From contig NZ_FXAW01000007.1 in the NCBI RefSeq assembly GCF_900177665.1, positions 186,001 through 250,000 on the forward strand: a DNA stretch of 64,000 nt, given 5' to 3'. This DNA is from Marivirga sericea (GTDB lineage: Bacteria > Bacteroidota > Bacteroidia > Cytophagales > Cyclobacteriaceae). Made by a program: the position numbers and the translations under genes. A model generated the notes under the pieces. It was not told the DNA's origin. It made no database searches and saw only the letters and a program-made list of their open reading frames with translations. The stretch's first letter is position 1, and each line of letters begins with the position of its first letter. Positions 1 through 64,000 of the stretch are shown in pieces.

Positions 1-354
1 TATGGGCAAAAGGGCATCATAACTACTCACAGGTCGCACATTGGCAAAAAGTCCTAAATTTTTACGCATCTTCAATAATCCCTGCTCAGGTCGAACTTTT
101 GCGTTTGGATCATTATCATATTTAGGATCGCCTATGGCACCAAATAAAATAGCATCTGCTGATTTGCAACTTTCCTCCGTAGCTTCCGGAAAAGGATTCC
201 CTGTAGCATCAATTGCTGCAGCCCCAATTAATGATTCAGCATATTTAAACTGATGACCAAAAGTTTCAGCAACTGCATTCAAGGCTTTCACTGCCTCAGC
301 TGTTACTTCAGGACCAATTCCGTCTCCGGCCAATATTGCTATGTTTTTATTCAT
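1..354 (-). CDS. leuB: 3-isopropylmalate dehydrogenase, N-terminal part (cut by window edge)
   Basis: Third enzyme of leucine synthesis: NAD-dependent oxidative decarboxylation of 3-isopropylmalate in the cytoplasm. About 118 residues are present. The N-terminus reads [17 protein letters not shown], the nucleotide-binding start of the isocitrate/isopropylmalate dehydrogenase family. It is followed by the [11 protein letters not shown] and [20 protein letters not shown] segments that are typical of LeuB. The ATG at 354 lies 13 bases after the leuD stop, so it is the last visible gene of a leuA-leuC-leuD-leuB operon. The C-terminal two thirds lie outside the window. Identification is firm. Confidence 0.95.
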
Positions 355-367
355 ATAACTTATTCCT

Positions 368-955
368 TTAAGCTAGCGATTGCTCGTAAGCTTCGATTTC
401 ATTCTTTTTATTCAACAGAAAATCTATATCATCAAAGCCATTTTGCAGGCAATATTTCTTATAGGAGTTGATTTCAAAGCTTTCGGTTAAAGATGAACCC
501 ACCAAGCTGATTTCTTGCTCATTTAAATCAATTTGCAATTTGGCTTCCGGCCTATTCTTTAAAATTTGAAAAACTTGTGCTAAGAAATCATCTGTTACTT
601 GCACAGGCAAAAGACCATTATTTAACGCATTATTTTTAAAAATATCTGCAAAGAAACTGGATACGACTGCTTTAAAGCCATAATCCACTAGTGCCCAAGC
701 TGCATGTTCCCTGCTGGATCCACAGCCAAAGTTCCTTCCTGCCACTAAAACATCTCCTTTATTACCAGCCTGATTCAATACAAATTCAGGATTGGGAGAA
801 CCATCTTCAAAATACCGCCAGTCGCGGAAGAGGTTCTCACCGAACCCTTCGCGGCTGACGGATTTCAGGAAACGAGCGGGAATAATCTGGTCGGTATCTA
901 CATCCTCATAAGGAAGCAGTACAGCCTGACTATTTAATGTGTTAAACTTTTCCAT
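368..955 (-). CDS. leuD: 3-isopropylmalate dehydratase small subunit
   Basis: Small (swivel) subunit of isopropylmalate isomerase, which pairs with LeuC to convert 2- to 3-isopropylmalate. It has 195 residues, the normal length for LeuD. Visible family marks are the [13 protein letters not shown] segment near residue 20 and [14 protein letters not shown] near residue 80, the substrate-binding loop. It sits between leuC (113-base gap containing a small hairpin) and leuB (13-base gap) on the same strand. The start ATG at 955 gives the usual short N-terminus (MEKFNTLNS). Confidence 0.96.
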
Positions 956-1030
956 ACTATGTTATGCTTCTACTTTCATGTGTTTAATGTTTGTTTTTAA
1001 CTGCCACATGGAATTCCCATAAATCTATTC

Positions 1031-1055
1031 ATCCCTAGGTTGGTAAATTAGGGAT
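1031..1055. other. Small inverted repeat in the leuC-leuD gap
   Basis: ATCCCTA and TAGGGAT arms of 7 bp with an 11-base loop lie in the only sizeable gap of the leu operon. There is no T-run after it, so it is not a good terminator. It could be an RNA processing or stability element, or chance. Confidence 0.35.
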
Positions 1056-1068
1056 TCTAAATTTATGT

Positions 1069-2463
1069 TCATTTCATTAATTCCCTCACATCCGAAATTT
1101 TACCTGAAAGTGCAGACGCTGCCGCAGTCAAAGGACTCGCCAATAAAGTTCTGGCACCTTGTCCTTGTCTTCCTTCAAAATTCCTATTAGATGTACTTAC
1201 ACAATATTTTCCTTTCGGCACTTTATCCTCATTCATGCCCAAGCAGGCCGAACAGCCCGGTTGTCTTAATTCGAACCCTGCTGCTTCCAATATTTTATCT
1301 AAGCCCTCAGCTCTGGCTTGTTTTTCTACTTGTCTTGAGCCCGGTACAATCATCGCTTGCACATGATCTGCCTTCTTCTTGCCTTTTACCAAATCAGCTA
1401 CTAAACGCAAATCTTCAATTCTACTGTTCGTGCAACTTCCGATGAAAACGTAATCTACATGATGACCTAGTAATTGCTTTCCGCCTTCCAAATCCATGTA
1501 TTTCAGTGATTTTTCAAGACCGGAAGTGGTTTTTCCATTTGGAGCAGGAATATCTTTAGTAATACCGATTCCCATTCCAGGATTAGTACCATAAGTAATC
1601 ATTGGCTCAATTTCTTCCGCATTGAAATAATATTCCAAATCAAACTGAGCATCATCATCTGATTTCAAAGATTTCCATTCGGCTACTTTTCTATCCCATT
1701 TTTCGCCCTTAGGTACAAAAGGCCTTGATTTCAAATATTCAAAAGTGGTTTCATCCGGAGCAATTAATCCTCCTCTAGCTCCCATTTCAATGCTCATATT
1801 GCAAATTGTCATGCGGGCTTCCATTGATAGTTTTTCAATGGTAGAACCACAAAATTCAATAAAATGTCCTGTTCCGCCTGCTGCCGTTAGCTTTGAAATG
1901 ATATGTAAAACGATATCTTTAGAAACTACTCCAGGATTTAATTCACCATCCACTTGAATTTTTAATGTTTTAGGCTTTTTCTGCAATACGCATTGTGTCG
2001 CCAGTACTTGTTCTACTTCACTTGTTCCAATTCCGAATGCAATGTTTCCGAAAGCACCGTGAGTAGAAGTGTGGCTATCACCACATACTATTGTCATGCC
2101 TGGTTGCGTAATTCCTAATTCAGGGCCTATCACATGTACTATTCCTTGATAAGGATGACCTAAGCCGTATAATTCCACCCCAAAATCATTACAATTCTTA
2201 ATTAATGTTTCTACCTGGTGACGAGATAGGGCATCTTTGATAGGTAAATGCTGATTTTCGGTGGGTACATTGTGATCTGCAGTCGCAACGGTTTGTTCAG
2301 GTCTGAAAACAGGAATTCCCCTCGCTTTCAAGCCTGAAAAAGCCTGAGGACTGGTCACTTCATGGATGAAATGTTTATCTATGTAGAGAACCTGCGGACC
2401 ATCCTCAACTGAATGAACCACATGTTTATCCCAAATTTTATCAAATAATGTTTTTGCTGACAT
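1069..2463 (-). CDS. leuC: 3-isopropylmalate dehydratase large subunit
   Basis: Large, iron-sulfur subunit of isopropylmalate isomerase (aconitase family), 464 residues, full length. The cluster ligands are visible: Cys in [13 protein letters not shown] and the pair in [22 protein letters not shown] is the conserved aconitase loop. It lies 15 bases downstream of leuA and is clearly in the same operon. It works with LeuD in the cytoplasm. No oddity was seen. Confidence 0.97.
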
Positions 2464-2478
2464 TTTTTTAGCTGAAAT

Positions 2479-3639
2479 TTATTTGAATACTACTTCATGG
2501 TTTTTCACCAAATACTTTAAATCTTTATCTTCCACCACATTAATGCGGTCTGCTAATTCACAAAAATGTTGATACGTTTCTTCCAGTTCTTCTTTTCCTA
2601 GATGGACTCCTAACTCAATCAATCTGAAATTCAAGGCTGCCCTACCACTTCTAGCTGTCAGAATAATACTTGATTTATTGACGCCTACTTCATAAGGATC
2701 TATGATTTCGTAATTATCTCTGTTCTTGATAACTCCATCTTGGTGAATTCCAGAGGAATGAGAAAATGCATTAGAACCAACAACTGCCTTGTTAGCTTGA
2801 ACCGGCATGCACATGGTTTGTGAAACCATCTGACTTATCGGGAAAAGTAGTTGTGTGTTAATTCCAGTTTCCAAAGCTAACTCAGGATGCTTCTTTATCA
2901 CCATAACGACTTCCTCTAGAGAAGTATTTCCTGCTCTTTCGCCAATTCCGTTGATGGTACACTCAATTTGCCCAGCTCCATTTTTGATGGCTGCTATGCT
3001 GTTGGCCGTTGCCAATCCCAAATCATTATGACAATGAGCAGAGATGGTAGCATTTTCAATTCCTTTGACATGATCTATCAAATATTTGATTTTGGCACCG
3101 TACTCTTCTGGCAAACAAAAGCCAGTTGTATCGGGAATATTAACCACTTTTGCACCAGCTGCAATGGCAACTTCTATCACTTGCGCTAAAAACTCGTTGG
3201 AAGTTCTTCCTGCGTCTTCAGCATAGAATTCAACTTCATCTACAAAAGAGCGGGCATGTGTAACACATTCATGAGCCTTCTCTAAAACTTGCTCTCTTGT
3301 GAAATTCAGTTTTGTGAAAACATGTTGATCCGATGTTCCTAATCCTGTATGAATTCGAGGTCTTGCAGCACCTTCAAGTGCACGGGCCGCCACTTCAATA
3401 TCATTTTTTACTGCTCGAGATAAGGCACAAATAGATGAATTTTTGATTTCCTTTGATAAGAGACGCACAGACTCAAAATCACCCGGTGACGATATAGGAA
3501 AGCCCGATTCTATTACATCAACTCCTAAGGCTTCAAGCTCCTTGGCAATCTTCAGCTTTTCATTCTTGCTTAAGCCACAACCGGGAACTTGCTCTCCGTC
3601 TCTTAAAGTGGTGTCAAAAATCGCTATCCTACGTGCCAT
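2479..3639 (-). CDS. leuA: 2-isopropylmalate synthase, short form without regulatory domain
   Basis: Condenses acetyl-CoA with 2-oxoisovalerate, the first committed step of leucine synthesis. The [12 protein letters not shown] start, the [13 protein letters not shown] metal-binding motif and [14 protein letters not shown] are those of the HMGL-like TIM barrel (DRE-TIM family). At 386 residues it lacks the roughly 120-residue C-terminal allosteric domain of the enterobacterial enzyme (about 520 aa). It should therefore not show classical leucine feedback, or it is controlled otherwise. Position at the head of a leuACDB operon argues for isopropylmalate rather than citramalate or homocitrate synthase, though sequence alone does not fully exclude the latter two. 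It is divergent from the gene at 3796. Confidence 0.88.
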
Positions 3640-3795
3640 ATATCAATTTTTTTATGGTTTAAATCTTTCGAAAAACTAATGTAAGAGGATCGAAGAGCGT
3701 ATGTAATGCCAAATATTTTTGTAATTACGATTTCTATTTTTCACATTTACATATAATAACACGTAAATAAGGCTATTAAACAATTATTAATTACG

Positions 3796-5337
3796 ATGTC
3801 TAAGCAATCATCTGACCACTTATCAGATTTAATAAAATCGCTCACAAAAAGTGAAAAGCGCTATTTCCGCTTGCTATCTCAACAACAAAATGAGAGCCAA
3901 GCTAAATACATGCAGCTTTTTGATTTTTTTGAACAAAAGGAAAATTATTCAGCTGATTTGGAGGGAATCACTTTTATAAAAGCTAGTCAGATCTCCAATA
4001 TGAAGGCGCATTTAATGCAAAAGATATTGCAGGCATTACGGCAATTTGAAAGTGCAAAAAATAGTGAGATTCACATTCGTGAGATGATCGATTATGTTCA
4101 GCTGCTCTATAACAGAGGGCTTTTCCGACAAGCCTTTGATATCTTAAAAAAGGCTTATAAAAAAGTGGCTAAAACCGGAAATCTGGAATTAAAGTTGGAG
4201 CTGTTGAAATGGGAAAAGAATCTTCTAAATCAAAGTGTTGGTAGTCAATACAGTCAAAATGTACAACGTGTAATTTCAGAAGTAGAAGATGCCAATAGTA
4301 AGATTAATTTGATCAATCAGTTTACTAATCTAGCGGTAAAACTGAATTCAATCTATGTTAAAACAGGGTACATTAGGAATGATGTGCATTTAAAAGAGGT
4401 TCAGAATTTATTTTATGATGGTTTACCGCATCATGAGGAAGAAGAATTGTCTATTCATGAAAAACTAAGTCTATACAGACTATATGTGAATTACTATTAT
4501 TTCTTAGAAGAGATGGATTTTGGGTATAAATATGCCCTAAAATGGCTGCAGCTGTATGACCAACATCCTGATTTAAAAAACAGCCAACTAAATGACTATT
4601 TGAGTGCAATCAATCAGGTAATGATAGCAGAATATAAACTATTCTTCTACAAGAACTTTCTAAAATCACGGGAACGCCTGCATGCTTTGAATGAGCAGAT
4701 GCAAAAATCCGTCAATGAAAATATTCGCAACAGACTCGTTAAATATGTTTATGTGCATGAATTTAATAGGATATTCATGCTGGGGAAATTCAATTTGGGT
4801 GTAAAGTTACTGCAAAAGCTAAGTCCGGATTTGGAAAGTTTTATTCAGCGCTCCGATGAGCATTCCCGAATAATATTGTTCTACAAGATTGCCTGCCTTT
4901 ATTTTGGAGACAGTCAGTACCATAAAGCCTTGGAATGGCTAAATCGAGTGCAACAAGATGAAAAAACTGATTTAAGAGAAGATATCCACTCTTTTGCTAA
5001 AATCTTAAGTTTGATTGCACACTATGAGCTCGGGAATATGGAAGTAATAGATTATTATATCCGCTCGACTTATCGTTTTCTTTTAAAGAAAGGTGAACTG
5101 CATCTATTCCAGAAATACATCATGCGCTTTCTAAGAAAACTAGCTGGGGAATTTAGAGAAGAAGAGTTGATCCCTGAATTTAGAAAGCTTTTGAATAATC
5201 TTGAGCCTTTGCAAGATATCAGATACGAGAAAAGGTCTTTTATTTATTTTGATATTATTGCGTGGCTGGAAAGTAAAATTATGGGGATTAGTGTACAAAA
5301 CAGGATACAAGAAAGGGCTAGGGAGAAGATGAGGTGA
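3796..5337 (+). CDS. Uncharacterised all-helical cytoplasmic protein
   Basis: 513 residues with no signal peptide or membrane segment. The N-terminus (LIKSLTKSEKRYFRLL) and the following stretches are strongly amphipathic and Tyr/Leu rich, with a repeat-like spacing reminiscent of TPR or other alpha-solenoid proteins. No clean TPR consensus can be assigned by eye. It is transcribed away from the leu operon across a 156-base shared upstream region. I recognise the opening segment as something seen in many Bacteroidota proteins of unknown function. A scaffold or interaction role is a guess from fold type only. Confidence 0.75.
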   Translation: MSKQSSDHLSDLIKSLTKSEKRYFRLLSQQQNESQAKYMQLFDFFEQKENYSADLEGITFIKASQISNMKAHLMQKILQALRQFESAKNSEIHIREMIDYVQLLYNRGLFRQAFDILKKAYKKVAKTGNLELKLELLKWEKNLLNQSVGSQYSQNVQRVISEVEDANSKINLINQFTNLAVKLNSIYVKTGYIRNDVHLKEVQNLFYDGLPHHEEEELSIHEKLSLYRLYVNYYYFLEEMDFGYKYALKWLQLYDQHPDLKNSQLNDYLSAINQVMIAEYKLFFYKNFLKSRERLHALNEQMQKSVNENIRNRLVKYVYVHEFNRIFMLGKFNLGVKLLQKLSPDLESFIQRSDEHSRIILFYKIACLYFGDSQYHKALEWLNRVQQDEKTDLREDIHSFAKILSLIAHYELGNMEVIDYYIRSTYRFLLKKGELHLFQKYIMRFLRKLAGEFREEELIPEFRKLLNNLEPLQDIRYEKRSFIYFDIIAWLESKIMGISVQNRIQERAREKMR

Positions 5338-5480
5338 AATTATTTTCATAATTATTTTTAGTACTTCTAACATTTTCTTCTCAAACTATTTCTCGAATCC
5401 TTTTTTCTACTTTATACAAAAAGACAGCAGACAATGATGCTACTTTCTCAGATGGACTATAACCAGCTAAAGCTGGATAC

Positions 5481-5666
5481 TTAACCACAAAAGAAATGGA
5501 AGAAAACAAAAGACAGCCAAAGGCTGTTTAATCCTGCCCACCACCTTATATATAGCAAGGATATTTTGTTATTTCTATTTATGAGTCAATTGGAAAAATG
5601 AAATGTCATTACAGCTAAAAATAATCTTCATTATTTTCTTTGTGTTCTTTGTGACTTTGTGGTTAA
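5481..5666. repeat. Intergenic element bounded by an 11-bp inverted repeat
   Basis: TTAACCACAAA at 5481-5491 is the exact inverse of TTTGTGGTTAA at 5656-5666, in a 381-base stretch with no gene (5338-5718). Around it are several mini-palindromes (CAGCTAAAGCTG, CAGCCAAAGGCTG, AGCCTTCGGCT). No ORF of note was found. It may be a small non-autonomous (MITE-like) or REP-type element, but no flanking target duplication is obvious. Confidence 0.4.
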
Positions 5667-5718
5667 AGTCAATCAGCCTTCGGCTGTAGAACATTTTGGT
5701 ATGGCTAAAGTATTTACT

Positions 5719-5925
5719 TTAATCAAACTCATAAAAGTGCTTTTCAAAAGTTTTTCCGCTGTGTTCACCATCTCTCAACACTTTATAAACCATCCAGATC
5801 ACAGCTATAGGAGATATACTAAAAATAGCCGCTATTAAAGGATATGGAAAATTAAAAGCTACAGCTACTATGTAAAAAAATAGTAGAAAGGTTACGAGGC
5901 TTAAAGGAAATATCAGCTTGTCCAT
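5719..5925 (-). CDS. Small membrane protein next to the truncated hemoglobin
   Basis: 68 residues. Two hydrophobic helices occupy about residues 5-25 and 30-48, followed by a polar tail (KVLRDGEHSGKTFEKHFYEFD). Small proteins with this tail pattern are familiar in Bacteroidota. It lies 31 bases downstream of the truncated hemoglobin on the same strand, so it is probably co-transcribed with it and may work in the same low-oxygen or nitrosative-stress response. Function is unknown. Confidence 0.7.
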   Translation of the reverse strand: MDKLIFPLSLVTFLLFFYIVAVAFNFPYPLIAAIFSISPIAVIWMVYKVLRDGEHSGKTFEKHFYEFD

Positions 5926-5956
5926 ACTATTTAAACCGATATTGAAATGTAATTGT

Positions 5957-6340
5957 TTAGCTTCTAGCCTCTTCCATTTTAAAAAGCATTAATCTGCCAA
6001 TTGTGCTTGCCCGTGTTTTGGCTTCTTTGGCGGTAGCACCTTCAAAAAGTTCATCTACAGTTTCAAACCACAATTCCAGCCATCGGTCAAAATGCTCTTT
6101 TTGCAATGGCTCTTTTTCATTTAAAGCAAAATGCTTATCCATTGGATTGCGCTTATATTCGGTAGTTCCCAATAAAACTGACGACCAAAAGTCATACATT
6201 ATAGGCATATGGGCAGGTACATCCAGTTTAGCGACTTCAGTAAAAATATAGCCGATAGTCTCGTCTTTCAGTACTTTTTCATAAAAGCTATCGACTAATA
6301 ATTGAATGTCTTCTTTTTGGGTAAGGTCTTTTTTGGGCAT
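5957..6340 (-). CDS. Group III truncated hemoglobin
   Basis: 127-residue heme protein resembling Campylobacter Ctb. Tyr20 in DSFYEKV fits TyrB10. His70 in MDKHFALN fits the proximal F8 histidine. Trp in HFDRWLELW fits the conserved G-helix tryptophan. Family members bind oxygen and nitric oxide in the cytoplasm and are linked to microaerobic or nitrosative conditions. A perfect FNR-type dyad lies about 63 bases upstream of its start (6403-6416), which supports oxygen-dependent expression. hemN is upstream on the same strand but is separated by 173 bases. Confidence 0.93.
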   Translation of the reverse strand: MPKKDLTQKEDIQLLVDSFYEKVLKDETIGYIFTEVAKLDVPAHMPIMYDFWSSVLLGTTEYKRNPMDKHFALNEKEPLQKEHFDRWLELWFETVDELFEGATAKEAKTRASTIGRLMLFKMEEARS

Positions 6341-6402
6341 AGAATTCCTTTTTATGATTAGACGGATAAAATTGTCTTATCGTTTTTTTGATATTTTAAC
6401 CT

Positions 6403-6416
6403 TTGATTAAAATCAA
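6403..6416 (-). promoter_or_regulatory. FNR/CRP-family operator upstream of truncated hemoglobin
   Basis: TTGATTAAAATCAA matches the FNR consensus TTGAT-N4-ATCAA at all ten defined positions. It lies between the hemN stop and the truncated hemoglobin start, with its centre about 69 bases before the ATG. A -7 element near 6370-6380 on the minus strand is only a partial match. No regulator gene is in the window. Confidence 0.7.
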
Positions 6417-6420
6417 CAGA

Positions 6421-6438
6421 TTCCTGCCTGCGCAGGAA
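6421..6438. repeat. REP-like palindrome
   Basis: TTCCTGC-CTGC-GCAGGAA, 7-bp arms followed by ATGACG. This is the form of a widespread bacterial intergenic palindrome. It sits directly beside the FNR-type dyad, downstream of hemN. Confidence 0.5.
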
Positions 6439-6513
6439 TGACGCACCGATGAGAGCAAGTAGGTTACTACTGCATAACTCTAATTTTAATTTAAGTCTAA
6501 AGTTAAATAAAAC

Positions 6514-7866
6514 TCAAATACTCTGACTAAACTGAGGCTTATCAGAATTCTGCTTCAATTTTGGATCAAAGAGACTACAAATATTTCTAACAAAAAGCAT
6601 TCCTTCTTCTGTTACTTTTAGGGCGTAATCTCCCATTTCCAATAAACAATCTTTTTGCATTTCTTCCAGCTCATCTTGGGCTTCTTCCCGTAATTGCATG
6701 GCTAAAGAACTCTTATTAAACTCAACAGATCCTTTGCAGATAATTTGATTTATTAAATTGGCTGCTATCTGCTCCTCTTCTGTTAAATAATGCCCAACAA
6801 TTAAAGGTAATTCATTATTCAGGACTGCCGTCTGATATTTTTCCACTCCTTTTTCATTTTGAACAAATGCTGAACCTGTTGCACTTATAGCAGAACATCC
6901 CAAACCAATCATCATCTGGTTTTGGTCCGTGGTGTAGCCCATGAAATTACGATTCAAATAGCCTTTTTCCTTGGCAATGGTTAATTCATCTTTTGCTAAT
7001 GCGAAGTGATCCATACCAATATTATGATAGCCCATTTCATTTAGCATTTGCTTGGCTCGAAGATACATCGCCAATTTTTCTTCTGGCTTGGGTAAATCAT
7101 CATCTTCATAACCCCTTTGCGCTTTACTCTTCCATGGAACATGGGCATAGCTATAGAGTGCAATTCTTTCTGGCTTAAACTCGCGCAATTTTTCGATATT
7201 TTCTTCAATGTTCACTAAGGTCTGAAAAGGCAATCCATAAATTAAATCATAATTTATGGATGTGTATCCCAATTCTCTTGCCCATGCAGTGGTCTTACGC
7301 ACATTTTCAATAGGTTGAATTCGGTGGATGGCTTTTTGCACTTCTAGGTTAAAATCCTGAACGCCATAGGAAACTCGATCGAAGCCTACTTGAGCCAATG
7401 TTTCCAGCTGCTCATAAGTGGTATTATTAGGATGACCTTCAAAGCTAAATGCTTTTTGCGGATGAACTACGGCTGTCTTTAAAATGGAAGATAAAAGCTT
7501 AGAAAGATTTTCAGATGAGAAGAAAGTTGGGGTACCTCCTCCAAGGTGGATATTTCTAATTACAGGTTTTTCACCTAATGCTTTAACGTAAATATGCCAT
7601 TCTGCCAATATAGCGTCTATGTAACGATCTTCGACCTTGTGGTTTTTTGTTATTCTTTTATTGCATCCGCAATAGGTACATAAGCTTTCGCAAAATGGCA
7701 GGTGTATGTAGAGACTAATACTCTTTTCTAGCTGAGAAAAGTAAACACGCTTAACTTCTTTCAACCATTGGATTTGATTTGGATTTGTAAGCTCCCAATG
7801 CGGTACTGTAGGATAGCTAGTATAACGAGGAATTGCTTTATTATATTTGATGCTTAGTTCTTTCAT
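6514..7866 (-). CDS. hemN: Oxygen-independent coproporphyrinogen III oxidase
   Basis: Radical SAM enzyme of heme synthesis that converts coproporphyrinogen III to protoporphyrinogen IX without oxygen. It has 450 residues, the usual length. The cluster-binding motif is CESLCTYCGC at residues 59-68 (C59, C63, C66 plus the C68 typical of true HemN, as opposed to HemW). It is followed by the glycine-rich HLGGGTPTF segment and by INYDLIYGLPFQT. The CGC feature favours genuine HemN over the heme chaperone HemW. It is cytoplasmic. The promoter region carries an FNR-like dyad at a class II position, which fits induction at low oxygen together with the truncated hemoglobin downstream. Confidence 0.95.
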   Translation of the reverse strand: MKELSIKYNKAIPRYTSYPTVPHWELTNPNQIQWLKEVKRVYFSQLEKSISLYIHLPFCESLCTYCGCNKRITKNHKVEDRYIDAILAEWHIYVKALGEKPVIRNIHLGGGTPTFFSSENLSKLLSSILKTAVVHPQKAFSFEGHPNNTTYEQLETLAQVGFDRVSYGVQDFNLEVQKAIHRIQPIENVRKTTAWARELGYTSINYDLIYGLPFQTLVNIEENIEKLREFKPERIALYSYAHVPWKSKAQRGYEDDDLPKPEEKLAMYLRAKQMLNEMGYHNIGMDHFALAKDELTIAKEKGYLNRNFMGYTTDQNQMMIGLGCSAISATGSAFVQNEKGVEKYQTAVLNNELPLIVGHYLTEEEQIAANLINQIICKGSVEFNKSSLAMQLREEAQDELEEMQKDCLLEMGDYALKVTEEGMLFVRNICSLFDPKLKQNSDKPQFSQSI

Positions 7867-7889
7867 TTACTTTCAATTTACTGAGAAGT

Positions 7890-7933
7890 CAAAATTAAGA
7901 TGGCCAGCATCAAAAAACACTGACTTTAATCAG
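7890..7933 (-). promoter_or_regulatory. hemN promoter with FNR-like dyad at about -40
   Basis: On the minus strand TAATTTTG (7897-7890) is an exact TAnnTTTG -7 element. Upstream, 7920-7933 reads CTGATTAAAGTCAG, a dyad matching TTGAT-N4-ATCAA at 7 of 10 positions. Its centre is about 40 bases before the expected start point, the class II activator position. No TTG is seen at the usual -33 distance, as expected for an activator-dependent promoter. A second inverted repeat, CTGAC-N9-GTCAG, lies at 7937-7955. Confidence 0.55.
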
Positions 7934-8009
7934 CTTCTGACTTGAAAAATGTCAGTTTAAGGAATGAGAATGAGATTTTACCTATCCTGTAGATAAAACT
8001 ACTTCGAGA

Positions 8010-8042
8010 TTGCGGATTCTTAGTCTCTTCTTTATATTTTTG
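8010..8042 (+). promoter_or_regulatory. Bacteroidota-type promoter of yebC
   Basis: TTG at 8010-8012, a 22-base spacer, then TATTTTTG at 8035-8042, a full TAnnTTTG match. Transcription would start near 8049. This rules out the GTG at 8010 as a start codon and supports the ATG at 8064. Confidence 0.65.
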
Positions 8043-8063
8043 CAGAAAAGAAATCAGATCATA

Positions 8064-8780
8064 ATGGGAAGAGCATTTGAATACCGTAGAGCAGCAAAAG
8101 AAAAAAGATGGGGTAAAATGTCCCGTTTATTTCCAAGATTAGGCAAAACCATTACCATGGCAGCTAAAGAGGGTGGCCCTGACCCTGAAATGAATGCGTC
8201 TTTGCGCACGGCCATCCAAAATGCCAAAGCTCAGAACATGCCAAAAGACAATATTGAGGCAGCCATAAAAAGGGCTTCAGGTTCTGAAGCGGAAGATTAT
8301 ATTGAGGTAACCTTTGAAGGAAAAGGCCCGCATGGAGTACTAATATTTATCGAATGCGCAACAGATAACAATAATCGAAGTGTAGCAAACATCAAATCTT
8401 ATTTTAATAAAGATAAAATCGGGGCAAACTTGGTCCCTAATGGCTCTTTAGAGTTTATGTTTTCAAGAACTGCTGTCTTTGAATTTGAGAAAACAGAGGA
8501 TATGGATATTGAAGAGTTGGAATTAGAACTGATCGATGCCGGCATGGAAGAAATCGAAGAGAACGAAGGTAATCTTTACGTTTATGGAGATTACAAAGAA
8601 TTCGGAAACCTTTCCAAGAAATTGGAAGAACTGAAAATAGATGTCAAAAATGCCTCTCTTAAGAGATTTGCAAACGATTCAGTAGAGTTTACAGAAGAAC
8701 AGCTAGCAGATATTGAGAAACTGATTGACAAGATTGAGGAGGATGATGATGTGCAAGCAGTATATACTAATATTGCATAA
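8064..8780 (+). CDS. yebC: YebC/PmpR (TACO1) family protein
   Basis: 238 residues starting [20 protein letters not shown], the diagnostic YebC opening. [20 protein letters not shown] and [16 protein letters not shown] follow. The family was annotated as transcriptional regulators and includes proteins with ribosome-associated roles in relieving translation pauses. The reading frame opens 18 codons earlier, but those codons overlap the promoter. The C-terminus is acidic. It is monocistronic, with a strong terminator 23 bases after the stop. Confidence 0.95.
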
Positions 8781-8802
8781 GAACCTCTTAATTTGAAAGT
8801 AT

Positions 8803-8832
8803 AAGAGCCATTAAATTTAATGGCTCTTTTTG
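8803..8832 (+). terminator. Intrinsic terminator of yebC
   Basis: A stem of AAGAGCCATTAAA against TTTAATGGCTCTT with almost no loop, followed by a T-run. Confidence 0.85.
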
Positions 8833-8892
8833 TTTTTAGTAGAAATACAAGTACTTTAAATTACAAACCACTAAGACTTTTGAAATACATAG

Positions 8893-10368
8893 ATGACTGG
8901 TAATAAAAAGCACTCCTATCCCTTACTGATGTATTTTAGGCATATTTTTATTTGTTTACTTCTTTTTCCCTTTGATTCATTCTCGCAACTTGACAATCAG
9001 CAATACGCGCAAAAGCTTTATGCAAAGACTTTAGATCATATCGATGAGGGGCTTTTGTACCTATCAGCCGCTCAACAAAAAGAAAATGACTCGATTTTTA
9101 AATTAAAAGGGGAATGGGAGTCTCAAATGAGCATGAATTTTTGGTTCCCTTTGTTAGGAAAGGAAAGTAGCGAATATGATTCCAATTGTTTTTCCGTTTC
9201 TACAATTCATAATATTTTAGCTAACATATACCTTCAGTATCCAGAATATCAAAGCATTCCACCAATGCTAGATTTAGCATTTCCACGAATCATGAATTAT
9301 GAGACTAATGGGACTTTTAATTTCTGGAATCTACTTCCCCCAACCAAAACGCTAAAATGGTTTGAAAAAGATACGGATGAATTAATAAGAAGGCCCAACA
9401 ACTTTCCTTTAGATATTAGATTTGTTCAAAAAGCAGCTAATGTCGTCAATGATGCAGATGATACTGCTGCAGGCTTAATAGCGATCTACCTACGAAACAA
9501 AGTGAAGGGTCATCCAATTCCAGACAGTCTACACAACATCCATAAGATTTTTGACGAATACACTGATTCGGCTCGTGACAATAGACATTGGTACAACTTT
9601 TGGCAAAAACAAGGCCCTAAAACTGAAGCCTATCTCACGTGGTTGGCAGATGAACACCAATTCTCTAAAAAATGGAATCCCGTACAAGAATTCTTTCATC
9701 TTGGAACATTCTATCTACCTACTAGCAAAATGTTCCCTCATGCGTATACTCCTTACATACCCTACGGAAGCAATGATCTTGACCCTGTTGTGAATGCCAA
9801 TATTTTAAGGACTTTAAGTATCTACGGGAACATGTATAGTACTGCAACACAGAGTGCCATTGAATTTATTAATAAAGAAATAACAAATGAAAACTATGAC
9901 TATGCAGCTACCTATTACTCCAACAGATATCACATTCCTTACTACATTTCAAAAGCCTACAATACAGGGATTAAAGATTTAAAAGAAAGTTGTGAACTGA
10001 TCGAAGATTACATTCTAAAGAATTATGAAAAGAACAACTCCTGGACATCAAGAGGTGTGATCAACAGAGGCGACAGTTTACAATCGTCCATTCTTGCCGT
10101 TAACACCTTACTAAACATCTCAGGTCTTGAGTCTGAGAAATCCCAGAAAGCAATATTAGGTGGACTAGAATACATCTTTTCGAAAAGCATTGAAGGCGAT
10201 AATGGAAAATATTGGGAAGGTGGCGTTTTTTTCTCAGGAGGAACATTAGTAAGGCATGTTTTGCACTGGAAGTCGGATGCAGTAACCACAGCATTTGTAC
10301 TAGAAGGGCTGGTGGAATTGAGAAAACAACTTGAATTCCGCTATCCTCAATTAAGTAAATCATACTGA
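8893..10368 (+). CDS. Exported alpha/alpha-toroid protein with terpene-cyclase-like DxDD motif
   Basis: 491 residues. A signal peptide is visible (hydrophobic run at about residues 13-29, ending SFSQ); translation may start at Met1 or Met13. Residues 187-192 read DADDTA, matching the DxDDTA acid motif of class II terpene cyclases such as squalene-hopene cyclase, in a helix context (VVNDADDTAAGLIAIY). The C-terminus (YWEGGVFFSGG, then DAVTTAFVLEGLVEL) looks like another toroid repeat. Known DxDD cyclases are cytoplasmic or membrane-bound from inside, so export is odd. It could instead be a glycan-acting or purely structural toroid protein. No partner genes are adjacent: a terminator precedes it and a convergent gene follows. 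Confidence 0.6.
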   Translation: MTGNKKHSYPLLMYFRHIFICLLLFPFDSFSQLDNQQYAQKLYAKTLDHIDEGLLYLSAAQQKENDSIFKLKGEWESQMSMNFWFPLLGKESSEYDSNCFSVSTIHNILANIYLQYPEYQSIPPMLDLAFPRIMNYETNGTFNFWNLLPPTKTLKWFEKDTDELIRRPNNFPLDIRFVQKAANVVNDADDTAAGLIAIYLRNKVKGHPIPDSLHNIHKIFDEYTDSARDNRHWYNFWQKQGPKTEAYLTWLADEHQFSKKWNPVQEFFHLGTFYLPTSKMFPHAYTPYIPYGSNDLDPVVNANILRTLSIYGNMYSTATQSAIEFINKEITNENYDYAATYYSNRYHIPYYISKAYNTGIKDLKESCELIEDYILKNYEKNNSWTSRGVINRGDSLQSSILAVNTLLNISGLESEKSQKAILGGLEYIFSKSIEGDNGKYWEGGVFFSGGTLVRHVLHWKSDAVTTAFVLEGLVELRKQLEFRYPQLSKSY

Positions 10369-10385
10369 AATTCTACATTTTGAAC

Positions 10386-10426
10386 AAAGAAAAAGAGCAG
10401 TAGAATCGGATTCTAAACTGCTCTTT
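10386..10426. terminator. Shared terminator between convergent genes
   Basis: A perfect 10-bp stem, AAAGAGCAGT against ACTGCTCTTT (10392-10426), with an inner AGAATC/GGATTCT pairing. The T-rich side favours the minus-strand gene, but the hairpin can serve both. Confidence 0.7.
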
Positions 10427-10453
10427 CCCAATACTGTTGTTTTTTCATTTCAA

Positions 10454-11230
10454 CTACTTGTTCCTAGTTCTAGAAGAAGTTGAAGAGACTCCACTTCTAG
10501 AATTTCTTGCGTTACTAGAACTTCTCTTTTCAACGGCAGAATTTCCTCTATTATTGTCAGCCCTTACTTCAACAGTCCGTCTTGAAGACTTACTTACAGA
10601 TGAGTTTCCTCTCTCAGCACTGTTTCTGGAAGTTGCACTTCTCTGACTATTGAAAGACCTATCATTTTTAGAACTCCTATTGTTTATTTGTCTAGTAACA
10701 TTATTGTTTCGATTATGACTGACATGGCTGCTTCTAACATTTCTATTTGAAACGCTACTTTTCGCTGCATAGGTATTATAATTTCGACCACTTCTGTAAG
10801 CAATATGATTATGCCCTCTGTGGTGACCGTGTCCATGACCTCTGTGATTACACACAACTCTGTGGTTTCTGTAAAAATTACCATGATAACCACAGTGACC
10901 ACTACAAATATGCTGTGCTAAGGGATAATTGCGGTAATAATTGATATCCAAAATCAGAGCTTGTCTACCGAAAAATACTTCAACAAACTGTCCTCTATCT
11001 TCTAGCAAAACATTGTAAAAAATGTTTCTTCCTCTCCGCTCACGATTGATATGCACAATCTGATGGTAAGGATAATAATAGTCGATTTCATAAAGCACTG
11101 CATTCGGAACTGCCCAGTTATGTGCTGTACCAAAAGAAGCCACAATTTGAAAATTTTGAGATTTTGCAGAATTAGTAAAAAATAATAACCCTAATCCTAA
11201 AACGAACGGAAGTAAAATGTGCTTCTTCAT
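10454..11230 (-). CDS. Exported His-rich protein with long basic Ser/Asn/Arg tail
   Basis: 258 residues with a signal peptide (MKKHILLPFVLGLGLLFFTNSAKSQ). A folded-looking part follows at about residues 26-115. Then comes a His/Gly-rich patch (NHRGHGHGHHRGHNH, near residue 130) and about 110 residues of low-complexity Ser, Asn and Arg with almost no hydrophobics. The patch suggests metal binding, and the tail suggests a disordered, strongly cationic surface or cell-wall/DNA-binding segment; both are inference. No family is recognised. It is a single gene with its own terminator. Confidence 0.75.
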   Translation of the reverse strand: MKKHILLPFVLGLGLLFFTNSAKSQNFQIVASFGTAHNWAVPNAVLYEIDYYYPYHQIVHINRERRGRNIFYNVLLEDRGQFVEVFFGRQALILDINYYRNYPLAQHICSGHCGYHGNFYRNHRVVCNHRGHGHGHHRGHNHIAYRSGRNYNTYAAKSSVSNRNVRSSHVSHNRNNNVTRQINNRSSKNDRSFNSQRSATSRNSAERGNSSVSKSSRRTVEVRADNNRGNSAVEKRSSSNARNSRSGVSSTSSRTRNK

Positions 11231-11369
11231 AACATTAGTTGTTTGGTGTTATGAAGGATTAACCAAGTATTGTGCCAAAAACGAAAAAATGAGTTTATGT
11301 ACTTGATTTACAGAGATATAAAAGAATACTAATTTCCCTATTTTTTTGATAAAGGATCAAAGATGAGGA

Positions 11370-11978
11370 TTATTCATAAGCTGTCCTACTTATGATACTT
11401 CTTCCCAAAGTAATTTCATCAGCATATTCTAATTCTCCTCCGATTGGAATTCCTCTGGCAATGGTGCTCGTTTTAATACCAAGTTGCTTAACTTTCTTAC
11501 TAATGTAGAAAGCAGTTGTATCACCTTCCATGGTCGGAGAAAGACCAAAAATAATCTCATTAACTTCTGAGTCTGGGGAAGATACTCTTTCCATTAAGCT
11601 GTCTAGCGTTAAATCTTCAGGACCAATTCCTTCAATCGGAGAGATAATTCCACCCAACACATGATACAACCCATTGTACTGAGATGTATTTTCGATTGCC
11701 AAAACATCGCGAGTATCCTCTACCAAACAGATTATAGAATTATCCCGTTTATGACTGGTACAGATATTACAAATGTCCTCATCCGAGATATTATGGCATT
11801 TTTTGCAATATTTTATATTTTGACGCATTTCCGTCAAGGCTTGCGCTATATCTGTTGTGAAATCTTCTTCTTGTTTCAGTAAATGTAAAACTAACCTTAA
11901 AGCAGTCTTTTTGCCAATTCCTGGCAGTTTGGAGAATTCAGTTACTGCAGACTCAATTAACTTTGAGGAGAATTCCAT
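11370..11978 (-). CDS. recR: Recombination mediator RecR
   Basis: 202 residues, full length. Helix-hairpin-helix [17 protein letters not shown] is near residue 17. The C4 zinc finger is [16 protein letters not shown] at about residues 57-72. The Toprim domain begins [13 protein letters not shown], and the C-terminal Walker-B-like segment contains [15 protein letters not shown]. It acts with RecO/RecF in loading RecA at gaps. One base separates it from the upstream clpS, so the two are co-transcribed. Confidence 0.96.
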
Positions 11979-11979
11979 A

Positions 11980-12276
11980 CTATTCTATCTCAGCATTAAT
12001 TCCGGCATCCACTATCGCTTGCCTGTAAGGAATCAAATCAACAAAAGCACCCTTTTTCACTGCACATTTCCCCTTATAGTGGACCAATAATGTACATTGC
12101 TCTGCTTGCTCAGGTGTGTGCTTACAAACTTTCACCAAAGTACTAATCACATGATCAAAGGTGTTTACATCATCATTATAGACGATCAAATCATTGATAT
12201 CTTCATCTGACGTAGTCTCTAAGACCTCCTCTCTTTTGTCTTCTTCTAATTGATAAGAAATATTAAAGTAGTTCAT
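11980..12276 (-). CDS. clpS: ATP-dependent Clp protease adaptor ClpS
   Basis: 98 residues. The ClpS core motif is visible as [20 protein letters not shown] (family form: LLNDDYTPMEFVV), followed by the helix with [16 protein letters not shown]. It delivers N-degron substrates to ClpAP or ClpCP. The frame has a GTG at 12279 directly before ATG 12276; ATG is preferred. The N-terminal extension is acidic, as usual. It overlaps nothing and ends one base before recR. Confidence 0.9.
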
Positions 12277-12460
12277 CACATCGAAATAACTTTTAAGACG
12301 GCTTAATGTTACAATTTAGCATTATTCATATGCAAATTTACGAAAATTTAACCAACTTCGAATTTATTTAAAAATCAGTTAGTAAAAATCAACCTTCTTT
12401 ACACTGAGTTTCTATAAGGATGATTTTTAATTTCGAGTTCAGTTACTATAAACGTCTAAT

Positions 12461-13912
12461 ATGAGTCCGATTCTGGTCATTTCAGTCATCACTATATACT
12501 TTCTGGTTTTAATGGGTATTTCTTGGCTAACTTCTCGCAAGAATGATAATCTCACCTTCTTTACCGCCAATAGGCAATCACCATGGTATTTAGTGGCTTT
12601 TGGCATGATCGGTGCCTCACTTTCTGGTGTTACGTTTATTAGCGTCCCCGGTGAAGTAGGTAATACCGCATTCGCTTATTTTCAGGTAGTGCTAGGTTAT
12701 TTGGTAGGCTATTTCGTGATTGCTACTGTTTTACTTCCTTTATATTATCGACTGAACCTGATCAGCATCTACACCTATCTTGAACAAAGATTTGGGAAAT
12801 ACTCCTATAAAAGCGGAGCATTCTTTTTTTTACTCTCAAGAATTGTAGGTTCTTCCTTTAGGCTTTTTCTAGTGGCAGGTGTTTTACAATTAGCGATTTT
12901 TGATGCTTATGGATGGCCTTTTTCAGTTACAGTAGCCATCACAATTGCTCTAATTTGGCTTTACACTTTTAGAGGCGGAATTAAAACCATTGTTTGGACA
13001 GATACATTGCAGACTCTTTTTATGATTTCAGCGGTTGCCATTAGTATTTATTTAATGAAGGATGCTTTGGATATGTCTTGGCTACAGCTAAGCGAGAAAG
13101 TTTCTGCTTCGGGCTATTCTGAAATCTTTGTTTGGGATTGGCAAAGTGGCCAAAACTTCTTCAAGCAGTTTATTAGTGGAGCTTTTATTGCCATCGTCAT
13201 GACTGGCTTAGACCAAGATATGATGCAAAAAAACCTGACATGCCGTTCCTTAAAGGATGCTCAGAAGAATATGTTTTGGTTTTGCATAGTGCTCGTAATA
13301 GTGAATTTCATGTTTTTAAGCATGGGAGCTTTACTTTACATTTACGCAGGGGAGATGAATATTGCTATTCCTGCCAGAACGGATGATCTATACCCTCTAC
13401 TTGCCCTAGAACATTTTCCTTTGGTGGCAGGAGTTGTATTTCTTTTGGGAATTATAGCGGCTGCTTATTCAAGTGCTGATTCAGCCCTTACTGCTTTAAC
13501 CACTTCATTTTGTGTGGATTTTCTCGGCTTAGGACAAAATGATAAACCAATTTCCAAAAAAATTCGAATAAGAGTTCACTTAGCATTCTCAGTTATACTA
13601 TTCCTTGTGATCATTGCTTTTAAGGCTATAAATGACCAGAGCGTGATCACTGCTGTTTTCAAAGCTGCAGGGTATACCTATGGTCCTATTTTAGGATTAT
13701 TTACTTTTGGACTAATCACTAAATATCAACTCAAAGATAAATGGGTGCCTTTAGTTGCTTTGCTTTCTCCCGTTATTTCTTACATTATCAATGCGAATTC
13801 CGAAGCATGGTTTGGTGGCTATAAATTTGGTTTTGAGATACTGGTAGTCAACGGTTTGCTCACTTTCTTTGGGCTATTTTTAATTAGAAAGGCTGAGTTG
13901 GAATTGACCTAA
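12461..13912 (+). CDS. Sodium:solute symporter family protein
   Basis: 483 residues with about 13 hydrophobic segments. The N-terminal pattern (FFTANRQSPWYLVAFGMIGASLSGVTFISVPG) is that of the SSS family, and SSADSALTALTTSF near residue 342 is the conserved sodium-binding region. The substrate cannot be read; relatives carry sugars, sialic acid, carboxylates or amino acids. No catabolic neighbour helps. It is transcribed divergently from clpS-recR. Confidence 0.88.
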   Translation: MSPILVISVITIYFLVLMGISWLTSRKNDNLTFFTANRQSPWYLVAFGMIGASLSGVTFISVPGEVGNTAFAYFQVVLGYLVGYFVIATVLLPLYYRLNLISIYTYLEQRFGKYSYKSGAFFFLLSRIVGSSFRLFLVAGVLQLAIFDAYGWPFSVTVAITIALIWLYTFRGGIKTIVWTDTLQTLFMISAVAISIYLMKDALDMSWLQLSEKVSASGYSEIFVWDWQSGQNFFKQFISGAFIAIVMTGLDQDMMQKNLTCRSLKDAQKNMFWFCIVLVIVNFMFLSMGALLYIYAGEMNIAIPARTDDLYPLLALEHFPLVAGVVFLLGIIAAAYSSADSALTALTTSFCVDFLGLGQNDKPISKKIRIRVHLAFSVILFLVIIAFKAINDQSVITAVFKAAGYTYGPILGLFTFGLITKYQLKDKWVPLVALLSPVISYIINANSEAWFGGYKFGFEILVVNGLLTFFGLFLIRKAELELT

Positions 13913-14149
13913 TTTAGATTACTATGCAAAGAATTAGAATTGATTGGCTTATAACTGACAACAGAAAAGAGATTTCAACTTTTGAATGAAGCCCAACTAA
14001 ATTCTGACTCAGGTTTATTCCAGATGTTGTGAGGGCAAAATGTGTTTTAAGAAATCAGTAAAGAGCTGCTCAATAAGTGTATTCTAGAAGCCTCACCTAT
14101 GAAATTGAAAAGACTTTTTTATTCACAAGATTTAAACGTAGAGTTAACC

Positions 14150-14189
14150 GTTTATTAATCGTTCATTAATCGTTTAATTATACGATTAA
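14150..14189. repeat. Tandem 11-bp repeat and dyad upstream of the cassette array
   Basis: GTTTATTAATC and GTTCATTAATC are directly tandem at 14150-14171, followed by a third degenerate unit. TTAATCGT (14166-14173) is inverted as ACGATTAA (14182-14189). The rest of the 405-base gap 13913-14317 shows no gene. The position just before the first cassette boundary recalls an attI or promoter region, but this is inference. Confidence 0.45.
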
Positions 14190-14272
14190 GAACATAAACC
14201 CTAATCTATTTCAATTAAAGCGCCTTTTTTTGTTTATAATTAATATATTAGTAGATTAAAAGATATAAAAGA

Positions 14273-14294
14273 AATAAACGCAATTGCGTTTATT
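14273..14294. promoter_or_regulatory. Perfect 22-bp palindrome next to the first cassette boundary
   Basis: Arms AATAAACGC and GCGTTTATT around a central AATT, with no mismatch. It ends 6 bases before the G of the first GTT boundary (14300) and 23 bases before the dioxygenase start. It could be a repressor operator or part of the recombination site. Confidence 0.5.
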
Positions 14295-14317
14295 CAATTG
14301 TTAGCCTTTATTAAAAA

Positions 14318-14968
14318 ATGACCGAAACAAGAGTGACATATTTGAAGAACGAATTGACTGAAAAAGGATTTTGCCATATCCCAAACAGGAACAAAACGGA
14401 CTTGAAAGAAATAATCTCTCAACTTGGAAATGTCATTAACGAAACAGATGTAATCGCCAATTCAGAGAGTAAAAGTCTTGTTACTTCAGACAAATATCTT
14501 GACTTCCATACCGACAATCATTTAGCGAAATACATTTTATGGCATTGTAGAAAACAAGCCGAAAAAGGTGGACAATCAATGCTATGTGATGCTGAAAAAG
14601 TCTATGCCCAATTGACCGAAGATGAAAAATTGGCTCTTTCAAAAATTCACGTTTACGAACACAAAATGTATCCCGAAAATCGAAATTCAAACCCAATAGT
14701 AAGAGAAGTTGAAGGACAACGTAGATTTTATTATTCATTTTGGTTAGCACGAGAAAAATACCGTGAACTGCCAGTATTTAAAAAATGGCGAGACTTAATA
14801 CAAAATGCAACACACGTAAAATTACGACTTAAAGAAAACGATATTTTGGTCATTGACAATCACCGAATTTTTCACGGCAGAACAGAAATCATTGGCGAGC
14901 GGAACTTAAAACGTTTTTGGATTAATCCTGATTTTCTGCCAACCAAAACTTTGTATTCTCAAACTTAA
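14318..14968 (+). CDS. TauD/TfdA-like 2-oxoglutarate/Fe(II) dioxygenase (cassette gene)
   Basis: 216 residues, short for the family. The iron triad is visible: His64-x-Asp66 in LDFHTDNHL and His186 in NHRIFHGRTEI. LRLKENDILVIDNHRIFHGR is the typical C-terminal strand of TauD and clavaminate-synthase-like hydroxylases. It has no signal peptide. The substrate is unknown; shorter relatives hydroxylate free amino acids or small peptides. It starts 17 bases after the cassette boundary and is followed 12 bases later by the GRDP-like gene, so both travel in one cassette and probably act together. Confidence 0.8.
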   Translation: MTETRVTYLKNELTEKGFCHIPNRNKTDLKEIISQLGNVINETDVIANSESKSLVTSDKYLDFHTDNHLAKYILWHCRKQAEKGGQSMLCDAEKVYAQLTEDEKLALSKIHVYEHKMYPENRNSNPIVREVEGQRRFYYSFWLAREKYRELPVFKKWRDLIQNATHVKLRLKENDILVIDNHRIFHGRTEIIGERNLKRFWINPDFLPTKTLYSQT

Positions 14969-14980
14969 AATTCAATAAAT

Positions 14981-15514
14981 ATGAAAGCACCAGTAATTCA
15001 CACAGCGACAGATTTAATTTATCCAGACCCAATTAGTCCGGAGCGAATTTCCTTTCTAATCAATGTAAAAGGAATTGCCCCAGAAGTGGCTGAATTGGAT
15101 TTTGAATTAATGAAACAGAAGTTACAAGACCATGAAGAAGGAATGGGTTGGACTCCTGAACAAGTTGATAGTGCAGAGATTGAATACAAAAGGTATTTAA
15201 ACCTCTGTATGGTATGTGGCAAAGGAATAGTTCCAAATAAAATAATGGACCAAACTTGGCACTATCACATTTTGGACACAAGGTCTTACCACAAAGACTG
15301 TGACAAATTATTTGGCGGCTATATGCACCACTACCCTTATTTCGGTATGCGTGGCGACCAAGACGCACAAGACCTCAAAAATTCGTTTGAAAATACGAAA
15401 GACTTGTACCTCGACTTGTTTGGAGAAGAAATGGCAAGAGACGAACACAACAAATGTTGGCACGACTGTGAAAACAGATGTTGGAATGCTTGTCCTTCAA
15501 ATAAAATGGAATGA
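14981..15514 (+). CDS. GRDP-like protein with C-terminal CX3CX3CX3C motif (cassette gene)
   Basis: 177 residues with no signal. QTWHYHILDTRSYHKDCDKL (about 91-110) and GGYMHHYP (about 112-119) resemble the WHxH...Y..C...HH core of the glycine-rich-domain (DUF1399/GRDP) family. CMVC sits at 76-79. The C-terminus carries Cys159, Cys163, Cys167 and Cys171, exactly four apart, mixed with Trp and His. That spacing places all four on one helix face, suggesting metal binding or a modification site. It shares a cassette with a dioxygenase. It could be a binding protein, or a substrate of the enzyme; function is not known. Confidence 0.7.
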   Translation: MKAPVIHTATDLIYPDPISPERISFLINVKGIAPEVAELDFELMKQKLQDHEEGMGWTPEQVDSAEIEYKRYLNLCMVCGKGIVPNKIMDQTWHYHILDTRSYHKDCDKLFGGYMHHYPYFGMRGDQDAQDLKNSFENTKDLYLDLFGEEMARDEHNKCWHDCENRCWNACPSNKME

Positions 15515-15520
15515 AAAAAC

Positions 15521-15656
15521 AAAGGCTAACAATGGCTAAGAAAACATAGGGCAGATAAGGCTTTTAGAAAGGTTCGTTCATTTAATAAACTTCGGTTTCG
15601 GTGGACAAGTAATCGCTTCGAAAGCCCTACGTTTCTTAGCCTAAACGTTAGAGTGC
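15521..15656 (+). repeat. attC-like site A
   Basis: The R''-like box AAAGGCTAAC (15521-15530) is complementary to the start of its own cassette (14300-14309). The inner arms are GGCTAAGAAAACATAGGGC (15534-15552) and GCCCTACGTTTCTTAGCC (15624-15641), imperfectly inverted. Five bases later comes the boundary G|TT at 15647/15648. Total length is about 135 bp, within the attC range. Confidence 0.7.
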
Positions 15657-15673
15657 ATCAACCACCACTCAAA

Positions 15674-16321
15674 ATGGGAATTTCCAGAATAATAATTTTA
15701 GCAGTGCTCATTCTTTCAGGATGCAATAATTCAGCGACTGAGGATAAGCAAACTGAAAATGCATTTAATAAGACAAAAGAATCATCTTTAGATGCTCAGT
15801 TTAAAAACAGGACCATTTTAACATTAAGGGATAAGCTGGACGAAAAATATCAACTTGACTCTGTCATGCTTAAGTGGACAGACAGTTATGTTCCTTTCGT
15901 TTATGACGGTGATAGACTGTATTCGGCTTCTCTTTACTCAATTCAACCAAAAGTGAATGATTTTCAAGTAGTCGCAATTAGAACTAATGCTGATCATTGG
16001 AATAGAATCCATTTGCTTACCATAAATGGAGATTCTCAAATTGCCGATAAAGTAATTATTGCTGACGACTGGGGAGAATTGCTTGAGGCTGCTGGCGACA
16101 CTGAAATTGTAGGAAGTACAAACATGTATACTAAAACGATTTCACCTACAGAATATCTTAGAACCAAAATTTATACTACTGAAATCATTGACTATTATTC
16201 TGATAGTACGACCCATGAGATTGACTCGATTACATCCAGAATTGAAATCAAAGATGATGGCCATTTTGAGATTATCCATTTAGACAGTATAAGAACTATA
16301 AAATACTCAGGAATCGAATAA
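15674..16321 (+). CDS. Uncharacterised lipoprotein (cassette gene)
   Basis: 215 residues from ATG 15674. An upstream in-frame GTG at 15653 overlaps the cassette boundary and is less likely. The signal ends in a lipobox (LILSGC), so it is lipid-anchored. The body is rich in Ser, Asp and Thr with beta-strand-like alternation; no domain is recognised. It is the only gene of cassette 2, and the stop is 3 bases before the next AAC-ending box. Confidence 0.7.
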   Translation: MGISRIIILAVLILSGCNNSATEDKQTENAFNKTKESSLDAQFKNRTILTLRDKLDEKYQLDSVMLKWTDSYVPFVYDGDRLYSASLYSIQPKVNDFQVVAIRTNADHWNRIHLLTINGDSQIADKVIIADDWGELLEAAGDTEIVGSTNMYTKTISPTEYLRTKIYTTEIIDYYSDSTTHEIDSITSRIEIKDDGHFEIIHLDSIRTIKYSGIE

Positions 16322-16324
16322 TAC

Positions 16325-16525
16325 GCACTCTAACATCCTGTCATAAATCATGGCTGTTAGTAGGTTATTGTTCCTTCAGCTCTTTGTAGATAGCCCAGCA
16401 ATCCGCAGGATTGCCTTATTGGTGAGAATTAATTTAATAAGCCAATCCTGCGGATTGCCTCGGTAGTTGACTGAAATTTTTATACTTTTAATCAGCCACG
16501 AATTTATACAGTGGCGTTGTGCTTA
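16325..16525 (+). repeat. attC-like site B with a long inner hairpin
   Basis: GCACTCTAAC (16325-16334) pairs with the cassette start at 15647-15656. Arms ATAAATCATGGCTG (16343-16356) and CAGCCACGAATTTAT (16493-16507) follow. A 23-bp inner inverted repeat at 16398-16420 and 16436-16458 (GCAATCCGCAGGATTG core) would form a terminal hairpin. The boundary G|TT is at 16516/16517. The site is nearly repeated at 49255-49372. Confidence 0.7.
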
Positions 16526-16535
16526 ATGTGGAAAA

Positions 16536-17498
16536 ATGATTTGGAGAGATATAATAAACGATTCTGACCTATGGACTGGTTTGAGACTTGAGGTTAAGCA
16601 AGGAGTCTCTGGAGAATATCAGCTTGAATCAGGAACCAATTGCCGTTTTAAATTACATAGCAAGAAGAGTCCCATTCTATGGGGAACTTTCGGTTCGGAA
16701 TATTGGGGAGTATGGATTCTGAATAATAAAGTGGATTGGGAACTGAATGATATGCCAGTTAAACCTATCAATTCTTCTACTATTGAGGAATCAAAAAACG
16801 CGGATTTTTATCCGTTCTGGTCTCGTTTTTTTGCAAAACAATTAAGTAATGGAAGTCAATCTATTTTGTCGAGTTTACTTTGGACTATTACCATTGGAGC
16901 CTCATTTGAAAATAGAATGGATAACACATTAGAATTCATTAATGATATCGACAATGCTTTTGATAAAGAAAACCCAAGATGGGTAGAATGGGACATTGGT
17001 AGATGCGGAAGTATTGTCGCATTAAAAAATGAACCGAATGAAGAAAACGGTAGAGTAAAATGGTTTCGGAAACTGGTACACCAAGAATCCTGTCCACCTG
17101 TATTAGTTTGGTATTTGAGCTGTATTGACGGATATGTTATACTTGATGGTCACTCTCGGCTAAAAGCATTCCAACTTGAATCTGTTCCTGCTAAGTTTTT
17201 GGTGTTGAACTCTGTTATTGAGGAAGAAATTAAAAGAGACCCTAAGGTTCAGGAAAATATTTTGCTTGGGTTGGAGAAAAGGCAAAAAAATCAAGTAAAA
17301 AGAAAAATGAATGTAGAAGAAGTCAATAAACTTTTAATATCTGCATTTGACACTAGACCTTATTGTCGTCCAATAACCAGTGCTAAAGCAAGAAATGGTT
17401 ATGAAGAAAAATGGACTTCAGAAGTACGAGAGCAGGGTGTTAAACTAAATCTGAACTCTGATATCATTGAGGATATGATTAAAAGAATAGAAAATTAA
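16536..17498 (+). CDS. ParB-like nuclease-fold protein (cassette gene)
   Basis: 320 residues, cytoplasmic. YVILDGHSRLKAF around residues 200-212 matches the DGHxRxxA phosphate-binding loop of the ParB/sulfiredoxin fold; the preceding PPVLVWYLSCI fits the strand before it. The N-terminal 180 residues are Trp-rich and unrecognised, and the C-terminus is Lys/Arg-rich. Such domains occur in partition proteins, CTPases, nucleases and phage or defence proteins. Which applies here is open. It is the only gene of cassette 3, starting 19 bases after the boundary. Confidence 0.6.
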   Translation: MIWRDIINDSDLWTGLRLEVKQGVSGEYQLESGTNCRFKLHSKKSPILWGTFGSEYWGVWILNNKVDWELNDMPVKPINSSTIEESKNADFYPFWSRFFAKQLSNGSQSILSSLLWTITIGASFENRMDNTLEFINDIDNAFDKENPRWVEWDIGRCGSIVALKNEPNEENGRVKWFRKLVHQESCPPVLVWYLSCIDGYVILDGHSRLKAFQLESVPAKFLVLNSVIEEEIKRDPKVQENILLGLEKRQKNQVKRKMNVEEVNKLLISAFDTRPYCRPITSAKARNGYEEKWTSEVREQGVKLNLNSDIIEDMIKRIEN

Positions 17499-17499
17499 C

Positions 17500-17570
17500 T
17501 AAGCACAACAATGGCTAAAAAATCATAGCTGCCCTGCGGGACAGCAACGCTTTTTAGCCGAACCGATATC
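17500..17570 (+). repeat. attC-like site C with altered crossover base
   Basis: TAAGCACAAC (17500-17509) pairs perfectly with the cassette start at 16516-16525. GGCTAAAAA (17513-17521) is inverted as TTTTTAGCC (17551-17559), around a GCTGCCC/GGGACAGC hairpin. Five bases later, where GTT is expected, the sequence is GAT (17565-17567). At about 70 bp it has the length of a short attC. The changed crossover may mark a decayed or terminal site. Confidence 0.6.
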
Positions 17571-17610
17571 TAATCTTTCAATAAATATTTCCATAACATA
17601 CTAACTTAAA

Positions 17611-18774
17611 GTGATAAGCTCTTTTTCAAATAAGACAAGATTGCACGGACTTGATAATCTTAGAGCAATAGCAATAATAATTGTAATGATTTTTCACTAT
17701 TACCCAGCTCCAGAATGGCTTGAACCTATTGCGAAAATTGGTTGGTCAGGTGTAGATTTGTTTTTTGTATTAAGTGGATTTCTAATTGGGTCTCAGCTAC
17801 TAAATGAGTTCAAAAAAAACAATAACATATCATTTAGAAATTTCTACGTAAAGAGATTTTTTAGAATTATTCCAACCTACTTAGTGGTATTACTTATATA
17901 TTATTTACTTCCAAATCTTAGAGAAGGATCTGGTATGGCACCACTTTGGAAATATTTAACATTCACACAAAATATAGGATTTGATGTTGCAAATTCAAGC
18001 TCATTTTCTCACGCTTGGTCGCTTTGTATTGAAGAACAATTTTACCTTTTACTTCCCATCTTAATTTTGAGCCTTTTTGCAATAAGACTTCAAACCAAAG
18101 CTGGATATATAATAATAGGACTTGTAATTTTAGGAATACTACTTAGGGTTTATAATTGGAACGAGTATGTCCAACCGCTTATTGATATTAATAAGGGAAG
18201 GAAAATGGCTAGAAGTTTTTTTGAAAACATTTATTACCCAAGCTATAATAGAATGGATGGCTTGCTGGTTGGAATTAGCGTTGCTGCCATTTTTACTTTC
18301 AAACCAAAAATTAAACAACTATTAATAAATAAAGGTAACTACTTTCTTCTCTTAGGAATTGTTCTGTTTTTACTGGCATTTCAGATCAATGAAAATCTAA
18401 TTTCATATAACAATGCTGTTTATGGTTTTCCATTAATTTCGATTGCATATGGATCTATGGTAATAGCTGCTTTAAGTCCAGTTTGTTTTCTTTATAAGCT
18501 TAAATCTAAGATTACCTTCTTTATAGCAACACTATCATACTCCATCTATCTGACTCACAAATTAATATTTCATATAATAAAAAGTGAAATCATAAATCAT
18601 GAATTAGACCTAGATCCAAATTTAACTTTTGGAATATGTATGTTTACTGCAGTAATTATTGGTTTACTTCTGCACCTTACAATCGAAAGATCATTTTTAA
18701 AACTTAGAGAGAGAATATTAGATGGTAATAAAAAAAGAAAGAAAAAATTAAGCTCTAACACCAACTATGGATGA
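17611..18774 (+). CDS. Acyltransferase family 3 (OafA-like) membrane protein
   Basis: 387 residues with about ten membrane helices. The opening RLHGLDNLRAIAIIIVMIFHYY contains the family's catalytic-region histidine, and WSGVDLFFVLSGFLIG and HAWSLCIEEQFYLLLP are strong acyltransferase 3 motifs. Such proteins O-acylate surface polysaccharides or peptidoglycan. The start is GTG 17611; no ATG lies at the right place. The last residues (SSNTNYG) are encoded inside the next attC-like site, so gene and site have become joined. Possibly a fourth cassette gene. Confidence 0.85.
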   Translation: MISSFSNKTRLHGLDNLRAIAIIIVMIFHYYPAPEWLEPIAKIGWSGVDLFFVLSGFLIGSQLLNEFKKNNNISFRNFYVKRFFRIIPTYLVVLLIYYLLPNLREGSGMAPLWKYLTFTQNIGFDVANSSSFSHAWSLCIEEQFYLLLPILILSLFAIRLQTKAGYIIIGLVILGILLRVYNWNEYVQPLIDINKGRKMARSFFENIYYPSYNRMDGLLVGISVAAIFTFKPKIKQLLINKGNYFLLLGIVLFLLAFQINENLISYNNAVYGFPLISIAYGSMVIAALSPVCFLYKLKSKITFFIATLSYSIYLTHKLIFHIIKSEIINHELDLDPNLTFGICMFTAVIIGLLLHLTIERSFLKLRERILDGNKKRKKKLSSNTNYG

Positions 18775-18914
18775 ATGGGGTTTCATCAGAAAGGAAAGTT
18801 TGAGGCACTTAGAAAGTCCACCACAAGTTTTAAATTAAATTAAGGCTTGGCTATGTGCGAGACGAGAGTTTAGTGCTTTCTAATCCCCACTTATCATAGC
18901 CGAGCCGTCAGCGC
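18751..18914 (+). repeat. Degenerate attC-like site D
   Basis: CTCTAAC (18753-18759) plays the AAC-ending box. CTATGGATGAATGGGG (18765-18780) is imperfectly inverted as CCCCACTTATCATAG (18886-18900). Five bases after the arm's AGCC comes GTC (18907) in place of GTT. The interior (GAAAGTCC-CCACAAGTTTTAAATT and GCTATGTGCGAGACG parts) recurs at 48479-48540. The remaining bases to 19088 show nothing clear. Confidence 0.5.
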
Positions 18915-19088
18915 ACATTTAAAAAATTCTACTTCCTCAAAAAAATCTGTTCGCTAGTCAGTAAATTTTGTTCGATAACGAACAGTTCGGATTCCCTAAT
19001 ATGGCCCTATGCAAAGAAAACACAGTTTACTGTTTTTGGCATGCATATTGAAAAAAGTTAGTTAAGCTCTTTAACTAATTTAGTTGCT

Positions 19089-19682
19089 ATGAAAAAAGTT
19101 CTATTATTAATTATTACTTTCTACTTATCTACTGCCTACTGTGTTGCGCAAGACAGTCCTTCTCTAGAAAAGGATGAGGTTGTAAAAGAAATTGCCCTTC
19201 CCTCTTTTAATACTGTTGCAGTCAAAGGAGGTGGAGATTATTACTTTCACTACTCATCCAATACCAAAGTAGAGATAAAAGGAGCCGATTCCTGTGTGGA
19301 GAGTATCGGAGTTATAGTGTCATCAAAGATTCTTAGCCTAAACCCCTTGGGAGGATTTTCAGAGAATTGTAGAGTTGAGATTCATATTTTTATGCCTAAC
19401 ATTAGAGAAATTCAGCAGAATGGTGGAGGTCGAATAGTCGTAAATGAAGGCTTTGCACCTGTGGATAAATTCAAATGCACTCTAGATGGAGGTGGTATCC
19501 TAATCATGACATCATTAAAGGTGGATTCTCTTCTTGCTTTTATTGAAGGGGGAGGAGAAATCTCTGCACGGGTAAACAAAAAGATTCACGGAAAAATAAG
19601 AGCAGGGGGTGTGATTTCCTACCAGGGTGACCCTCTCATTGAGACTGACATTGTAGGTGGTGGAACGATAAAAAGAAAATAA
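19089..19682 (+). CDS. DUF2807 (GIN domain) exported protein
   Basis: 197 residues with a signal peptide ending CVAQ. Short beta repeats with glycine turns (VKGGGDYYFHY, LDGGGILIM, IEGGGEISA, VGGGTIKRK) are characteristic of the putative auto-transporter adhesin head GIN domain, a right-handed beta-helix-like surface domain common in Bacteroidota. It is one base from the next gene, so they are co-transcribed. A paralogue lies at 30505. It is probably cell-surface or periplasmic; the ligand is unknown. Confidence 0.82.
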   Translation: MKKVLLLIITFYLSTAYCVAQDSPSLEKDEVVKEIALPSFNTVAVKGGGDYYFHYSSNTKVEIKGADSCVESIGVIVSSKILSLNPLGGFSENCRVEIHIFMPNIREIQQNGGGRIVVNEGFAPVDKFKCTLDGGGILIMTSLKVDSLLAFIEGGGEISARVNKKIHGKIRAGGVISYQGDPLIETDIVGGGTIKRK

Positions 19683-19683
19683 T

Positions 19684-20355
19684 ATGAAAATTAGGTATTT
19701 AATTCTTACAGCTTCTGTTGGCATCATCTTTTTTAGCTCAGCTTGGCATTCAGATAAAAGAAATCTAAAAATCCACTTTGGAGTATACACTGACCCTAGA
19801 GATAATCACCGTTACCAAACAGTGAAAATTGGAGAACAGGAGTGGATGGCAGAGAATTTTGCCTATCTGCCATATGTCTGCCCAGTGGACTCTGTTGAGT
19901 GTGGAGTATGGGTTTATAATTACAGTGGCACGGATATTTCAGATGCTAAAGAAACTTTGGAGTACAAAAAATTTGGCGGCCTATATAGTTGGAAGTCTGC
20001 ACTGGAGTTAGCACCGGAGGGCTGGCACTTACCAAGCGATAAAGAATGGAAAGAACTGGAAAGGCATCTTGGGATAGCGGATTCAGATATAGATAGTAAG
20101 ACATGGAGAGGAAAAAGTAATGAAGCCAATCGGTTAAAGGAAAAAGGAGATACGGGCTTGAAGGTGACTTTTGGTGGCTGGAAGACAGATTACGGTAAGT
20201 TCAATTTCATTGAAGAGCATGCAAATTTTTGGTGTTCTACCGAAGTAGATAAAGGCAGAGGCTTTGAACGCCTGATTGGAGTGAATAATGGAAAAATAGG
20301 GAAAGCAGCAGGGAATAAGGGTTGTGGCTTTAGTGTAAGATACATAAAGAATTAA
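19684..20355 (+). CDS. FISUMP-domain exported protein
   Basis: 223 residues with an N-terminal hydrophobic signal. DPRDNHRYQTVKIGEQEWMAEN, YSWKSALELAPEGWHLPSDKEW, and the C-terminal GCGFSVRYIKN are the hallmarks of the Fibrobacter succinogenes major paralogous (FISUMP) domain, a C-type-lectin-like extracellular module. It starts one base after the GIN-domain gene, so the pair likely forms a small surface-protein operon. Confidence 0.85.
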   Translation: MKIRYLILTASVGIIFFSSAWHSDKRNLKIHFGVYTDPRDNHRYQTVKIGEQEWMAENFAYLPYVCPVDSVECGVWVYNYSGTDISDAKETLEYKKFGGLYSWKSALELAPEGWHLPSDKEWKELERHLGIADSDIDSKTWRGKSNEANRLKEKGDTGLKVTFGGWKTDYGKFNFIEEHANFWCSTEVDKGRGFERLIGVNNGKIGKAAGNKGCGFSVRYIKN

Positions 20356-20413
20356 AAATGTAACAAAATACATTTAGTGGTCACAAAAGGGGGTCGGAGT
20401 TAACTGAGATAAA

Positions 20414-21133
20414 ATGACAAATACAAATCAAAATACCATTAGCAAAACAAAGACAATCCTTGTTTTTATTTGTACTATCATTATTGGCTATGCTCTTTTC
20501 TTTATTCCGGATATATTCTTTGGAGTTACAAAAATCAATGGTGGAAAGATTGGCATTAATTTACTATTCATTGCTTTATTTCAATTCTTATCAATTATTA
20601 CCTTGCTCTATGTTTCTCTAAGAATTTTAAAGAAAGACTTTAGCTATATCGGTCTTCGGTTTGTAAATATAAAAAATGATATTTTCTTAGGTCTTATTTT
20701 CGGTCTTTTATGGACAATACTTCAATTTGCTCTTATAATTCCAAATACAGGTGGGATAAACCGTCCAGACATTCAAGGAATGTTGGCTATGTACGATGGG
20801 ACATTAATAGGAATATTGTCATTTATTGCATTAGGGGTGATTGGCGGTGGAATTACAGAGGAACTCTTTAACAGAGGATTTTTTATCAACGTACTTAAAG
20901 AGGCATTTAAAAATCCAAAGATAGGACTATGGTTTTCTATTATTTTATCTGTAGCGCTTTTTTCACTCGGTCATATGCCAAGCACCTCATTGGATTGGTT
21001 CGACATTCTTATTCCGACTGTGATGTACACTTTACTATTCGTAAAAACCAAAAAATTGACTGCCTCAATAGTAGCTCACGGAATTTACAATATAGCTGCA
21101 ATTATTTTGACTTATTATCTATACTTCAACTAA
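20414..21133 (+). CDS. CPBP-family intramembrane metalloprotease
   Basis: 239 residues with about seven membrane helices. The three motifs are present: Glu149-Glu150-x3-Arg154 (TEELFNRG), His187 (SLGHMPS) and His222-x3-Asn226 (AHGIYN). Family members include Abi proteins, bacteriocin self-immunity proteins and Rce1-type prenyl-protein proteases. No peptide gene or partner is adjacent, so the substrate is unknown. Confidence 0.88.
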   Translation: MTNTNQNTISKTKTILVFICTIIIGYALFFIPDIFFGVTKINGGKIGINLLFIALFQFLSIITLLYVSLRILKKDFSYIGLRFVNIKNDIFLGLIFGLLWTILQFALIIPNTGGINRPDIQGMLAMYDGTLIGILSFIALGVIGGGITEELFNRGFFINVLKEAFKNPKIGLWFSIILSVALFSLGHMPSTSLDWFDILIPTVMYTLLFVKTKKLTASIVAHGIYNIAAIILTYYLYFN

Positions 21134-21277
21134 AAACGTTTGTAGACTTAAGAGGTATAAACGTAATGCAGGCTGAAGTTCTAAATTAGGACGAATTGCG
21201 AATTAACGAACTTATCGGCAAACCTGAACCGAAGTGCTCCCAATCACAAACTACGTTTAAACTTGCCCTTAATACAT

Positions 21278-21613
21278 TCAAATCTCCAACTCTTCCATAG
21301 GATCCCAAAAAACACTTTTGAAATTCTGAATCTGATCATCCTTGACCTCAACTCCTTCTGCTTGCAGCGCAACTTGCATGGTATCTGGAGTTTCAAAATG
21401 CATTTTTCCAGTTAGCAGTCCATTTCGATTTACAACTCTATGCGCTGGTACATTTTCCAAACTATGAGAAGCATTCATAGCATAGCCCACAACACGAGCA
21501 CTTTTGGCTGCTCCCAAGTATTTGGCAATAGCTCCGTAAGAAGTCACTCGCCCCTTTGGTATTAATCGAACGACTTGATATACCTGATCGAAAAAATCAT
21601 TCTTTTCTTTCAT
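21278..21613 (-). CDS. Alkyltransferase-like protein (MGMT C-terminal fold, no reactive Cys)
   Basis: 111 residues, the single MGMT DNA-binding domain. PKGRVTSYGAIA (20-30) is the recognition helix region, and RVVGYAMNAS precedes the active-site loop. The loop reads PAHRVVN at 56-62, so the methyl-accepting Cys of PCHRV is Ala57. Such ATL proteins bind O6-alkylguanine and flag it to nucleotide excision repair rather than repairing it. It is a single gene, convergent with the CPBP gene. Confidence 0.9.
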   Translation of the reverse strand: MKEKNDFFDQVYQVVRLIPKGRVTSYGAIAKYLGAAKSARVVGYAMNASHSLENVPAHRVVNRNGLLTGKMHFETPDTMQVALQAEGVEVKDDQIQNFKSVFWDPMEELEI

Positions 21614-21750
21614 AAAATATGTAGACTGCTGTAACTTTTATATTTTTGATGTTTAAATTAATTAATTCTTGGCGCTAAATATTTCTTTGATATTAAATTC
21701 AAAGCGTATAAAGAGAGCCCTTGAAAAATAAGTCTCTTCGACCTTTTAGT

Positions 21751-24000
21751 ATGACAAAACTACTGTATATTTTTCTATTGCCATGGTCTATGATTGCTTA
21801 TGCTAGTCAAGCACAGGCATTTTCTGATTTTCCTGGAGACAGCACTGTAGAAATCTTTTCAAAAAAGGGTAAAATTGGAATGAAAAACGAAAAGGGAAAT
21901 ATTTTGTTAGAACCAAACTATCAAGCCTTGGGCTGGTCTGATGCTAGACTCAAAAATAGTAAAGGCTTCCTTGGCTTCAAACAAAATGAATTATGGGGCT
22001 TGATGACTAATAATTTTGAAATTATTTCACATCCTCAATACAATAGCTTAATCCCGTTTGATGACGATTTATTTATTATATCACAAAAAAGTAAATACTC
22101 CAAGGTTTTATTTTACGGACTAATCAAGGCCAACGGCAAGGTCAAAATTAAGCCAAGCTATCGAAATATTTACCCAGCAGGAAGCCATCTTGTTGCAGCT
22201 ACAAAAAAAGAAAAAGACATCTACTATGGAATTATCAATTCCTCTGGTAAAATTATGGTACCATTTAATTACTTCCATATAGCAGCTTTAGGAAATGATA
22301 ATTTCACCTTAACAAAAAATAATGGAGAGAAAGACCTTATAAAACTGGGTTCTAAACCTCATTCACTTTTCACGAGTATGGATAGCGTATCTACTTTCAG
22401 AGATGGTGTTGCTATAATTTTCAAAAACGGAAAACAAGGACTTATCAGACAAGACGGGAAAATTTTATTACCCATAGAGTATAAAAAAATCGAGTGGAAT
22501 AATGGCAAACAAATATACGTCACTCCTTTAGACCAATGGACCATTTTAAATCAAAAAGGGATAGAAATGGGCTCGCAGAAAGCGGACTCTATTTTCTATT
22601 TAAACGATAGCTTGCTCGTAAAAAACACTTCCTCTTTTGCCCAAATCTACAATACCAATGATGGCGAATCTAAGGAAGTATTTCACGCAGACATCATTGG
22701 TGTGTTCGGAGATCACTTTATACTTAACAAGACAGGCCAAATTTATATTGTTGATGACAATAAAAATGTAATTAGTGAAAAATTTACGGGTGAGGTATTT
22801 TGGAACGAGCATTTTTTTGTTGCAAAAAAGAAAATATACCAAGGTTTCGAATACATAACCATTGATACAAAGGGAAAGTCCATTACAGCTCAATCGTATA
22901 TGTTTTCTGATAATGCAATTGCATTAAAAGTGAAATCAAATTGGGGGATTTATGACCAAAGTTTACAAGAAATAATACCCCCCTTATACCAAAAGATTGA
23001 ACGAAATGGTCAGCACTATATAGTCAACTTCAAAGGACAATTTGGAGTGATCGACCAAGGAAATAACTGGGTGATTCCGCCTCAATACAGAGAGATAAAT
23101 GCTATCGACAATAAATACTACAAAACCGTTGATAAATATTTACGAGAATTTATATCGGACGGAAATGAAAAGTATGAAGCAAGCTTATATTATGATTTTT
23201 ACGAAGATTTTGTAGTGGAACAAGATGTTGAAGATTTTTTTAGATTAATTGAGAAAAATGGAAATGCCATTACTGACTTTAGAAAAGGGAAGTATAATGG
23301 CCATGGTAAGTCGGGAATAATTTTCAAGAACGGAAATCAACATTTCTTGCTCAATGCTGCAGGAAAAGAGCTCTTCAAAATTAATGAATATGATTCTGTT
23401 ATTGTTTCGGAAGATGAATTTCTGCCTATTCAAAAAAATGGTAGTTGGGGGTTCATTGACAGAAACGGGATTTTAAGAATCGCTAATCGCTATGATACCG
23501 TTCGTTCATTTCACAATGATAGAGCAGCGATTAAAATTAGAAATTCTTGGGGATTCATTAATAGAACTGAAGAATTGGTTATCCAGCCTTATTATTCCGA
23601 GGTTTCAGATTTTCAGAACAATACCGCATTTGTGCAACTCAACAATAAATATGGATTAGTTGATGTGAGTGGAGATTTTATCATTGAGGCAGAATATGAC
23701 GAAATCAAAATGAAAAAAGGCTTTTATTTGCTGCGCAAAGCGTCCAAATGGGGAATTGCGAATAAAAGTGGAAAAGTCATAAGCTATCCCAATTATTCTA
23801 ACATCTACGTAGGGGATGAATTTATAAGAGTCGAAAAGTACGGCACAACCAGAATCCTATCGGAAAATGGAACCACTCTTATCGATAGTCAATTTGATGA
23901 CATCTTTTTTGATGAAGAGCGAAAGCTTTTCTTAGCTAAAAAAGCCGCTAAAAAGGAACAGGTTTTCCTAACCGATATCCTGAGCGGAAATTATCCATGA
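21751..24000 (+). CDS. Exported WG-repeat protein
   Basis: 749 residues from ATG 21751. A TTG ten codons earlier opens the frame, but ATG gives a clean signal peptide ending ASQAQA. At least ten WG-type repeats (for example KNGSWGFIDRNGILRIANRY, RNSWGFINRTEELVIQPYYSEV, NKYGLVDVSGDFIIEAEYDEI) form a probable beta-propeller or solenoid. Function is unknown. Proteins of this type are common, often surface exposed, in Bacteroidota. Confidence 0.88.
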   Translation: MTKLLYIFLLPWSMIAYASQAQAFSDFPGDSTVEIFSKKGKIGMKNEKGNILLEPNYQALGWSDARLKNSKGFLGFKQNELWGLMTNNFEIISHPQYNSLIPFDDDLFIISQKSKYSKVLFYGLIKANGKVKIKPSYRNIYPAGSHLVAATKKEKDIYYGIINSSGKIMVPFNYFHIAALGNDNFTLTKNNGEKDLIKLGSKPHSLFTSMDSVSTFRDGVAIIFKNGKQGLIRQDGKILLPIEYKKIEWNNGKQIYVTPLDQWTILNQKGIEMGSQKADSIFYLNDSLLVKNTSSFAQIYNTNDGESKEVFHADIIGVFGDHFILNKTGQIYIVDDNKNVISEKFTGEVFWNEHFFVAKKKIYQGFEYITIDTKGKSITAQSYMFSDNAIALKVKSNWGIYDQSLQEIIPPLYQKIERNGQHYIVNFKGQFGVIDQGNNWVIPPQYREINAIDNKYYKTVDKYLREFISDGNEKYEASLYYDFYEDFVVEQDVEDFFRLIEKNGNAITDFRKGKYNGHGKSGIIFKNGNQHFLLNAAGKELFKINEYDSVIVSEDEFLPIQKNGSWGFIDRNGILRIANRYDTVRSFHNDRAAIKIRNSWGFINRTEELVIQPYYSEVSDFQNNTAFVQLNNKYGLVDVSGDFIIEAEYDEIKMKKGFYLLRKASKWGIANKSGKVISYPNYSNIYVGDEFIRVEKYGTTRILSENGTTLIDSQFDDIFFDEERKLFLAKKAAKKEQVFLTDILSGNYP

Positions 24001-24193
24001 TTGATTAAATTCCTTCCAATTATTTCTTTCCAGTAATTTAACGCAACAGTTTTTTATCGAAAATTAGAGAACTATCCCTTTCATTTTAGACAGTGTAGAA
24101 AAATATTCATTCTAATTTTTTTCGATAAGATGTGATTTTTAGCTTATATTTAGGTTGTTTTTAGGGACGAATTGAAATAATTTCAATTTCCGA

Positions 24194-25897
24194 ATGAATT
24201 TTATGACCTATAAGTTAGAACATACTGCTGAAATTGCTTCTGAACTTCCAGGAGAACTTCTTTTTAAGATAATGAAAGAAAGCTCCTTGGTTGAAGCTGA
24301 TGGTGTCCCCACTAATGCACTAAATAATATGTTAAATTTCATTAGCAGTGAATTTGGGGCTGATGAACATTGGGTAGTCGAAGAAAGCAAAAAAGGTAGC
24401 TGTTTAAAATGGGATTTGGACAATCCTTTGATAAAAGAAAGTATTCCATTCAATCCTGAATTGAAAGAGCAAAGTGAGCATCCCTTTTTTACGATTGAAA
24501 TAAAAAAACCATTTTTACTGTTCAAACATCATTTAATTTTTCCTATTGATTTAAATGGAAAGAAAATTTATATCGGATTCTCCTCTCAACGAAAATTTGA
24601 TCTAAGTTCTCAAGATAAAAAGTTCTTTCATGTTATTTCAGAAAGATTGAAAGAGTTAACCTTGTTAATTAATAACGAAAGAAAAGCAAAATCAAAAACT
24701 CAGCGATTAGAAACCATTCTAGATAGGCTTCCACAAGCAATTGTTTTTACAGAAAATAAAAATGGAGATACTTGGCTTAACAACGAGGCGCTTGAAATTT
24801 TTGGTTTAAGTAAAAATGAAAAATCAATCCCGTCTGAACTCTTCAGTACTAAGCTAGCAGAACTTAAAGTTAAAATCATTAATAAAGAAGAAGTAGAGCT
24901 GGTAGGAAACAATATGATTAGTCTAAACGCACTACCTTCTAGTTTTGGAGAAGATTGGATCTGGAAATTTGAAAATTCCGTTCTTAAAGTGATTCGAAAA
25001 AACGCCTATATTGCAGGAAAGGAAGGAGAATTATGGGTTTTTGACAACGTTAGTGAGTTGTATTTTGCAAATGAGAGATTGAACTCTCTATTCAGAAAAC
25101 TGAATGTGGCTTATAATGAAATCAACGCGAATCTTACAGAATTTCAAAGTAAATCAAGCAATAAAAGCATTACTGATCTTGAGGCTGAGGAATCTCGCAT
25201 TATTCAGCAATATGACGATAACGACATCTTAGGAAAAGTTACACATGATTTAAGAACTCCTTTTGCCAAAGTTTACACTATTGTTCAGCTACTTTTATCG
25301 GATAATGAAGAAAACTTGAGTGAGCAGCAAGTGGAAAGAATTAACCTTATCAAGCAAGTTGTTGCAGATGGCTTACAAATCGTAAAAGGCTTTCTTGATA
25401 CCGGTAACATGGTGTTAGATGACAAAAAATTTAAACCAGAAGTTATCGATATACAAGAATTCGTAGACAGCAGTTTAATGCCTTACGAACTTTTATCAGC
25501 TAAAAAGAATATCATTTTCATTACGCAAGTTTTAGATAGGAACCTTAAACTAGAAGTTGATCGCACTTATCTAAGAAGAATTATTGATAATTTGGTTTCC
25601 AATGCTATCAAGTTCTCGCCCAACGAGACACAAATAAACTACACTATCTACCAAGAAGGAGATGAAATCATATTCTCAGTTAAAGATCAAGGCCCTGGTC
25701 TGACAGATGACGATAAAAGCCGTTTATTCAAAAAATATCAACAACTCTCAGCAAAACCTATAGGAACAGATGATTCAACGGGCTTGGGACTCTATATTGT
25801 TAAAACCATGGCAGATAAAATGGGGGGTAGAATTTGGGTTGAAAGTGAAAAAGGCAAAGGAGCCGAATTCAAAGTGGCTTTAAGTTCCAAAAATTAG
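24194..25897 (+). CDS. Soluble sensor histidine kinase
   Basis: 567 residues with no membrane helix. A GAF-like N-terminal half (about 10-160) is followed by a PAS-like segment (about 175-300) and a coiled-coil linker. HisKA has His351 in KVTHDLRTPFAK. The HATPase has the N-box NLVSNAIKFSP, G1 DQGPGL and G2 GLGLYIVKTMADKMGG. It autophosphorylates and passes phosphate to an unlinked regulator; no response regulator is adjacent. The stimulus is unknown, probably intracellular. Confidence 0.88.
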   Translation: MNFMTYKLEHTAEIASELPGELLFKIMKESSLVEADGVPTNALNNMLNFISSEFGADEHWVVEESKKGSCLKWDLDNPLIKESIPFNPELKEQSEHPFFTIEIKKPFLLFKHHLIFPIDLNGKKIYIGFSSQRKFDLSSQDKKFFHVISERLKELTLLINNERKAKSKTQRLETILDRLPQAIVFTENKNGDTWLNNEALEIFGLSKNEKSIPSELFSTKLAELKVKIINKEEVELVGNNMISLNALPSSFGEDWIWKFENSVLKVIRKNAYIAGKEGELWVFDNVSELYFANERLNSLFRKLNVAYNEINANLTEFQSKSSNKSITDLEAEESRIIQQYDDNDILGKVTHDLRTPFAKVYTIVQLLLSDNEENLSEQQVERINLIKQVVADGLQIVKGFLDTGNMVLDDKKFKPEVIDIQEFVDSSLMPYELLSAKKNIIFITQVLDRNLKLEVDRTYLRRIIDNLVSNAIKFSPNETQINYTIYQEGDEIIFSVKDQGPGLTDDDKSRLFKKYQQLSAKPIGTDDSTGLGLYIVKTMADKMGGRIWVESEKGKGAEFKVALSSKN

Positions 25898-26003
25898 TTT
25901 CTTTCAGGAAGAAATGCAGCATCCTTCTCTTAATTTATTTAAAAGTATCATACTTTAGCGAATTGATCTAAAACTCCTATTTATATATTTTAGTTATAGC
26001 AGC

Positions 26004-27224
26004 ATGAAACATTTATACCTATTTGCTATTGTCATTCTCATAGTAGCTTGCTCACCTAGTGAAGAAAAAATTGACTTATCTGGAAATTGGATTGGTGAAA
26101 TCAGTATGCAGAACAAAACCATGCCTTTTGAATTGCGCATTAAAGAAGTGAAGGATGGTAACATTAAGGCCACAATCATTAATGGTGAAGAAGAAATTGT
26201 CCTAGATGAAATCGTAAAACGAAATGATTCGCTTCATATCCCATTACACATTTTTGATATCTCAATTGATGTAAAAATCGGCAACAATGTATTGGCTGGA
26301 ACTTACACAAAACATTATGAAGACAACTATATACTTCCGATCACATTTCACAAAGGAGAAAGCAGATTCAAAGTGACTTCAGATGAGGAGCCAGCTGATT
26401 TTTCTGGAAAGTGGGAAGTTACCTTCATTGAACCAAAAGAACAAGACACAACTGAAGCAGTTGGGATATTTAAACAAGAAGGAACGGACGTTAAAGGGAC
26501 ATTTTTAACGCCATTAGGGGATTACCGATATTTAGTGGGTATTGCTGAAGGAAATCAATTGAAACTAAGCACTTTTGACGGGAATCATGCTTTCCTTTTT
26601 GAAGCCGAAAAACAAAGTGACAATACCCTAAAAGGTGATTTCTATTCAGGTAAAGATTGGTATGAAAGCTGGACAGCATTTAGAAATGAAAAAGCAGCAC
26701 TACCTAGTCCTGATTCACTAACCTATCTCAAAAAAGGCTACGATAATATTTACTTTAGCTTCCCAAATTTAAAGGGTGAAAAAGTGAGCCTTACAGATGA
26801 CAAATATCAAAATAAGGTAGTAATTGTTCAAATTTTCGGGACTTGGTGCCCAAACTGTATGGACGAGACCAAATTTCTCACCAAATGGTATGATGAAAAC
26901 AAACAAAGAGGCGTAGAAATTATAGGCTTGGCTTACGAAGCAAAAGATGATTTTGACTATGCTAAAAGCAGAGTAGAGAAGATGATTGGTAAATATGATG
27001 TAAATTATGACTTCCTTATTGCTGGTACTAATGATAAAGAAGAGGCTTCAAAAACGCTACCAATGCTTAATCAAGTTATATCATTTCCTACGATGATCAT
27101 AATCGATAAAAATGGGGAATTAGTGAACATCCATACAGGATTTAGTGGCCCAGGAACAGGAAAATATTATGATGAATTTGTTCAAAATTTCAACACTAAA
27201 ATGGATAGCCTTTTAAGTGAATAA
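26004..27224 (+). CDS. TlpA-type thioredoxin-like lipoprotein
   Basis: 406 residues. The lipobox LIVAC places the lipid on Cys16. The N-terminal 250 residues are beta-rich with two similar halves (DLSGNWIGEI at about 24 and DFSGKWEVTF at about 132), apparently a duplicated lipocalin-like domain. The C-terminal thioredoxin domain has the redox motif WCPNC at 281-285. Such proteins reduce or exchange disulfides in the periplasm. Three bases separate it from the next gene, so it heads a small operon with 27228 and 27841. Confidence 0.86.
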   Translation: MKHLYLFAIVILIVACSPSEEKIDLSGNWIGEISMQNKTMPFELRIKEVKDGNIKATIINGEEEIVLDEIVKRNDSLHIPLHIFDISIDVKIGNNVLAGTYTKHYEDNYILPITFHKGESRFKVTSDEEPADFSGKWEVTFIEPKEQDTTEAVGIFKQEGTDVKGTFLTPLGDYRYLVGIAEGNQLKLSTFDGNHAFLFEAEKQSDNTLKGDFYSGKDWYESWTAFRNEKAALPSPDSLTYLKKGYDNIYFSFPNLKGEKVSLTDDKYQNKVVIVQIFGTWCPNCMDETKFLTKWYDENKQRGVEIIGLAYEAKDDFDYAKSRVEKMIGKYDVNYDFLIAGTNDKEEASKTLPMLNQVISFPTMIIIDKNGELVNIHTGFSGPGTGKYYDEFVQNFNTKMDSLLSE

Positions 27225-27227
27225 ATC

Positions 27228-27860
27228 ATGAATTTCTTTTTCAAATATAGCTTGATTTGTTTTGCGCTCTATGCATCTGCTCACACGTCCTATGCTCAGG
27301 AAATTGGGGAGAAATATGAAAGAGAGGAGAAAATCAAGCAGGAAGAGTTTCCAAAACCTGCTTTGGAATTAATTAATCCAATTCTCAAGGAAGGAAAAAG
27401 AACTCGCTTTTTAAAGGAATACGAAAAAGAAACTTACTTTTTTGAAATAAAGACCATTTATAAAAAAGAAAAAATAAGCATTAAGTTTTTTAAAGATGGC
27501 AGCCTTCTGGATATCGAAATCTTAAAAGAATTAAATGAGCTGCCAGAAGATATTCAAAAGAAAATAACTCAATACTTTCAAGACAGGTACAAAAAGCATC
27601 AGCTTAACAGAATCCAGATTCAGTATAATAGAGAAGAAGAATACGAAGATGGGGAATTGGAAATTGATGATGATGAAGAGTATATTGAAGAGTTCTTGGA
27701 GATGGATTTAGAAGATCTTATTATCAAATACGAAATTGAAGCTGAAATTGTAAATAAGGAAAATGAAAGAGGCTTTTTCGAGTATCTTTTTGATAGTGAA
27801 GGGGAAATAGAGCAAATCAAGAAAATCATTAAAAGGGCTGATGATAACGTACTTTATTAG
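27228..27860 (+). CDS. Uncharacterised exported Lys/Glu-rich protein
   Basis: 210 residues with a signal peptide ending SYAQ. The mature part is very rich in Lys, Glu and Ile, with an acidic run (REEEYEDGELEIDDDEEYIE) near residue 140. No domain is recognised. Its end overlaps the start of the DUF2490 gene by 20 bases, so translation is probably coupled. Confidence 0.72.
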   Translation: MNFFFKYSLICFALYASAHTSYAQEIGEKYEREEKIKQEEFPKPALELINPILKEGKRTRFLKEYEKETYFFEIKTIYKKEKISIKFFKDGSLLDIEILKELNELPEDIQKKITQYFQDRYKKHQLNRIQIQYNREEEYEDGELEIDDDEEYIEEFLEMDLEDLIIKYEIEAEIVNKENERGFFEYLFDSEGEIEQIKKIIKRADDNVLY

Positions 27861-28533
27861 AACTTTTATTTTCTGCTTTATATTCATCCAGTACCAGGGA
27901 TTAGCACAAAATAGTCCCTCCCTCCGCTGGGAACCAGGTGTTTCATTAACTAAAAAAATAGATTCTCGATGGAGTTACAATATTTCCCTATCTGGCAGGC
28001 AACGATTTACAAACTTTGGAGAAGGAGAAAAAAACTTTAAAACGGATAGGTGGGAAGTAAAAAGCTTCGGTACTTATACGTTGTTTGGCAGAAGAAAATT
28101 GAGTGTCGGTTATATGTATAGAACAGTGGATCCTTTCGAATCTGAAACTGGATGGGAACACAGAATCACGCAGCAATTTGCTTTCATTACTACTTTAGGA
28201 GGATATCGCCTGGGAAATAAGTTCAGAATAGAACAGAGAATCCGGTCAAGTAATTACTTAACAAGAATAAGATATGCCATTAGTAATGATTTCCCATTGC
28301 AAGGTGAGAGTTTAGATCCAAAAGAATTTTACCTAATTGGAGGAAATGAATTGGTTTATGCTTTCAATAGTTTAGGAGATGAACTTGAAAATAGATTTTC
28401 ATTGGGAATTGGCAGATTAATGCCCGGAGGACGAAAAATTCAATTTTCTGTAGCGAGCCGATATAGCGACCTAATCAGCTCTGAACGAGATCATATTATT
28501 CAATTCGAAAGCGTATACTACTTCAATTTATAA
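27841..28533 (+). CDS. DUF2490 outer-membrane beta-barrel protein
   Basis: 230 residues with a signal peptide ending GLAQ. Alternating aromatic strands (RWSYNISLSGRQRF, KLSVGYMYRTVDPFE, YRLGNKFRIEQRIRSS) and a final aromatic (YYFNL) mark a transmembrane beta-barrel of the DUF2490 type. It is the last gene of the TlpA-27228-27841 operon. The cargo, if any, is unknown. Confidence 0.8.
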   Translation: MITYFIRTFIFCFIFIQYQGLAQNSPSLRWEPGVSLTKKIDSRWSYNISLSGRQRFTNFGEGEKNFKTDRWEVKSFGTYTLFGRRKLSVGYMYRTVDPFESETGWEHRITQQFAFITTLGGYRLGNKFRIEQRIRSSNYLTRIRYAISNDFPLQGESLDPKEFYLIGGNELVYAFNSLGDELENRFSLGIGRLMPGGRKIQFSVASRYSDLISSERDHIIQFESVYYFNL

Positions 28534-28573
28534 GAATATATTCTCGCTGTGGAAAACTTTCACGAATGTCTTC

Positions 28574-28602
28574 TTGTTTGATTTTATAAAGCTGTAATTT
28601 TG
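28574..28602 (+). promoter_or_regulatory. Promoter of the structured RNA
   Basis: TTG at 28574-28576, an 18-base spacer, then TAATTTTG at 28595-28602, an exact TAnnTTTG element. The start point would fall within a few bases of the first arm of the RNA's closing stem (28609). Confidence 0.65.
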
Positions 28603-28608
28603 CAGTAT

Positions 28609-28820
28609 CCTCAGGGTGTTAAACAAATTTTGGTGAACCTAACAAGTATGACAATACCGGGTGAAGCAAGCTTGTAAAGCCAGGCCTCATCCGCCAGATG
28701 GCGGACCTCGTTTCTCGTTTGCGGGATTCAGGATAACAGTGGAAGGCTGATCAGGTACGCAGCCCAAATCCTGTAATAATCGGGGTTCACGCAATTTCTT
28801 TGATGCTCTGAGGTTTTTTT
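28609..28820 (+). ncRNA. Structured noncoding RNA, family not identified
   Basis: About 212 nt. The closing stem is CCTCAG (28609-28614) with CTGAGG (28808-28813), followed by a run of seven T. The inner helix GTGAACC/GGTTCAC continues it. Internal hairpins are ACAAG/CTTGT, GTAT-GACA-ATAC, TCCGCC-AGAT-GGCGGA, CAGGAT/ATCCTG and GGCTG/CAGCC. It carries no ORF. The promoter, enclosed multi-branch fold and terminator indicate an independent RNA gene. The length is like 6S RNA, but a branched fold is not typical of it. tmRNA, RNase P RNA and SRP RNA signatures were not found. The rest of the gap, 28821-28986, is low-complexity. Confidence 0.6.
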
Positions 28821-28986
28821 AGTTTAAGCCAGAATTTTGAAGTCCGAAGCTCGAAGTGTAAATTCCAACTTCGTTCTTCCTACTTCCAACTCTTCACCCA
28901 CTCATCAAAGATGAGACTCATTCCCCAACAATTTCCTTACTTTTTGATTTTGATATTGATATATTCAGCAAAAAATAAAACGTACT

Positions 28987-30339
28987 ATGAAAAAACATAT
29001 ACTAACACTGACTTTTGTCGGTATTGCACTGACAGCCTTTTCGCAAGCACCACAGGAAGTGGATACTCGGCATTATGATATAGTCGAAGCAGTTTCAGCA
29101 GACAGAATAGAAAGTGATATTCGAACATTGGCAGGTTTTGGGACTAGAAACACTTTCTCAGACACGGTCTCCAACACTAGAGGAATTGGGGCTGCCAGAA
29201 GATGGATAAAAGGTGAATTTGATAAAATCTCGGAAGAATGTGGTGGTTGCTTGGAAGTATTCTATCAAAAAGATTATGTAACCAAAGAAGGGAACAGTAG
29301 AGTACCAAAAGACGCGTGGGTTGTAAATGTGGTTGCGATACAAAAAGGAACCGATTACCCTAACAATCATGTATTGATGTCGGGAGATATTGATTCTCGC
29401 GCTAGCAACACTATGGATTATGAAACTGATGCTCCAGGTGCCAATGATAATGCTTCAGGTATGGCAGGTACAATTGAAGCCGCCCGAGTGCTCTCTAAAT
29501 ATAAATTCAAAAACAGCATCGTTTATGTTGGGCTTTCCGGTGAGGAACAAGGTCTATTTGGAGGGGCAGGTTTAGCTGCCTATGCGCAAGAAAAGGAATG
29601 GAACATAATCGGTATCTTAAATAACGACATGATTGGCAATATTGAAGGTGTAGATGGTGTGATTGACAATAGAACTTTTAGAATCTTTTCAGAACCCGTT
29701 CCTCCAACTGAAACAGAAAGAGAACGCACTATGCGTAGGTATTATGGAGGAGAAGTTGATGGCATTTCACGGCAACTAGCTAGATATGTGCATAATCAAG
29801 TGAATACCTACATGCCTGAGATGAATCCTATGATGATATACCGATTAGACCGATTTGGGCGAGGCGGCCATCATAGACCCTTCAATGATTTGGGATTTGC
29901 CGGTATCAGAATAATGGAAGCTCATGAAAATTATAACAGACAACATCAAGATATCCGTGTAGAAGATGGAATTGAATATGGTGATGTTGTTGAGGGAGTG
30001 AATTTTGACTACGCAAAAAAATTGACAGCTGTAAATGCTATATCCCTAGCTGGACTAGCATGGGCACCTCCTGCTCCACAAAATGTTGGGATAGGTGGCG
30101 TAGTAGAACCATCTGCTAAGCTAGCCTGGGATGAAGCTGATGATGATAATATTGTAGGTTATAAGATCTATTGGAGATTGACCACCTCTCCTACTTGGGA
30201 TAATTTCAAGTATGTAGGAAACGTCAACGAACATACTCTAGAAGGAATTGTAATTGACAATTATTACTTCGGGGTAGCTGCAGTAGATAAAAATGGAAAT
30301 GAATCGGTAGTAGTTTTTCCTGAAAGAGTGATTAGATAG
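28987..30339 (+). CDS. Exported M28-family peptidase with C-terminal fibronectin-like domain
   Basis: 450 residues with a signal peptide ending AFSQ. Zinc-site motifs are GANDNASG (Asp154), SGEEQGLFG (Glu186-Glu187) and LNNDMIGN (Asp214), with His in the GGHHRPFND region. The first ligand position, normally HxD, reads GDIDSR (134-136), with Asp in place of His. From about residue 360 there is an Fn3-like domain (PSAKLAWDEADDDNIVGYKI). It probably cleaves peptides in the periplasm or outside the cell. Confidence 0.88.
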   Translation: MKKHILTLTFVGIALTAFSQAPQEVDTRHYDIVEAVSADRIESDIRTLAGFGTRNTFSDTVSNTRGIGAARRWIKGEFDKISEECGGCLEVFYQKDYVTKEGNSRVPKDAWVVNVVAIQKGTDYPNNHVLMSGDIDSRASNTMDYETDAPGANDNASGMAGTIEAARVLSKYKFKNSIVYVGLSGEEQGLFGGAGLAAYAQEKEWNIIGILNNDMIGNIEGVDGVIDNRTFRIFSEPVPPTETERERTMRRYYGGEVDGISRQLARYVHNQVNTYMPEMNPMMIYRLDRFGRGGHHRPFNDLGFAGIRIMEAHENYNRQHQDIRVEDGIEYGDVVEGVNFDYAKKLTAVNAISLAGLAWAPPAPQNVGIGGVVEPSAKLAWDEADDDNIVGYKIYWRLTTSPTWDNFKYVGNVNEHTLEGIVIDNYYFGVAAVDKNGNESVVVFPERVIR

Positions 30340-30363
30340 ATTAATTCATTCTTAAATCTCTTT

Positions 30364-30393
30364 AAAGGCTTGCTGTGACAGCAAGCCTTTTTT
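30364..30393 (+). terminator. Intrinsic terminator after the M28 peptidase
   Basis: A perfect stem AAAGGCTTGCTG with CAGCAAGCCTTT, TGA loop, then a T-run. Confidence 0.9.
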
Positions 30394-30504
30394 ATGCATT
30401 CGATATCCATTTTAATCGATGAAAATATCCAATTCATGCGAAATACTTACATGCGTCAACATTATCATACGTAGATCGTTTCTATAGCATCAACAAAAAT
30501 CAAG

Positions 30505-31245
30505 ATGATGAAAAAATCAATTTTTATTTTAGGAGTACTTTTTTTAGTATTTGCATCAGCGCGAATTTCAGCTCAAGTGAATAACTATGATGTGATGAAT
30601 ATTGTAGACTTCCACAGTGTTAGCGTTAATTCAGCTTATACGGTCTATTTAAAACAATCGAACAAGGAAGAAGTAAGAGTTGAAGCTGAGAAAGAGATAT
30701 ATGCACTGACTGAAATTACTGTAGAAGAAGGTGTTTTACACATTAACATTAAAAAAGATGATTCTCAAACCAGTAAAAGTATATGGCAAAAAATAGATAA
30801 TATAAAGTTATTACCTACCCTAAAAGTATACGTTTCAATAAAAGACGTTCAAAAATTATCGGTTAATGGTAACGGTAAACTTATCACTGAGAATTCAATT
30901 GCATCCGATAGGATTTCGCTATTAGTTGCAGGAACAGGCAGCATGGAAGTGGATATAAAAAGTGATCAGGTAGATGCTAAATTAATCGGTCCTGGGAATT
31001 TATCCATAAAAGGTTATGCAGAAACATTGAACATTGAAAATAGTGGCGCTGGCAGCATAGATGCTTTTGATTTTGAAGTTCAAAATGCCACTGCAAATTT
31101 ATATGGTTTAGGCTCAATGAAAATCAATGTTTCAGATAAACTAGACGCTAAAATTTACGGAAGTGGGGATATGTTGGTTAAAGGTGCAACCAAAGAAATC
31201 GTGAAAAAAGAATATGGTAGTGGTGAGATAGAAAGAAAAAATTAA
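30505..31245 (+). CDS. DUF2807 (GIN domain) exported protein
   Basis: 246 residues with a signal peptide (MMKKSIFILGVLFLVFASARISAQ). The body is a ladder of short beta strands with turns (VNGNGKLITE, LIGPGNLSIKG, NSGAGSIDAFDF, LYGLGSMKINV, IYGSGDMLVKG), the GIN head pattern. It is a longer paralogue of the protein at 19089. Surface or periplasmic; role unknown. It is preceded by a terminator and is probably monocistronic. Confidence 0.83.
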   Translation: MMKKSIFILGVLFLVFASARISAQVNNYDVMNIVDFHSVSVNSAYTVYLKQSNKEEVRVEAEKEIYALTEITVEEGVLHINIKKDDSQTSKSIWQKIDNIKLLPTLKVYVSIKDVQKLSVNGNGKLITENSIASDRISLLVAGTGSMEVDIKSDQVDAKLIGPGNLSIKGYAETLNIENSGAGSIDAFDFEVQNATANLYGLGSMKINVSDKLDAKIYGSGDMLVKGATKEIVKKEYGSGEIERKN

Positions 31246-31380
31246 GTCCTCCTATGAACCTAAAAAAAGAATCATATCTCATTATACATGCTGTAATAAA
31301 TAAAAATGTAACAATAGAAGCTTAAATCGGGTATAATATAGGAGAGTAGTTTTTATTTTAATTATTTAAAAAAAATCGAA

Positions 31381-31599
31381 ATGTCAACTATAAAAGAGAA
31401 AACACTAAAAGAATTGGAAAATAAAGTACACGATTTAGAGAACTTTATTTCGAAGAAAGGAATTGGCTCTAGTTATTTATCAAGAGCTGAGAAAATTCAA
31501 AGAAATTTCAATATCGGACTGTTCGTAGGTGGAGTCGCCTTAGTTGGTGGAGTAGTAGCCTACTCGCTATTGAAATCTGATAATGAAGATGATGAGTAA
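31381..31599 (+). CDS. Small coiled-coil protein with one membrane helix
   Basis: 72 residues. The N-terminal half is charged and heptad-like (EKTLKELENKVHDLENFI), followed by a single helix GLFVGGVALVGGVVAYSLL at about 46-64 and an acidic tail. An upstream A/T-rich leader and a downstream hairpin support a real small gene. Function is unknown. Confidence 0.6.
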   Translation: MSTIKEKTLKELENKVHDLENFISKKGIGSSYLSRAEKIQRNFNIGLFVGGVALVGGVVAYSLLKSDNEDDE

Positions 31600-31626
31600 T
31601 ATTAGTAAATAAAATAAAATAGCAAG

Positions 31627-31656
31627 AAGCCTGACTTTAGAGAGTTGGGCTTTTTT
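31627..31656 (+). terminator. Probable terminator of the small coiled-coil gene
   Basis: AAGCC/GGCTT arms with inner ACT/AGT pairing, then TTTTTT. The remaining gap to 31999 (about 340 bases) holds no recognisable feature apart from AT-rich sequence. Confidence 0.6.
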
Positions 31657-31999
31657 GTGCGCTTATTTGTCATGATGCATATTGTAATTAGGAAGCAACC
31701 TGTATTTTGAACAGCTTCATCTGGAAGAAAAAAGCTTTAGAATTTCATAGAATATTAGTATTGATTAGAAGTGCAAAATACTTATTCAACCTTAAAAAAC
31801 ATTCTATATATTAGTTTAAATCCATTTTAAGAGCTTTTTTATTTACAATTATTTCTATAGATTGCTAAGGCTATAAAAGATATAAGTACATATTTGGTAG
31901 ATTCTTTGCAATTAATAATTGTATAATGTTTCTAAAAAAAGACTAGTATTAATATTTTATATGCTTTGGAAATTTTCACTTGATAGAAAAAACTAAAAA

Positions 32000-32338
32000 A
32001 TGGAGAAAAAGAAATTACCAAATAGTCGATTAATTTACGTTTTAGCAATGTCGAGTTGTTTTCTGTTTTGGTTTGGAGGTTTTCCTATCATTTTTGCTTT
32101 CACATCATATTACCTTGCTAGAAAATCAGAGAGGATATACCTTCAAAATCCAGAAGCATATGATAATAGTAAGAAAATTAAAAAAGGTAAGATTATTGCC
32201 ATCATAGGGTTAATTCTTAATCTAGTAATTCTAGGCATAACCATCTGGACCTTAGCAACAATTGGTTGGGATGCTTGGTCTGAAGAATTTGTAAGGAGAT
32301 GGAATGAAGGCTTGGAAAATAACAGCTACTCCAGATAA
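32000..32338 (+). CDS. CCC-motif/DUF4190-like small membrane protein
   Basis: 112 residues with two main hydrophobic segments (about 11-38 and 58-80). The pattern LPNSRLIYVLAM...FPIIFAFTSYYLARKSERIYLQNPEAY...KKGKIIAIIGLILN matches the Bacteroidota family called CCC-motif membrane protein. The triple cysteine itself is replaced by SSCF. Function is unknown. Confidence 0.68.
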   Translation: MEKKKLPNSRLIYVLAMSSCFLFWFGGFPIIFAFTSYYLARKSERIYLQNPEAYDNSKKIKKGKIIAIIGLILNLVILGITIWTLATIGWDAWSEEFVRRWNEGLENNSYSR

Positions 32339-32607
32339 ACGATTTAAAACAATGATTCCCGCAGTCAAAGAGGGTTCTACTATTTCCGAATCCTCTTGGC
32401 ATTATTTAACTTTGAGCCTAACCGAATACCAAGGTATATTAACCCTAACCTGACTATTTTTTTTTGAACCAAGAATTTGTAAATCCTTTTCCCAAATTAG
32501 AACTGATCTGAACTTAATTAAGTAATTGCAATGCAGCTTCCTTTTTATCAAAAATAGCTGCATATTTCGATATACAGCCATCACATTTAAACTGATCAAC
32601 TAAACTT

Positions 32608-33075
32608 ATGAAAAATCTAGTTATAGCTTTATTTATCACTTTATTATGTTCATGCCAGCCTCAAAAGGCAGAACAGCAACCCATAACTGAACAAGAAATT
32701 CAGATTGCGAAAGAGCTCATTCAAGGATCATTCGATGATTTATGGGCAGGAGTAGATTCTACTAAGATTAGCAAATACCATACAGATGACTTCATTATTT
32801 TGGAACAAGGCGAAATCTGGGATAATGATAGAATAAAAGAATATATGCGGAAGCAGTTGGCTCGGACTGAAAGACCCAAGCGAACAAATCGAATGGAATA
32901 TATTTCGATCGATAAATATGGTGAGTCTATTCAAATAGCGTATTATAATTTCGCTGAATTTACACAAGCTGATACCTTAGTCGGTGAAGCTAAATGGCTA
33001 GAAAGTGCATTGGCTGTTTCGACAAAAGAAGGCTGGAAATTAAAAATGATGCATTCCACCTGGGCTGGTGATTAA
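32608..33075 (+). CDS. Lipoprotein with NTF2-like (DUF4440/SnoaL) domain
   Basis: 155 residues with a lipobox LLCSC near residue 15. The remainder (ELIQGSFDDLWAGVDSTKISKYHTDDFIILEQGEIWDN, then a strand-rich end WKLKMMHSTWAGD) matches the cone-shaped NTF2-like fold of DUF4440 proteins. Such domains bind small ligands or act as isomerase-like enzymes; none can be assigned. It is probably transcribed alone. Confidence 0.72.
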   Translation: MKNLVIALFITLLCSCQPQKAEQQPITEQEIQIAKELIQGSFDDLWAGVDSTKISKYHTDDFIILEQGEIWDNDRIKEYMRKQLARTERPKRTNRMEYISIDKYGESIQIAYYNFAEFTQADTLVGEAKWLESALAVSTKEGWKLKMMHSTWAGD

Positions 33076-33214
33076 GTTGTAAATGTTACAGCGCTTAAAG
33101 ATGATGGAGATTAGGCTTTTTCAGTGCTAATCACTACTTTAATATTGTTGAAAAGCATTGGAGATATTAATGCCTTAGACCATAACTGAATTTACAATCC
33201 ATAACGCTAATCAC

Positions 33215-34891
33215 TTGAAAACTACACATAACCTCCTCCTATTCTTAAGCCTTATTATAGTTGGCTGCCAAAATAATGATAGAGCAAAGACTGCAGAAAG
33301 CAGCTCCAAAGAAGTAAACTACTCCTCCAATGATTATGAGGATTTAGTTGCTCTATTTAAAGAATGGCGGACATTTGAAGAACCTCCCCTACTTGACGGT
33401 GCTCCTGATTATACCAAAGCTAGCTTTGAAAAGCGTTGGCCAGATTTTAAAGAATTACAATCAAAACTTCAATCCATTGATACCAGCGGCTGGTCAACTG
33501 AAAATCAAGTGGACTGGATGATTGTTTGGGCCGAAATGAATGGGTATGATTTTAACCATAGAGTTTTAAAGCCCTGGACTCGTGATCCAACATTCTACAA
33601 AACAGTTTGGAGCCATAGAAGTGATGTACCTGCGCATGAAGGCCCTACTCATCATGCAACTACAGAATTATGGACATATACTTTCCCACTTTCCGATGAT
33701 GACAGAGTTAGCTTAATGGAAGATTTAAAAGTAATCCCTCCACTGAATGCACAAGCGCAGAAAAACTTAACAGGAAATGCCAAGGAATTGTGGATTGCTG
33801 GTATCAGAGATATCAAAGAACAAAGTAACGTACTTACAGCATTAAAAAATGATCCTAAAATTAAAGAGGATAAAGAATTAGTCTCCATTATCGATCAAGC
33901 TATTACTTCCACCGATGAATTAGCGAGCTGGTTGGAAAAAGAAGGGCAAACTAAAACAGGTCCTTCAGGGATTGGCAAAGAAAATTATAGCTGGTACCTA
34001 CAAAATGTACATCTGGTTCCTTTGAGTTGGGAGGATGAAGTAATGCTCCTCAAACGGGAGCTAGCTCGAGCTTGGTCTTCTCTAAAATTAGAAGAACATA
34101 GAAACAGGAATTTGCCAGAATTGAAAGAGGCTGATTCTCCAGAAGCCTATGATAAAATGGCTGATGAAGCCGCTAAAAGTTTGATCCAATTCCTGGACGA
34201 GCAAGAAATAGTGACCGTGAAACCTTATTTTGAACCAGCACTTCGAGAGCATTTGGGCGAGTACTTACCAAAGGACGAACGCAATTTTTTTACTATTGGG
34301 GAGCATTACGATCCACGTCCCTTATACTCTCATTTTTATCATTGGTTTGAATTAGCCAGAATGGATACTGAACCGCATTCAAGTGGAATTAGAAAAGGTC
34401 CTTTGTTGTATAATATCTTTGATTCCAGAAATGAGGGAACTGCTACAGCAGTGGAAGAAATGTTTATGCAGGCTGGCTTGTATGATGACTCACCAAGAGT
34501 TCGAGAGATTGTCTACATTATGATCGCACAACGGGCTGCACGAGGATTAGGATCCTTATATGCACATGCTAATGAAATGACCATGGAAGAGGCCGGTGGC
34601 ATTCATACAAAATACACCCCTCGTGGATGGATGAATACCGAAAAAGAGCTGCTGATTTTTGAGCAGCATTTGTATTTGCGCCAGCCGGGTTACGGCACCA
34701 GCTATATTACAGGTAAATATTTACTAGAAAACGCGATGGCAGAATACGCTAGACTGAAGGAATCTGAAGAAGAGCCATTTCAACTAAAAAGCTTTTTTGA
34801 TACGCTAAATGGAATCGGGAATATTCCGATTTCATTAGGTCAATGGCAAATGACCAGTTCCAAAAGTCATATGGAGGAGATCTATGATTAA
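33215..34891 (+). CDS. DUF885-like lipoprotein, putative metallopeptidase relative
   Basis: 558 residues from a TTG start at 33215, the only start that leaves the lipoprotein signal (FLSLIIVGC) intact; no in-frame ATG precedes it. The C-terminal part ([20 protein letters not shown], then [20 protein letters not shown]) resembles DUF885, whose members carry an HExxH-type zinc site. That motif is not obvious here; [10 protein letters not shown] is the nearest. It may be inactive or divergent. Confidence 0.65.
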
Positions 34892-34929
34892 CTTAGTATA
34901 AATTAAAAAGGAAGAGGTAAAGCTTTGTA

Positions 34930-37900
34930 TCAATCTTTATCTTTTCCTAAGCTTACACTATAATCTTCCGGTGTGCCACTTATTCTGAGATTCAGATATC
35001 GCGTGTTTTTATCGTCATCCTTTTGTACGATCTCGTCTACTTGGGTGGAATCAACCTGAGTTTTCTTTCCAAACACTTTATTCATTCCTGCTTTGGTAAT
35101 GACCTTAACGGGAATACGAACATAATAGTCCATTGATAAGTCAGTACTTTGATCTCCAGAAACTTCAAAATAACCAAGCGTGGAATTGATGGTCATAGCA
35201 GGAATTGACAAGGTTCCTTGGTTAAGATCAAATGTATTTTGTAATGTATCAAAACGCACATTTGAAAGGTTTTTATCTGAAAAATAATCCGATAAAGCTT
35301 CAAAAGCAGAATAATTATTGATGCTTCCGTCTACTACTTTCATTTCAATATGTAATTCTGAATCATCTATGATCGGTACCATATCGGCATGCATATGAAT
35401 TTGACCTTTAACAATGCCTGATAGTCTTCCGTGAAGATTCTCAGACACTAAATGGTCTTGTCCGAAATTTTCAAATTTGAAGAGCAGTTGATCTAAATCT
35501 ATATTAGTCAACCGCATATTCGGACTGAAATAGATCGCTTTAGGATCGGAACCATTAAAATATCCATTGAGGGCAATTGAGCCTCCTGCAGCCTTTAAAC
35601 TTAAAGTATCCAGATAGACATAGTGATTAGCTTGCATTCTTCCTGCCAAGTTAAACTCCTTTAAATGAATGCGATGGTAGTTTAAATCTCCAATTTTCAG
35701 GCCGAAATTCATATTACTAAAAGGCACTTCAAAAATATTGAATCCTGCTTCATGATCTTTAGGATGAGTAATTTCTCCTTCAGGTGGTGGGTTATAAGCA
35801 AAGAGCTGATCAAAATCCAGAGTATTGCTGCTTAAGAAAAATGAATTAGGTACTGCTGAGGTACTATCAGCCGTGTAATGCGTAAAGCTTATCTCAAAAT
35901 CAGAATTACCCAGCTTGCCTGATGCATCTGTCACTTTAAAGACCGCACTGTCCATATAAAAGCTTCCTTTGAATTCTTCAAATCGCATAGGATGGACTTT
36001 CATGTCCGTCTCCAGTCTATCAATATCAACTTGAGTACTGACCAGCTTTTTGTCGAATTTCATATCCGCCAATCCATGCAATCTCAAATCCCTGAACTCC
36101 TCATGCTGATAATCTTTCGGTACATAGTTTTGGCCATTGTAGGAAAATAAATCATCTAACTGGAGTAAATCAGAACGCAGATTAAAATCAATTTTTGTAT
36201 CTCCCTTTGGCTCCTCAAGAAACCACAAGTCGTAGTTTTCTAATTTTCCTGTGAAATGAAAGTCACTTTGATCTATCATCCCAGTAAAATCAATCACGCG
36301 GAAATTAGCTGAATCAATGAACACATCTGCATTGAAGTCATGCAACTCATGTGGGTAATTCATTAGTTGAGCATGTAGCTTTTCAATAAAAAACTCACCT
36401 AAGGGTAAATTAGGCGATTCCGTAACTGCTTTTGCAGAACTTTTGAATATAAACCGCATCGAAAGATCTTTAATCTTTTCCTTGAATCCTGAAGTAGTAT
36501 CTGAGGGCCTGCTTGTGAGTTCTTGCAGGTCTAAGGTTTTCGAAGAAATATCCAAGACGGCCTCCACTGGAATATTGGTATGATGCAAAATGGCAGGTAA
36601 ATCAGAAACACTTGCTTTAATAGACATATCCGAACCGCCCACCTCAAAATCTAATTGCTCAATCAAGGCCTTATGGCCGTCCATTTGTGCGCTAATATTT
36701 ACATTTTTGATCGGTAAGGGATATACTGAGCTCTGCACATTTAGATCCTTCACTTTTAGTTTAGTGAAATAAGACTCATTTAAGCGCTCTATACTTCTTT
36801 CAGGTTGCGTCAGATCAATAATATCATGAAAGTTCATTTCCAGTGATACAAATCCAGAAGACTCCTCTAGATTATTGATGTTTAAGAATTTAGCCAGAAA
36901 GCCCAGATCAAATTCAGAGATCAGTTGGATGTCAAATTCAGGAGAATCAAAGTTCTTAATCTCTACATTTCCACTAAACAACCCGGTTTCAGGCTTAGCT
37001 GTAAAATCTTCAATGATCAACTCCATGGTAGAGGGGTCACGCTTTTCACCATTCGTAAAATGACCTTCAAAATAAAGATCATTCACCGTTTTGTTAGTTG
37101 AGGTATTATTCACAAATGCTTCAGCGCATCCGAAATCTACATTAATTTGAGGAGAGTAATCATTTATGGATTTCCCTTTTATCCTAGCGTCAAAATATAT
37201 TTTCCCACCATTATCGTAACGACTTAATACAGGATTAAGCTCTGGTGGAGCAAAAGCAAGGAATAAATCAAAGTTGGGTTTGTTTCCACTAAAATGAAGA
37301 TCCAGATTCATATCATCATCCACATCAACCGAGCCTTCCATAAGGAATAGTGCCTTTTCTATTAGCAGTTCTGAAGGACTGATGGTTAACTTATTTTCTT
37401 CTGCATTAAAATTCAGAGCTGTCGATAATGAAACATGTTTATCGTGTAAAAAAGAAGTATCGCTGTCTATAATTAAGTTAAAAAGGAATTTGCTATCCAG
37501 CTGTATATTGATATCCTCCTCAGATGATTTAAAGCTAGAATTCGCTTCTTCTATAAAAGCTTCAATTAAAATACTATTTTCCTCATTAAGTTTCAGTAAA
37601 TCTATATTCACTAACTCAATCGCGTTCAAATCTAGATGTGTTGCTTCGGTTGTCTCCTCTTCCTCGTCAGCCTCAGATGATAAAGCATTTAAGATATTGA
37701 AAGAGCCATCTACATGTTGTACTAACTTTATGTAGCCATTTGAAAATTTGATCTTCTTGGCTTCAAATGAGCCTTGGATGATTGTCCAAATATCAAAGCC
37801 CAAGTAGATATCTTCAATATCCAGTAGCATTTCAGCACTATCTGCTTTACTTTCAAATATTTTGACATTCTCCAGATCTATCGATATATACGGGAAATTT

Positions 37901-38091
37901 TGGAAAGGAGAAATGTGGCTACCGTTAATTTCAAGACGACCTTCAAAATCATGATTAACCTTGGCCACCATTTCTTTCACCACAGTATCTTGATGGCTAT
38001 AAGCGAGTGAAATGACTACTGCAATGGTAACAAAAAATATTACAAATGCTGTTACTACAATTTTAATCCATTTTTTTCTTTCCGGAAACAT
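34930..38091 (-). CDS. AsmA-family protein
   Basis: 1053 residues. One N-terminal membrane helix (about 9-31) is followed by a long periplasmic part made of beta strands. It ends in a recognisable AsmA C-terminal block (DSELHIEMKVVDGSINNYSAFEALSDYF, then STLGYFEVSGDQSTDLSMDYYVRIPV). AsmA-like proteins are bridge-type lipid transporters or membrane-homeostasis factors between inner and outer membranes. The gene is convergent with 33215 and probably monocistronic. Confidence 0.85.
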   Translation of the reverse strand: MFPERKKWIKIVVTAFVIFFVTIAVVISLAYSHQDTVVKEMVAKVNHDFEGRLEINGSHISPFQNFPYISIDLENVKIFESKADSAEMLLDIEDIYLGFDIWTIIQGSFEAKKIKFSNGYIKLVQHVDGSFNILNALSSEADEEEETTEATHLDLNAIELVNIDLLKLNEENSILIEAFIEEANSSFKSSEEDINIQLDSKFLFNLIIDSDTSFLHDKHVSLSTALNFNAEENKLTISPSELLIEKALFLMEGSVDVDDDMNLDLHFSGNKPNFDLFLAFAPPELNPVLSRYDNGGKIYFDARIKGKSINDYSPQINVDFGCAEAFVNNTSTNKTVNDLYFEGHFTNGEKRDPSTMELIIEDFTAKPETGLFSGNVEIKNFDSPEFDIQLISEFDLGFLAKFLNINNLEESSGFVSLEMNFHDIIDLTQPERSIERLNESYFTKLKVKDLNVQSSVYPLPIKNVNISAQMDGHKALIEQLDFEVGGSDMSIKASVSDLPAILHHTNIPVEAVLDISSKTLDLQELTSRPSDTTSGFKEKIKDLSMRFIFKSSAKAVTESPNLPLGEFFIEKLHAQLMNYPHELHDFNADVFIDSANFRVIDFTGMIDQSDFHFTGKLENYDLWFLEEPKGDTKIDFNLRSDLLQLDDLFSYNGQNYVPKDYQHEEFRDLRLHGLADMKFDKKLVSTQVDIDRLETDMKVHPMRFEEFKGSFYMDSAVFKVTDASGKLGNSDFEISFTHYTADSTSAVPNSFFLSSNTLDFDQLFAYNPPPEGEITHPKDHEAGFNIFEVPFSNMNFGLKIGDLNYHRIHLKEFNLAGRMQANHYVYLDTLSLKAAGGSIALNGYFNGSDPKAIYFSPNMRLTNIDLDQLLFKFENFGQDHLVSENLHGRLSGIVKGQIHMHADMVPIIDDSELHIEMKVVDGSINNYSAFEALSDYFSDKNLSNVRFDTLQNTFDLNQGTLSIPAMTINSTLGYFEVSGDQSTDLSMDYYVRIPVKVITKAGMNKVFGKKTQVDSTQVDEIVQKDDDKNTRYLNLRISGTPEDYSVSLGKDKD

Positions 38092-38406
38092 ATTGCAATT
38101 TAATGATAGTCCGATTTATAACATTAAGGATCGTCTTAAATTTAGATGGCAAGATGAAACATTTTATAATACCCTGGACAAATCTTAGATTTGATACGCC
38201 TTGAACTATAATAGAACCATAGTTTGTAGTCATGACAACTTCAAAAAGGAATCAGTAGCATCAGTTAAAAAATAGAAACACTTCGCTCAATCGCGTTTAA
38301 AGGTAGAATTAGATAATGGGTAATGACCTAATATTTAATTATATTTATAATAAATTTAGTATTCTGACAACCTTAAGTACGCCATAGTAAACTAACATCT
38401 TTCCAA
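38092..38406. other. Divergent intergenic region, no gene
   Basis: 315 bases between the AsmA gene and the serine hydrolase, which are divergent. No ORF, strong hairpin or clear TAnnTTTG promoter was found. Confidence 0.5.
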
Positions 38407-39444
38407 ATGACAAATAAAAAAGTAAAGCTTATTGTAAGGATATTTTTGTTTGTCGGCACTGCAATCTCCTTATACTTTGTGCCTTGGCCTGTAGTCTTTG
38501 CATGGCTCAGCCCTTTACCGAATTCCATACAGGAACAAGTAGATAAAGCAGCCTATTATGGTTTTGATGGCATTATCGTTTATGTTGATAAAAAAGGAGA
38601 GTCGCCTAGATCATTCACTTCTGGCTATAAAAATAGAGCAACTAAAACTCCTGCAGATCCAACTTCACTTTTTAAAATCGCTAGTGTTGATAAATTATAT
38701 ACTGCACTTGCTATTGCCAAGATGGCAAGAAGTGGAAAGCTTTCTTTAGATAAGAGCTTAGGGTTCTATTTACCTGAGCTCAAGGGAAAAGTTGAATATG
38801 CAGATGAAATCAGCTTAAAAATGATGGTGCAACACCGATCAGGCATTCCCAACTATACCAATACCCAGCTTTATTGGGTGGCGCCAAAAGAGTCAGACGA
38901 GGAAAAGTTGGCTTTAATACTTAATTTACCTGCGAACTTCAAGCCCGGTGAAGATTACCAATATTCCAATACCAACTATCTCCTATTAGGTAAAATAATG
39001 GATAGAGTCTTGGGCTATGAGCACTTCCAATATATTCAAGAGGAAATACTAAAGCCACTGGACCTCAACAATACTTTTGCCTCCATTCAGGATGTGGATT
39101 TAGCCGATGTCATGAGTGGATATTATGTTGGCTATGAGCAAGATTTAAAAACAGACAATGTAGGCTCTATGCTGGCAACGGCTGCCGACCTCAGTACATT
39201 TATTCGCGCATTAAATGAGGGCACAGTATTTACAGACGAGGAAGAGCAAAAAATTTATGCTTCTATTTATAAATTCGAGCATACGGGTTTAATCCCAGGC
39301 TATCAAACCATCGCAAAATATCACCCTGAAATGGATGCAGTCATCATCCAATTCACCAATACGGTTAACTTTGACGGCTACAACTGGAATTTATCTGAAG
39401 TCATGTATAGTCGCATTTTAAAAATTTTAAAAGATTCATATTAG
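38407..39444 (+). CDS. Serine hydrolase, class C beta-lactamase/PBP fold
   Basis: 345 residues with an N-terminal membrane anchor (about 9-30). The catalytic SxxK is Ser93-Val-Asp-Lys96 in KIASVDKLYTA. The second motif is YSNTNY (in GEDYQYSNTNYLL), and HTG in FEHTGLIPGYQ is the KTG equivalent. It probably acts in the periplasm as an esterase or peptidase; a beta-lactamase role cannot be assumed. Compare the cassette relative at 49391, which lacks the serine. Confidence 0.87.
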   Translation: MTNKKVKLIVRIFLFVGTAISLYFVPWPVVFAWLSPLPNSIQEQVDKAAYYGFDGIIVYVDKKGESPRSFTSGYKNRATKTPADPTSLFKIASVDKLYTALAIAKMARSGKLSLDKSLGFYLPELKGKVEYADEISLKMMVQHRSGIPNYTNTQLYWVAPKESDEEKLALILNLPANFKPGEDYQYSNTNYLLLGKIMDRVLGYEHFQYIQEEILKPLDLNNTFASIQDVDLADVMSGYYVGYEQDLKTDNVGSMLATAADLSTFIRALNEGTVFTDEEEQKIYASIYKFEHTGLIPGYQTIAKYHPEMDAVIIQFTNTVNFDGYNWNLSEVMYSRILKILKDSY

Positions 39445-39536
39445 CCTAATGGCATGCCAAAAAAATAGATTAGGAGCCTGAACAAGCTGAAAAAAGGCAC
39501 TAAAGGGAAGTAGGTACAATCAAAATAGAGATTATC

Positions 39537-40130
39537 ATGAAAAGTCAATTTATCATGTTTTTTGCCGTAATAATGCTTGGGGCTTGTAACAGTCCTAAGA
39601 AATCAGGTATCACTGAACAACCTACTTTAGCCGATTATCAAGTGGGTGAAAAATGGGTTTGGAAATACAAAGGCGTAACCACAGCAGGAGAAGTACGCTC
39701 GGATGGAACAGATACAAGAGCAATAGTCAGCACTGATGGAGTTTTAGGTATGACAATCGGCAAGGACACCATTCCTGTATCTGATATTGTGAAACCCGAA
39801 GCAAGTAAAACACCTAAGTATGACTGGCCGCTGGAAGTGGGTAAAAACTGGAAGTATGAAAACAACTGGACAAGTCAAGATGGAACAACAGGAAGCCAAA
39901 GTCAACATGCCGAAGTACTATCCTATCAGGAAGAAACAGTAGAAGCTGGAACTTTTATGGCCTATACGATTCAATATAATGGGAAGACAACCAATTCTAG
40001 GGGTTATAGTGCCGATGAAAAAGAAGTGTGGTTATATGCACCAGCAGTAAAGAATTTTATAAAACTGACTCAGCATCAAGGTGATTTTTTATACATAGAG
40101 GAGCTAATCGAGTATTCAAAACCAGAATAA
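39537..40130 (+). CDS. Uncharacterised lipoprotein
   Basis: 197 residues with a lipobox MLGAC near residue 17. The mature part is Trp/Tyr-rich and beta-like (YQVGEKWVWKYKG, WPLEVGKNWKYENNWTSQDG, TFMAYTIQYNGKTTNSRGY). No family is recognised with confidence. It follows the serine hydrolase by 92 bases on the same strand and may share its transcript. Confidence 0.68.
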   Translation: MKSQFIMFFAVIMLGACNSPKKSGITEQPTLADYQVGEKWVWKYKGVTTAGEVRSDGTDTRAIVSTDGVLGMTIGKDTIPVSDIVKPEASKTPKYDWPLEVGKNWKYENNWTSQDGTTGSQSQHAEVLSYQEETVEAGTFMAYTIQYNGKTTNSRGYSADEKEVWLYAPAVKNFIKLTQHQGDFLYIEELIEYSKPE

Positions 40131-40371
40131 AGCGAATAAGAAAAATATACCCGACACAATTAAACACCCTTGCAGCCATTCTCCGCAAGGTAGGAATGCT
40201 TTTACAATTATTGGAGCACTTTCATTAGTTAAATTAGATACTTTTAGAGTATCTACTCCTTTACAGCCCAAGCCTACTTCAATTTGAGATATTTTTGATA
40301 GAAAGAGGGCTATATTAGAAATATTTTCAGATTCAGAATACTAATGAGTTTCGAAATATTTTAATTTACTT

Positions 40372-40395
40372 TGTATCATACAATATCATATGATA
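40372..40395. promoter_or_regulatory. Probable MarR autoregulatory operators at the marR start
   Basis: TGTATCATACA (40372-40382, perfect 11-bp palindrome) and TATCATATGATA (40384-40395, perfect 12-bp palindrome). The second includes the ATG of the regulator gene. Both use the same TATCAT/ATGATA half-site as the operator at 40835. Confidence 0.65.
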
Positions 40396-40818
40396 GACTA
40401 CAAAAATAATATTGGCCGCTTGGTGGGTCATCTAAATCACCGTTTTCTAAGAAAACTAGATGAAGAATTCAAAAAGAAAGATATAGCATTGACTGCCGAG
40501 CAATTTCGGCTAATGACCGTCTTGTGGGATAAAGATGGTGTTTCTCAGCAATCCTTAGCTACTTTAATTGGGAGGAACAGAGCAAGTACCGGAAAAATGA
40601 TTGATATACTTGAAAAAAAAGGCATTCTCGAAAGGCATGATCACCCAACTGACAGAAGACTAAAACTTATTTTTGTATCAAAGCAGGGTAAAAAACTTGA
40701 TGAAAAAGCTAGAATTATCGCCAAGGAAGTGATTCAAATGGCTATTAATGGCATTCCAGAAGTTGAAGTTAAACTTGTAACAAACCATCTATTTTTGATG
40801 CTAAAAAATCTACGTTAA
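40390..40818 (+). CDS. MarR-family transcriptional regulator
   Basis: 142 residues. The winged helix reads LTAEQFRLMTVLWDKDGVSQQSLATLIG, then GRNRASTGKMIDILEKKGILER, then the wing HPTDRRLKLIFVSKQGKKL. DRR in the wing is the DNA-contact signature. It binds DNA as a dimer and usually releases on binding a phenolic ligand or on oxidation. Palindromes lie over its own start and in front of the downstream operon (40895-47172), so it most likely represses both. Confidence 0.92.
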   Translation: MIDYKNNIGRLVGHLNHRFLRKLDEEFKKKDIALTAEQFRLMTVLWDKDGVSQQSLATLIGRNRASTGKMIDILEKKGILERHDHPTDRRLKLIFVSKQGKKLDEKARIIAKEVIQMAINGIPEVEVKLVTNHLFLMLKNLR

Positions 40819-40834
40819 AAAAATTTTGTAACAT

Positions 40835-40869
40835 TGTATGATATCATACAGTATAATAGCATACATTTG
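40835..40869 (+). promoter_or_regulatory. Operator and promoter of the DUF2798-pirin operon
   Basis: TGTATGATATCATACA at 40835-40850 is a perfect 16-bp palindrome. TACATTTG at 40862-40869 is an exact TAnnTTTG -7 element, so the palindrome covers the -33 region. Binding there should block RNA polymerase. Confidence 0.68.
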
Positions 40870-40894
40870 TTTTACTAATAATGAAAAGTGAAAT

Positions 40895-41017
40895 ATGATT
40901 ATAGAAAAAGTCGAATTAAAGATTAGAAATCTGACATCACCATTTGCATTGAAAATAGATAATGCTTTGATGGATAGTTTTATCAGTCTGTGGACACAAA
41001 ACAGAAAGGACCTATGA
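40895..41017 (+). CDS. Short leader ORF overlapping the DUF2798 start
   Basis: A 40-residue ORF (MIIEKVELKIRNLTSPFALK and on) begins 25 bases after the -7 element. It ends in ATGA, overlapping the start codon at 41014. The geometry suggests translational coupling. It could be a functional small protein, a leader peptide, or the remnant of a deleted gene. No family is recognised. Confidence 0.4.
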   Translation: MIIEKVELKIRNLTSPFALKIDNALMDSFISLWTQNRKDL

Positions 41018-41250
41018 AAAAAATCCCAAATAAGTTTAGAATGGTCATTTTCGTATTTTTTATGACCCTATTTATAGGGCTAATCATGTCAGCGATCATG
41101 ACTTGGAGAATCGAAGGCTTATCACCTGACTTTCTAGCTAGCTGGATAGTTCGATTCATTCAAACCTGGATTATTGTCATCCCCACTGTGGCTGTAGTCA
41201 TTCCTATTGTAACTAAAATCACAAATAAACTCGTAGAAAATGAAAACTAA
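41014..41250 (+). CDS. DUF2798 membrane protein
   Basis: 78 residues from ATG 41014. An in-frame GTG at 40990 is less likely because the upstream small ORF stops in an ATGA overlap here. Two helices fit the DUF2798 pattern (FFMTLFIGLIMSAIMTWRIEGL, then WIVRFIQTWIIVIPTVAVVIP). Such genes are often next to stress regulators; function is unknown. It overlaps the DoxX gene by 11 bases. Confidence 0.82.
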   Translation: MKKIPNKFRMVIFVFFMTLFIGLIMSAIMTWRIEGLSPDFLASWIVRFIQTWIIVIPTVAVVIPIVTKITNKLVENEN

Positions 41251-41614
41251 AATTTTAACTGGTCTGGCCATATTGGTTGGACTGATGCTTGTCAACTCAG
41301 GGCTTAATAAGTTTTTGAACTATATGCCCATGGAAATGGCTGAAGACGCAACTGCCATTATCAACAGTTTTATTGCCTCGAAATGGCTTTGGCCTTTAGT
41401 AGCTATGGTCGAGATAAGTGGAGGGATACTTTTTGCCCTACCAAAAACTCGAGCTTTAGGAGCAATCGTACTCTTACCAGTAACCATTGGTATTTTGCTT
41501 TTCAACCTAACCTGGACCCCAAGTACTGCACCCGTTGCGGCAGTTATACTGGCTGTGAATATCTGGGCGATAGTAGAAGCTAGAAAACAATATACTCCAC
41601 TTATTAAAAACTAA
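41240..41614 (+). CDS. DoxX-like membrane protein
   Basis: 124 residues with four hydrophobic segments. The opening ILVGLMLVNSGLNKFLNYMP, the middle WLWPLVAMVEISGGILFALPKTRALGAIVLLPVTIGI and the end match the DoxX/DUF6041-type family. Relatives are linked to sulfur or quinone redox and oxidative stress. It is second in the MarR-controlled operon and overlaps DUF2798. Confidence 0.78.
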   Translation: MKTKILTGLAILVGLMLVNSGLNKFLNYMPMEMAEDATAIINSFIASKWLWPLVAMVEISGGILFALPKTRALGAIVLLPVTIGILLFNLTWTPSTAPVAAVILAVNIWAIVEARKQYTPLIKN

Positions 41615-41618
41615 TACC

Positions 41619-42281
41619 ATGAAAAAATCAATTCTTTTAACACTGTTTATTTTAACATTTATAACATCAAACATTATGTCTCAAAATCAATACACCGAAA
41701 GGTTAAAAAAAGAAGAAGTTACTCTCGTAATGGTAGATTTCTTAGAAGGATTCGTGCCTGGAATTCGCACAATCGATCGTAATATGTTTTATGCCAACGC
41801 TGAAGCACTTGCCAAAGTAGGTAGCATATTTAAGTTACCGACCATCATGTTGGGTGATGAGGGCGGATTCAGAGGTAATTTTTTTCCAAAAGTGAAAGAG
41901 AATCTACCGAATGCTACTTATATCGAACGACACACAGTTAGTGCTTGGGATGAACCAAAATTTAGGGAAGAATTAGAACGGATGGGTAACAAAAAAATCG
42001 TTCTTGGAGGTATCTCGATTGATATCTGTACAACGCAATTAACCCTGGATCTATTGAATAATGGTTATCAAGTTTATGTAGTGGTAGATGCCTCGGGATC
42101 CGATACGAACCTCAATGAAATGGCAGCCATGCTTCGACTAACGCAAGCTGGTGCTGTAATGCTTAATTGGGGAGCCTTAGCTTCCGAATTAATGAAAGAT
42201 TGGGCAACTCCAGAAGGACCTCAAGTGGGAGAGTTGTATCAAAAGTATTCTTACTGGGGAAGCTCAGAACTGAACAAATAA
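41619..42281 (+). CDS. Exported YcaC-like isochorismatase-family hydrolase
   Basis: 220 residues with a clear signal peptide (MKKSILLTLFILTFITSNIMSQ), unusual for this mostly cytoplasmic family. Asp in VMVDFLEGF and Cys in GGISIDICTTQLTLDLL fit the catalytic Asp and Cys. SAWDEPKFREELERMGNKKIVLGG and MLRLTQAGAVMLNWGALASEL closely follow YcaC. The substrate is unknown even for YcaC. It is in the MarR operon, five bases after doxX. Confidence 0.85.
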   Translation: MKKSILLTLFILTFITSNIMSQNQYTERLKKEEVTLVMVDFLEGFVPGIRTIDRNMFYANAEALAKVGSIFKLPTIMLGDEGGFRGNFFPKVKENLPNATYIERHTVSAWDEPKFREELERMGNKKIVLGGISIDICTTQLTLDLLNNGYQVYVVVDASGSDTNLNEMAAMLRLTQAGAVMLNWGALASELMKDWATPEGPQVGELYQKYSYWGSSELNK

Positions 42282-42390
42282 TATCTCAGACCAACCCATC
42301 CAGATATTTGTCCTTGGGTTGGTCATATTAAAATACAAAGTTGACTACTTACGAACTTTCGTTAAATGCCCAAGCAAATTATTACAACTC

Positions 42391-42846
42391 ATGAGAACAC
42401 TATTTACCATACTGTTATTCGGAGTTTTACTTACATGTTATGGGCAACAGTCGACTAAAGGAGAACAAGAAAACAATCTCATAAATAAGAAAATGGAAAA
42501 CGAATTATTGTCAGAGGTCATTGGTACAGATAAATCACCTGTGGTTATTCTATTTGGTGGAAACCCTTATCGTAGAGACGAGATAGTCAAGTTGCTGTCT
42601 GGACTTGGCGACATCACAGTTTATGGTACACTTGGAGAAGAAGAAGGAATGGCTAAAATACAAGCTTTAAACAGGAAAGTAGATTTAGTTCTGATCGGAG
42701 GAGCCTATTCAGAAGCACAACGTACCCGAATTAAACAGTGGGTACAGGCAAACTTAGCCGGTGTTGAAGTAACACAACCAGGCTATGAATATCCCTATGC
42801 AAACGAGTCTATTTATGCAGATGTTAAAAAGAAACTTAATCTATAG
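42391..42846 (+). CDS. Uncharacterised exported small protein
   Basis: 151 residues from ATG 42391, where a signal peptide (MRTLFTILLFGVLLTCYGQ) begins. A TTG 24 codons upstream gives an unlikely N-terminus. The mature part has an alpha/beta look (VVILFGGNPYRRDEIVKLLSGLGDITVYGTLGEEEG, KVDLVLIGGAYSE), like a small Rossmann-type or response-regulator-like fold. It may be a cysteine-free thiol-type or binding protein; no firm family. Confidence 0.68.
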   Translation: MRTLFTILLFGVLLTCYGQQSTKGEQENNLINKKMENELLSEVIGTDKSPVVILFGGNPYRRDEIVKLLSGLGDITVYGTLGEEEGMAKIQALNRKVDLVLIGGAYSEAQRTRIKQWVQANLAGVEVTQPGYEYPYANESIYADVKKKLNL

Positions 42847-42931
42847 CATACTTAAATCGGCCCATTATTAAGAATATTTTTACTGTTTTTGTGCCCTATA
42901 ATTCTGTATGAATTCAAAATAGAAAAATCAA

Positions 42932-43756
42932 ATGTCATTCGAAAAAATAAATATAGCACCTCGATTTGATCGTCCACATTCTCGGAATGTCATGCCTTCA
43001 GGCTACCCAAAAAGTATTGGACCATTCATTTACTTTGATCATTTGGGTCCCTATAATTTCCCCAAAAACAGGTCCGTTTATATCCCTCCTCACCCTCACG
43101 CCGGTATTACAACCATATCGTACATGCTTGCAGGTGAGGGAAACCACAAGGATAGCTTGGGGAACGCTCTTGTGTTGGAACCAGGAAGAGTGAACTGGAT
43201 GAATGCTGGTAATGGCATCATCCACTCGGAGGGGACCTCCGAAACTTTTTCAGGTCAGGGTGGCAAACTGCTAGGTTTTCAAATATGGATTATGGGAAGC
43301 GATAATGAAAGAAGCAATGAAGCCACATTTCAGACCTATTCTTCTAAAGAGTTACCCTCTATACAATCAGGTAAATCAACCATACACCTTATTGCTGGCA
43401 AATACTTAGAAAGGTCTTCGCCCGTGGTGACCGATCAGGAACTGCTGTTAATGTGTATAGAAGCTAAGCAAGACGATGTAGACCTAGTGTTTGATTCAAC
43501 ACATGAATACTTGATCTACAGTTTAGAAGGAGGGTTTGAAGCAAAAGAGACTTCTTTTTCTACCGGAGAAGGACTTATAGTGACTAATCTGGAAACATTA
43601 CGGATAAAAGCTGTTAACGAAGTGAAGGTAGTTATAGCAGGTGGCAAGCCCATAGAAACGTTACCAATTTTTAGTGGTTCACTCGTGGCAGGGTCTCACG
43701 ATGAGCTTCAGGATTATATGGATAAACTCAACACCCAAGGTTTCGGTGTTTTATAA
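42932..43756 (+). CDS. Pirin-family protein 1
   Basis: 274 residues, bicupin. The metal site is complete: PPHPHAGITT gives two His, and NGIIHSEGT gives the third His and the Glu. DHLGPYNFPKNRSV is also typical. Family activities include quercetin 2,3-dioxygenase; others are redox-linked regulators. First of three tandem pirin genes. Confidence 0.9.
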   Translation: MSFEKINIAPRFDRPHSRNVMPSGYPKSIGPFIYFDHLGPYNFPKNRSVYIPPHPHAGITTISYMLAGEGNHKDSLGNALVLEPGRVNWMNAGNGIIHSEGTSETFSGQGGKLLGFQIWIMGSDNERSNEATFQTYSSKELPSIQSGKSTIHLIAGKYLERSSPVVTDQELLLMCIEAKQDDVDLVFDSTHEYLIYSLEGGFEAKETSFSTGEGLIVTNLETLRIKAVNEVKVVIAGGKPIETLPIFSGSLVAGSHDELQDYMDKLNTQGFGVL

Positions 43757-43804
43757 TCTAACAAATTTTCACCTTTGAACCAGACTTTTTTAACGGATAA
43801 TACC

Positions 43805-44554
43805 ATGCAACAGCATACAGAAACAAACAAGATCAATAAATTGCAGATCTACCGCTCAAATCAACGAGTAACTGAGAAAAGACCAGGCTTCCAGTCTTTT
43901 CAAAGTTTCAATTTCTCATATAGTTATCGGGAAGGTAGAGATGGTCTGAAAGCGCTCAGAGTCTTCAACGATGATTTTGTAGAACACAATACAAGAATTC
44001 CCCTTCACCCCCATGTAAATTATGAAATACTGAGTGTGGTTCTGGAAGGGGAAATGAGCCATGAGGACAATTTTGGAAATAACATCTTGGTTCAAGCTGA
44101 TGAAGTAAAATGCATGAGTGCCGGAAAGGGTTTATATCATGGTGGCACATGCTACCATAGCACCAATTTCTTACAAATTTGGATTGAACCAAACGTAAGG
44201 GATACGGAACCAGTCATTGCCAAAATGACTTTTAACGAGTCGGAAAGAATAGGCAAATGGCAGCTTCAGGTTTCGCCAAATCAAGCGGATGGAGTATTGC
44301 ATATTAAACAAAGCATATATGCCTACAGAGGAAATTTTAAGCAAGGTGAACGCGTGACATTTGAAGAGCTCCCATCAGTTGATGTCTTTTTGTTTCCTCT
44401 TAAAGGTGCATTTCAAATATACGACCAATTAGTGGACAAAAGGGATTCCGCCGAATTTACCACACAAAATGGATTTGAGATAGAGATTTTACAAGATGCC
44501 GATCTATGGCTGATGGCACAACCCAATACAAAAAATGAAAACAAGACTAATTAA
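43805..44554 (+). CDS. Pirin-family protein 2 with altered metal site
   Basis: 249 residues from ATG 43805; a TTG at 43775 also opens the frame. LHPHVNYEILSVVLEGEMSHEDNFGN matches the YhhW-type pirin core. The third motif reads GKGLYHGGTCYHS where its siblings have HSE, so the usual Glu ligand is missing. This may change the metal or abolish oxygenase activity. Its last 20 bases overlap pirin 3, suggesting translational coupling. Confidence 0.87.
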   Translation: MQQHTETNKINKLQIYRSNQRVTEKRPGFQSFQSFNFSYSYREGRDGLKALRVFNDDFVEHNTRIPLHPHVNYEILSVVLEGEMSHEDNFGNNILVQADEVKCMSAGKGLYHGGTCYHSTNFLQIWIEPNVRDTEPVIAKMTFNESERIGKWQLQVSPNQADGVLHIKQSIYAYRGNFKQGERVTFEELPSVDVFLFPLKGAFQIYDQLVDKRDSAEFTTQNGFEIEILQDADLWLMAQPNTKNENKTN

Positions 44555-45218
44555 ACGACAAGACCGCAGGATTGATAAAAACAGCTGGAGAACAGCTTGG
44601 CATGAATACTACCCAGGCATGACCAATTTTGGGAAGCTGACAGGGTTTAACCTGGACATTGTTTCTCCTGCACAAGGATTTCCAGAGCATGCACATCGTG
44701 ATATGGAAATCATTACCCTACCTACAGAGGGTGCACAGGAACATAAGGACAGTTTAGGCAATTCGAAAACAGTTGCTTCAGGTGAGATTCAAGTAATGAG
44801 TGCTGGTAGCGGCATCCGTCATTCCGAGATGAATGCGGCGGCTGATAAACCATTCACCAGCTACCAGATTTGGATTTATCCCAATCAAAACAACCTGCAA
44901 CCGAGCTACCAGCAGAGGAGCTATTCACCGGCTGAAGCAGGCACGCAGCTACTTGTTTCACCCGATGGTAAAGACGATAGCCTTGTAATTCATCAAAATG
45001 CGTGGTTATCTTTTGCCAATTTCGCTGCAGGGTCAGCTGAATCTTATCAACTCAGGGGAAGTGCTACCGGCGTTTACATACAAGTGATAAAGGGCAAAAT
45101 TAAGATTAGTGAGCACGAACTTCTGGCGGAAGATTCGATTGAAATCGAATCAGATCATAAAATTGAAATAGAATTTCTACAGGATTCACAGCTAATCATC
45201 ATTGAGTCTGACCTGTGA
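44535..45218 (+). CDS. Pirin-family protein 3 (YhhW-like)
   Basis: 227 residues. Opening KTRLIKRQDRRIDKNSWRTAWHEYYPG, then PEHAHRDMEIITLPTEGAQEHKDSLGN and AGSGIRHSEMNAA give all three His and the Glu of the site. FTSYQIWIYPNQNNLQPSYQQ is the YhhW hallmark. It may be a quercetinase. Its start lies inside the end of pirin 2, and its stop is one base before the porin gene. Confidence 0.91.
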   Translation: MKTRLIKRQDRRIDKNSWRTAWHEYYPGMTNFGKLTGFNLDIVSPAQGFPEHAHRDMEIITLPTEGAQEHKDSLGNSKTVASGEIQVMSAGSGIRHSEMNAAADKPFTSYQIWIYPNQNNLQPSYQQRSYSPAEAGTQLLVSPDGKDDSLVIHQNAWLSFANFAAGSAESYQLRGSATGVYIQVIKGKIKISEHELLAEDSIEIESDHKIEIEFLQDSQLIIIESDL

Positions 45219-45219
45219 T

Positions 45220-46632
45220 ATGAGCAAACAAATCATAATCGACACAGTACGTCTCTTGATTTTCGTCATATTGACCTTAAATAGCACCTTGGTTCTATCA
45301 CAGACAGGGCCTATTAAAATTTTCAGAAATATTGACGATTTCGCCTATGTTCAAAACAATGATTCTACCAAGTTGAAGTACTATGAAAAGCTAAAATACA
45401 TGAGCTTGGCAGAGGATGGCCGCATTAATATCTCCTTTGGAGGAGAAATTAGAGAACAATATCAATTCTTCAATAATGAAAATTTTGGCGACTTACCACC
45501 CAATGTTGAGCCTGATAACAATGGTCACCTCTGGCATAGGGTAATGGCGCATGCTCATCTAAGGCTTGGTGACCAATGGCGTGTTTTTGGACAGTTCAAT
45601 TCAACATTTGCATTCGGAAAGTCTTTTTTAACACCTCAGATAGATGAAAATCGCCTTTCGCTTCACCAAGCATTTGTACGATGGCAGCCTAACAAAGGCA
45701 GGGGTTTTTTTACCCAAATCGGCAGGCAAGAATTTGGTATCGGTTCTGAATACATTATCGCTATGCGAGAAGGACCTAATACACGTCTTACTTTCGATGC
45801 AGCTCTTGTAGGAGTTGAAAGGGAAAAACACAAGCTCTATTCATTTGTAGCTACCCCAGTTGTTTCGCAAGTCGGTGTTTTTGACGACACACACATTTCA
45901 GAATACATTTGGACCTTGTACTGGGTCAATCAATTAAAAAAACTTCAGTTAGACTTATATTACTTTGGATTCTACGGGGAGGAAAATCGGTACAACTATG
46001 CAGAAGGAATTGAGCAAAGACAGTCCTTGGGGATCAGACTATATAATCTACCTCAGAATCCCTTTATGTACGATGCAATTGCTGTGTACCAGTTTGGGCA
46101 GTTTGAAGAATTGAGCATCTCAGCCTACAATCTTATGGTCATTTCAGGATACCGCTTTAAGAAGGGAAAGCAGACATGGATACCTGGTTTAACGCTGAAC
46201 CTGAGCAGTGGGGATCAGTCGCCAAATGATGATAGACTCAACACCTATAATATGTTATACTCAAGGCCTACATTTGGTCTGTCGGCTCCTATTGGTGCAT
46301 CAAATATCATTAACATAAAACCTACTCTGGAATATGATCCTCAACCCAATATTCGGATTATTATGAGTGGTTATTTCATGTACCGGCATAGTATCAATGA
46401 TGGCACTTATACCCCCGGTCGGGTGCAAACACGTCCGCTACCTTTTCAACTATTCCAATCGAGCGAAAAGGAAATAGGTAAACAAATGAGCCTTGAGATT
46501 TGGTACTTAAAAAATGCCAATTGGTCATTTTTTGCTGATGCATCCTACTTTACCCCCGGAAATTACGTGAAGGAAACAGGGCAAGGCCGACCTATAACTT
46601 ACCTTTCTGCCAAAGCGAGCTTTAAATTTTAA
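45220..46632 (+). CDS. Alginate-export-type outer-membrane porin
   Basis: 470 residues from ATG 45220, one base after the pirin 3 stop; the frame opens earlier at a TTG inside that gene. A signal peptide is visible to about residue 28 (TLVLSQ). Alternating strands and aromatic girdles (GGEIREQYQFFNNENFG, RWQPNKGRGFFTQIGRQEFGIGSEYI) match the Alginate_exp barrel family. It ends in an aromatic (KASFKF). It may bring in or expel the aromatic or acidic compound handled by the operon; this is inference. Confidence 0.86.
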   Translation: MSKQIIIDTVRLLIFVILTLNSTLVLSQTGPIKIFRNIDDFAYVQNNDSTKLKYYEKLKYMSLAEDGRINISFGGEIREQYQFFNNENFGDLPPNVEPDNNGHLWHRVMAHAHLRLGDQWRVFGQFNSTFAFGKSFLTPQIDENRLSLHQAFVRWQPNKGRGFFTQIGRQEFGIGSEYIIAMREGPNTRLTFDAALVGVEREKHKLYSFVATPVVSQVGVFDDTHISEYIWTLYWVNQLKKLQLDLYYFGFYGEENRYNYAEGIEQRQSLGIRLYNLPQNPFMYDAIAVYQFGQFEELSISAYNLMVISGYRFKKGKQTWIPGLTLNLSSGDQSPNDDRLNTYNMLYSRPTFGLSAPIGASNIINIKPTLEYDPQPNIRIIMSGYFMYRHSINDGTYTPGRVQTRPLPFQLFQSSEKEIGKQMSLEIWYLKNANWSFFADASYFTPGNYVKETGQGRPITYLSAKASFKF

Positions 46633-46665
46633 TAAAAAGAGTTTATTAGTTAAAAAATAAATAAA

Positions 46666-47172
46666 ATGAAAAAAATGATAGCATATATAATTATTGGACT
46701 TGTTATTGTCGTTGGCGGTTTGAGCCTGACAAGTTTTGAAATCAATGAGAAAGTTGAAGTAAAAGCTCCCATAGACAGGGTTTGGGCAACTATAATTGAC
46801 TTTGATTCCTACTCTGATTGGAACACTCAACTTGAATACCTCGGTGGGGAAGTAAAACCAAATGGCAAACTTCATTTAAAATTATCTGCGGAAGGAGCAG
46901 ACCCTTATGAATTTAAGCCAACAGTTAGCCATTGGGAAGAGCATGAAAAATTTGCTTGGTTGGCAATAACAGGCTTTCCAAGAGTCTTTGATGGAGAGCA
47001 CTTTTTTGAACTTGAGCGGATTGATGAGAATACAACACTTGTCACCAACAGAGAGGAATATCGTGGAGTGATGTCTTTGATCATGAAAAACCTCCCGATG
47101 ATGAAAACCGCTCCCGAAGGATTTAAGAAGATGAATTCTGAATTGAAAGAATACATAGAAAGTAGAAATTAG
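46666..47172 (+). CDS. SRPBCC-family protein with N-terminal membrane anchor
   Basis: 168 residues. Residues 4-25 form a hydrophobic anchor or signal. VEVKAPIDRVWATIIDFDSYSDWNTQLEYLGG is the START/SRPBCC opening, and FFELERIDENTTLVTNREEYRG is the later core. Such folds bind hydrophobic ligands. It lies 33 bases after the porin and is the last gene of the MarR operon. Confidence 0.85.
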   Translation: MKKMIAYIIIGLVIVVGGLSLTSFEINEKVEVKAPIDRVWATIIDFDSYSDWNTQLEYLGGEVKPNGKLHLKLSAEGADPYEFKPTVSHWEEHEKFAWLAITGFPRVFDGEHFFELERIDENTTLVTNREEYRGVMSLIMKNLPMMKTAPEGFKKMNSELKEYIESRN

Positions 47173-47382
47173 TGTGCTACATAAAACGATTTGACATAGA
47201 CTTGAACTGATTTGTACAAAATGTCAGCAGCAACTGCTGTATCTGATATTTAGATTCCACAGTAGAAAATCAGTCCTTCAAGAACCAACTTCTGTCATAT
47301 CATTTAGCTTTTGCTTTAAATCATTTAATGATTACAACAATTGCTGCAGATTTTTCCACGTTAAATAGAAAATGAGGAACGC

Positions 47383-47502
47383 ATGATTAAGAAAATATTG
47401 GGACTTGCTCCTACAAAGGAAAAAATGGCGCAGGCTATATTCCTTCTCCTATGGGAAGAATGCTTGGGACTCTCAAAGTCAGGTGGGAAAATCAAATCAT
47501 GA
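47383..47502 (+). pseudogene. Possible gene remnant (39-codon ORF)
   Basis: MIKKILGLAPTKEKMAQAIF and on reads like the N-terminus of a longer protein, then stops at 47502. The following 100 bases contain short coding-like pieces in other frames. The whole gap 47173-47774 (602 bases) otherwise has no intact gene. Low confidence. Confidence 0.3.
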
Positions 47503-47774
47503 AGCATCTGCTGACGGTTCGTAAATAAGTATGCATCGCTATATTTCAGCCGTTCATAGAAATAAAAGTGCCCATCCAAGGAAAAGTATAAAGAAATCTC
47601 GTAATTAGAGTTTTCTACTAATTCCTACTCAGCCCACCTGACCATTGATCAAAAAGGTTTTTTTAAGGAAATTAGAGTGTATTAACAACAGATATAATAA
47701 TACATAAATACAATACGTTTTCTTTCCCATAAACACAATTGGGTTTGGCGAAAAGTTACCCAATATAAGCAATC

Positions 47775-48395
47775 ATGAAAAAAGTGACGGCAATTCTATT
47801 TATTTTAATGAAGTCTAACTTATATGCTCAACAAGAGCCCAACTGGAAGTTGGGTATAGAAATTTCTCAGGATAATCTATCAGGTGAAAATTATGCTGTA
47901 ACTAGTGGAGTCATCAGTGGATATACGATAGAATATTCTGCACACAATTATAGTATCGGAATATAGTCTGGACTCAATCTGAATGAAAGGGTAACTATAA
48001 ATTCAGGTCTATTCTTCTCAAACAAAAATGCTACTGGAGCAATACTCTGCAATACCTGTGATGTAATCCCTGTAATGATTAAGCAACAGTTTTTGAGTAT
48101 TCCTATTTCAGTTAGTTACGGAATTCTTAAATCAAGATTGAGGCCACATTTGAGACTTGGATTTATAAATAATATAAGCTTGATAAATGAACTAGAAAAT
48201 AGTAGTGAATACTTTAGTAGCAATGAATACTTTATTGAAGGGTTCGCTGGGGTGTCGCTCTCTTATAAATTGGGTGAAAAATGGGAAGCTGAAATAGGGT
48301 ACAATTATCGAACGGCAATAACGAGCATGTATAAAGAAACTTCGGTTGGTGACTATACTCGTAACAATCTCGTTACCAATAGCTTGTCGATATGA
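47775..48395 (+). pseudogene. Outer-membrane beta-barrel gene with an in-frame amber stop
   Basis: One 206-codon frame with signal peptide (ILFILMKSNLYAQ). It is interrupted by TAG at 47964-47966 and then continues in the same frame (SGLNLNERVTINSGLFF and on) to 48395. Strand patterns (GIEISQDNLSGENY, FLSIPISVSYGILKSRLRPHLRLGF, GVSLSYKLGEKWEAEIGYNYR) indicate a small outer-membrane barrel. A CAG or TAT codon changed to TAG would explain it; sequencing error or readthrough are alternatives. It lies in a cassette-like unit. Confidence 0.7.
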
Positions 48396-48417
48396 ATTAA
48401 ATACATCCTAAAATAAC

Positions 48418-48580
48418 ATTGGGTCACAACGCCTATGAATGAATAGGGGTTCATCGGTCACGACATTATCTTAGGGATAAGAAAGTCCGCCACAAGTTTT
48501 AAATTTATATCCAGGTGTTGCTATTTGTGAGACGGGAGGTTAGTGCTTTCTGATCGCCAATCCTCATAGCTGTGCGTTGC
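48418..48580 (+). repeat. attC-like site E
   Basis: The AAC-ending box at 48418-48430 is followed by GCCTATGAATGAATAGGGG (48431-48449), imperfectly inverted with GCCAATCCTCATAGC (48556-48570). Then come five bases and GTT at 48576. The interior strongly resembles site D at 18.8 kb. The rest of the gap to 48819 holds a 6-bp hairpin (ATCCTC-AGTA-GAGGAT at 48750-48765) and AT-rich sequence. Confidence 0.55.
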
Positions 48581-48819
48581 CATTACTTGGGTCAATCATA
48601 AAGTGATTTGAGGGGATACTAAATTAAAAAAAGAGAGAAACTAAAACGTATTTGCAAATATTTAATGTAATATTAACTAAAGAGTAGATTATTAATATTA
48701 CTATCTTACAAGTAATTTTATCTGAATCAAGTTGAGTTTTTTTCGCTTCATCCTCAGTAGAGGATAATTTTCAATAGTTTTAGATTATAATAATATCATA
48801 TTAAATTACAAACATAAGA

Positions 48820-49242
48820 ATGGAAAAAGTATTTAAAATTTTTCATTACCTAAGTTTTATAAAATATCCAATTTTGATTATTGCCGTCTATTATTCTTAT
48901 AAGCCAATATTCTCAGACGGCAAGGATCTTCTGGAGAGTTACAATTATGCGCTCATTTTTTTAGGACTTGGAATGGGGTTTGACTCCTTGAAGAACTATG
49001 GAAAACTGACCTGGTTGGACAAAAAGGTTTATCACAAACCAAAAGTTGCAAAATACTATTTTAGCGTTTTGGGATTATTAATTTTAAGTTTAGTTGTATT
49101 TGGTGCCATAGGATATTTTTCAACTGCTCAAAGTGCTTTAAAGGAATTATCAATTGGATTAATAATTATTGGAATTGGAACTATTGCATTATTGAAAGCA
49201 GGTATGCAAGCAACTAAAAATTTTATAGAATCAGAAAAATAG
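48820..49242 (+). CDS. Uncharacterised four-helix membrane protein
   Basis: 140 residues. Hydrophobic segments lie at about 13-27, 42-55, 79-100 and 108-127. The basic loop (KLTWLDKKVYHKPKVAKYY) sits between helices 2 and 3. No family is recognised. It is the only gene of its unit, but its start is 243 bases from the boundary, so it probably has its own promoter. Confidence 0.7.
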   Translation: MEKVFKIFHYLSFIKYPILIIAVYYSYKPIFSDGKDLLESYNYALIFLGLGMGFDSLKNYGKLTWLDKKVYHKPKVAKYYFSVLGLLILSLVVFGAIGYFSTAQSALKELSIGLIIIGIGTIALLKAGMQATKNFIESEK

Positions 49243-49246
49243 AGAC

Positions 49247-49381
49247 TAATAGCTATATCCTGTATAGATCATGGCCGTTCAGCAGGTTTTCAGAGCTTTG
49301 GCTTTTAGTAAATTGCCTGTAGAGATCTAAATTTTTTATGCATTTAATCAGCCACGAATTTATGCAGTGGCGTTAGCAATA
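49247..49381 (+). repeat. attC-like site F, near copy of site B
   Basis: The box TAATAGCTAT (49247-49256) matches the complement of its unit start at 7 of 10. TCCTGTATAGATCATGGCCG (49258-49277) pairs with CAGCCACGAATTTATGCAG (49349-49367). The boundary GTT is at 49372. Both arms are almost the same as site B (16335-16518), 33 kb away, while the inner part is different and shorter. Confidence 0.6.
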
Positions 49382-49390
49382 ATTAAGAGA

Positions 49391-50530
49391 ATGACCAAAA
49401 AAATAATTTACTTCGCATTTTTGCTGACTATTTTGTTGTCTTGCAAAAATCACCATGACAACAAAGTCGAATACCTCGAAAAACAGAAGATTGATGAAAT
49501 AAATAGCCTCGCAAATCGCTATTTAGAGCTAAACCGTTTCAGTGGAACAATAGTAGTCGCTAAAGATGATATCATCATTTATAATCAAAGTTTTGGATTA
49601 GCCGATCACGAAAAAGAGATTCCATTTTCTACTAAGACAGCCTTTAAAATTGGGGAAATCACAAAATTAATTACGAGTGAATTAATTGATCAATTAGTAA
49701 AGGAAAAGAAAATCTTACGGACTGATAAGATATCCGAACACCTTCCAGAAGTTGAGTCTGATCTTACTGTTAATGACTTTATAAATCGAGGCCTTGATAT
49801 TAACTACAATATAGCAGGACGTCTAATTGAAAAGGTAACCAACAAAAGTTATCAAGAAAACATAGAAAAATATAGCACAGAATTAGAATTAGAAAACACC
49901 TACTTTCAAAAAGATGGCGCATCCCCTGCTGTAGGTTATCTTTATTATAATTATAGAGGTAAAGGCTTGGAGTTACAGCAATCACCAGTCTATAATATAG
50001 AAGAAGCATTTAGTAGTAATGGTCTAAAATCCACTGCTCATGATTTAATAAAAATTCTTAAATCTCAATCACAGCAAATAAAAATAGACGGTTATTTAGA
50101 TAATGATGGATTTAGTTATTCCATCCTAAATGATATAGAGAAAAAAAGATCGATTATAGTCTTGAGTAACTTTAAACATCCCGTTAGTGATGAAATATCA
50201 GCTAGTATAAATTCGATACTTGATGGAAAAGAATATAGACTTCCTTTATTAAGAGAGCCTTATGCTATTGACAACACCGTTTTCAAAGATTTTGCTGGTA
50301 ATTACTCACTTAATGAAAATGTGAGATTTGAAGTTCTCCATTCAAATGATAGTCTTTTTGTGTTAATGGGTCCAAATAAAGTTTATTTAGTTCCGCAATC
50401 GGCTAATCAATTTTATATGAAAGAAAGCGATGCCGCAATGAGATTTTTACGAGACTCAGCAGGTTTGGCTGATAAAATAGTGCTGTTAAATGGGTTTATT
50501 GATAGTGAACAAATAGCAAAACGAGATTAA
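49391..50530 (+). CDS. Beta-lactamase-fold lipoprotein lacking the catalytic serine
   Basis: 379 residues from ATG 49391 (lipobox LTILLSC, Cys18). FSGTIVVAKDDIIIYNQSFGLADHEKEIPFSTKTAFKIGEITKLI follows the class C serine hydrolase pattern. However, the SxxK serine is Glu89 while Lys92 remains. The segment that should hold HTSGL and YSN is shortened to FINRGLDINYNIAGRLIEK. The enzyme is probably inactive, perhaps a binding protein. The long C-terminal domain is intact-looking, so it is not random decay. Cassette gene, 18 bases after the boundary. Confidence 0.8.
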   Translation: MTKKIIYFAFLLTILLSCKNHHDNKVEYLEKQKIDEINSLANRYLELNRFSGTIVVAKDDIIIYNQSFGLADHEKEIPFSTKTAFKIGEITKLITSELIDQLVKEKKILRTDKISEHLPEVESDLTVNDFINRGLDINYNIAGRLIEKVTNKSYQENIEKYSTELELENTYFQKDGASPAVGYLYYNYRGKGLELQQSPVYNIEEAFSSNGLKSTAHDLIKILKSQSQQIKIDGYLDNDGFSYSILNDIEKKRSIIVLSNFKHPVSDEISASINSILDGKEYRLPLLREPYAIDNTVFKDFAGNYSLNENVRFEVLHSNDSLFVLMGPNKVYLVPQSANQFYMKESDAAMRFLRDSAGLADKIVLLNGFIDSEQIAKRD

Positions 50531-50533
50531 TAC

Positions 50534-50543
50534 TATTGGCAAC
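50534..50543 (+). repeat. AAC-ending box of unit G
   Basis: TATTGGCAAC, 8 of 10 complementary to the unit start GTTAGCAATA at 49372, placed 3 bases after the gene stop. No clear partner arm or GTT boundary could be found downstream, so the site is incomplete. Confidence 0.4.
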
Positions 50544-50689
50544 AATGAGTATTAATCATTGCGAGTTGAAACCTACTTACGAAAGTCTTCAAGGACTTTA
50601 TAGCTGTGATTCATTTGCTAATTTTTGGCACTTAAACACGCAGCGATATCATACAAAAAACCCTTTACAAACATTTAAACAGATCAGCT

Positions 50690-51085
50690 AAGAAAACAGA
50701 GGATAAGATTTATAGTCTTAATGAAGGCTATAGTCCTGTTATTTACAAAAGTAAATCTGGTCTTACCTATTCCTTTCCTGTTTCATCAGGTCATGCAGAT
50801 ATGGAATTTGAGTTCGATATTTCAGAACAAGATTTTGAAGTATTAAAATCAAGCAACTATAAATTTAAAGCATTTTATTACATACTTTTCAATGAAGCTC
50901 AATCTACTTTTGGAACTGGTCATCCGAATCCAAGGAAATATACAGCTGAAGAATTTGAGGATGTAAAGAATAAGGTGTTGTATAAATCAGACCATGATTT
51001 AAAATTATTCATTAAGGAATTTTCTAAAGAGAAAAATTTAGCGGAAGAATACTTTCAATCGTTCAGTAAAAATGTATTTCAATAA
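50690..51085 (+). pseudogene. 5'-truncated gene of unknown function
   Basis: The first ATG is at 50801 (94 residues, FDISEQDFEVLKSSNYKFKAFYYILFN). Coding-like sequence in the same frame continues upstream (KIYSLNEGYSPVIYKSKSGL and SFPVSSGHAD) to about 50690 without any start codon, back to a stop at 50633. This suggests the true N-terminus was lost, perhaps at the cassette-array edge. A non-ATG start is the alternative. No domain is recognised. Confidence 0.5.
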
Positions 51086-51397
51086 GAATAATAGATCGTA
51101 GGTAAAAATCTATTACATCGCTTAGATGAAGGCAATCTCCTACGGCAGCTTAGGTATACCCATAATTTTCTTTCCTAATAAGCGTCCAATTGATATTTTT
51201 ATTTATATTTAGTGCATCAGTTCAAATGTGACCGATTGCAAATATTTTTTAAATTACATTTTAAGTACAATTTACTTTTAATAATTAGTCAATTAGGCAT
51301 ATTACACATGAGTCAAGTGTTGAGGATTTTAAGTATAACGTTAAAATACACTGAAATTTTATAGAACCTTAAAAATTAAACCCTTAAAAGAACCTAA
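51086..51397. other. Intergenic stretch without recognised features
   Basis: 312 AT-rich bases. No ORF, strong hairpin or clear promoter element was found before the S41 peptidase. Confidence 0.5.
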
Positions 51398-52843
51398 ATG
51401 CAATCAATCTTAAAAACCCTTTTCATCTTGGTATTCTTCACCTTGATGATCAACACAGTAAAAAGTCAAAATTGTAAATGTAGTGACTCCTTTGATCAAA
51501 CAGTTCAAACTTACGAACAAGATTATTCCCTTTTTCAATTCAAAGTAACGGATGAGAACAGGAAACTATACAAAGCGCATACAGCACTGATGAGACAAAA
51601 AGCAATGCAGCAAGAGTCTGTAGCCGACTGTAAGCAAGTACTTGAGCAATGGCTTGATTTCTTTCGCGATGGACACACCTATATCGGAATCTCTACCGAG
51701 ACCGAGCTCAATAGTGAGAAGATCAAGATATCAGAAAAACGTTTCAAATCCGATTATAAAAAATTAGCCTATCATAAAAACCCTCTTTTAGGTATCTGGA
51801 CCTCTAAAGCCTATACAGTGGCCATCATTCCCAATCCTGAAGGCAGAGAAAAGGAAGTCGATTTCGTGGGGGTTTTATTAGAAAGTACGAATGACAACTG
51901 GAGTAAAGATGATGTAAAGTTTGAGCTTACAACAGTTTTTGGTAATCGTTATGATGCGCAGTTTTACATGGGAAACCATTCTCCAAGAACTACGACAGCT
52001 GAGCAGCAAAACACCCAACAGCTTAGCTTCCGAAATAATATTGGAGATTGGACAAAAGTTTGGCCAGCAACAGATATGGCGAATCCTATTTCGGAAGTAG
52101 ATTTAAAATTTAATCAGTTTCATTTTACTGAGGTAGAAGGAATCCCTTATTTAAGATTCCCTGATTTCTTCACTGTAGAACCGGCTTATGTTGATAGTAT
52201 TGTCAAGGCTAATCACGACAAGCTAATTGCAGCTGATTTCATTATAGTAGATGTCCGAGATAACAATGGCGGAAACGATGCCACCTATTACCCTGTGCTA
52301 CCCTATATTTTGAATGGACCCATCAAGATCCCTAATTCAGGGCTTTGGATGAGCAAAGCAAATATAGCGCTGTTCCTTGAAAGTAGTGGTCTAGAAGAAA
52401 AGCCATTAGAGGAGTATGATGAAGAAGAGCGCGAAATGTATGACTACGTAATGTCTCTAGAAGGAACAGCCTTTTTTCAAAATCCAGATTATGATTCTAC
52501 TTATGAACCCGATACCATTTATTCGCCCTCTCAAAAGGTGATTTTACTAACTGATGAAAACACCGTTAGCTCTGGCGAAACATTTGTGTTCAGAGCTAAT
52601 CAAAGCGATAAGGTCGTAGTATATGGTCAGAATACAGCGGGCATCATTGATGGGTTTAATGGATTAACCAAAAACATTGGGTGCTTTGACTTAACATATC
52701 CTTCTTCCTTCCGAGCAAGTGATCTGAAAGATAACCCCATCGATCCTTATGGAATTGCTCCTGATGTTTTTGTGGACAAAGATGTTGATGTGCTAAGCTA
52801 TTCAATTGAACATATGAAAGAATTGATACAGCAAGAAAAGTAG
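51398..52843 (+). CDS. S41-family peptidase, exported
   Basis: 481 residues with a signal peptide (FILVFFTLMINTVKSQ). The tail-specific protease core is in the C-terminal half: GIPYLRFPDFF, FIIVDVRDNNGGND, then VILLTDENTVSSGETFVFRA with the nucleophile Ser of SSGE, and VYGQNTAGIIDGFN. No PDZ domain is evident; the N-terminal half is a family-specific domain with a Cys pair CKCSD. It is probably a periplasmic or surface endopeptidase. Confidence 0.87.
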   Translation: MQSILKTLFILVFFTLMINTVKSQNCKCSDSFDQTVQTYEQDYSLFQFKVTDENRKLYKAHTALMRQKAMQQESVADCKQVLEQWLDFFRDGHTYIGISTETELNSEKIKISEKRFKSDYKKLAYHKNPLLGIWTSKAYTVAIIPNPEGREKEVDFVGVLLESTNDNWSKDDVKFELTTVFGNRYDAQFYMGNHSPRTTTAEQQNTQQLSFRNNIGDWTKVWPATDMANPISEVDLKFNQFHFTEVEGIPYLRFPDFFTVEPAYVDSIVKANHDKLIAADFIIVDVRDNNGGNDATYYPVLPYILNGPIKIPNSGLWMSKANIALFLESSGLEEKPLEEYDEEEREMYDYVMSLEGTAFFQNPDYDSTYEPDTIYSPSQKVILLTDENTVSSGETFVFRANQSDKVVVYGQNTAGIIDGFNGLTKNIGCFDLTYPSSFRASDLKDNPIDPYGIAPDVFVDKDVDVLSYSIEHMKELIQQEK

Positions 52844-52994
52844 TTATAGTTTAAATAATGCTTATTTGAAGTTCTTAGTAAAATTTAAGAAGTTAACAGA
52901 TAAGATAATACCCAGTGGCATATTTTTAATGTTCTGATATAGGTTTAATGGGATAATTATTTTAAATTTCTTAACGAACCAGAATCCAGTAAAA

Positions 52995-53537
52995 TTGAAT
53001 TCAACTTTAAAAGTGATCACTGACAAATTGTGTTGTAAGTCTTTTGGGATAGCCCTAATGCTGACTTGTTTAAACTTTATTTGTTATGCTCAAGATGAAA
53101 AAATAAATAAAAATACTGCTAGTATAAATGGAGGGACCACTTTATTAGTTTACAGCAGAGCGGGTTTTAATTACGAAAGACTCTTGAAATCGTCAGACAA
53201 ACGGATATTCTCACGTTACTATTTGAATGCAGGTCTTGGTAGATTCGTTGAGGCTAATGGCTTTGCTCCTGCGCCCATACCATACGGAATAGAAACTGCT
53301 TTGCAATTTATAGTTTTAACTGGAACAGGTGCCAATCACTTAGAATTAGGTACGGGTTTATCAGTAGGTTTCGTTACGTTCTATAAGTTTCCTGACCCTA
53401 ATCAAGAAACGGAAAACACCATTACCAAAGCTAATTTTTTAGTGGGATATCGATTTCAAGAAAAAAAAGGCATGTTTTTTAGAGTAGGCGCTGCTTATCC
53501 TATTGGTTTATATATGGGCATTGGAGTATCCTTCTAG
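52995..53537 (+). CDS. Probable small outer-membrane protein
   Basis: Up to 180 residues from a TTG at 52995. The start is uncertain because the only early ATG (53058) would cut the signal peptide (SFGIALMLTCLNFICYAQ). Glycine/aromatic strands (YYLNAGLGRFVEANGF, LELGTGLSVGFVTFYKF, FRVGAAYPIGLYMGIGVSF) and the terminal Phe suggest a beta-barrel. Function is unknown. Confidence 0.65.
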   Translation: MNSTLKVITDKLCCKSFGIALMLTCLNFICYAQDEKINKNTASINGGTTLLVYSRAGFNYERLLKSSDKRIFSRYYLNAGLGRFVEANGFAPAPIPYGIETALQFIVLTGTGANHLELGTGLSVGFVTFYKFPDPNQETENTITKANFLVGYRFQEKKGMFFRVGAAYPIGLYMGIGVSF

Positions 53538-53647
53538 CCATATAGAACGCTTTTGTATCATCGCTGAAATGAAAGAATTAAACATTTACTTATAACCCGA
53601 AAATTAGAATATATTTAATGCCGCTTTCATAAGAAAATCATACCGTC

Positions 53648-54010
53648 ATGAAAATCATAATCCTTGTCACTTCGCTATTATTATTTCTGCATTTTGAAAG
53701 CAGTGCACAAACCAAATTCGTATTAGAACCCTCTCAGAGTATGATTATGACAGGAAAAGGTTCTGGTCAAGATGCCACCATAAACCCTTATTTCGGACAA
53801 GATTGCTATGCCATCGTCAAGAATATTGGGAAGAGGGAATTCTCTATTAGAGTTCAGCAAGAAGGGAAAGTCATAGAAGAAATTTCGATCTTGAAAGATG
53901 AAGTAAAAAAAGTAAAACTCTTAAAAGGCTACGAACTCTACTTAGATCCAAACCCAGAAGGCAGAGCAAAAGCCAGCGTGGACTATGAAAAAATAGTGGA
54001 AGAAAAATAG
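53648..54010 (+). CDS. Small exported protein of unknown function
   Basis: 120 residues with a signal peptide ending ESSAQ. The mature part (PSQSMIMTGKGSGQDATINPYFGQDCYAIVKNIG, then FSIRVQQEGKVIEEISI) looks like a small beta sandwich with one Cys. No family is recognised. Confidence 0.65.
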   Translation: MKIIILVTSLLLFLHFESSAQTKFVLEPSQSMIMTGKGSGQDATINPYFGQDCYAIVKNIGKREFSIRVQQEGKVIEEISILKDEVKKVKLLKGYELYLDPNPEGRAKASVDYEKIVEEK

Positions 54011-54099
54011 GCTTACCACTTTATAACTGGCACGCTGCATCTCCATCCTCCCTAACCAAAGCCTATTTCACTTTGAGATATTTGTAATAGTGAGCTCGA

Positions 54100-54151
54100 T
54101 ATACCACTGTAATAGTATAGCTCATTATACCACTGTAATAGTATAGCTCAT
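54100..54151. repeat. Two identical 26-bp tandem repeats upstream of the hip operators
   Basis: Units at 54100-54125 and 54126-54151 begin TATACCACTGTAATAGTATA and are identical. Each contains TATAC-N10-GTATA, a stretched version of the operator sequence that follows directly at 54152. Confidence 0.8.
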
Positions 54152-54290
54152 TATACCCTATCAGGTATAATCTTAGATAATTCCAATCAAATTATACCCG
54201 AAGAGGTATAAATCATAATAAATAGCATTTTTTATACCCGAAAAGGTATATTTAAATAATAATTCATACATTTATACCCTAAGAGGTATA
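54152..54290. promoter_or_regulatory. Four phased operators of the hipBST-like locus
   Basis: TATACC-N6-GGTATA occurs perfectly at 54152-54169, 54193-54210, 54233-54250 and 54273-54290. Start-to-start distances are 41, 40 and 40 bases, about four helical turns, so dimers bound at each site would face the same side of DNA. The last ends 5 bases before the hipB start. E. coli HipB also binds four operators (TATCC-N8-GGATA). Confidence 0.88.
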
Positions 54291-54295
54291 GTAAC

Positions 54296-54505
54296 ATGAA
54301 TAAATTAAGTCAATTCGTAAAAGAAAAGAGGAAATCTCTAGGACTAACTCAAGAAGATCTTTCTTTCAAATCTGGTGTAGGACTGAGGTTTATTCGAGAT
54401 TTGGAGCAAGGAAAACCTAGTTTACGAATGGATAAAGTCAATCAGGTGCTAACATTATTTGGTCATGAACTTGGCCCAATACAATCAGAAAGAAACGAGC
54501 CATAA
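54296..54505 (+). CDS. hipB: HipB-like XRE antitoxin/repressor
   Basis: 69 residues. It has a helix-turn-helix, KSLGLTQEDLSFKSGVGLRFIRDLEQGKPSLRMDKVNQVL, with the HipB ending TLFGHELGPI. It binds the four TATACC-N6-GGTATA sites directly upstream (inference from position and family) and represses the operon. In three-gene HipBST systems the B protein is mainly the DNA-binding part while HipS neutralises the kinase. Confidence 0.87.
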   Translation: MNKLSQFVKEKRKSLGLTQEDLSFKSGVGLRFIRDLEQGKPSLRMDKVNQVLTLFGHELGPIQSERNEP

Positions 54506-54583
54506 AATGTTAGTAGGTTTTACGATATTTATTTTAAGTCGAGTTCCATGTGACCTTTGAACACTAATAAATATACACATGAA

Positions 54584-54898
54584 ATGAAGCAAGCTAAAGT
54601 ATACATGCATGATAAGTTAGCAGCAATACTAACAGAGGACGAAAACGGTTTCCATTTTGAATATGAAAAATCATACCTGGAAAAAAGTGATGCTGAGCCC
54701 ATAAGTTTAACACTTCCACTTAAAGAAAAACAGTATGATAGTAAGGTGATATTCCCCTTTTTTGATGGCCTAATACCAGAAGGATGGTTACTCGATATAG
54801 CCCAAAAAAACTGGAAATTAAACCCGACAGACAGGATGGAGATATTACTAAAGACATGTCAAGATTGTATCGGTGCAGTATCAATAAAAGAAATTTAG
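54584..54898 (+). CDS. hipS: HipS-like protein (separate HipA N-terminal domain)
   Basis: 104 residues from ATG 54584; a TTG at 54557 gives nine extra residues that are not family-like. KQAKVYMHDKLAAILTEDENGFHFEYEKSYL and ISLTLPLKEKQYDSKVIFPFFDGLIPEGWLLD are the N-subdomain 1 of HipA. Here it is encoded alone, as in HipBST loci where HipS acts as the antitoxin. It is four bases from the kinase gene. Confidence 0.85.
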   Translation: MKQAKVYMHDKLAAILTEDENGFHFEYEKSYLEKSDAEPISLTLPLKEKQYDSKVIFPFFDGLIPEGWLLDIAQKNWKLNPTDRMEILLKTCQDCIGAVSIKEI

Positions 54899-54902
54899 AC
54901 CT

Positions 54903-55862
54903 ATGAAAAACAAGTGTTTATACTGCTACAAAACAATAGATTCTGCAGATTTAAATACTGCTGCAGGGCAGAAAGGGTATCATCCTAAGTGCAGTAAAAA
55001 AATTTATGGTAAACCTACACCACCACTCCTAGACTTTACAGAAGATCAACTATTACAATTAGCAGAGCAGGTCATTAAAAGTAAAAAAACTGTGACTGGT
55101 GTACAACCGAAACTGTCACTTGGATTGAGTAAGAAAAGGGATACCCCTGAACGTTTTACCCTTGTCGGATTATGGGGAGAATATATATTAAAACCCAAGG
55201 CTGAATTATATCCAAACTTGCCTGAAATAGAAGACTTAACAATGCATCTTGCTGAAATAAGTAAGATTAAAACAGTTCAACATTCATTAATAAAACTTAA
55301 ATTAGGACAACTAGCCTACATCACAAAAAGAATTGATCGTTTTAAGGGTGAAAAATTCCATATGGAAGATATGTGCCAATTAACAGAAAGGCTCACCGAA
55401 CATAAATACAAAGGTTCTCATGAACAAATTGCAAAGGCTATTAAGAAATATACGGCTAACCCAGGATTAGACGTAACAGATTATTATGAATTGGTGCTGT
55501 TTTGCTTTTTAACTGGTAACAATGACATGCATTTAAAAAATTTCTCACTGCTAAAAAGAAACCAGAAATATGATTTGTGTCCCGCATATGACTTAGTGGC
55601 ATCTGAATTGGTGGTAGAGGGAGACAATGAAGACCTTGCATTAAACTTGAACGGTAAGAAGAAAAAAATTAACCGAAAAGATTTTGAAACTGCGATGGCA
55701 GGTGCTGGATTAGATCAAAAAGTAATTGAAAACGTATTTAAAAAATATTATAAACTACTTCCTAAATGGAAGCAGTTTATAATGGATAGTTTTTTGTCAG
55801 AGGAAATGAAAATTGAATATATCTCTTTAATTAAACGAAAATCAATTCAAATTGAACTATAG
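54903..55862 (+). CDS. hipT: HipT-like serine/threonine kinase toxin
   Basis: 319 residues, HipA kinase core without its N-terminal domain. The N-terminus bears a zinc-finger-like CLYC...HPKC (residues 5-30). The Gly loop region is KKTVTGVQPKL (61-71), where HipA/HipT autophosphorylate on Ser; here the nearby hydroxyls are Thr63 and Thr65. ILKPK (95-99) fits the ATP-binding lysine, GNNDMHLKNF (205-214) gives catalytic Asp208 and Asn213, and AYDL Asp230 the metal ligand. Known targets of relatives are aminoacyl-tRNA synthetases (GltX for HipA, TrpS for HipT); the target here is unknown. Confidence 0.88.
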   Translation: MKNKCLYCYKTIDSADLNTAAGQKGYHPKCSKKIYGKPTPPLLDFTEDQLLQLAEQVIKSKKTVTGVQPKLSLGLSKKRDTPERFTLVGLWGEYILKPKAELYPNLPEIEDLTMHLAEISKIKTVQHSLIKLKLGQLAYITKRIDRFKGEKFHMEDMCQLTERLTEHKYKGSHEQIAKAIKKYTANPGLDVTDYYELVLFCFLTGNNDMHLKNFSLLKRNQKYDLCPAYDLVASELVVEGDNEDLALNLNGKKKKINRKDFETAMAGAGLDQKVIENVFKKYYKLLPKWKQFIMDSFLSEEMKIEYISLIKRKSIQIEL

Positions 55863-55903
55863 AAACTAGCTACTAAAAGGCCTAAAATGCAGATCACCCA
55901 AAA

Positions 55904-56704
55904 TCATTCAGCCACCTTCACGGCTCTCTTTTTCTTATTAAAAACCGAAGCATCACCTGAGAATTGAATATTAGAAATAGTGGCTTCTCCTAATTGATCT
56001 TGTAAACCCTCTTCTTCACTCCAATTCCAAAACTTCCATTGCTGTGCAAAGGGAATGCCTTCTACTTTTATATAATCCGAATAGCTGATCGCATGTGGGT
56101 TTTGAGCTGCTTTGGCTTGATCTCGACCACCAAAAGTTACGATATAGGCCATGGCTTCCAAAACTTTACTTTCTTCATTCTGATAGACCACATACCAATC
56201 ATCTGGAGCATCTCCAATATTTTCTCCAAAGGTCAATTTAGTGGTCATCAAACTGTCATTTTTCTGATAGGGTAATTTTTTAGGTTCCGTATGATGTGTT
56301 CCTGGGTCGTTCAACTTAAAAGGCGCCATAAAAAAGTAAGACCAGGTCAAGACATCAAATCTTGCCCCATCGTATAAGCTATCTTTTGGATGAATCCAGA
56401 TTTCATTTCCGTCAAACAATAAGCGAGTGTCCTCTGAATTCTCCACCAGTACTTTAGAAGAATTAGTGGTAGAATAAATCCTAGCGTTCAATCGCTCATT
56501 ACCTCCAAAAATCAATTTGATATCAAAAGAAATAATCTTTTCCTGCATAAACGCATCAAGCTTATGAGCCTCCTGAATGGATTTTATGATCGGATTAACT
56601 TGCTCTGCTACAGCTGAGCTCTTTGGTGATTTTTCTTGTTTATTTTCCTTTTGACTTGAACATGAAGCCAAAACCAAGGAAACAAGGATTACTAAATATC
56701 TCAT
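55904..56704 (-). CDS. DUF6503-type lipoprotein
   Basis: 266 residues with a lipobox LVLASC (Cys15). ISFDIKLIFGGNERLNARIY, FDVLTWSYFFMAPFKLNDPGT, GDAPDDWYVVYQNEESKVLEAMAYIVTFGG and GLQDQLGEATISNIQF match a Bacteroidota lipoprotein family that I recall as DUF6503. The beta-rich fold recalls LolA/LolB-like carriers, but function is unknown. It is convergent with the hip locus. Confidence 0.75.
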   Translation of the reverse strand: MRYLVILVSLVLASCSSQKENKQEKSPKSSAVAEQVNPIIKSIQEAHKLDAFMQEKIISFDIKLIFGGNERLNARIYSTTNSSKVLVENSEDTRLLFDGNEIWIHPKDSLYDGARFDVLTWSYFFMAPFKLNDPGTHHTEPKKLPYQKNDSLMTTKLTFGENIGDAPDDWYVVYQNEESKVLEAMAYIVTFGGRDQAKAAQNPHAISYSDYIKVEGIPFAQQWKFWNWSEEEGLQDQLGEATISNIQFSGDASVFNKKKRAVKVAE

Positions 56705-56873
56705 ATCGTTTCTTTAATTATAAAGGCTAATGTACTATCACTATTTCACCTAAATTGTCAGCTGACCATCATTTTCATTTTTATTTCAGATTATCAAATT
56801 ACCATTCCTAAAATAACTGAGCGCATAATTGGCAAATTTCACTAAATTTCTCGTATAAATAATCTTTTAATCT

Positions 56874-59800
56874 ATGAGGAAATATACAATACTATTCATG
56901 CTAATCGGCTTAATAGCTTTCAACTTCGGATCCTTTGCCCAGGAAGCCGAAAAAGCTGACAGTACTAAAAAAGCCACAAAAGAGCTTCCGCTTGAGCCGG
57001 AAAGAACCATCGAGTTTAACACCAAAGAAGGTACCTGGCTTTCTGTGGATGTGAGTCCGAATGGGCAGACTATTATTTTTGATATGATGGGAGATATCTA
57101 TTCCATTCCTTTTACGGGTGGGGAAGCCACTAAAATCACAGAAGGAATGCCTTATGATGTGCATCCTCGCTACAGCCCAGATGGAAAATCGATCGTTTTC
57201 ATCTCTGATAAAAGCGGTTCAGACAACATCTGGACAATGGATTTGGCTTCTGAAGAGATGAAGCAAATCACCAAAGATGACAATCAAAACTATTTCTCAG
57301 CCGACTGGACTCCAGATGGCGAATATATAGTAGGCGCTAAAGGCAGAAGAAACATCAAACTACATATTTACCACAAAGAAGGTGGTTCTGGTGCTCAATT
57401 AATTGATGAGCCTGAAAATTTAAAAACAACTGATCCAGCTATTAGTCATGATGGAAAATTAGTCTATTTTTCTAAAAGAAGATCCGCTTGGAACTACAAT
57501 GCGCAATTCCCGCAATATCAAATCGGCACTTACGATATGGAAGATGGTGATATAGCTACCATCACTTCACGCTACGGATCAGCCTTCACTCCTACTTTAT
57601 CACCTGATGGAAAATGGTTAGTGTATGGCACTCGTTTTGAAACAGAAACTGGCTTAGTGAGGAGAAATTTAAAAACAGGTGATGAAGAATGGTTAGCCTA
57701 TCCTGTTCAGAGAGATGAGCAAGAATCAATCGCTCCTTTAGGCGTTTATCCTGCCATGTCATTCACGCCTGATAGCAAATTTCTAATCGCTACTTATGGC
57801 GGTAAAATCCATAAAATCGACATCAATGCAAAAATGGCTTCTGAAATTCCATTCGAAGTAGACTTGAAATTGGAGCTAGGCCCAAGATTGAAATTCGAAT
57901 ATCCTATTTCAGATAATAAAGAAGCTTTTGTAACCCAAATAAGAGATGGTGTACCGTCTCCAGACGGAACCCAATTAGCCTTTACTGCTTTAAACAGATT
58001 GTACGTGATGGATTTGCCTAATGGTGAACCAAAAAGATTAACGAAGCATAACTTTACTGAAGCGATGCCGGCATGGTCACCAGATGGCAGTCAAATTGTA
58101 TTCTCGACTTGGGAAGAAAAAGAAGGTGGGCATTTATATAAAATCAATTCCAATGGCAGAGGCAAAGCTGTAAAGCTGACACAAAACCCAGCCCTATACC
58201 TTGATCCAGAATGGTCATATACTCAAAATAGAATTGTATTCAATAGAGGAGCGAATCAGGTTTATAAAGATGCAGTTGATCCCTTCGGTTCATTAATGAT
58301 GGAAGATTTAGCCTGGATTTCTACCGAGGGTGGAAAAGTAACTTTAATTGACAAAGCAAAAGGAAGAAGCACTCCGCATTTCTCAAAAGTAGCAGATAGA
58401 ATCTATCTCAATCATGGTTCTAAAGGATTAATCTCAATAAGATGGGATGGAACAGATGAAAAGGAGCATTTGCAATTGACAGGAATCACTACTTATGGCT
58501 CATCTATCGACATGATTCATGCGCACGATGGTTCTCATAATATTTTACCGGGTGATGAGAAGGCATGGAGAGAAAATAATAAAGCTTCGAAACCATCGGA
58601 AATTAGAATTTCACCAGATGGAGAAACGGCTTTAGCAAAAATCAATAATGATGTGTATTCGGTGACTATCCCGAAATATGGTCAAACTCCTAAAATATCA
58701 TTAGCGAAAGCAGATAATGCTGCTTTTCCTGCTATGAAATTAACCGTCATGGGTGGAGAATTCCCTGCTTGGTCTGGTGACAGCAAAAAAGTACATTGGT
58801 CTTTAGGAGCAAGTCACTTTATTTATGACTTAGCTGCTGGCAAAGCCTATGCAGATAGTGTTGCCACTGCTAAAAAAGAAGCCGCTAAAAAGAAAGAGGA
58901 AGAAAAAGAGGAAGATAAAGATTCTGAGGAAGACCAAGAAGAAGAGGACAAGGAAGAAAAAGCAGATGAGAAAAAAGACAAAGAAGAGAAAGAGGAAGGC
59001 TTCACGGCTAAAGAGATAAAAGTAAAAGTAGCTTACGAAAAAGATATTCCAGAAGGTACTATCCTTTTAAAAGGTGCAAGAATCATCACCATGTCTGATC
59101 AGGGCGTGATTGAAAATGGAGATATCTTAATTGAAGACAACCGCATTAAAGCTGTTGGAGAAAGTGGTAGTTTAGAAGTTCCAAAAGGAGCTAAAACCAT
59201 TGATGCTGGCGGTAAAACCATCACACCAGGATTTGTAGATACACACGCGCATATGTGGCCAAATTGGGGGTTACATAAAAATCAGGTTTGGATTTACTCA
59301 GCTAATTTAGCTTATGGCGTTACTACCACTCGTGATCCACAAACGGCTACAACCGATGTTTTGACTTATTCAGACATGGTGAATTCAGGGATGATCCACG
59401 GACCTAGAGTATACAGTACAGGCCCTGGCGTTGGCTACTGGATGTATAAAATCAAATCTTTGGAGCACGCCAAGGAGGTCTTAAAGCAATACAGCGAATA
59501 CTATGATACCAAGAGTATTAAAATGTATTTGGTAGGTAATCGTCAGCAGAGACAATGGATCATCATGGCCGCTAAGGAACTAGAGTTGATGCCAACTACT
59601 GAAGGTGGGTTAGATTACAAACTGAACATGACGCAGTTATTAGACGGTTATCCTGGTCATGAGCATAGTTTACCGATTGTAGGTATTTACAAAGATGCGG
59701 TACAAACAATTGCTGAATCAAAAATGGCAGTCACTCCTACCCTTTTGGTTTCCTATGGTGGACCTTGGGCTGAAGAGTATTACTATGCCACTGAAGACCC

Positions 59801-60314
59801 TTACCATGATGAGAAGCTACAATATTTCACACCTTATGAGGAATTAGCTCAAAAGTCAAGAAGAAGAGGTGCATGGTTTATGAAAGAGGAACATGTATTT
59901 CCTAAGCATGCTAAATTCATGAAAGACTTAGTTGAAGCTGATGGTATTGGTGGCGTGGGTAGCCACGGGCAGTTACAAGGCTTAGGTTATCACTGGGAGC
60001 TATGGTCTGTTGCCAGCGGTGGCATGACGAATCTGGATGCTTTAAGAACTGCTACAATCCTAGGAGCGGAAGCATTAGGGCTAGAAGGTGACTTAGGAAG
60101 TATAGAAGAAGGTAAATTAGCTGACTTATTGATTATGGATAAAAATCCATTAGAAGAAATCAGAAATACCAACACCTTAACTCATGTAATCAAAAATGGT
60201 AGAGTTTATGATTCGAATACCTTAGATGAAGTAGCCCCAAGAGAAAAGAAGACGGAGAAATTTGAATGGCAAACTAAGAGACCTGAGAATGTACCAGGTG
60301 TTGAGAAGGATTAA
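56874..60314 (+). CDS. Exported TolB-like propeller and amidohydrolase fusion
   Basis: 1146 residues with a signal peptide (GLIAFNFGSFAQ). The N-terminal half carries PD40/TolB repeats (HPRYSPDGKSIVFISDKSGSDNIW, PAWSPDGSQIVFSTWEEKEGG). Residues 666-712 are a Lys/Glu/Asp low-complexity linker. The C-terminal amidohydrolase has DTHAHMW (His791, His793), a Lys in KSIKMYLVG as probable carboxylated ligand, His in YPGHEHS and VGSHGQLQG, and ends with the EEGKLADLLIMDKNPLE composite domain. The substrate is unknown; related fusions are annotated as periplasmic imidazolonepropionase-like or peptidase-like hydrolases. Confidence 0.88.
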   Translation: MRKYTILFMLIGLIAFNFGSFAQEAEKADSTKKATKELPLEPERTIEFNTKEGTWLSVDVSPNGQTIIFDMMGDIYSIPFTGGEATKITEGMPYDVHPRYSPDGKSIVFISDKSGSDNIWTMDLASEEMKQITKDDNQNYFSADWTPDGEYIVGAKGRRNIKLHIYHKEGGSGAQLIDEPENLKTTDPAISHDGKLVYFSKRRSAWNYNAQFPQYQIGTYDMEDGDIATITSRYGSAFTPTLSPDGKWLVYGTRFETETGLVRRNLKTGDEEWLAYPVQRDEQESIAPLGVYPAMSFTPDSKFLIATYGGKIHKIDINAKMASEIPFEVDLKLELGPRLKFEYPISDNKEAFVTQIRDGVPSPDGTQLAFTALNRLYVMDLPNGEPKRLTKHNFTEAMPAWSPDGSQIVFSTWEEKEGGHLYKINSNGRGKAVKLTQNPALYLDPEWSYTQNRIVFNRGANQVYKDAVDPFGSLMMEDLAWISTEGGKVTLIDKAKGRSTPHFSKVADRIYLNHGSKGLISIRWDGTDEKEHLQLTGITTYGSSIDMIHAHDGSHNILPGDEKAWRENNKASKPSEIRISPDGETALAKINNDVYSVTIPKYGQTPKISLAKADNAAFPAMKLTVMGGEFPAWSGDSKKVHWSLGASHFIYDLAAGKAYADSVATAKKEAAKKKEEEKEEDKDSEEDQEEEDKEEKADEKKDKEEKEEGFTAKEIKVKVAYEKDIPEGTILLKGARIITMSDQGVIENGDILIEDNRIKAVGESGSLEVPKGAKTIDAGGKTITPGFVDTHAHMWPNWGLHKNQVWIYSANLAYGVTTTRDPQTATTDVLTYSDMVNSGMIHGPRVYSTGPGVGYWMYKIKSLEHAKEVLKQYSEYYDTKSIKMYLVGNRQQRQWIIMAAKELELMPTTEGGLDYKLNMTQLLDGYPGHEHSLPIVGIYKDAVQTIAESKMAVTPTLLVSYGGPWAEEYYYATEDPYHDEKLQYFTPYEELAQKSRRRGAWFMKEEHVFPKHAKFMKDLVEADGIGGVGSHGQLQGLGYHWELWSVASGGMTNLDALRTATILGAEALGLEGDLGSIEEGKLADLLIMDKNPLEEIRNTNTLTHVIKNGRVYDSNTLDEVAPREKKTEKFEWQTKRPENVPGVEKD

Positions 60315-60680
60315 GATCTAATCTTAAAATAAATTCAAAAGGGATTCTGTTTTTAGATCAGAATCCCTTTTTTTATCACTCTATTTATTGATAAAAAAAA
60401 TGTTAACTGTTCAACATTTGGAATGTCGAAATCCTATAAGGTTGATTCGCGGAAATAGCCAGATTACAAATCCTATGAACTTTATTCGACATTGCAAATA
60501 CCGAATAGCTAATTTCCCACCTTAGCAGGGATGAACGTCCTGATCGCACCTAGAAGCTATACAAAATTCCTCTTCATTATTTTAATATTCAAAACAAGAT
60601 AGGACTGATTTAAAGGCAGGAGATTAAGATTTGATTTTAAAAAAAATTCAAAAGGGATTCCGATTTAGTATCAGAATCCC
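60308..60680. repeat. Duplicated terminator region (two 60-bp copies)
   Basis: 60308-60367 and 60621-60680 are about 60-bp direct repeats with a few differences, each ending in a GGGATTC/GAATCCC hairpin. Between them, 60486-60510 has a palindromic fragment (CGACATTGCAAATACCGAAT) that recurs at 63161. Apart from these the 390-base gap 60315-60704 has no gene. Confidence 0.6.
60337..60374 (+). terminator. Intrinsic terminator of the amidohydrolase gene
   Basis: GGGATTCTG with CAGAATCCC (60341-60349, 60359-60367), then seven T. A near copy at 60651-60685 has a weaker T-run. Confidence 0.85.
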
Positions 60681-60704
60681 ATTTTTAAATGTTCTTAGCA
60701 CATT

Positions 60705-61532
60705 TTAAGAAAGTACGGCAGAAAACTGATTAGTCTCTTTCCCACCAGAAACTTCATTTGAATTCATCACCTTAAAGATCATCACGAGCATTAGAATTTC
60801 AAATACAGTCAAAGTAAAGAGCGCAGGAATTGCCATTAAGACACTTACAAATCCCAGACCAGTTACAATACCAAAAATCCCAGTTACCAATGAAAGTGTC
60901 CCTAAGGATTTTTGCCTTAAAGCAAAAGCTGTCCCCAATAATAAATAGCCAATACCGAAGATAACGCTTCTCAGTATCAACAGCGTCTCTACTGACAGAT
61001 AACCTGAATAAAACACGGCTATATCATTAATATTACTGATCACTATAAGTACAATCAAAAATAGCGCACTAACCTTTACGAAGTCATCATTAATGGCTTT
61101 TCCAATTAGATAGAAGGCATAATAAAACACAGCAAATGTCAGCATCACTCCTATTTTTACTAGGCTATAACTTAAACCCGAAATATCGCTAATACTTTCA
61201 TCGTAGAATCCAATCTCCATAAAGCCTTCGACAAAAGACAGGCATAGATACACTATTCCTAGAATTGCTCCCCATTTCAAAAATGACCTCTTATTTTCTA
61301 ATAAAATAGATAATTGATTCTTCTGCTCCTCTTTTAAATTAAGTTCAGAAAAGTCCACCTTTAGCACTTCCAAGATTGTTTTCACTGTATAGCTTCTTGG
61401 AAGCACTTCTCCCGCCTCAATCCGCTGAAGCGTACGAACATTTAAATTACATTTTTCTACAAGCTCTTCTTGCGTAAGTCCTTGTGCCTTTCTCCAATTT
61501 TGGATTTTATGGCCTAATTCAGGTTGTTTCAT
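60705..61532 (-). CDS. XRE-family regulator with membrane domain
   Basis: 275 residues from ATG 61532. The frame opens at 61556 but MKQPELGHKIQNWR is the usual family start. The helix-turn-helix is AQGLTQEELVEKCNLNVRTLQRIEAGEVLPRSYTVKTIL. From about residue 85 on there are six or so membrane helices. Bacteroidota have many such one-component proteins, in which the membrane part presumably senses something and the soluble domain binds DNA. No target is evident. Confidence 0.85.
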   Translation of the reverse strand: MKQPELGHKIQNWRKAQGLTQEELVEKCNLNVRTLQRIEAGEVLPRSYTVKTILEVLKVDFSELNLKEEQKNQLSILLENKRSFLKWGAILGIVYLCLSFVEGFMEIGFYDESISDISGLSYSLVKIGVMLTFAVFYYAFYLIGKAINDDFVKVSALFLIVLIVISNINDIAVFYSGYLSVETLLILRSVIFGIGYLLLGTAFALRQKSLGTLSLVTGIFGIVTGLGFVSVLMAIPALFTLTVFEILMLVMIFKVMNSNEVSGGKETNQFSAVLS

Positions 61533-61739
61533 GTTATACATTGTTTTGTTGACCATGGCAAGTAGCTTTTTATTAACTTAAAATAAAACGAATTAAAATG
61601 GATTAAAGCCGACTTTAACCCGACAAACAGCTTTTAATCCCAATTTAGGCAATTTCTACTATTCAATTAAAATAATTTCATACTCTAATTTAAAAAAACA
61701 GTATCTTTAAAGAATCATATTTTCACTGGAATATTTTTA

Positions 61740-62816
61740 ATGAGTCCTACTACTTTTAATTTTGAAAGATTTTTTGAACTCACAACTGATTTAGTTTGCA
61801 TTGCCAGTTACGATGGCTATTTCAAAAAGGTGAATTCTGCAGTTTCCAAAACACTAGGGTACTCATTGGAAGAATTATACGCTAAACCGATCAATAATTT
61901 TGTCCATCCAGAAGACCAGAAAGAAACTGCATCTGCAAGGAAAAAATTAACCAAGTCAAGTGAACTACACTATTTCGAAAATCGATATATTACAAAAAAA
62001 GGAAAAATAGTATGGTTCTCTTGGACTTCCATTCCCTCGGAGGAAGAGAAAGTCATATTTGCAATTGCAAAAGACATCACGCACAAAAAACGACTGGAAG
62101 CGGAAAGAAATATGCATTTAGCAGAGCTCTCTAAAAGCAATAAAAATTTTGAGCAAATTAATTATAAAACATCTCATGACTTAAGAGCCCCTATTAATAA
62201 TCTTAATTCAATCATAGAAATGATTGATATGAATAAAATTGAGGATGATAAAAACAAAAAACTGATCAACTTAATAAAGAGAGGAATTGATCAATTGGAA
62301 GAGAAAATGAAATTCTACATCAATTCCCTTGTTGAAACTAGCAACCATAACATACTAGTAGAAGAAGTTTCATTTGACAAAAGTCTCGAAATAGTGCTTG
62401 ATTCCATTAACAATTTAGTGAGTAAATCTGGTGCTAATTTTCTAATTGATTTTAAAGATTGCCCTGAAGTTGAATTTAACAGAGATTACATGGAAAGCAT
62501 ATTTCTAAATCTCATCACTAATAGCATCAAATATACTGCACCAGAAAAAACTCCTGAAATAAGGATCAGATCTCAAGATCTAACTTCTAAAATCGAATTA
62601 TCCTATGAAGATAATGGAATTGGTTTTGACATTGAAAAGGTAAAAGACCGTATTTTTGGCTTGCATCAAACTTTTCATCACAATGAAGATAGCAAGGGGA
62701 TTGGCCTGTATTTAGTTCACACCCATGTTACTAGCCTTGGTGGAAACATTAATGTTGAAAGTGAAGTGAACAAAGGAACCAAGTTTGCAATTACTTTTAA
62801 TAAGAAATTGAAGTGA
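61740..62816 (+). CDS. PAS-domain histidine kinase
   Basis: 358 residues, soluble. PAS domain at about 5-115 (FELTTDLVCIASYDGYFKKVNSAVSKTLGYSLEEL, then the PAC strand FAIAKDITHKKRLE). HisKA has His146 in KTSHDLRAPINN. The HATPase has N-box NLITNSIKYTAP, EDNGIGFD, and GIGLYLVHTHVTSLGG. The short PAS-HK architecture has no receiver domain and no adjacent response regulator. The stimulus is unknown. Confidence 0.88.
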   Translation: MSPTTFNFERFFELTTDLVCIASYDGYFKKVNSAVSKTLGYSLEELYAKPINNFVHPEDQKETASARKKLTKSSELHYFENRYITKKGKIVWFSWTSIPSEEEKVIFAIAKDITHKKRLEAERNMHLAELSKSNKNFEQINYKTSHDLRAPINNLNSIIEMIDMNKIEDDKNKKLINLIKRGIDQLEEKMKFYINSLVETSNHNILVEEVSFDKSLEIVLDSINNLVSKSGANFLIDFKDCPEVEFNRDYMESIFLNLITNSIKYTAPEKTPEIRIRSQDLTSKIELSYEDNGIGFDIEKVKDRIFGLHQTFHHNEDSKGIGLYLVHTHVTSLGGNINVESEVNKGTKFAITFNKKLK

Positions 62817-63388
62817 GGGGGATTAAGTCTATTATTACTGATCAACTGTTTATCATATTGCTCACTTAATTCCGTGCGTCATCCTCACGAAGGTGGGGAT
62901 CTATCTTGCTATTCCATATTTATCATGTCGAACTTCCTAGCCGTGGATTTGTAATCCGCATAACTGCAATCTACTTTTCCTGGCTGGAAGCAGTAAATGA
63001 AAGCGATCGCTACAACACATTCTGGTGAACTGTCAAAGTCACAAAGTAGGAAGCACTCTAGTTTTTTACTACGTATTCAAATGACTTCGATATATTATTT
63101 TTACTATACAATAATTAAAATTCTTGACTTAGTTACGGATTAAATCCTACGAGCTGAAATCGACATTGCAAATGTCGAATAGCCAGATTCTACTTGTTGG
63201 ATAAATGTATTGAAACTTACTTTCAATAGGCAATATTCCTTTCTTCAAAGGGATGACGATCTTATCTAATATTGTGCTTTACAATGAACACCTACTTATC
63301 TAATCAAATTTATGGTATCAAATTCTGGAATGGTTGGTGTGCCACCAACCATGGGGACATGGAGTGGACAAAGCTTACATCATAGAAT
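62817..63388. repeat. Gene-free stretch with several small palindromes
   Basis: No ORF of note. Palindromes are ATGGTTGGTG-TGC-CACCAACCAT (63330-63352, perfect 10-bp arms), CGACATT-GCA-AATGTCG (63161-63177), and a GGATTTGTAATCC core near 62944-62960. A REP-like CGTCATCCTCACGAAGGTGG lies near 62877. They look like mobile or REP-type intergenic repeats. Confidence 0.5.
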
Positions 63389-63426
63389 AAAAAAAAGCCC
63401 TAACTCATTGCTGAATCAGGGACTTC
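63389..63426 (-). terminator. Intrinsic terminator of the TlpA gene
   Basis: On the minus strand CCCTGATTC and the AGTTAGGG side pair around CAGCAAT, followed by GCTTTTTTT. Confidence 0.7.
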
Positions 63427-63448
63427 TATATGATTTTATTTTCTTAAA

Positions 63449-64000
63449 TCAACTCCCATAAATCTCCGCTAATTTTTCATGAAGTCTTTCACCTCTTAAA
63501 TTCTTAGCAACTATTTTACCTTCAGGATCCAATAATAATGAGAATGGTATACCATTGATTTTATATTCTTGCACAATTGGTGTTTGCCAATATTGTAATT
63601 CAGAAACCTGAGTCCATTCGAGATTATCAGTTTCGATCGCTTTCAACCAATCCTCCCGTTTTTTATCAAGTGACACTCCTAGCATTTGAAAGCCTTGATC
63701 TTTGTATTTATTGTAAGCTTCTACAAGATTAGGATTTTCCTGACGACAAGGCTTGCACCAAGCTGCCCAAAAATCAACTAGAACATAATCTCCTCTAAAA
63801 TCTTTCAAACTCACTTCTTTCCCATCTGGAGTTGGCATAGTGAAATCAGGGGCTTGAGCTCCAACTGAAATTTTAGCCATCTCATCCATTTGCTTTTTAT
63901 AATATGTAGCCATTTCAGAGTTGGGATGCGCTTCAGCAATGCGGTTAGCAACAGATTGCATAAATTGAAAATCTTCATTAGGACTGAAAAAATTCATGGC
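63449..64000 (-). CDS. TlpA-family thiol-disulfide protein, C-terminal part
   Basis: At least 182 residues. The frame is still open at the window edge, so the ATG at 63997 is probably internal and an N-terminal domain (often DUF4369) lies beyond. ISVGAQAPDFTMPTPDGKEVSLKDFRG and FWAAWCKPCRQENPNLVEAY give the redox motif WCKPC; INGIPFSLLLDPEGKIVAKNLRG has the cis-Pro. It is a periplasmic disulfide reductase type. It ends 23 bases before a terminator. Confidence 0.88.
   Translation of the reverse strand, partial: AMNFFSPNEDFQFMQSVANRIAEAHPNSEMATYYKKQMDEMAKISVGAQAPDFTMPTPDGKEVSLKDFRGDYVLVDFWAAWCKPCRQENPNLVEAYNKYKDQGFQMLGVSLDKKREDWLKAIETDNLEWTQVSELQYWQTPIVQEYKINGIPFSLLLDPEGKIVAKNLRGERLHEKLAEIYGS

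Follow-up and report, generated by a model that had tools for sequence, protein, structure and literature searches.

The stretch of DNA analysed here (the window; 64,000 nucleotides) comes from a Marivirga-like genome (Bacteroidota, Cytophagales; the nearest named genomes are those of Marivirga) and contains, at 14301-17565, three consecutive cassettes of the integron type, each with complementary ends and an attC-like hairpin (Table 1). The three exact 10-base complementary pairs described in the initial annotation are all present: GTTAGCCTTT at 14300 is matched by AAAGGCTAAC at 15521-15530 in cassette 1, GTTAGAGTGC at 15647 by GCACTCTAAC at 16325-16334 in cassette 2, and GTTGTGCTTA at 16516 by TAAGCACAAC at 17500-17509 in cassette 3. 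The placement of the genes 17-26 bases past each boundary and in one direction holds as well, the measured distances being 17, 26 and 19 bases for cassettes 1, 2 and 3, with the same orientation throughout. By chance, single complementary 10-mer pairs are frequent (on average 5.55 in a shuffled 64 kb sequence); links joining pairs end to end number 2 in the window, whereas 100 order-2 shuffles averaged 0.04 and never exceeded 1.

Table 1. Features of the cassette array and its surroundings (positions in the window; a vertical bar marks a crossover or unit edge).
Feature	Position	Strand	Description
Genome-specific block	13950..21270	.	Between SSF symporter gene and MGMT-like gene; blastn against same-genus loci L113-L120
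Palindrome remnant	14133..14189	+	Resembles the palindrome that immediately precedes the integrase gene in intact platforms; moderate
GAT TAA	14254..14259	+	Possible last codon and stop of a deleted integrase; 40 nt before the crossover G
attI-like site	14273..14300	+	Hairpin AATAAACGC-AATT-GCGTTTATT, then CAATTG|TT; design as behind the integrases of the family
Cassette 1	14301..15647	+	TauD-type dioxygenase 14318-14968 (Pfam TauD 6.3e-21), 177-aa protein 14981-15514, attC1 15521-15647; complementary ends
Cassette 2	15648..16516	+	Putative lipoprotein 15653-16321, attC2 16325-16516; complementary ends
Cassette 3	16517..17565	+	320-aa protein 16536-17498, attC3 17500-17565; complementary ends
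Worn unit 4	17566..18906	+	Acyltransferase 17611-18774 (Pfam Acyl_transf_3 5e-30), attC4 ~18752-18906
CAAX-protease gene and degenerate attC-like tail	20414..21265	+	Gene 20414-21133 (Pfam Rce1-like 7.6e-17), tail from ~21154 onwards

The initial annotation also placed an imperfect inverted repeat after each box, ending just before the next GTT. Folding of the bottom strand gives z values of -2.25 (attC1), -6.99 (attC2) and -3.03 (attC3) against shuffled sequences, and the predicted attC-like fold is thus present on that strand; at 17565, however, the claim needs qualifying, since the right edge of cassette 3 reads G|ATATC and not G|TT, and attC3 has lost its outer pairing on the right side. 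An Rfam scan of the window returned nothing at gathering thresholds, and a first sequence pattern (RYYYAAC...) was discarded, its sole match being unrelated. Sites of the attC2 type carry a long, near-perfect inner inverted repeat (CAATCCGCAGGATTG; 16398-16459 in the window) that is conserved in 20-odd copies.

The array exceeds its first description on both sides, by the attI-like site on the left and by attC4 and the degenerate attC-like tail on the right. Beyond cassette 3 the unit ends have lost the GTT as well; in unit 4, GTC replaces it at attC4, and the unit start no longer matches the unit end; nevertheless, 18765-18915 aligns to a Marivirga attC as far as and across its boundary. The tail behind the CAAX-protease gene gives attC alignment scores of 43-49 (shuffle maxima 23-24). 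Because these alignments lie beyond 17565, the array probably once extended to ~21.27 kb and has since been wearing down; 17565 itself had been considered as the outer edge and was dropped when attC4 was discovered. No integrase gene is present within the stretch of the window that was read, and attC1 to attC4 lie within 14.3-18.9 kb, so that the window shows the features that define a CALIN (at least two attCs less than 4 kb apart and no nearby IntI).

The left edge resembles the insertion site of an integron platform. In most intact platforms of the Marivirga type, 37-46 nt past the integrase stop codon comes a hairpin with arms of 8-12 bp and then G|TT; the window retains the attI-like site while the gene is absent, and it has TATTCAATTG|TTAGC in common with one such platform (G004_b). 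An attI adjoins an integrase and carries a G|TT crossover, and this arrangement is found in these platforms, with the position of the crossover deduced from the cassette ends. Upstream, 14133-14189 gives local alignments above shuffles to seven platforms (C13, C4, G004_b, G005, G006, G009 and G003_b), in which the aligned palindrome occupies the same place relative to the integrase. The spacing of the GAT TAA fits the intact platforms, weak evidence on its own. Only ~70 bases separate the palindrome from this possible stop codon where an integrase would need more than 1 kb, which points, with moderate support, to deletion of the integrase gene from the platform. The window would thus most likely carry an integron platform minus its integrase, the remnants of attI and palindrome being short. 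In the platforms elsewhere in this genome a small divergent ORF with a zinc-ribbon-like start lies upstream of the integrase (L010:14481-14858, and in the same place on C4 and C7); it may be a regulator or a part of the platform, its Pfam matches being sub-threshold only.

Variation among relatives, which the initial annotation had proposed as a check, was found at the level of the block: the whole of 13950-21270, including the flanks inside it, is missing from eight other Marivirga species, in which the SSF symporter and MGMT-like genes are ~30 to 970 bp apart. Because of this absence the block is most simply explained as a gain in this lineage. In three Marivirga species (L114, L115 and L116) the same gap holds two genes that look like a toxin-antitoxin module; the gap may therefore be an insertion hot spot. 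A second cassette cluster, also with no integrase, lies on the minus strand of the window's contig ~200 kb from the window array (G000 C24:713-5622; L019), and contains an attC2-type site and a cassette start, GTTGTATTTA, that occurs also in C4 and C7.

No protein of this genome (99.97% complete) exceeds the cut-off of TIGR02249, the integron integrase model, and none does so in 13 other genomes with pattern matches; the search for intI suggested by the initial annotation was to that extent negative, and it led instead to further cassettes, in arrays headed by a different recombinase. The best TIGR02249 matches in the genome are three recombinases of about 377-390 residues, on contigs C13, C4 and C7. 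The two that were scanned whole score 191 and 205 bits (array-heading recombinases 191-215 where measured), against a cut-off of 265. The C13 recombinase heads same-strand cassettes linked end to end from 216980 to 224391, with more attCs to ~239 kb. The C4 recombinase is followed by an attI-like hairpin and then by four cassettes, read by eye, up to the contig end; the C7 recombinase has an attI-like hairpin near a contig end, where the sequence stops before any array could show. Five other loci in draft genomes likewise break at most 2 kb after the integrase (L207, L214, L216, L229 and L233, besides G000 C7), probably through repeated cassettes and attCs defeating assembly; given such breaks, cassette arrays are likely to be undercounted.

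These recombinases are XerA/IntI-like and lack the I2 insertion (~42 residues). The Arg of box I and that of box II are 92-97 residues apart in all family members measured, versus 134 in IntI1, IntI2 and six IntIs of Bacteroidota, and a phmmer alignment to the IntI4 structure shows the same gap. An IntI has the I2 domain and scores above the TIGR02249 cut-off; the present proteins do neither. All aligned members retain the catalytic R, K, H, R, H and Y. Pfam identifies Phage_integrase and Phage_int_SAM_4, the best NCBIfam family is NF040815 (product name 'site-specific tyrosine recombinase/integron integrase'), and the predicted structure (mean pLDDT 80, pTM 0.56) best matches XerA and IntI4. 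Many but not all members carry an N-terminal domain of ~100 residues, which the G033 protein lacks. In a quick tree the IntIs form one clade (SH-aLRT 99) apart from this family, and several array-free recombinases group apart; a clean division into clades with and without arrays was not upheld (18 changes in the quick tree, with 43 of 500 shuffles as low).

Family members are present in 117 of the 392 Bacteroidota genomes sampled, and part of them head arrays. Forty neighbourhoods were fetched, and in the 35 with enough downstream DNA (related species included, so that these are not fully independent) at least two linked cassettes follow on the same strand in 14 and at least one in 18; the controls, 120 strands flanking an unrelated gene and 35 shuffles, gave none at all (p 8e-11). 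The family is mixed, with some members having no detectable array. A Persicobacter plasmid relative has no linked cassettes nearby, and phage records yielded distant relatives only, none covering 80% of the recombinase. Canonical IntI above the cut-off occurs in 107 of the 392 genomes, with only one listed in the window's own class.

The attC sites of the window have relatives in such arrays. AttC1 shares 92.7% identity across 123 bp with a site (L154) from a different genus of the family, and attC2 is 86-95% identical to attCs of the C4 and C13 arrays and of most other Marivirga arrays. A strict pattern search of 390 genomes of the order recovered almost unchanged copies of attC3 from other genera and families; the 20-kb stretches around these matches contain further attC-like sites, whereas shuffled sequence gave none, and at one locus (G033, L153) ~10 attC-like sites stand in a row behind a tyrosine recombinase. 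Among several families of the order, attC3-type sites retain 82-94% identity (L158, L166, L164, L155, L156 and L163), which suggests that cassettes or attCs were exchanged between distant genera. Whole-cassette sharing is seen within the genus: two Marivirga species share a 694 bp cassette (99.2% identity) whose neighbours differ on either side, and the C4 array of this genome shares a second cassette (90.6% identity) with G004, again among different neighbours. In both, the matching sequence ends exactly at the cassette boundaries or no more than a dozen bases from them. This evidence for movement as units comes from other arrays in the genus and not from the window's own cassettes, whose proteins have no counterparts in the fetched arrays except for a weak 35% match of the 177-aa protein.

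In the stems of 66 non-redundant attCs, mismatches of the transition type favour a G-T wobble on the bottom strand, with A-C on the top strand, by 110 to 34 (p 1.5e-10); in a small control set of repeats the bottom- and top-strand wobble types numbered 8 and 9. This bias points to the folded form of the bottom strand as the target of selection, in line with known integrons, and together with the folds gives the sites the paired outer and inner boxes and the bottom-strand fold that characterise an attC. Covariation within the attC2 family is confined to 1 of 47 pairs with two-sided change, the variation being too little. A single-base bulge on a fixed attC arm was considered as a general feature and proved not to be general.

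It has to be considered whether ordinary inverted repeats, such as terminators or repeat elements, or chance alone could imitate such an array. Although single complementary pairs are common in shuffled sequence, linked units were missing from all 120 control strands and all 35 of their companion shuffles, cassettes are common to species up to their boundary and homologous attCs occur in integrase-headed arrays, which leaves this explanation with a negligible probability. A more serious alternative is that the array is a CALIN with no platform ever present here, formed when cassettes from the integrons of this genome were inserted off target at a secondary site (attG, GWT-type). The window has no integrase while three integrases exist elsewhere in the genome, the right edge G|ATATC would fit a GWT site, and the other cluster on the same contig is likewise integrase-less; nonetheless, the attI design and matching spacing of the left edge, the platform palindrome upstream of it and the continuation of cassette-derived sequence past 17565 make this origin unlikely.

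A different objection concerns the enzyme, namely that a canonical IntI with I2 was missed and serves the arrays while the I2-less recombinase is a bystander. In the published account, tyrosine recombinases turned into integron integrases by gaining I2, on which the bulged bases of attC dock; cassette capture is said to need it, and other proteins to lack it (PMC7790495). Canonical IntI, moreover, is common in other classes of Bacteroidota. Yet none exceeds the cut-off in this nearly complete genome or in the 13 others, the window's class has the single match, and it is the I2-less gene that heads arrays at a fixed distance from attI; a missed IntI is accordingly judged very improbable. The true enzyme could also be a recombinase outside the families searched.

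With good confidence, then, the window is regarded as carrying an integron platform without its integrase, comprising the palindrome, the attI-like site, three intact cassettes and worn units to ~21.27 kb, and belonging to a class that occurs in Marivirga and other Bacteroidota and is headed by an I2-less recombinase. Of the initial reading as a cassette array without a nearby integrase, the array is upheld by the homologous attCs in integrase-headed arrays, the cassette-exact sharing and the fold, while the attI-like edge, the platform remnant, the extent to ~21.27 kb and an integrase other than intI had been missed; related genomes do carry a site-specific recombinase that heads such arrays. 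In intact members the XerA/IntI-like recombinase gene is followed by a hairpin-type attI with G|TT, behind which lie cassettes of the same orientation. In the proposed mechanism, the attC bottom strand would fold into a hairpin and the recombinase would join it, between G and TT, to attI or to a second attC, so that cassettes could be captured, excised and exchanged. That the system works like an integron is well supported by its anatomy; the I2-less recombinase as the acting enzyme, and the recombination chemistry, are proposed from sequence comparison. The window array probably no longer changes, unless it is acted on in trans by one of the three other integrases of the genome.

No report of I2-less integrons was found in open-licence papers (preprints lay outside the search), and on present evidence we read them as a new, widespread variant of the integron. 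The broader proposition, that they represent a widespread second Bacteroidota lineage whose recombinase acts on folded attC without the I2 helix, either as a precursor of IntI or with an independent origin, is favoured by a narrow margin. IntegronFinder 2.0 reported integrons as rare in Bacteroidetes and named a single complete one in Bacteroidetes proper, that of Salinibacter ruber (PMC9024848). An intI survey, for its part, selected for the additional domain (PMC2426708), so that I2-less systems would have been overlooked despite the occurrence of the family in 117/392 genomes. Arrays headed by I2-less recombinases make the I2 requirement directly testable.

The system shares with canonical integrons the complementary cassette ends, the G|TT boundary, the bottom-strand-biased attC-like hairpins, an insertion site adjoining the integrase, cassette genes in one direction and whole-cassette exchange; it differs in that its recombinase has no I2 (92-97 versus 134 residues) and falls outside the IntI clade, its attI is of a hairpin type and its integrase is directed toward attI. 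Transcription of the integrase toward attI, in the direction of the cassettes, is also described for the chromosomal integrons of Treponema (PMC3607928), which belong to another phylum and are intI-based, a distinction drawn from their description and not from integrase sequence. Taken alone the window fits a CALIN, with several attCs less than 4 kb apart and no integrase, but an attI-like site and a remnant of the platform appear to survive in it, and the integrases that match it do not belong to IntI. In sequence model and fold alike, the recombinase comes closest to XerA/XerC/XerD (NF040815, 4a8e, 5hxy), from which it is set apart by an often present extra N-terminal domain of ~100 residues and by the cassette array downstream.
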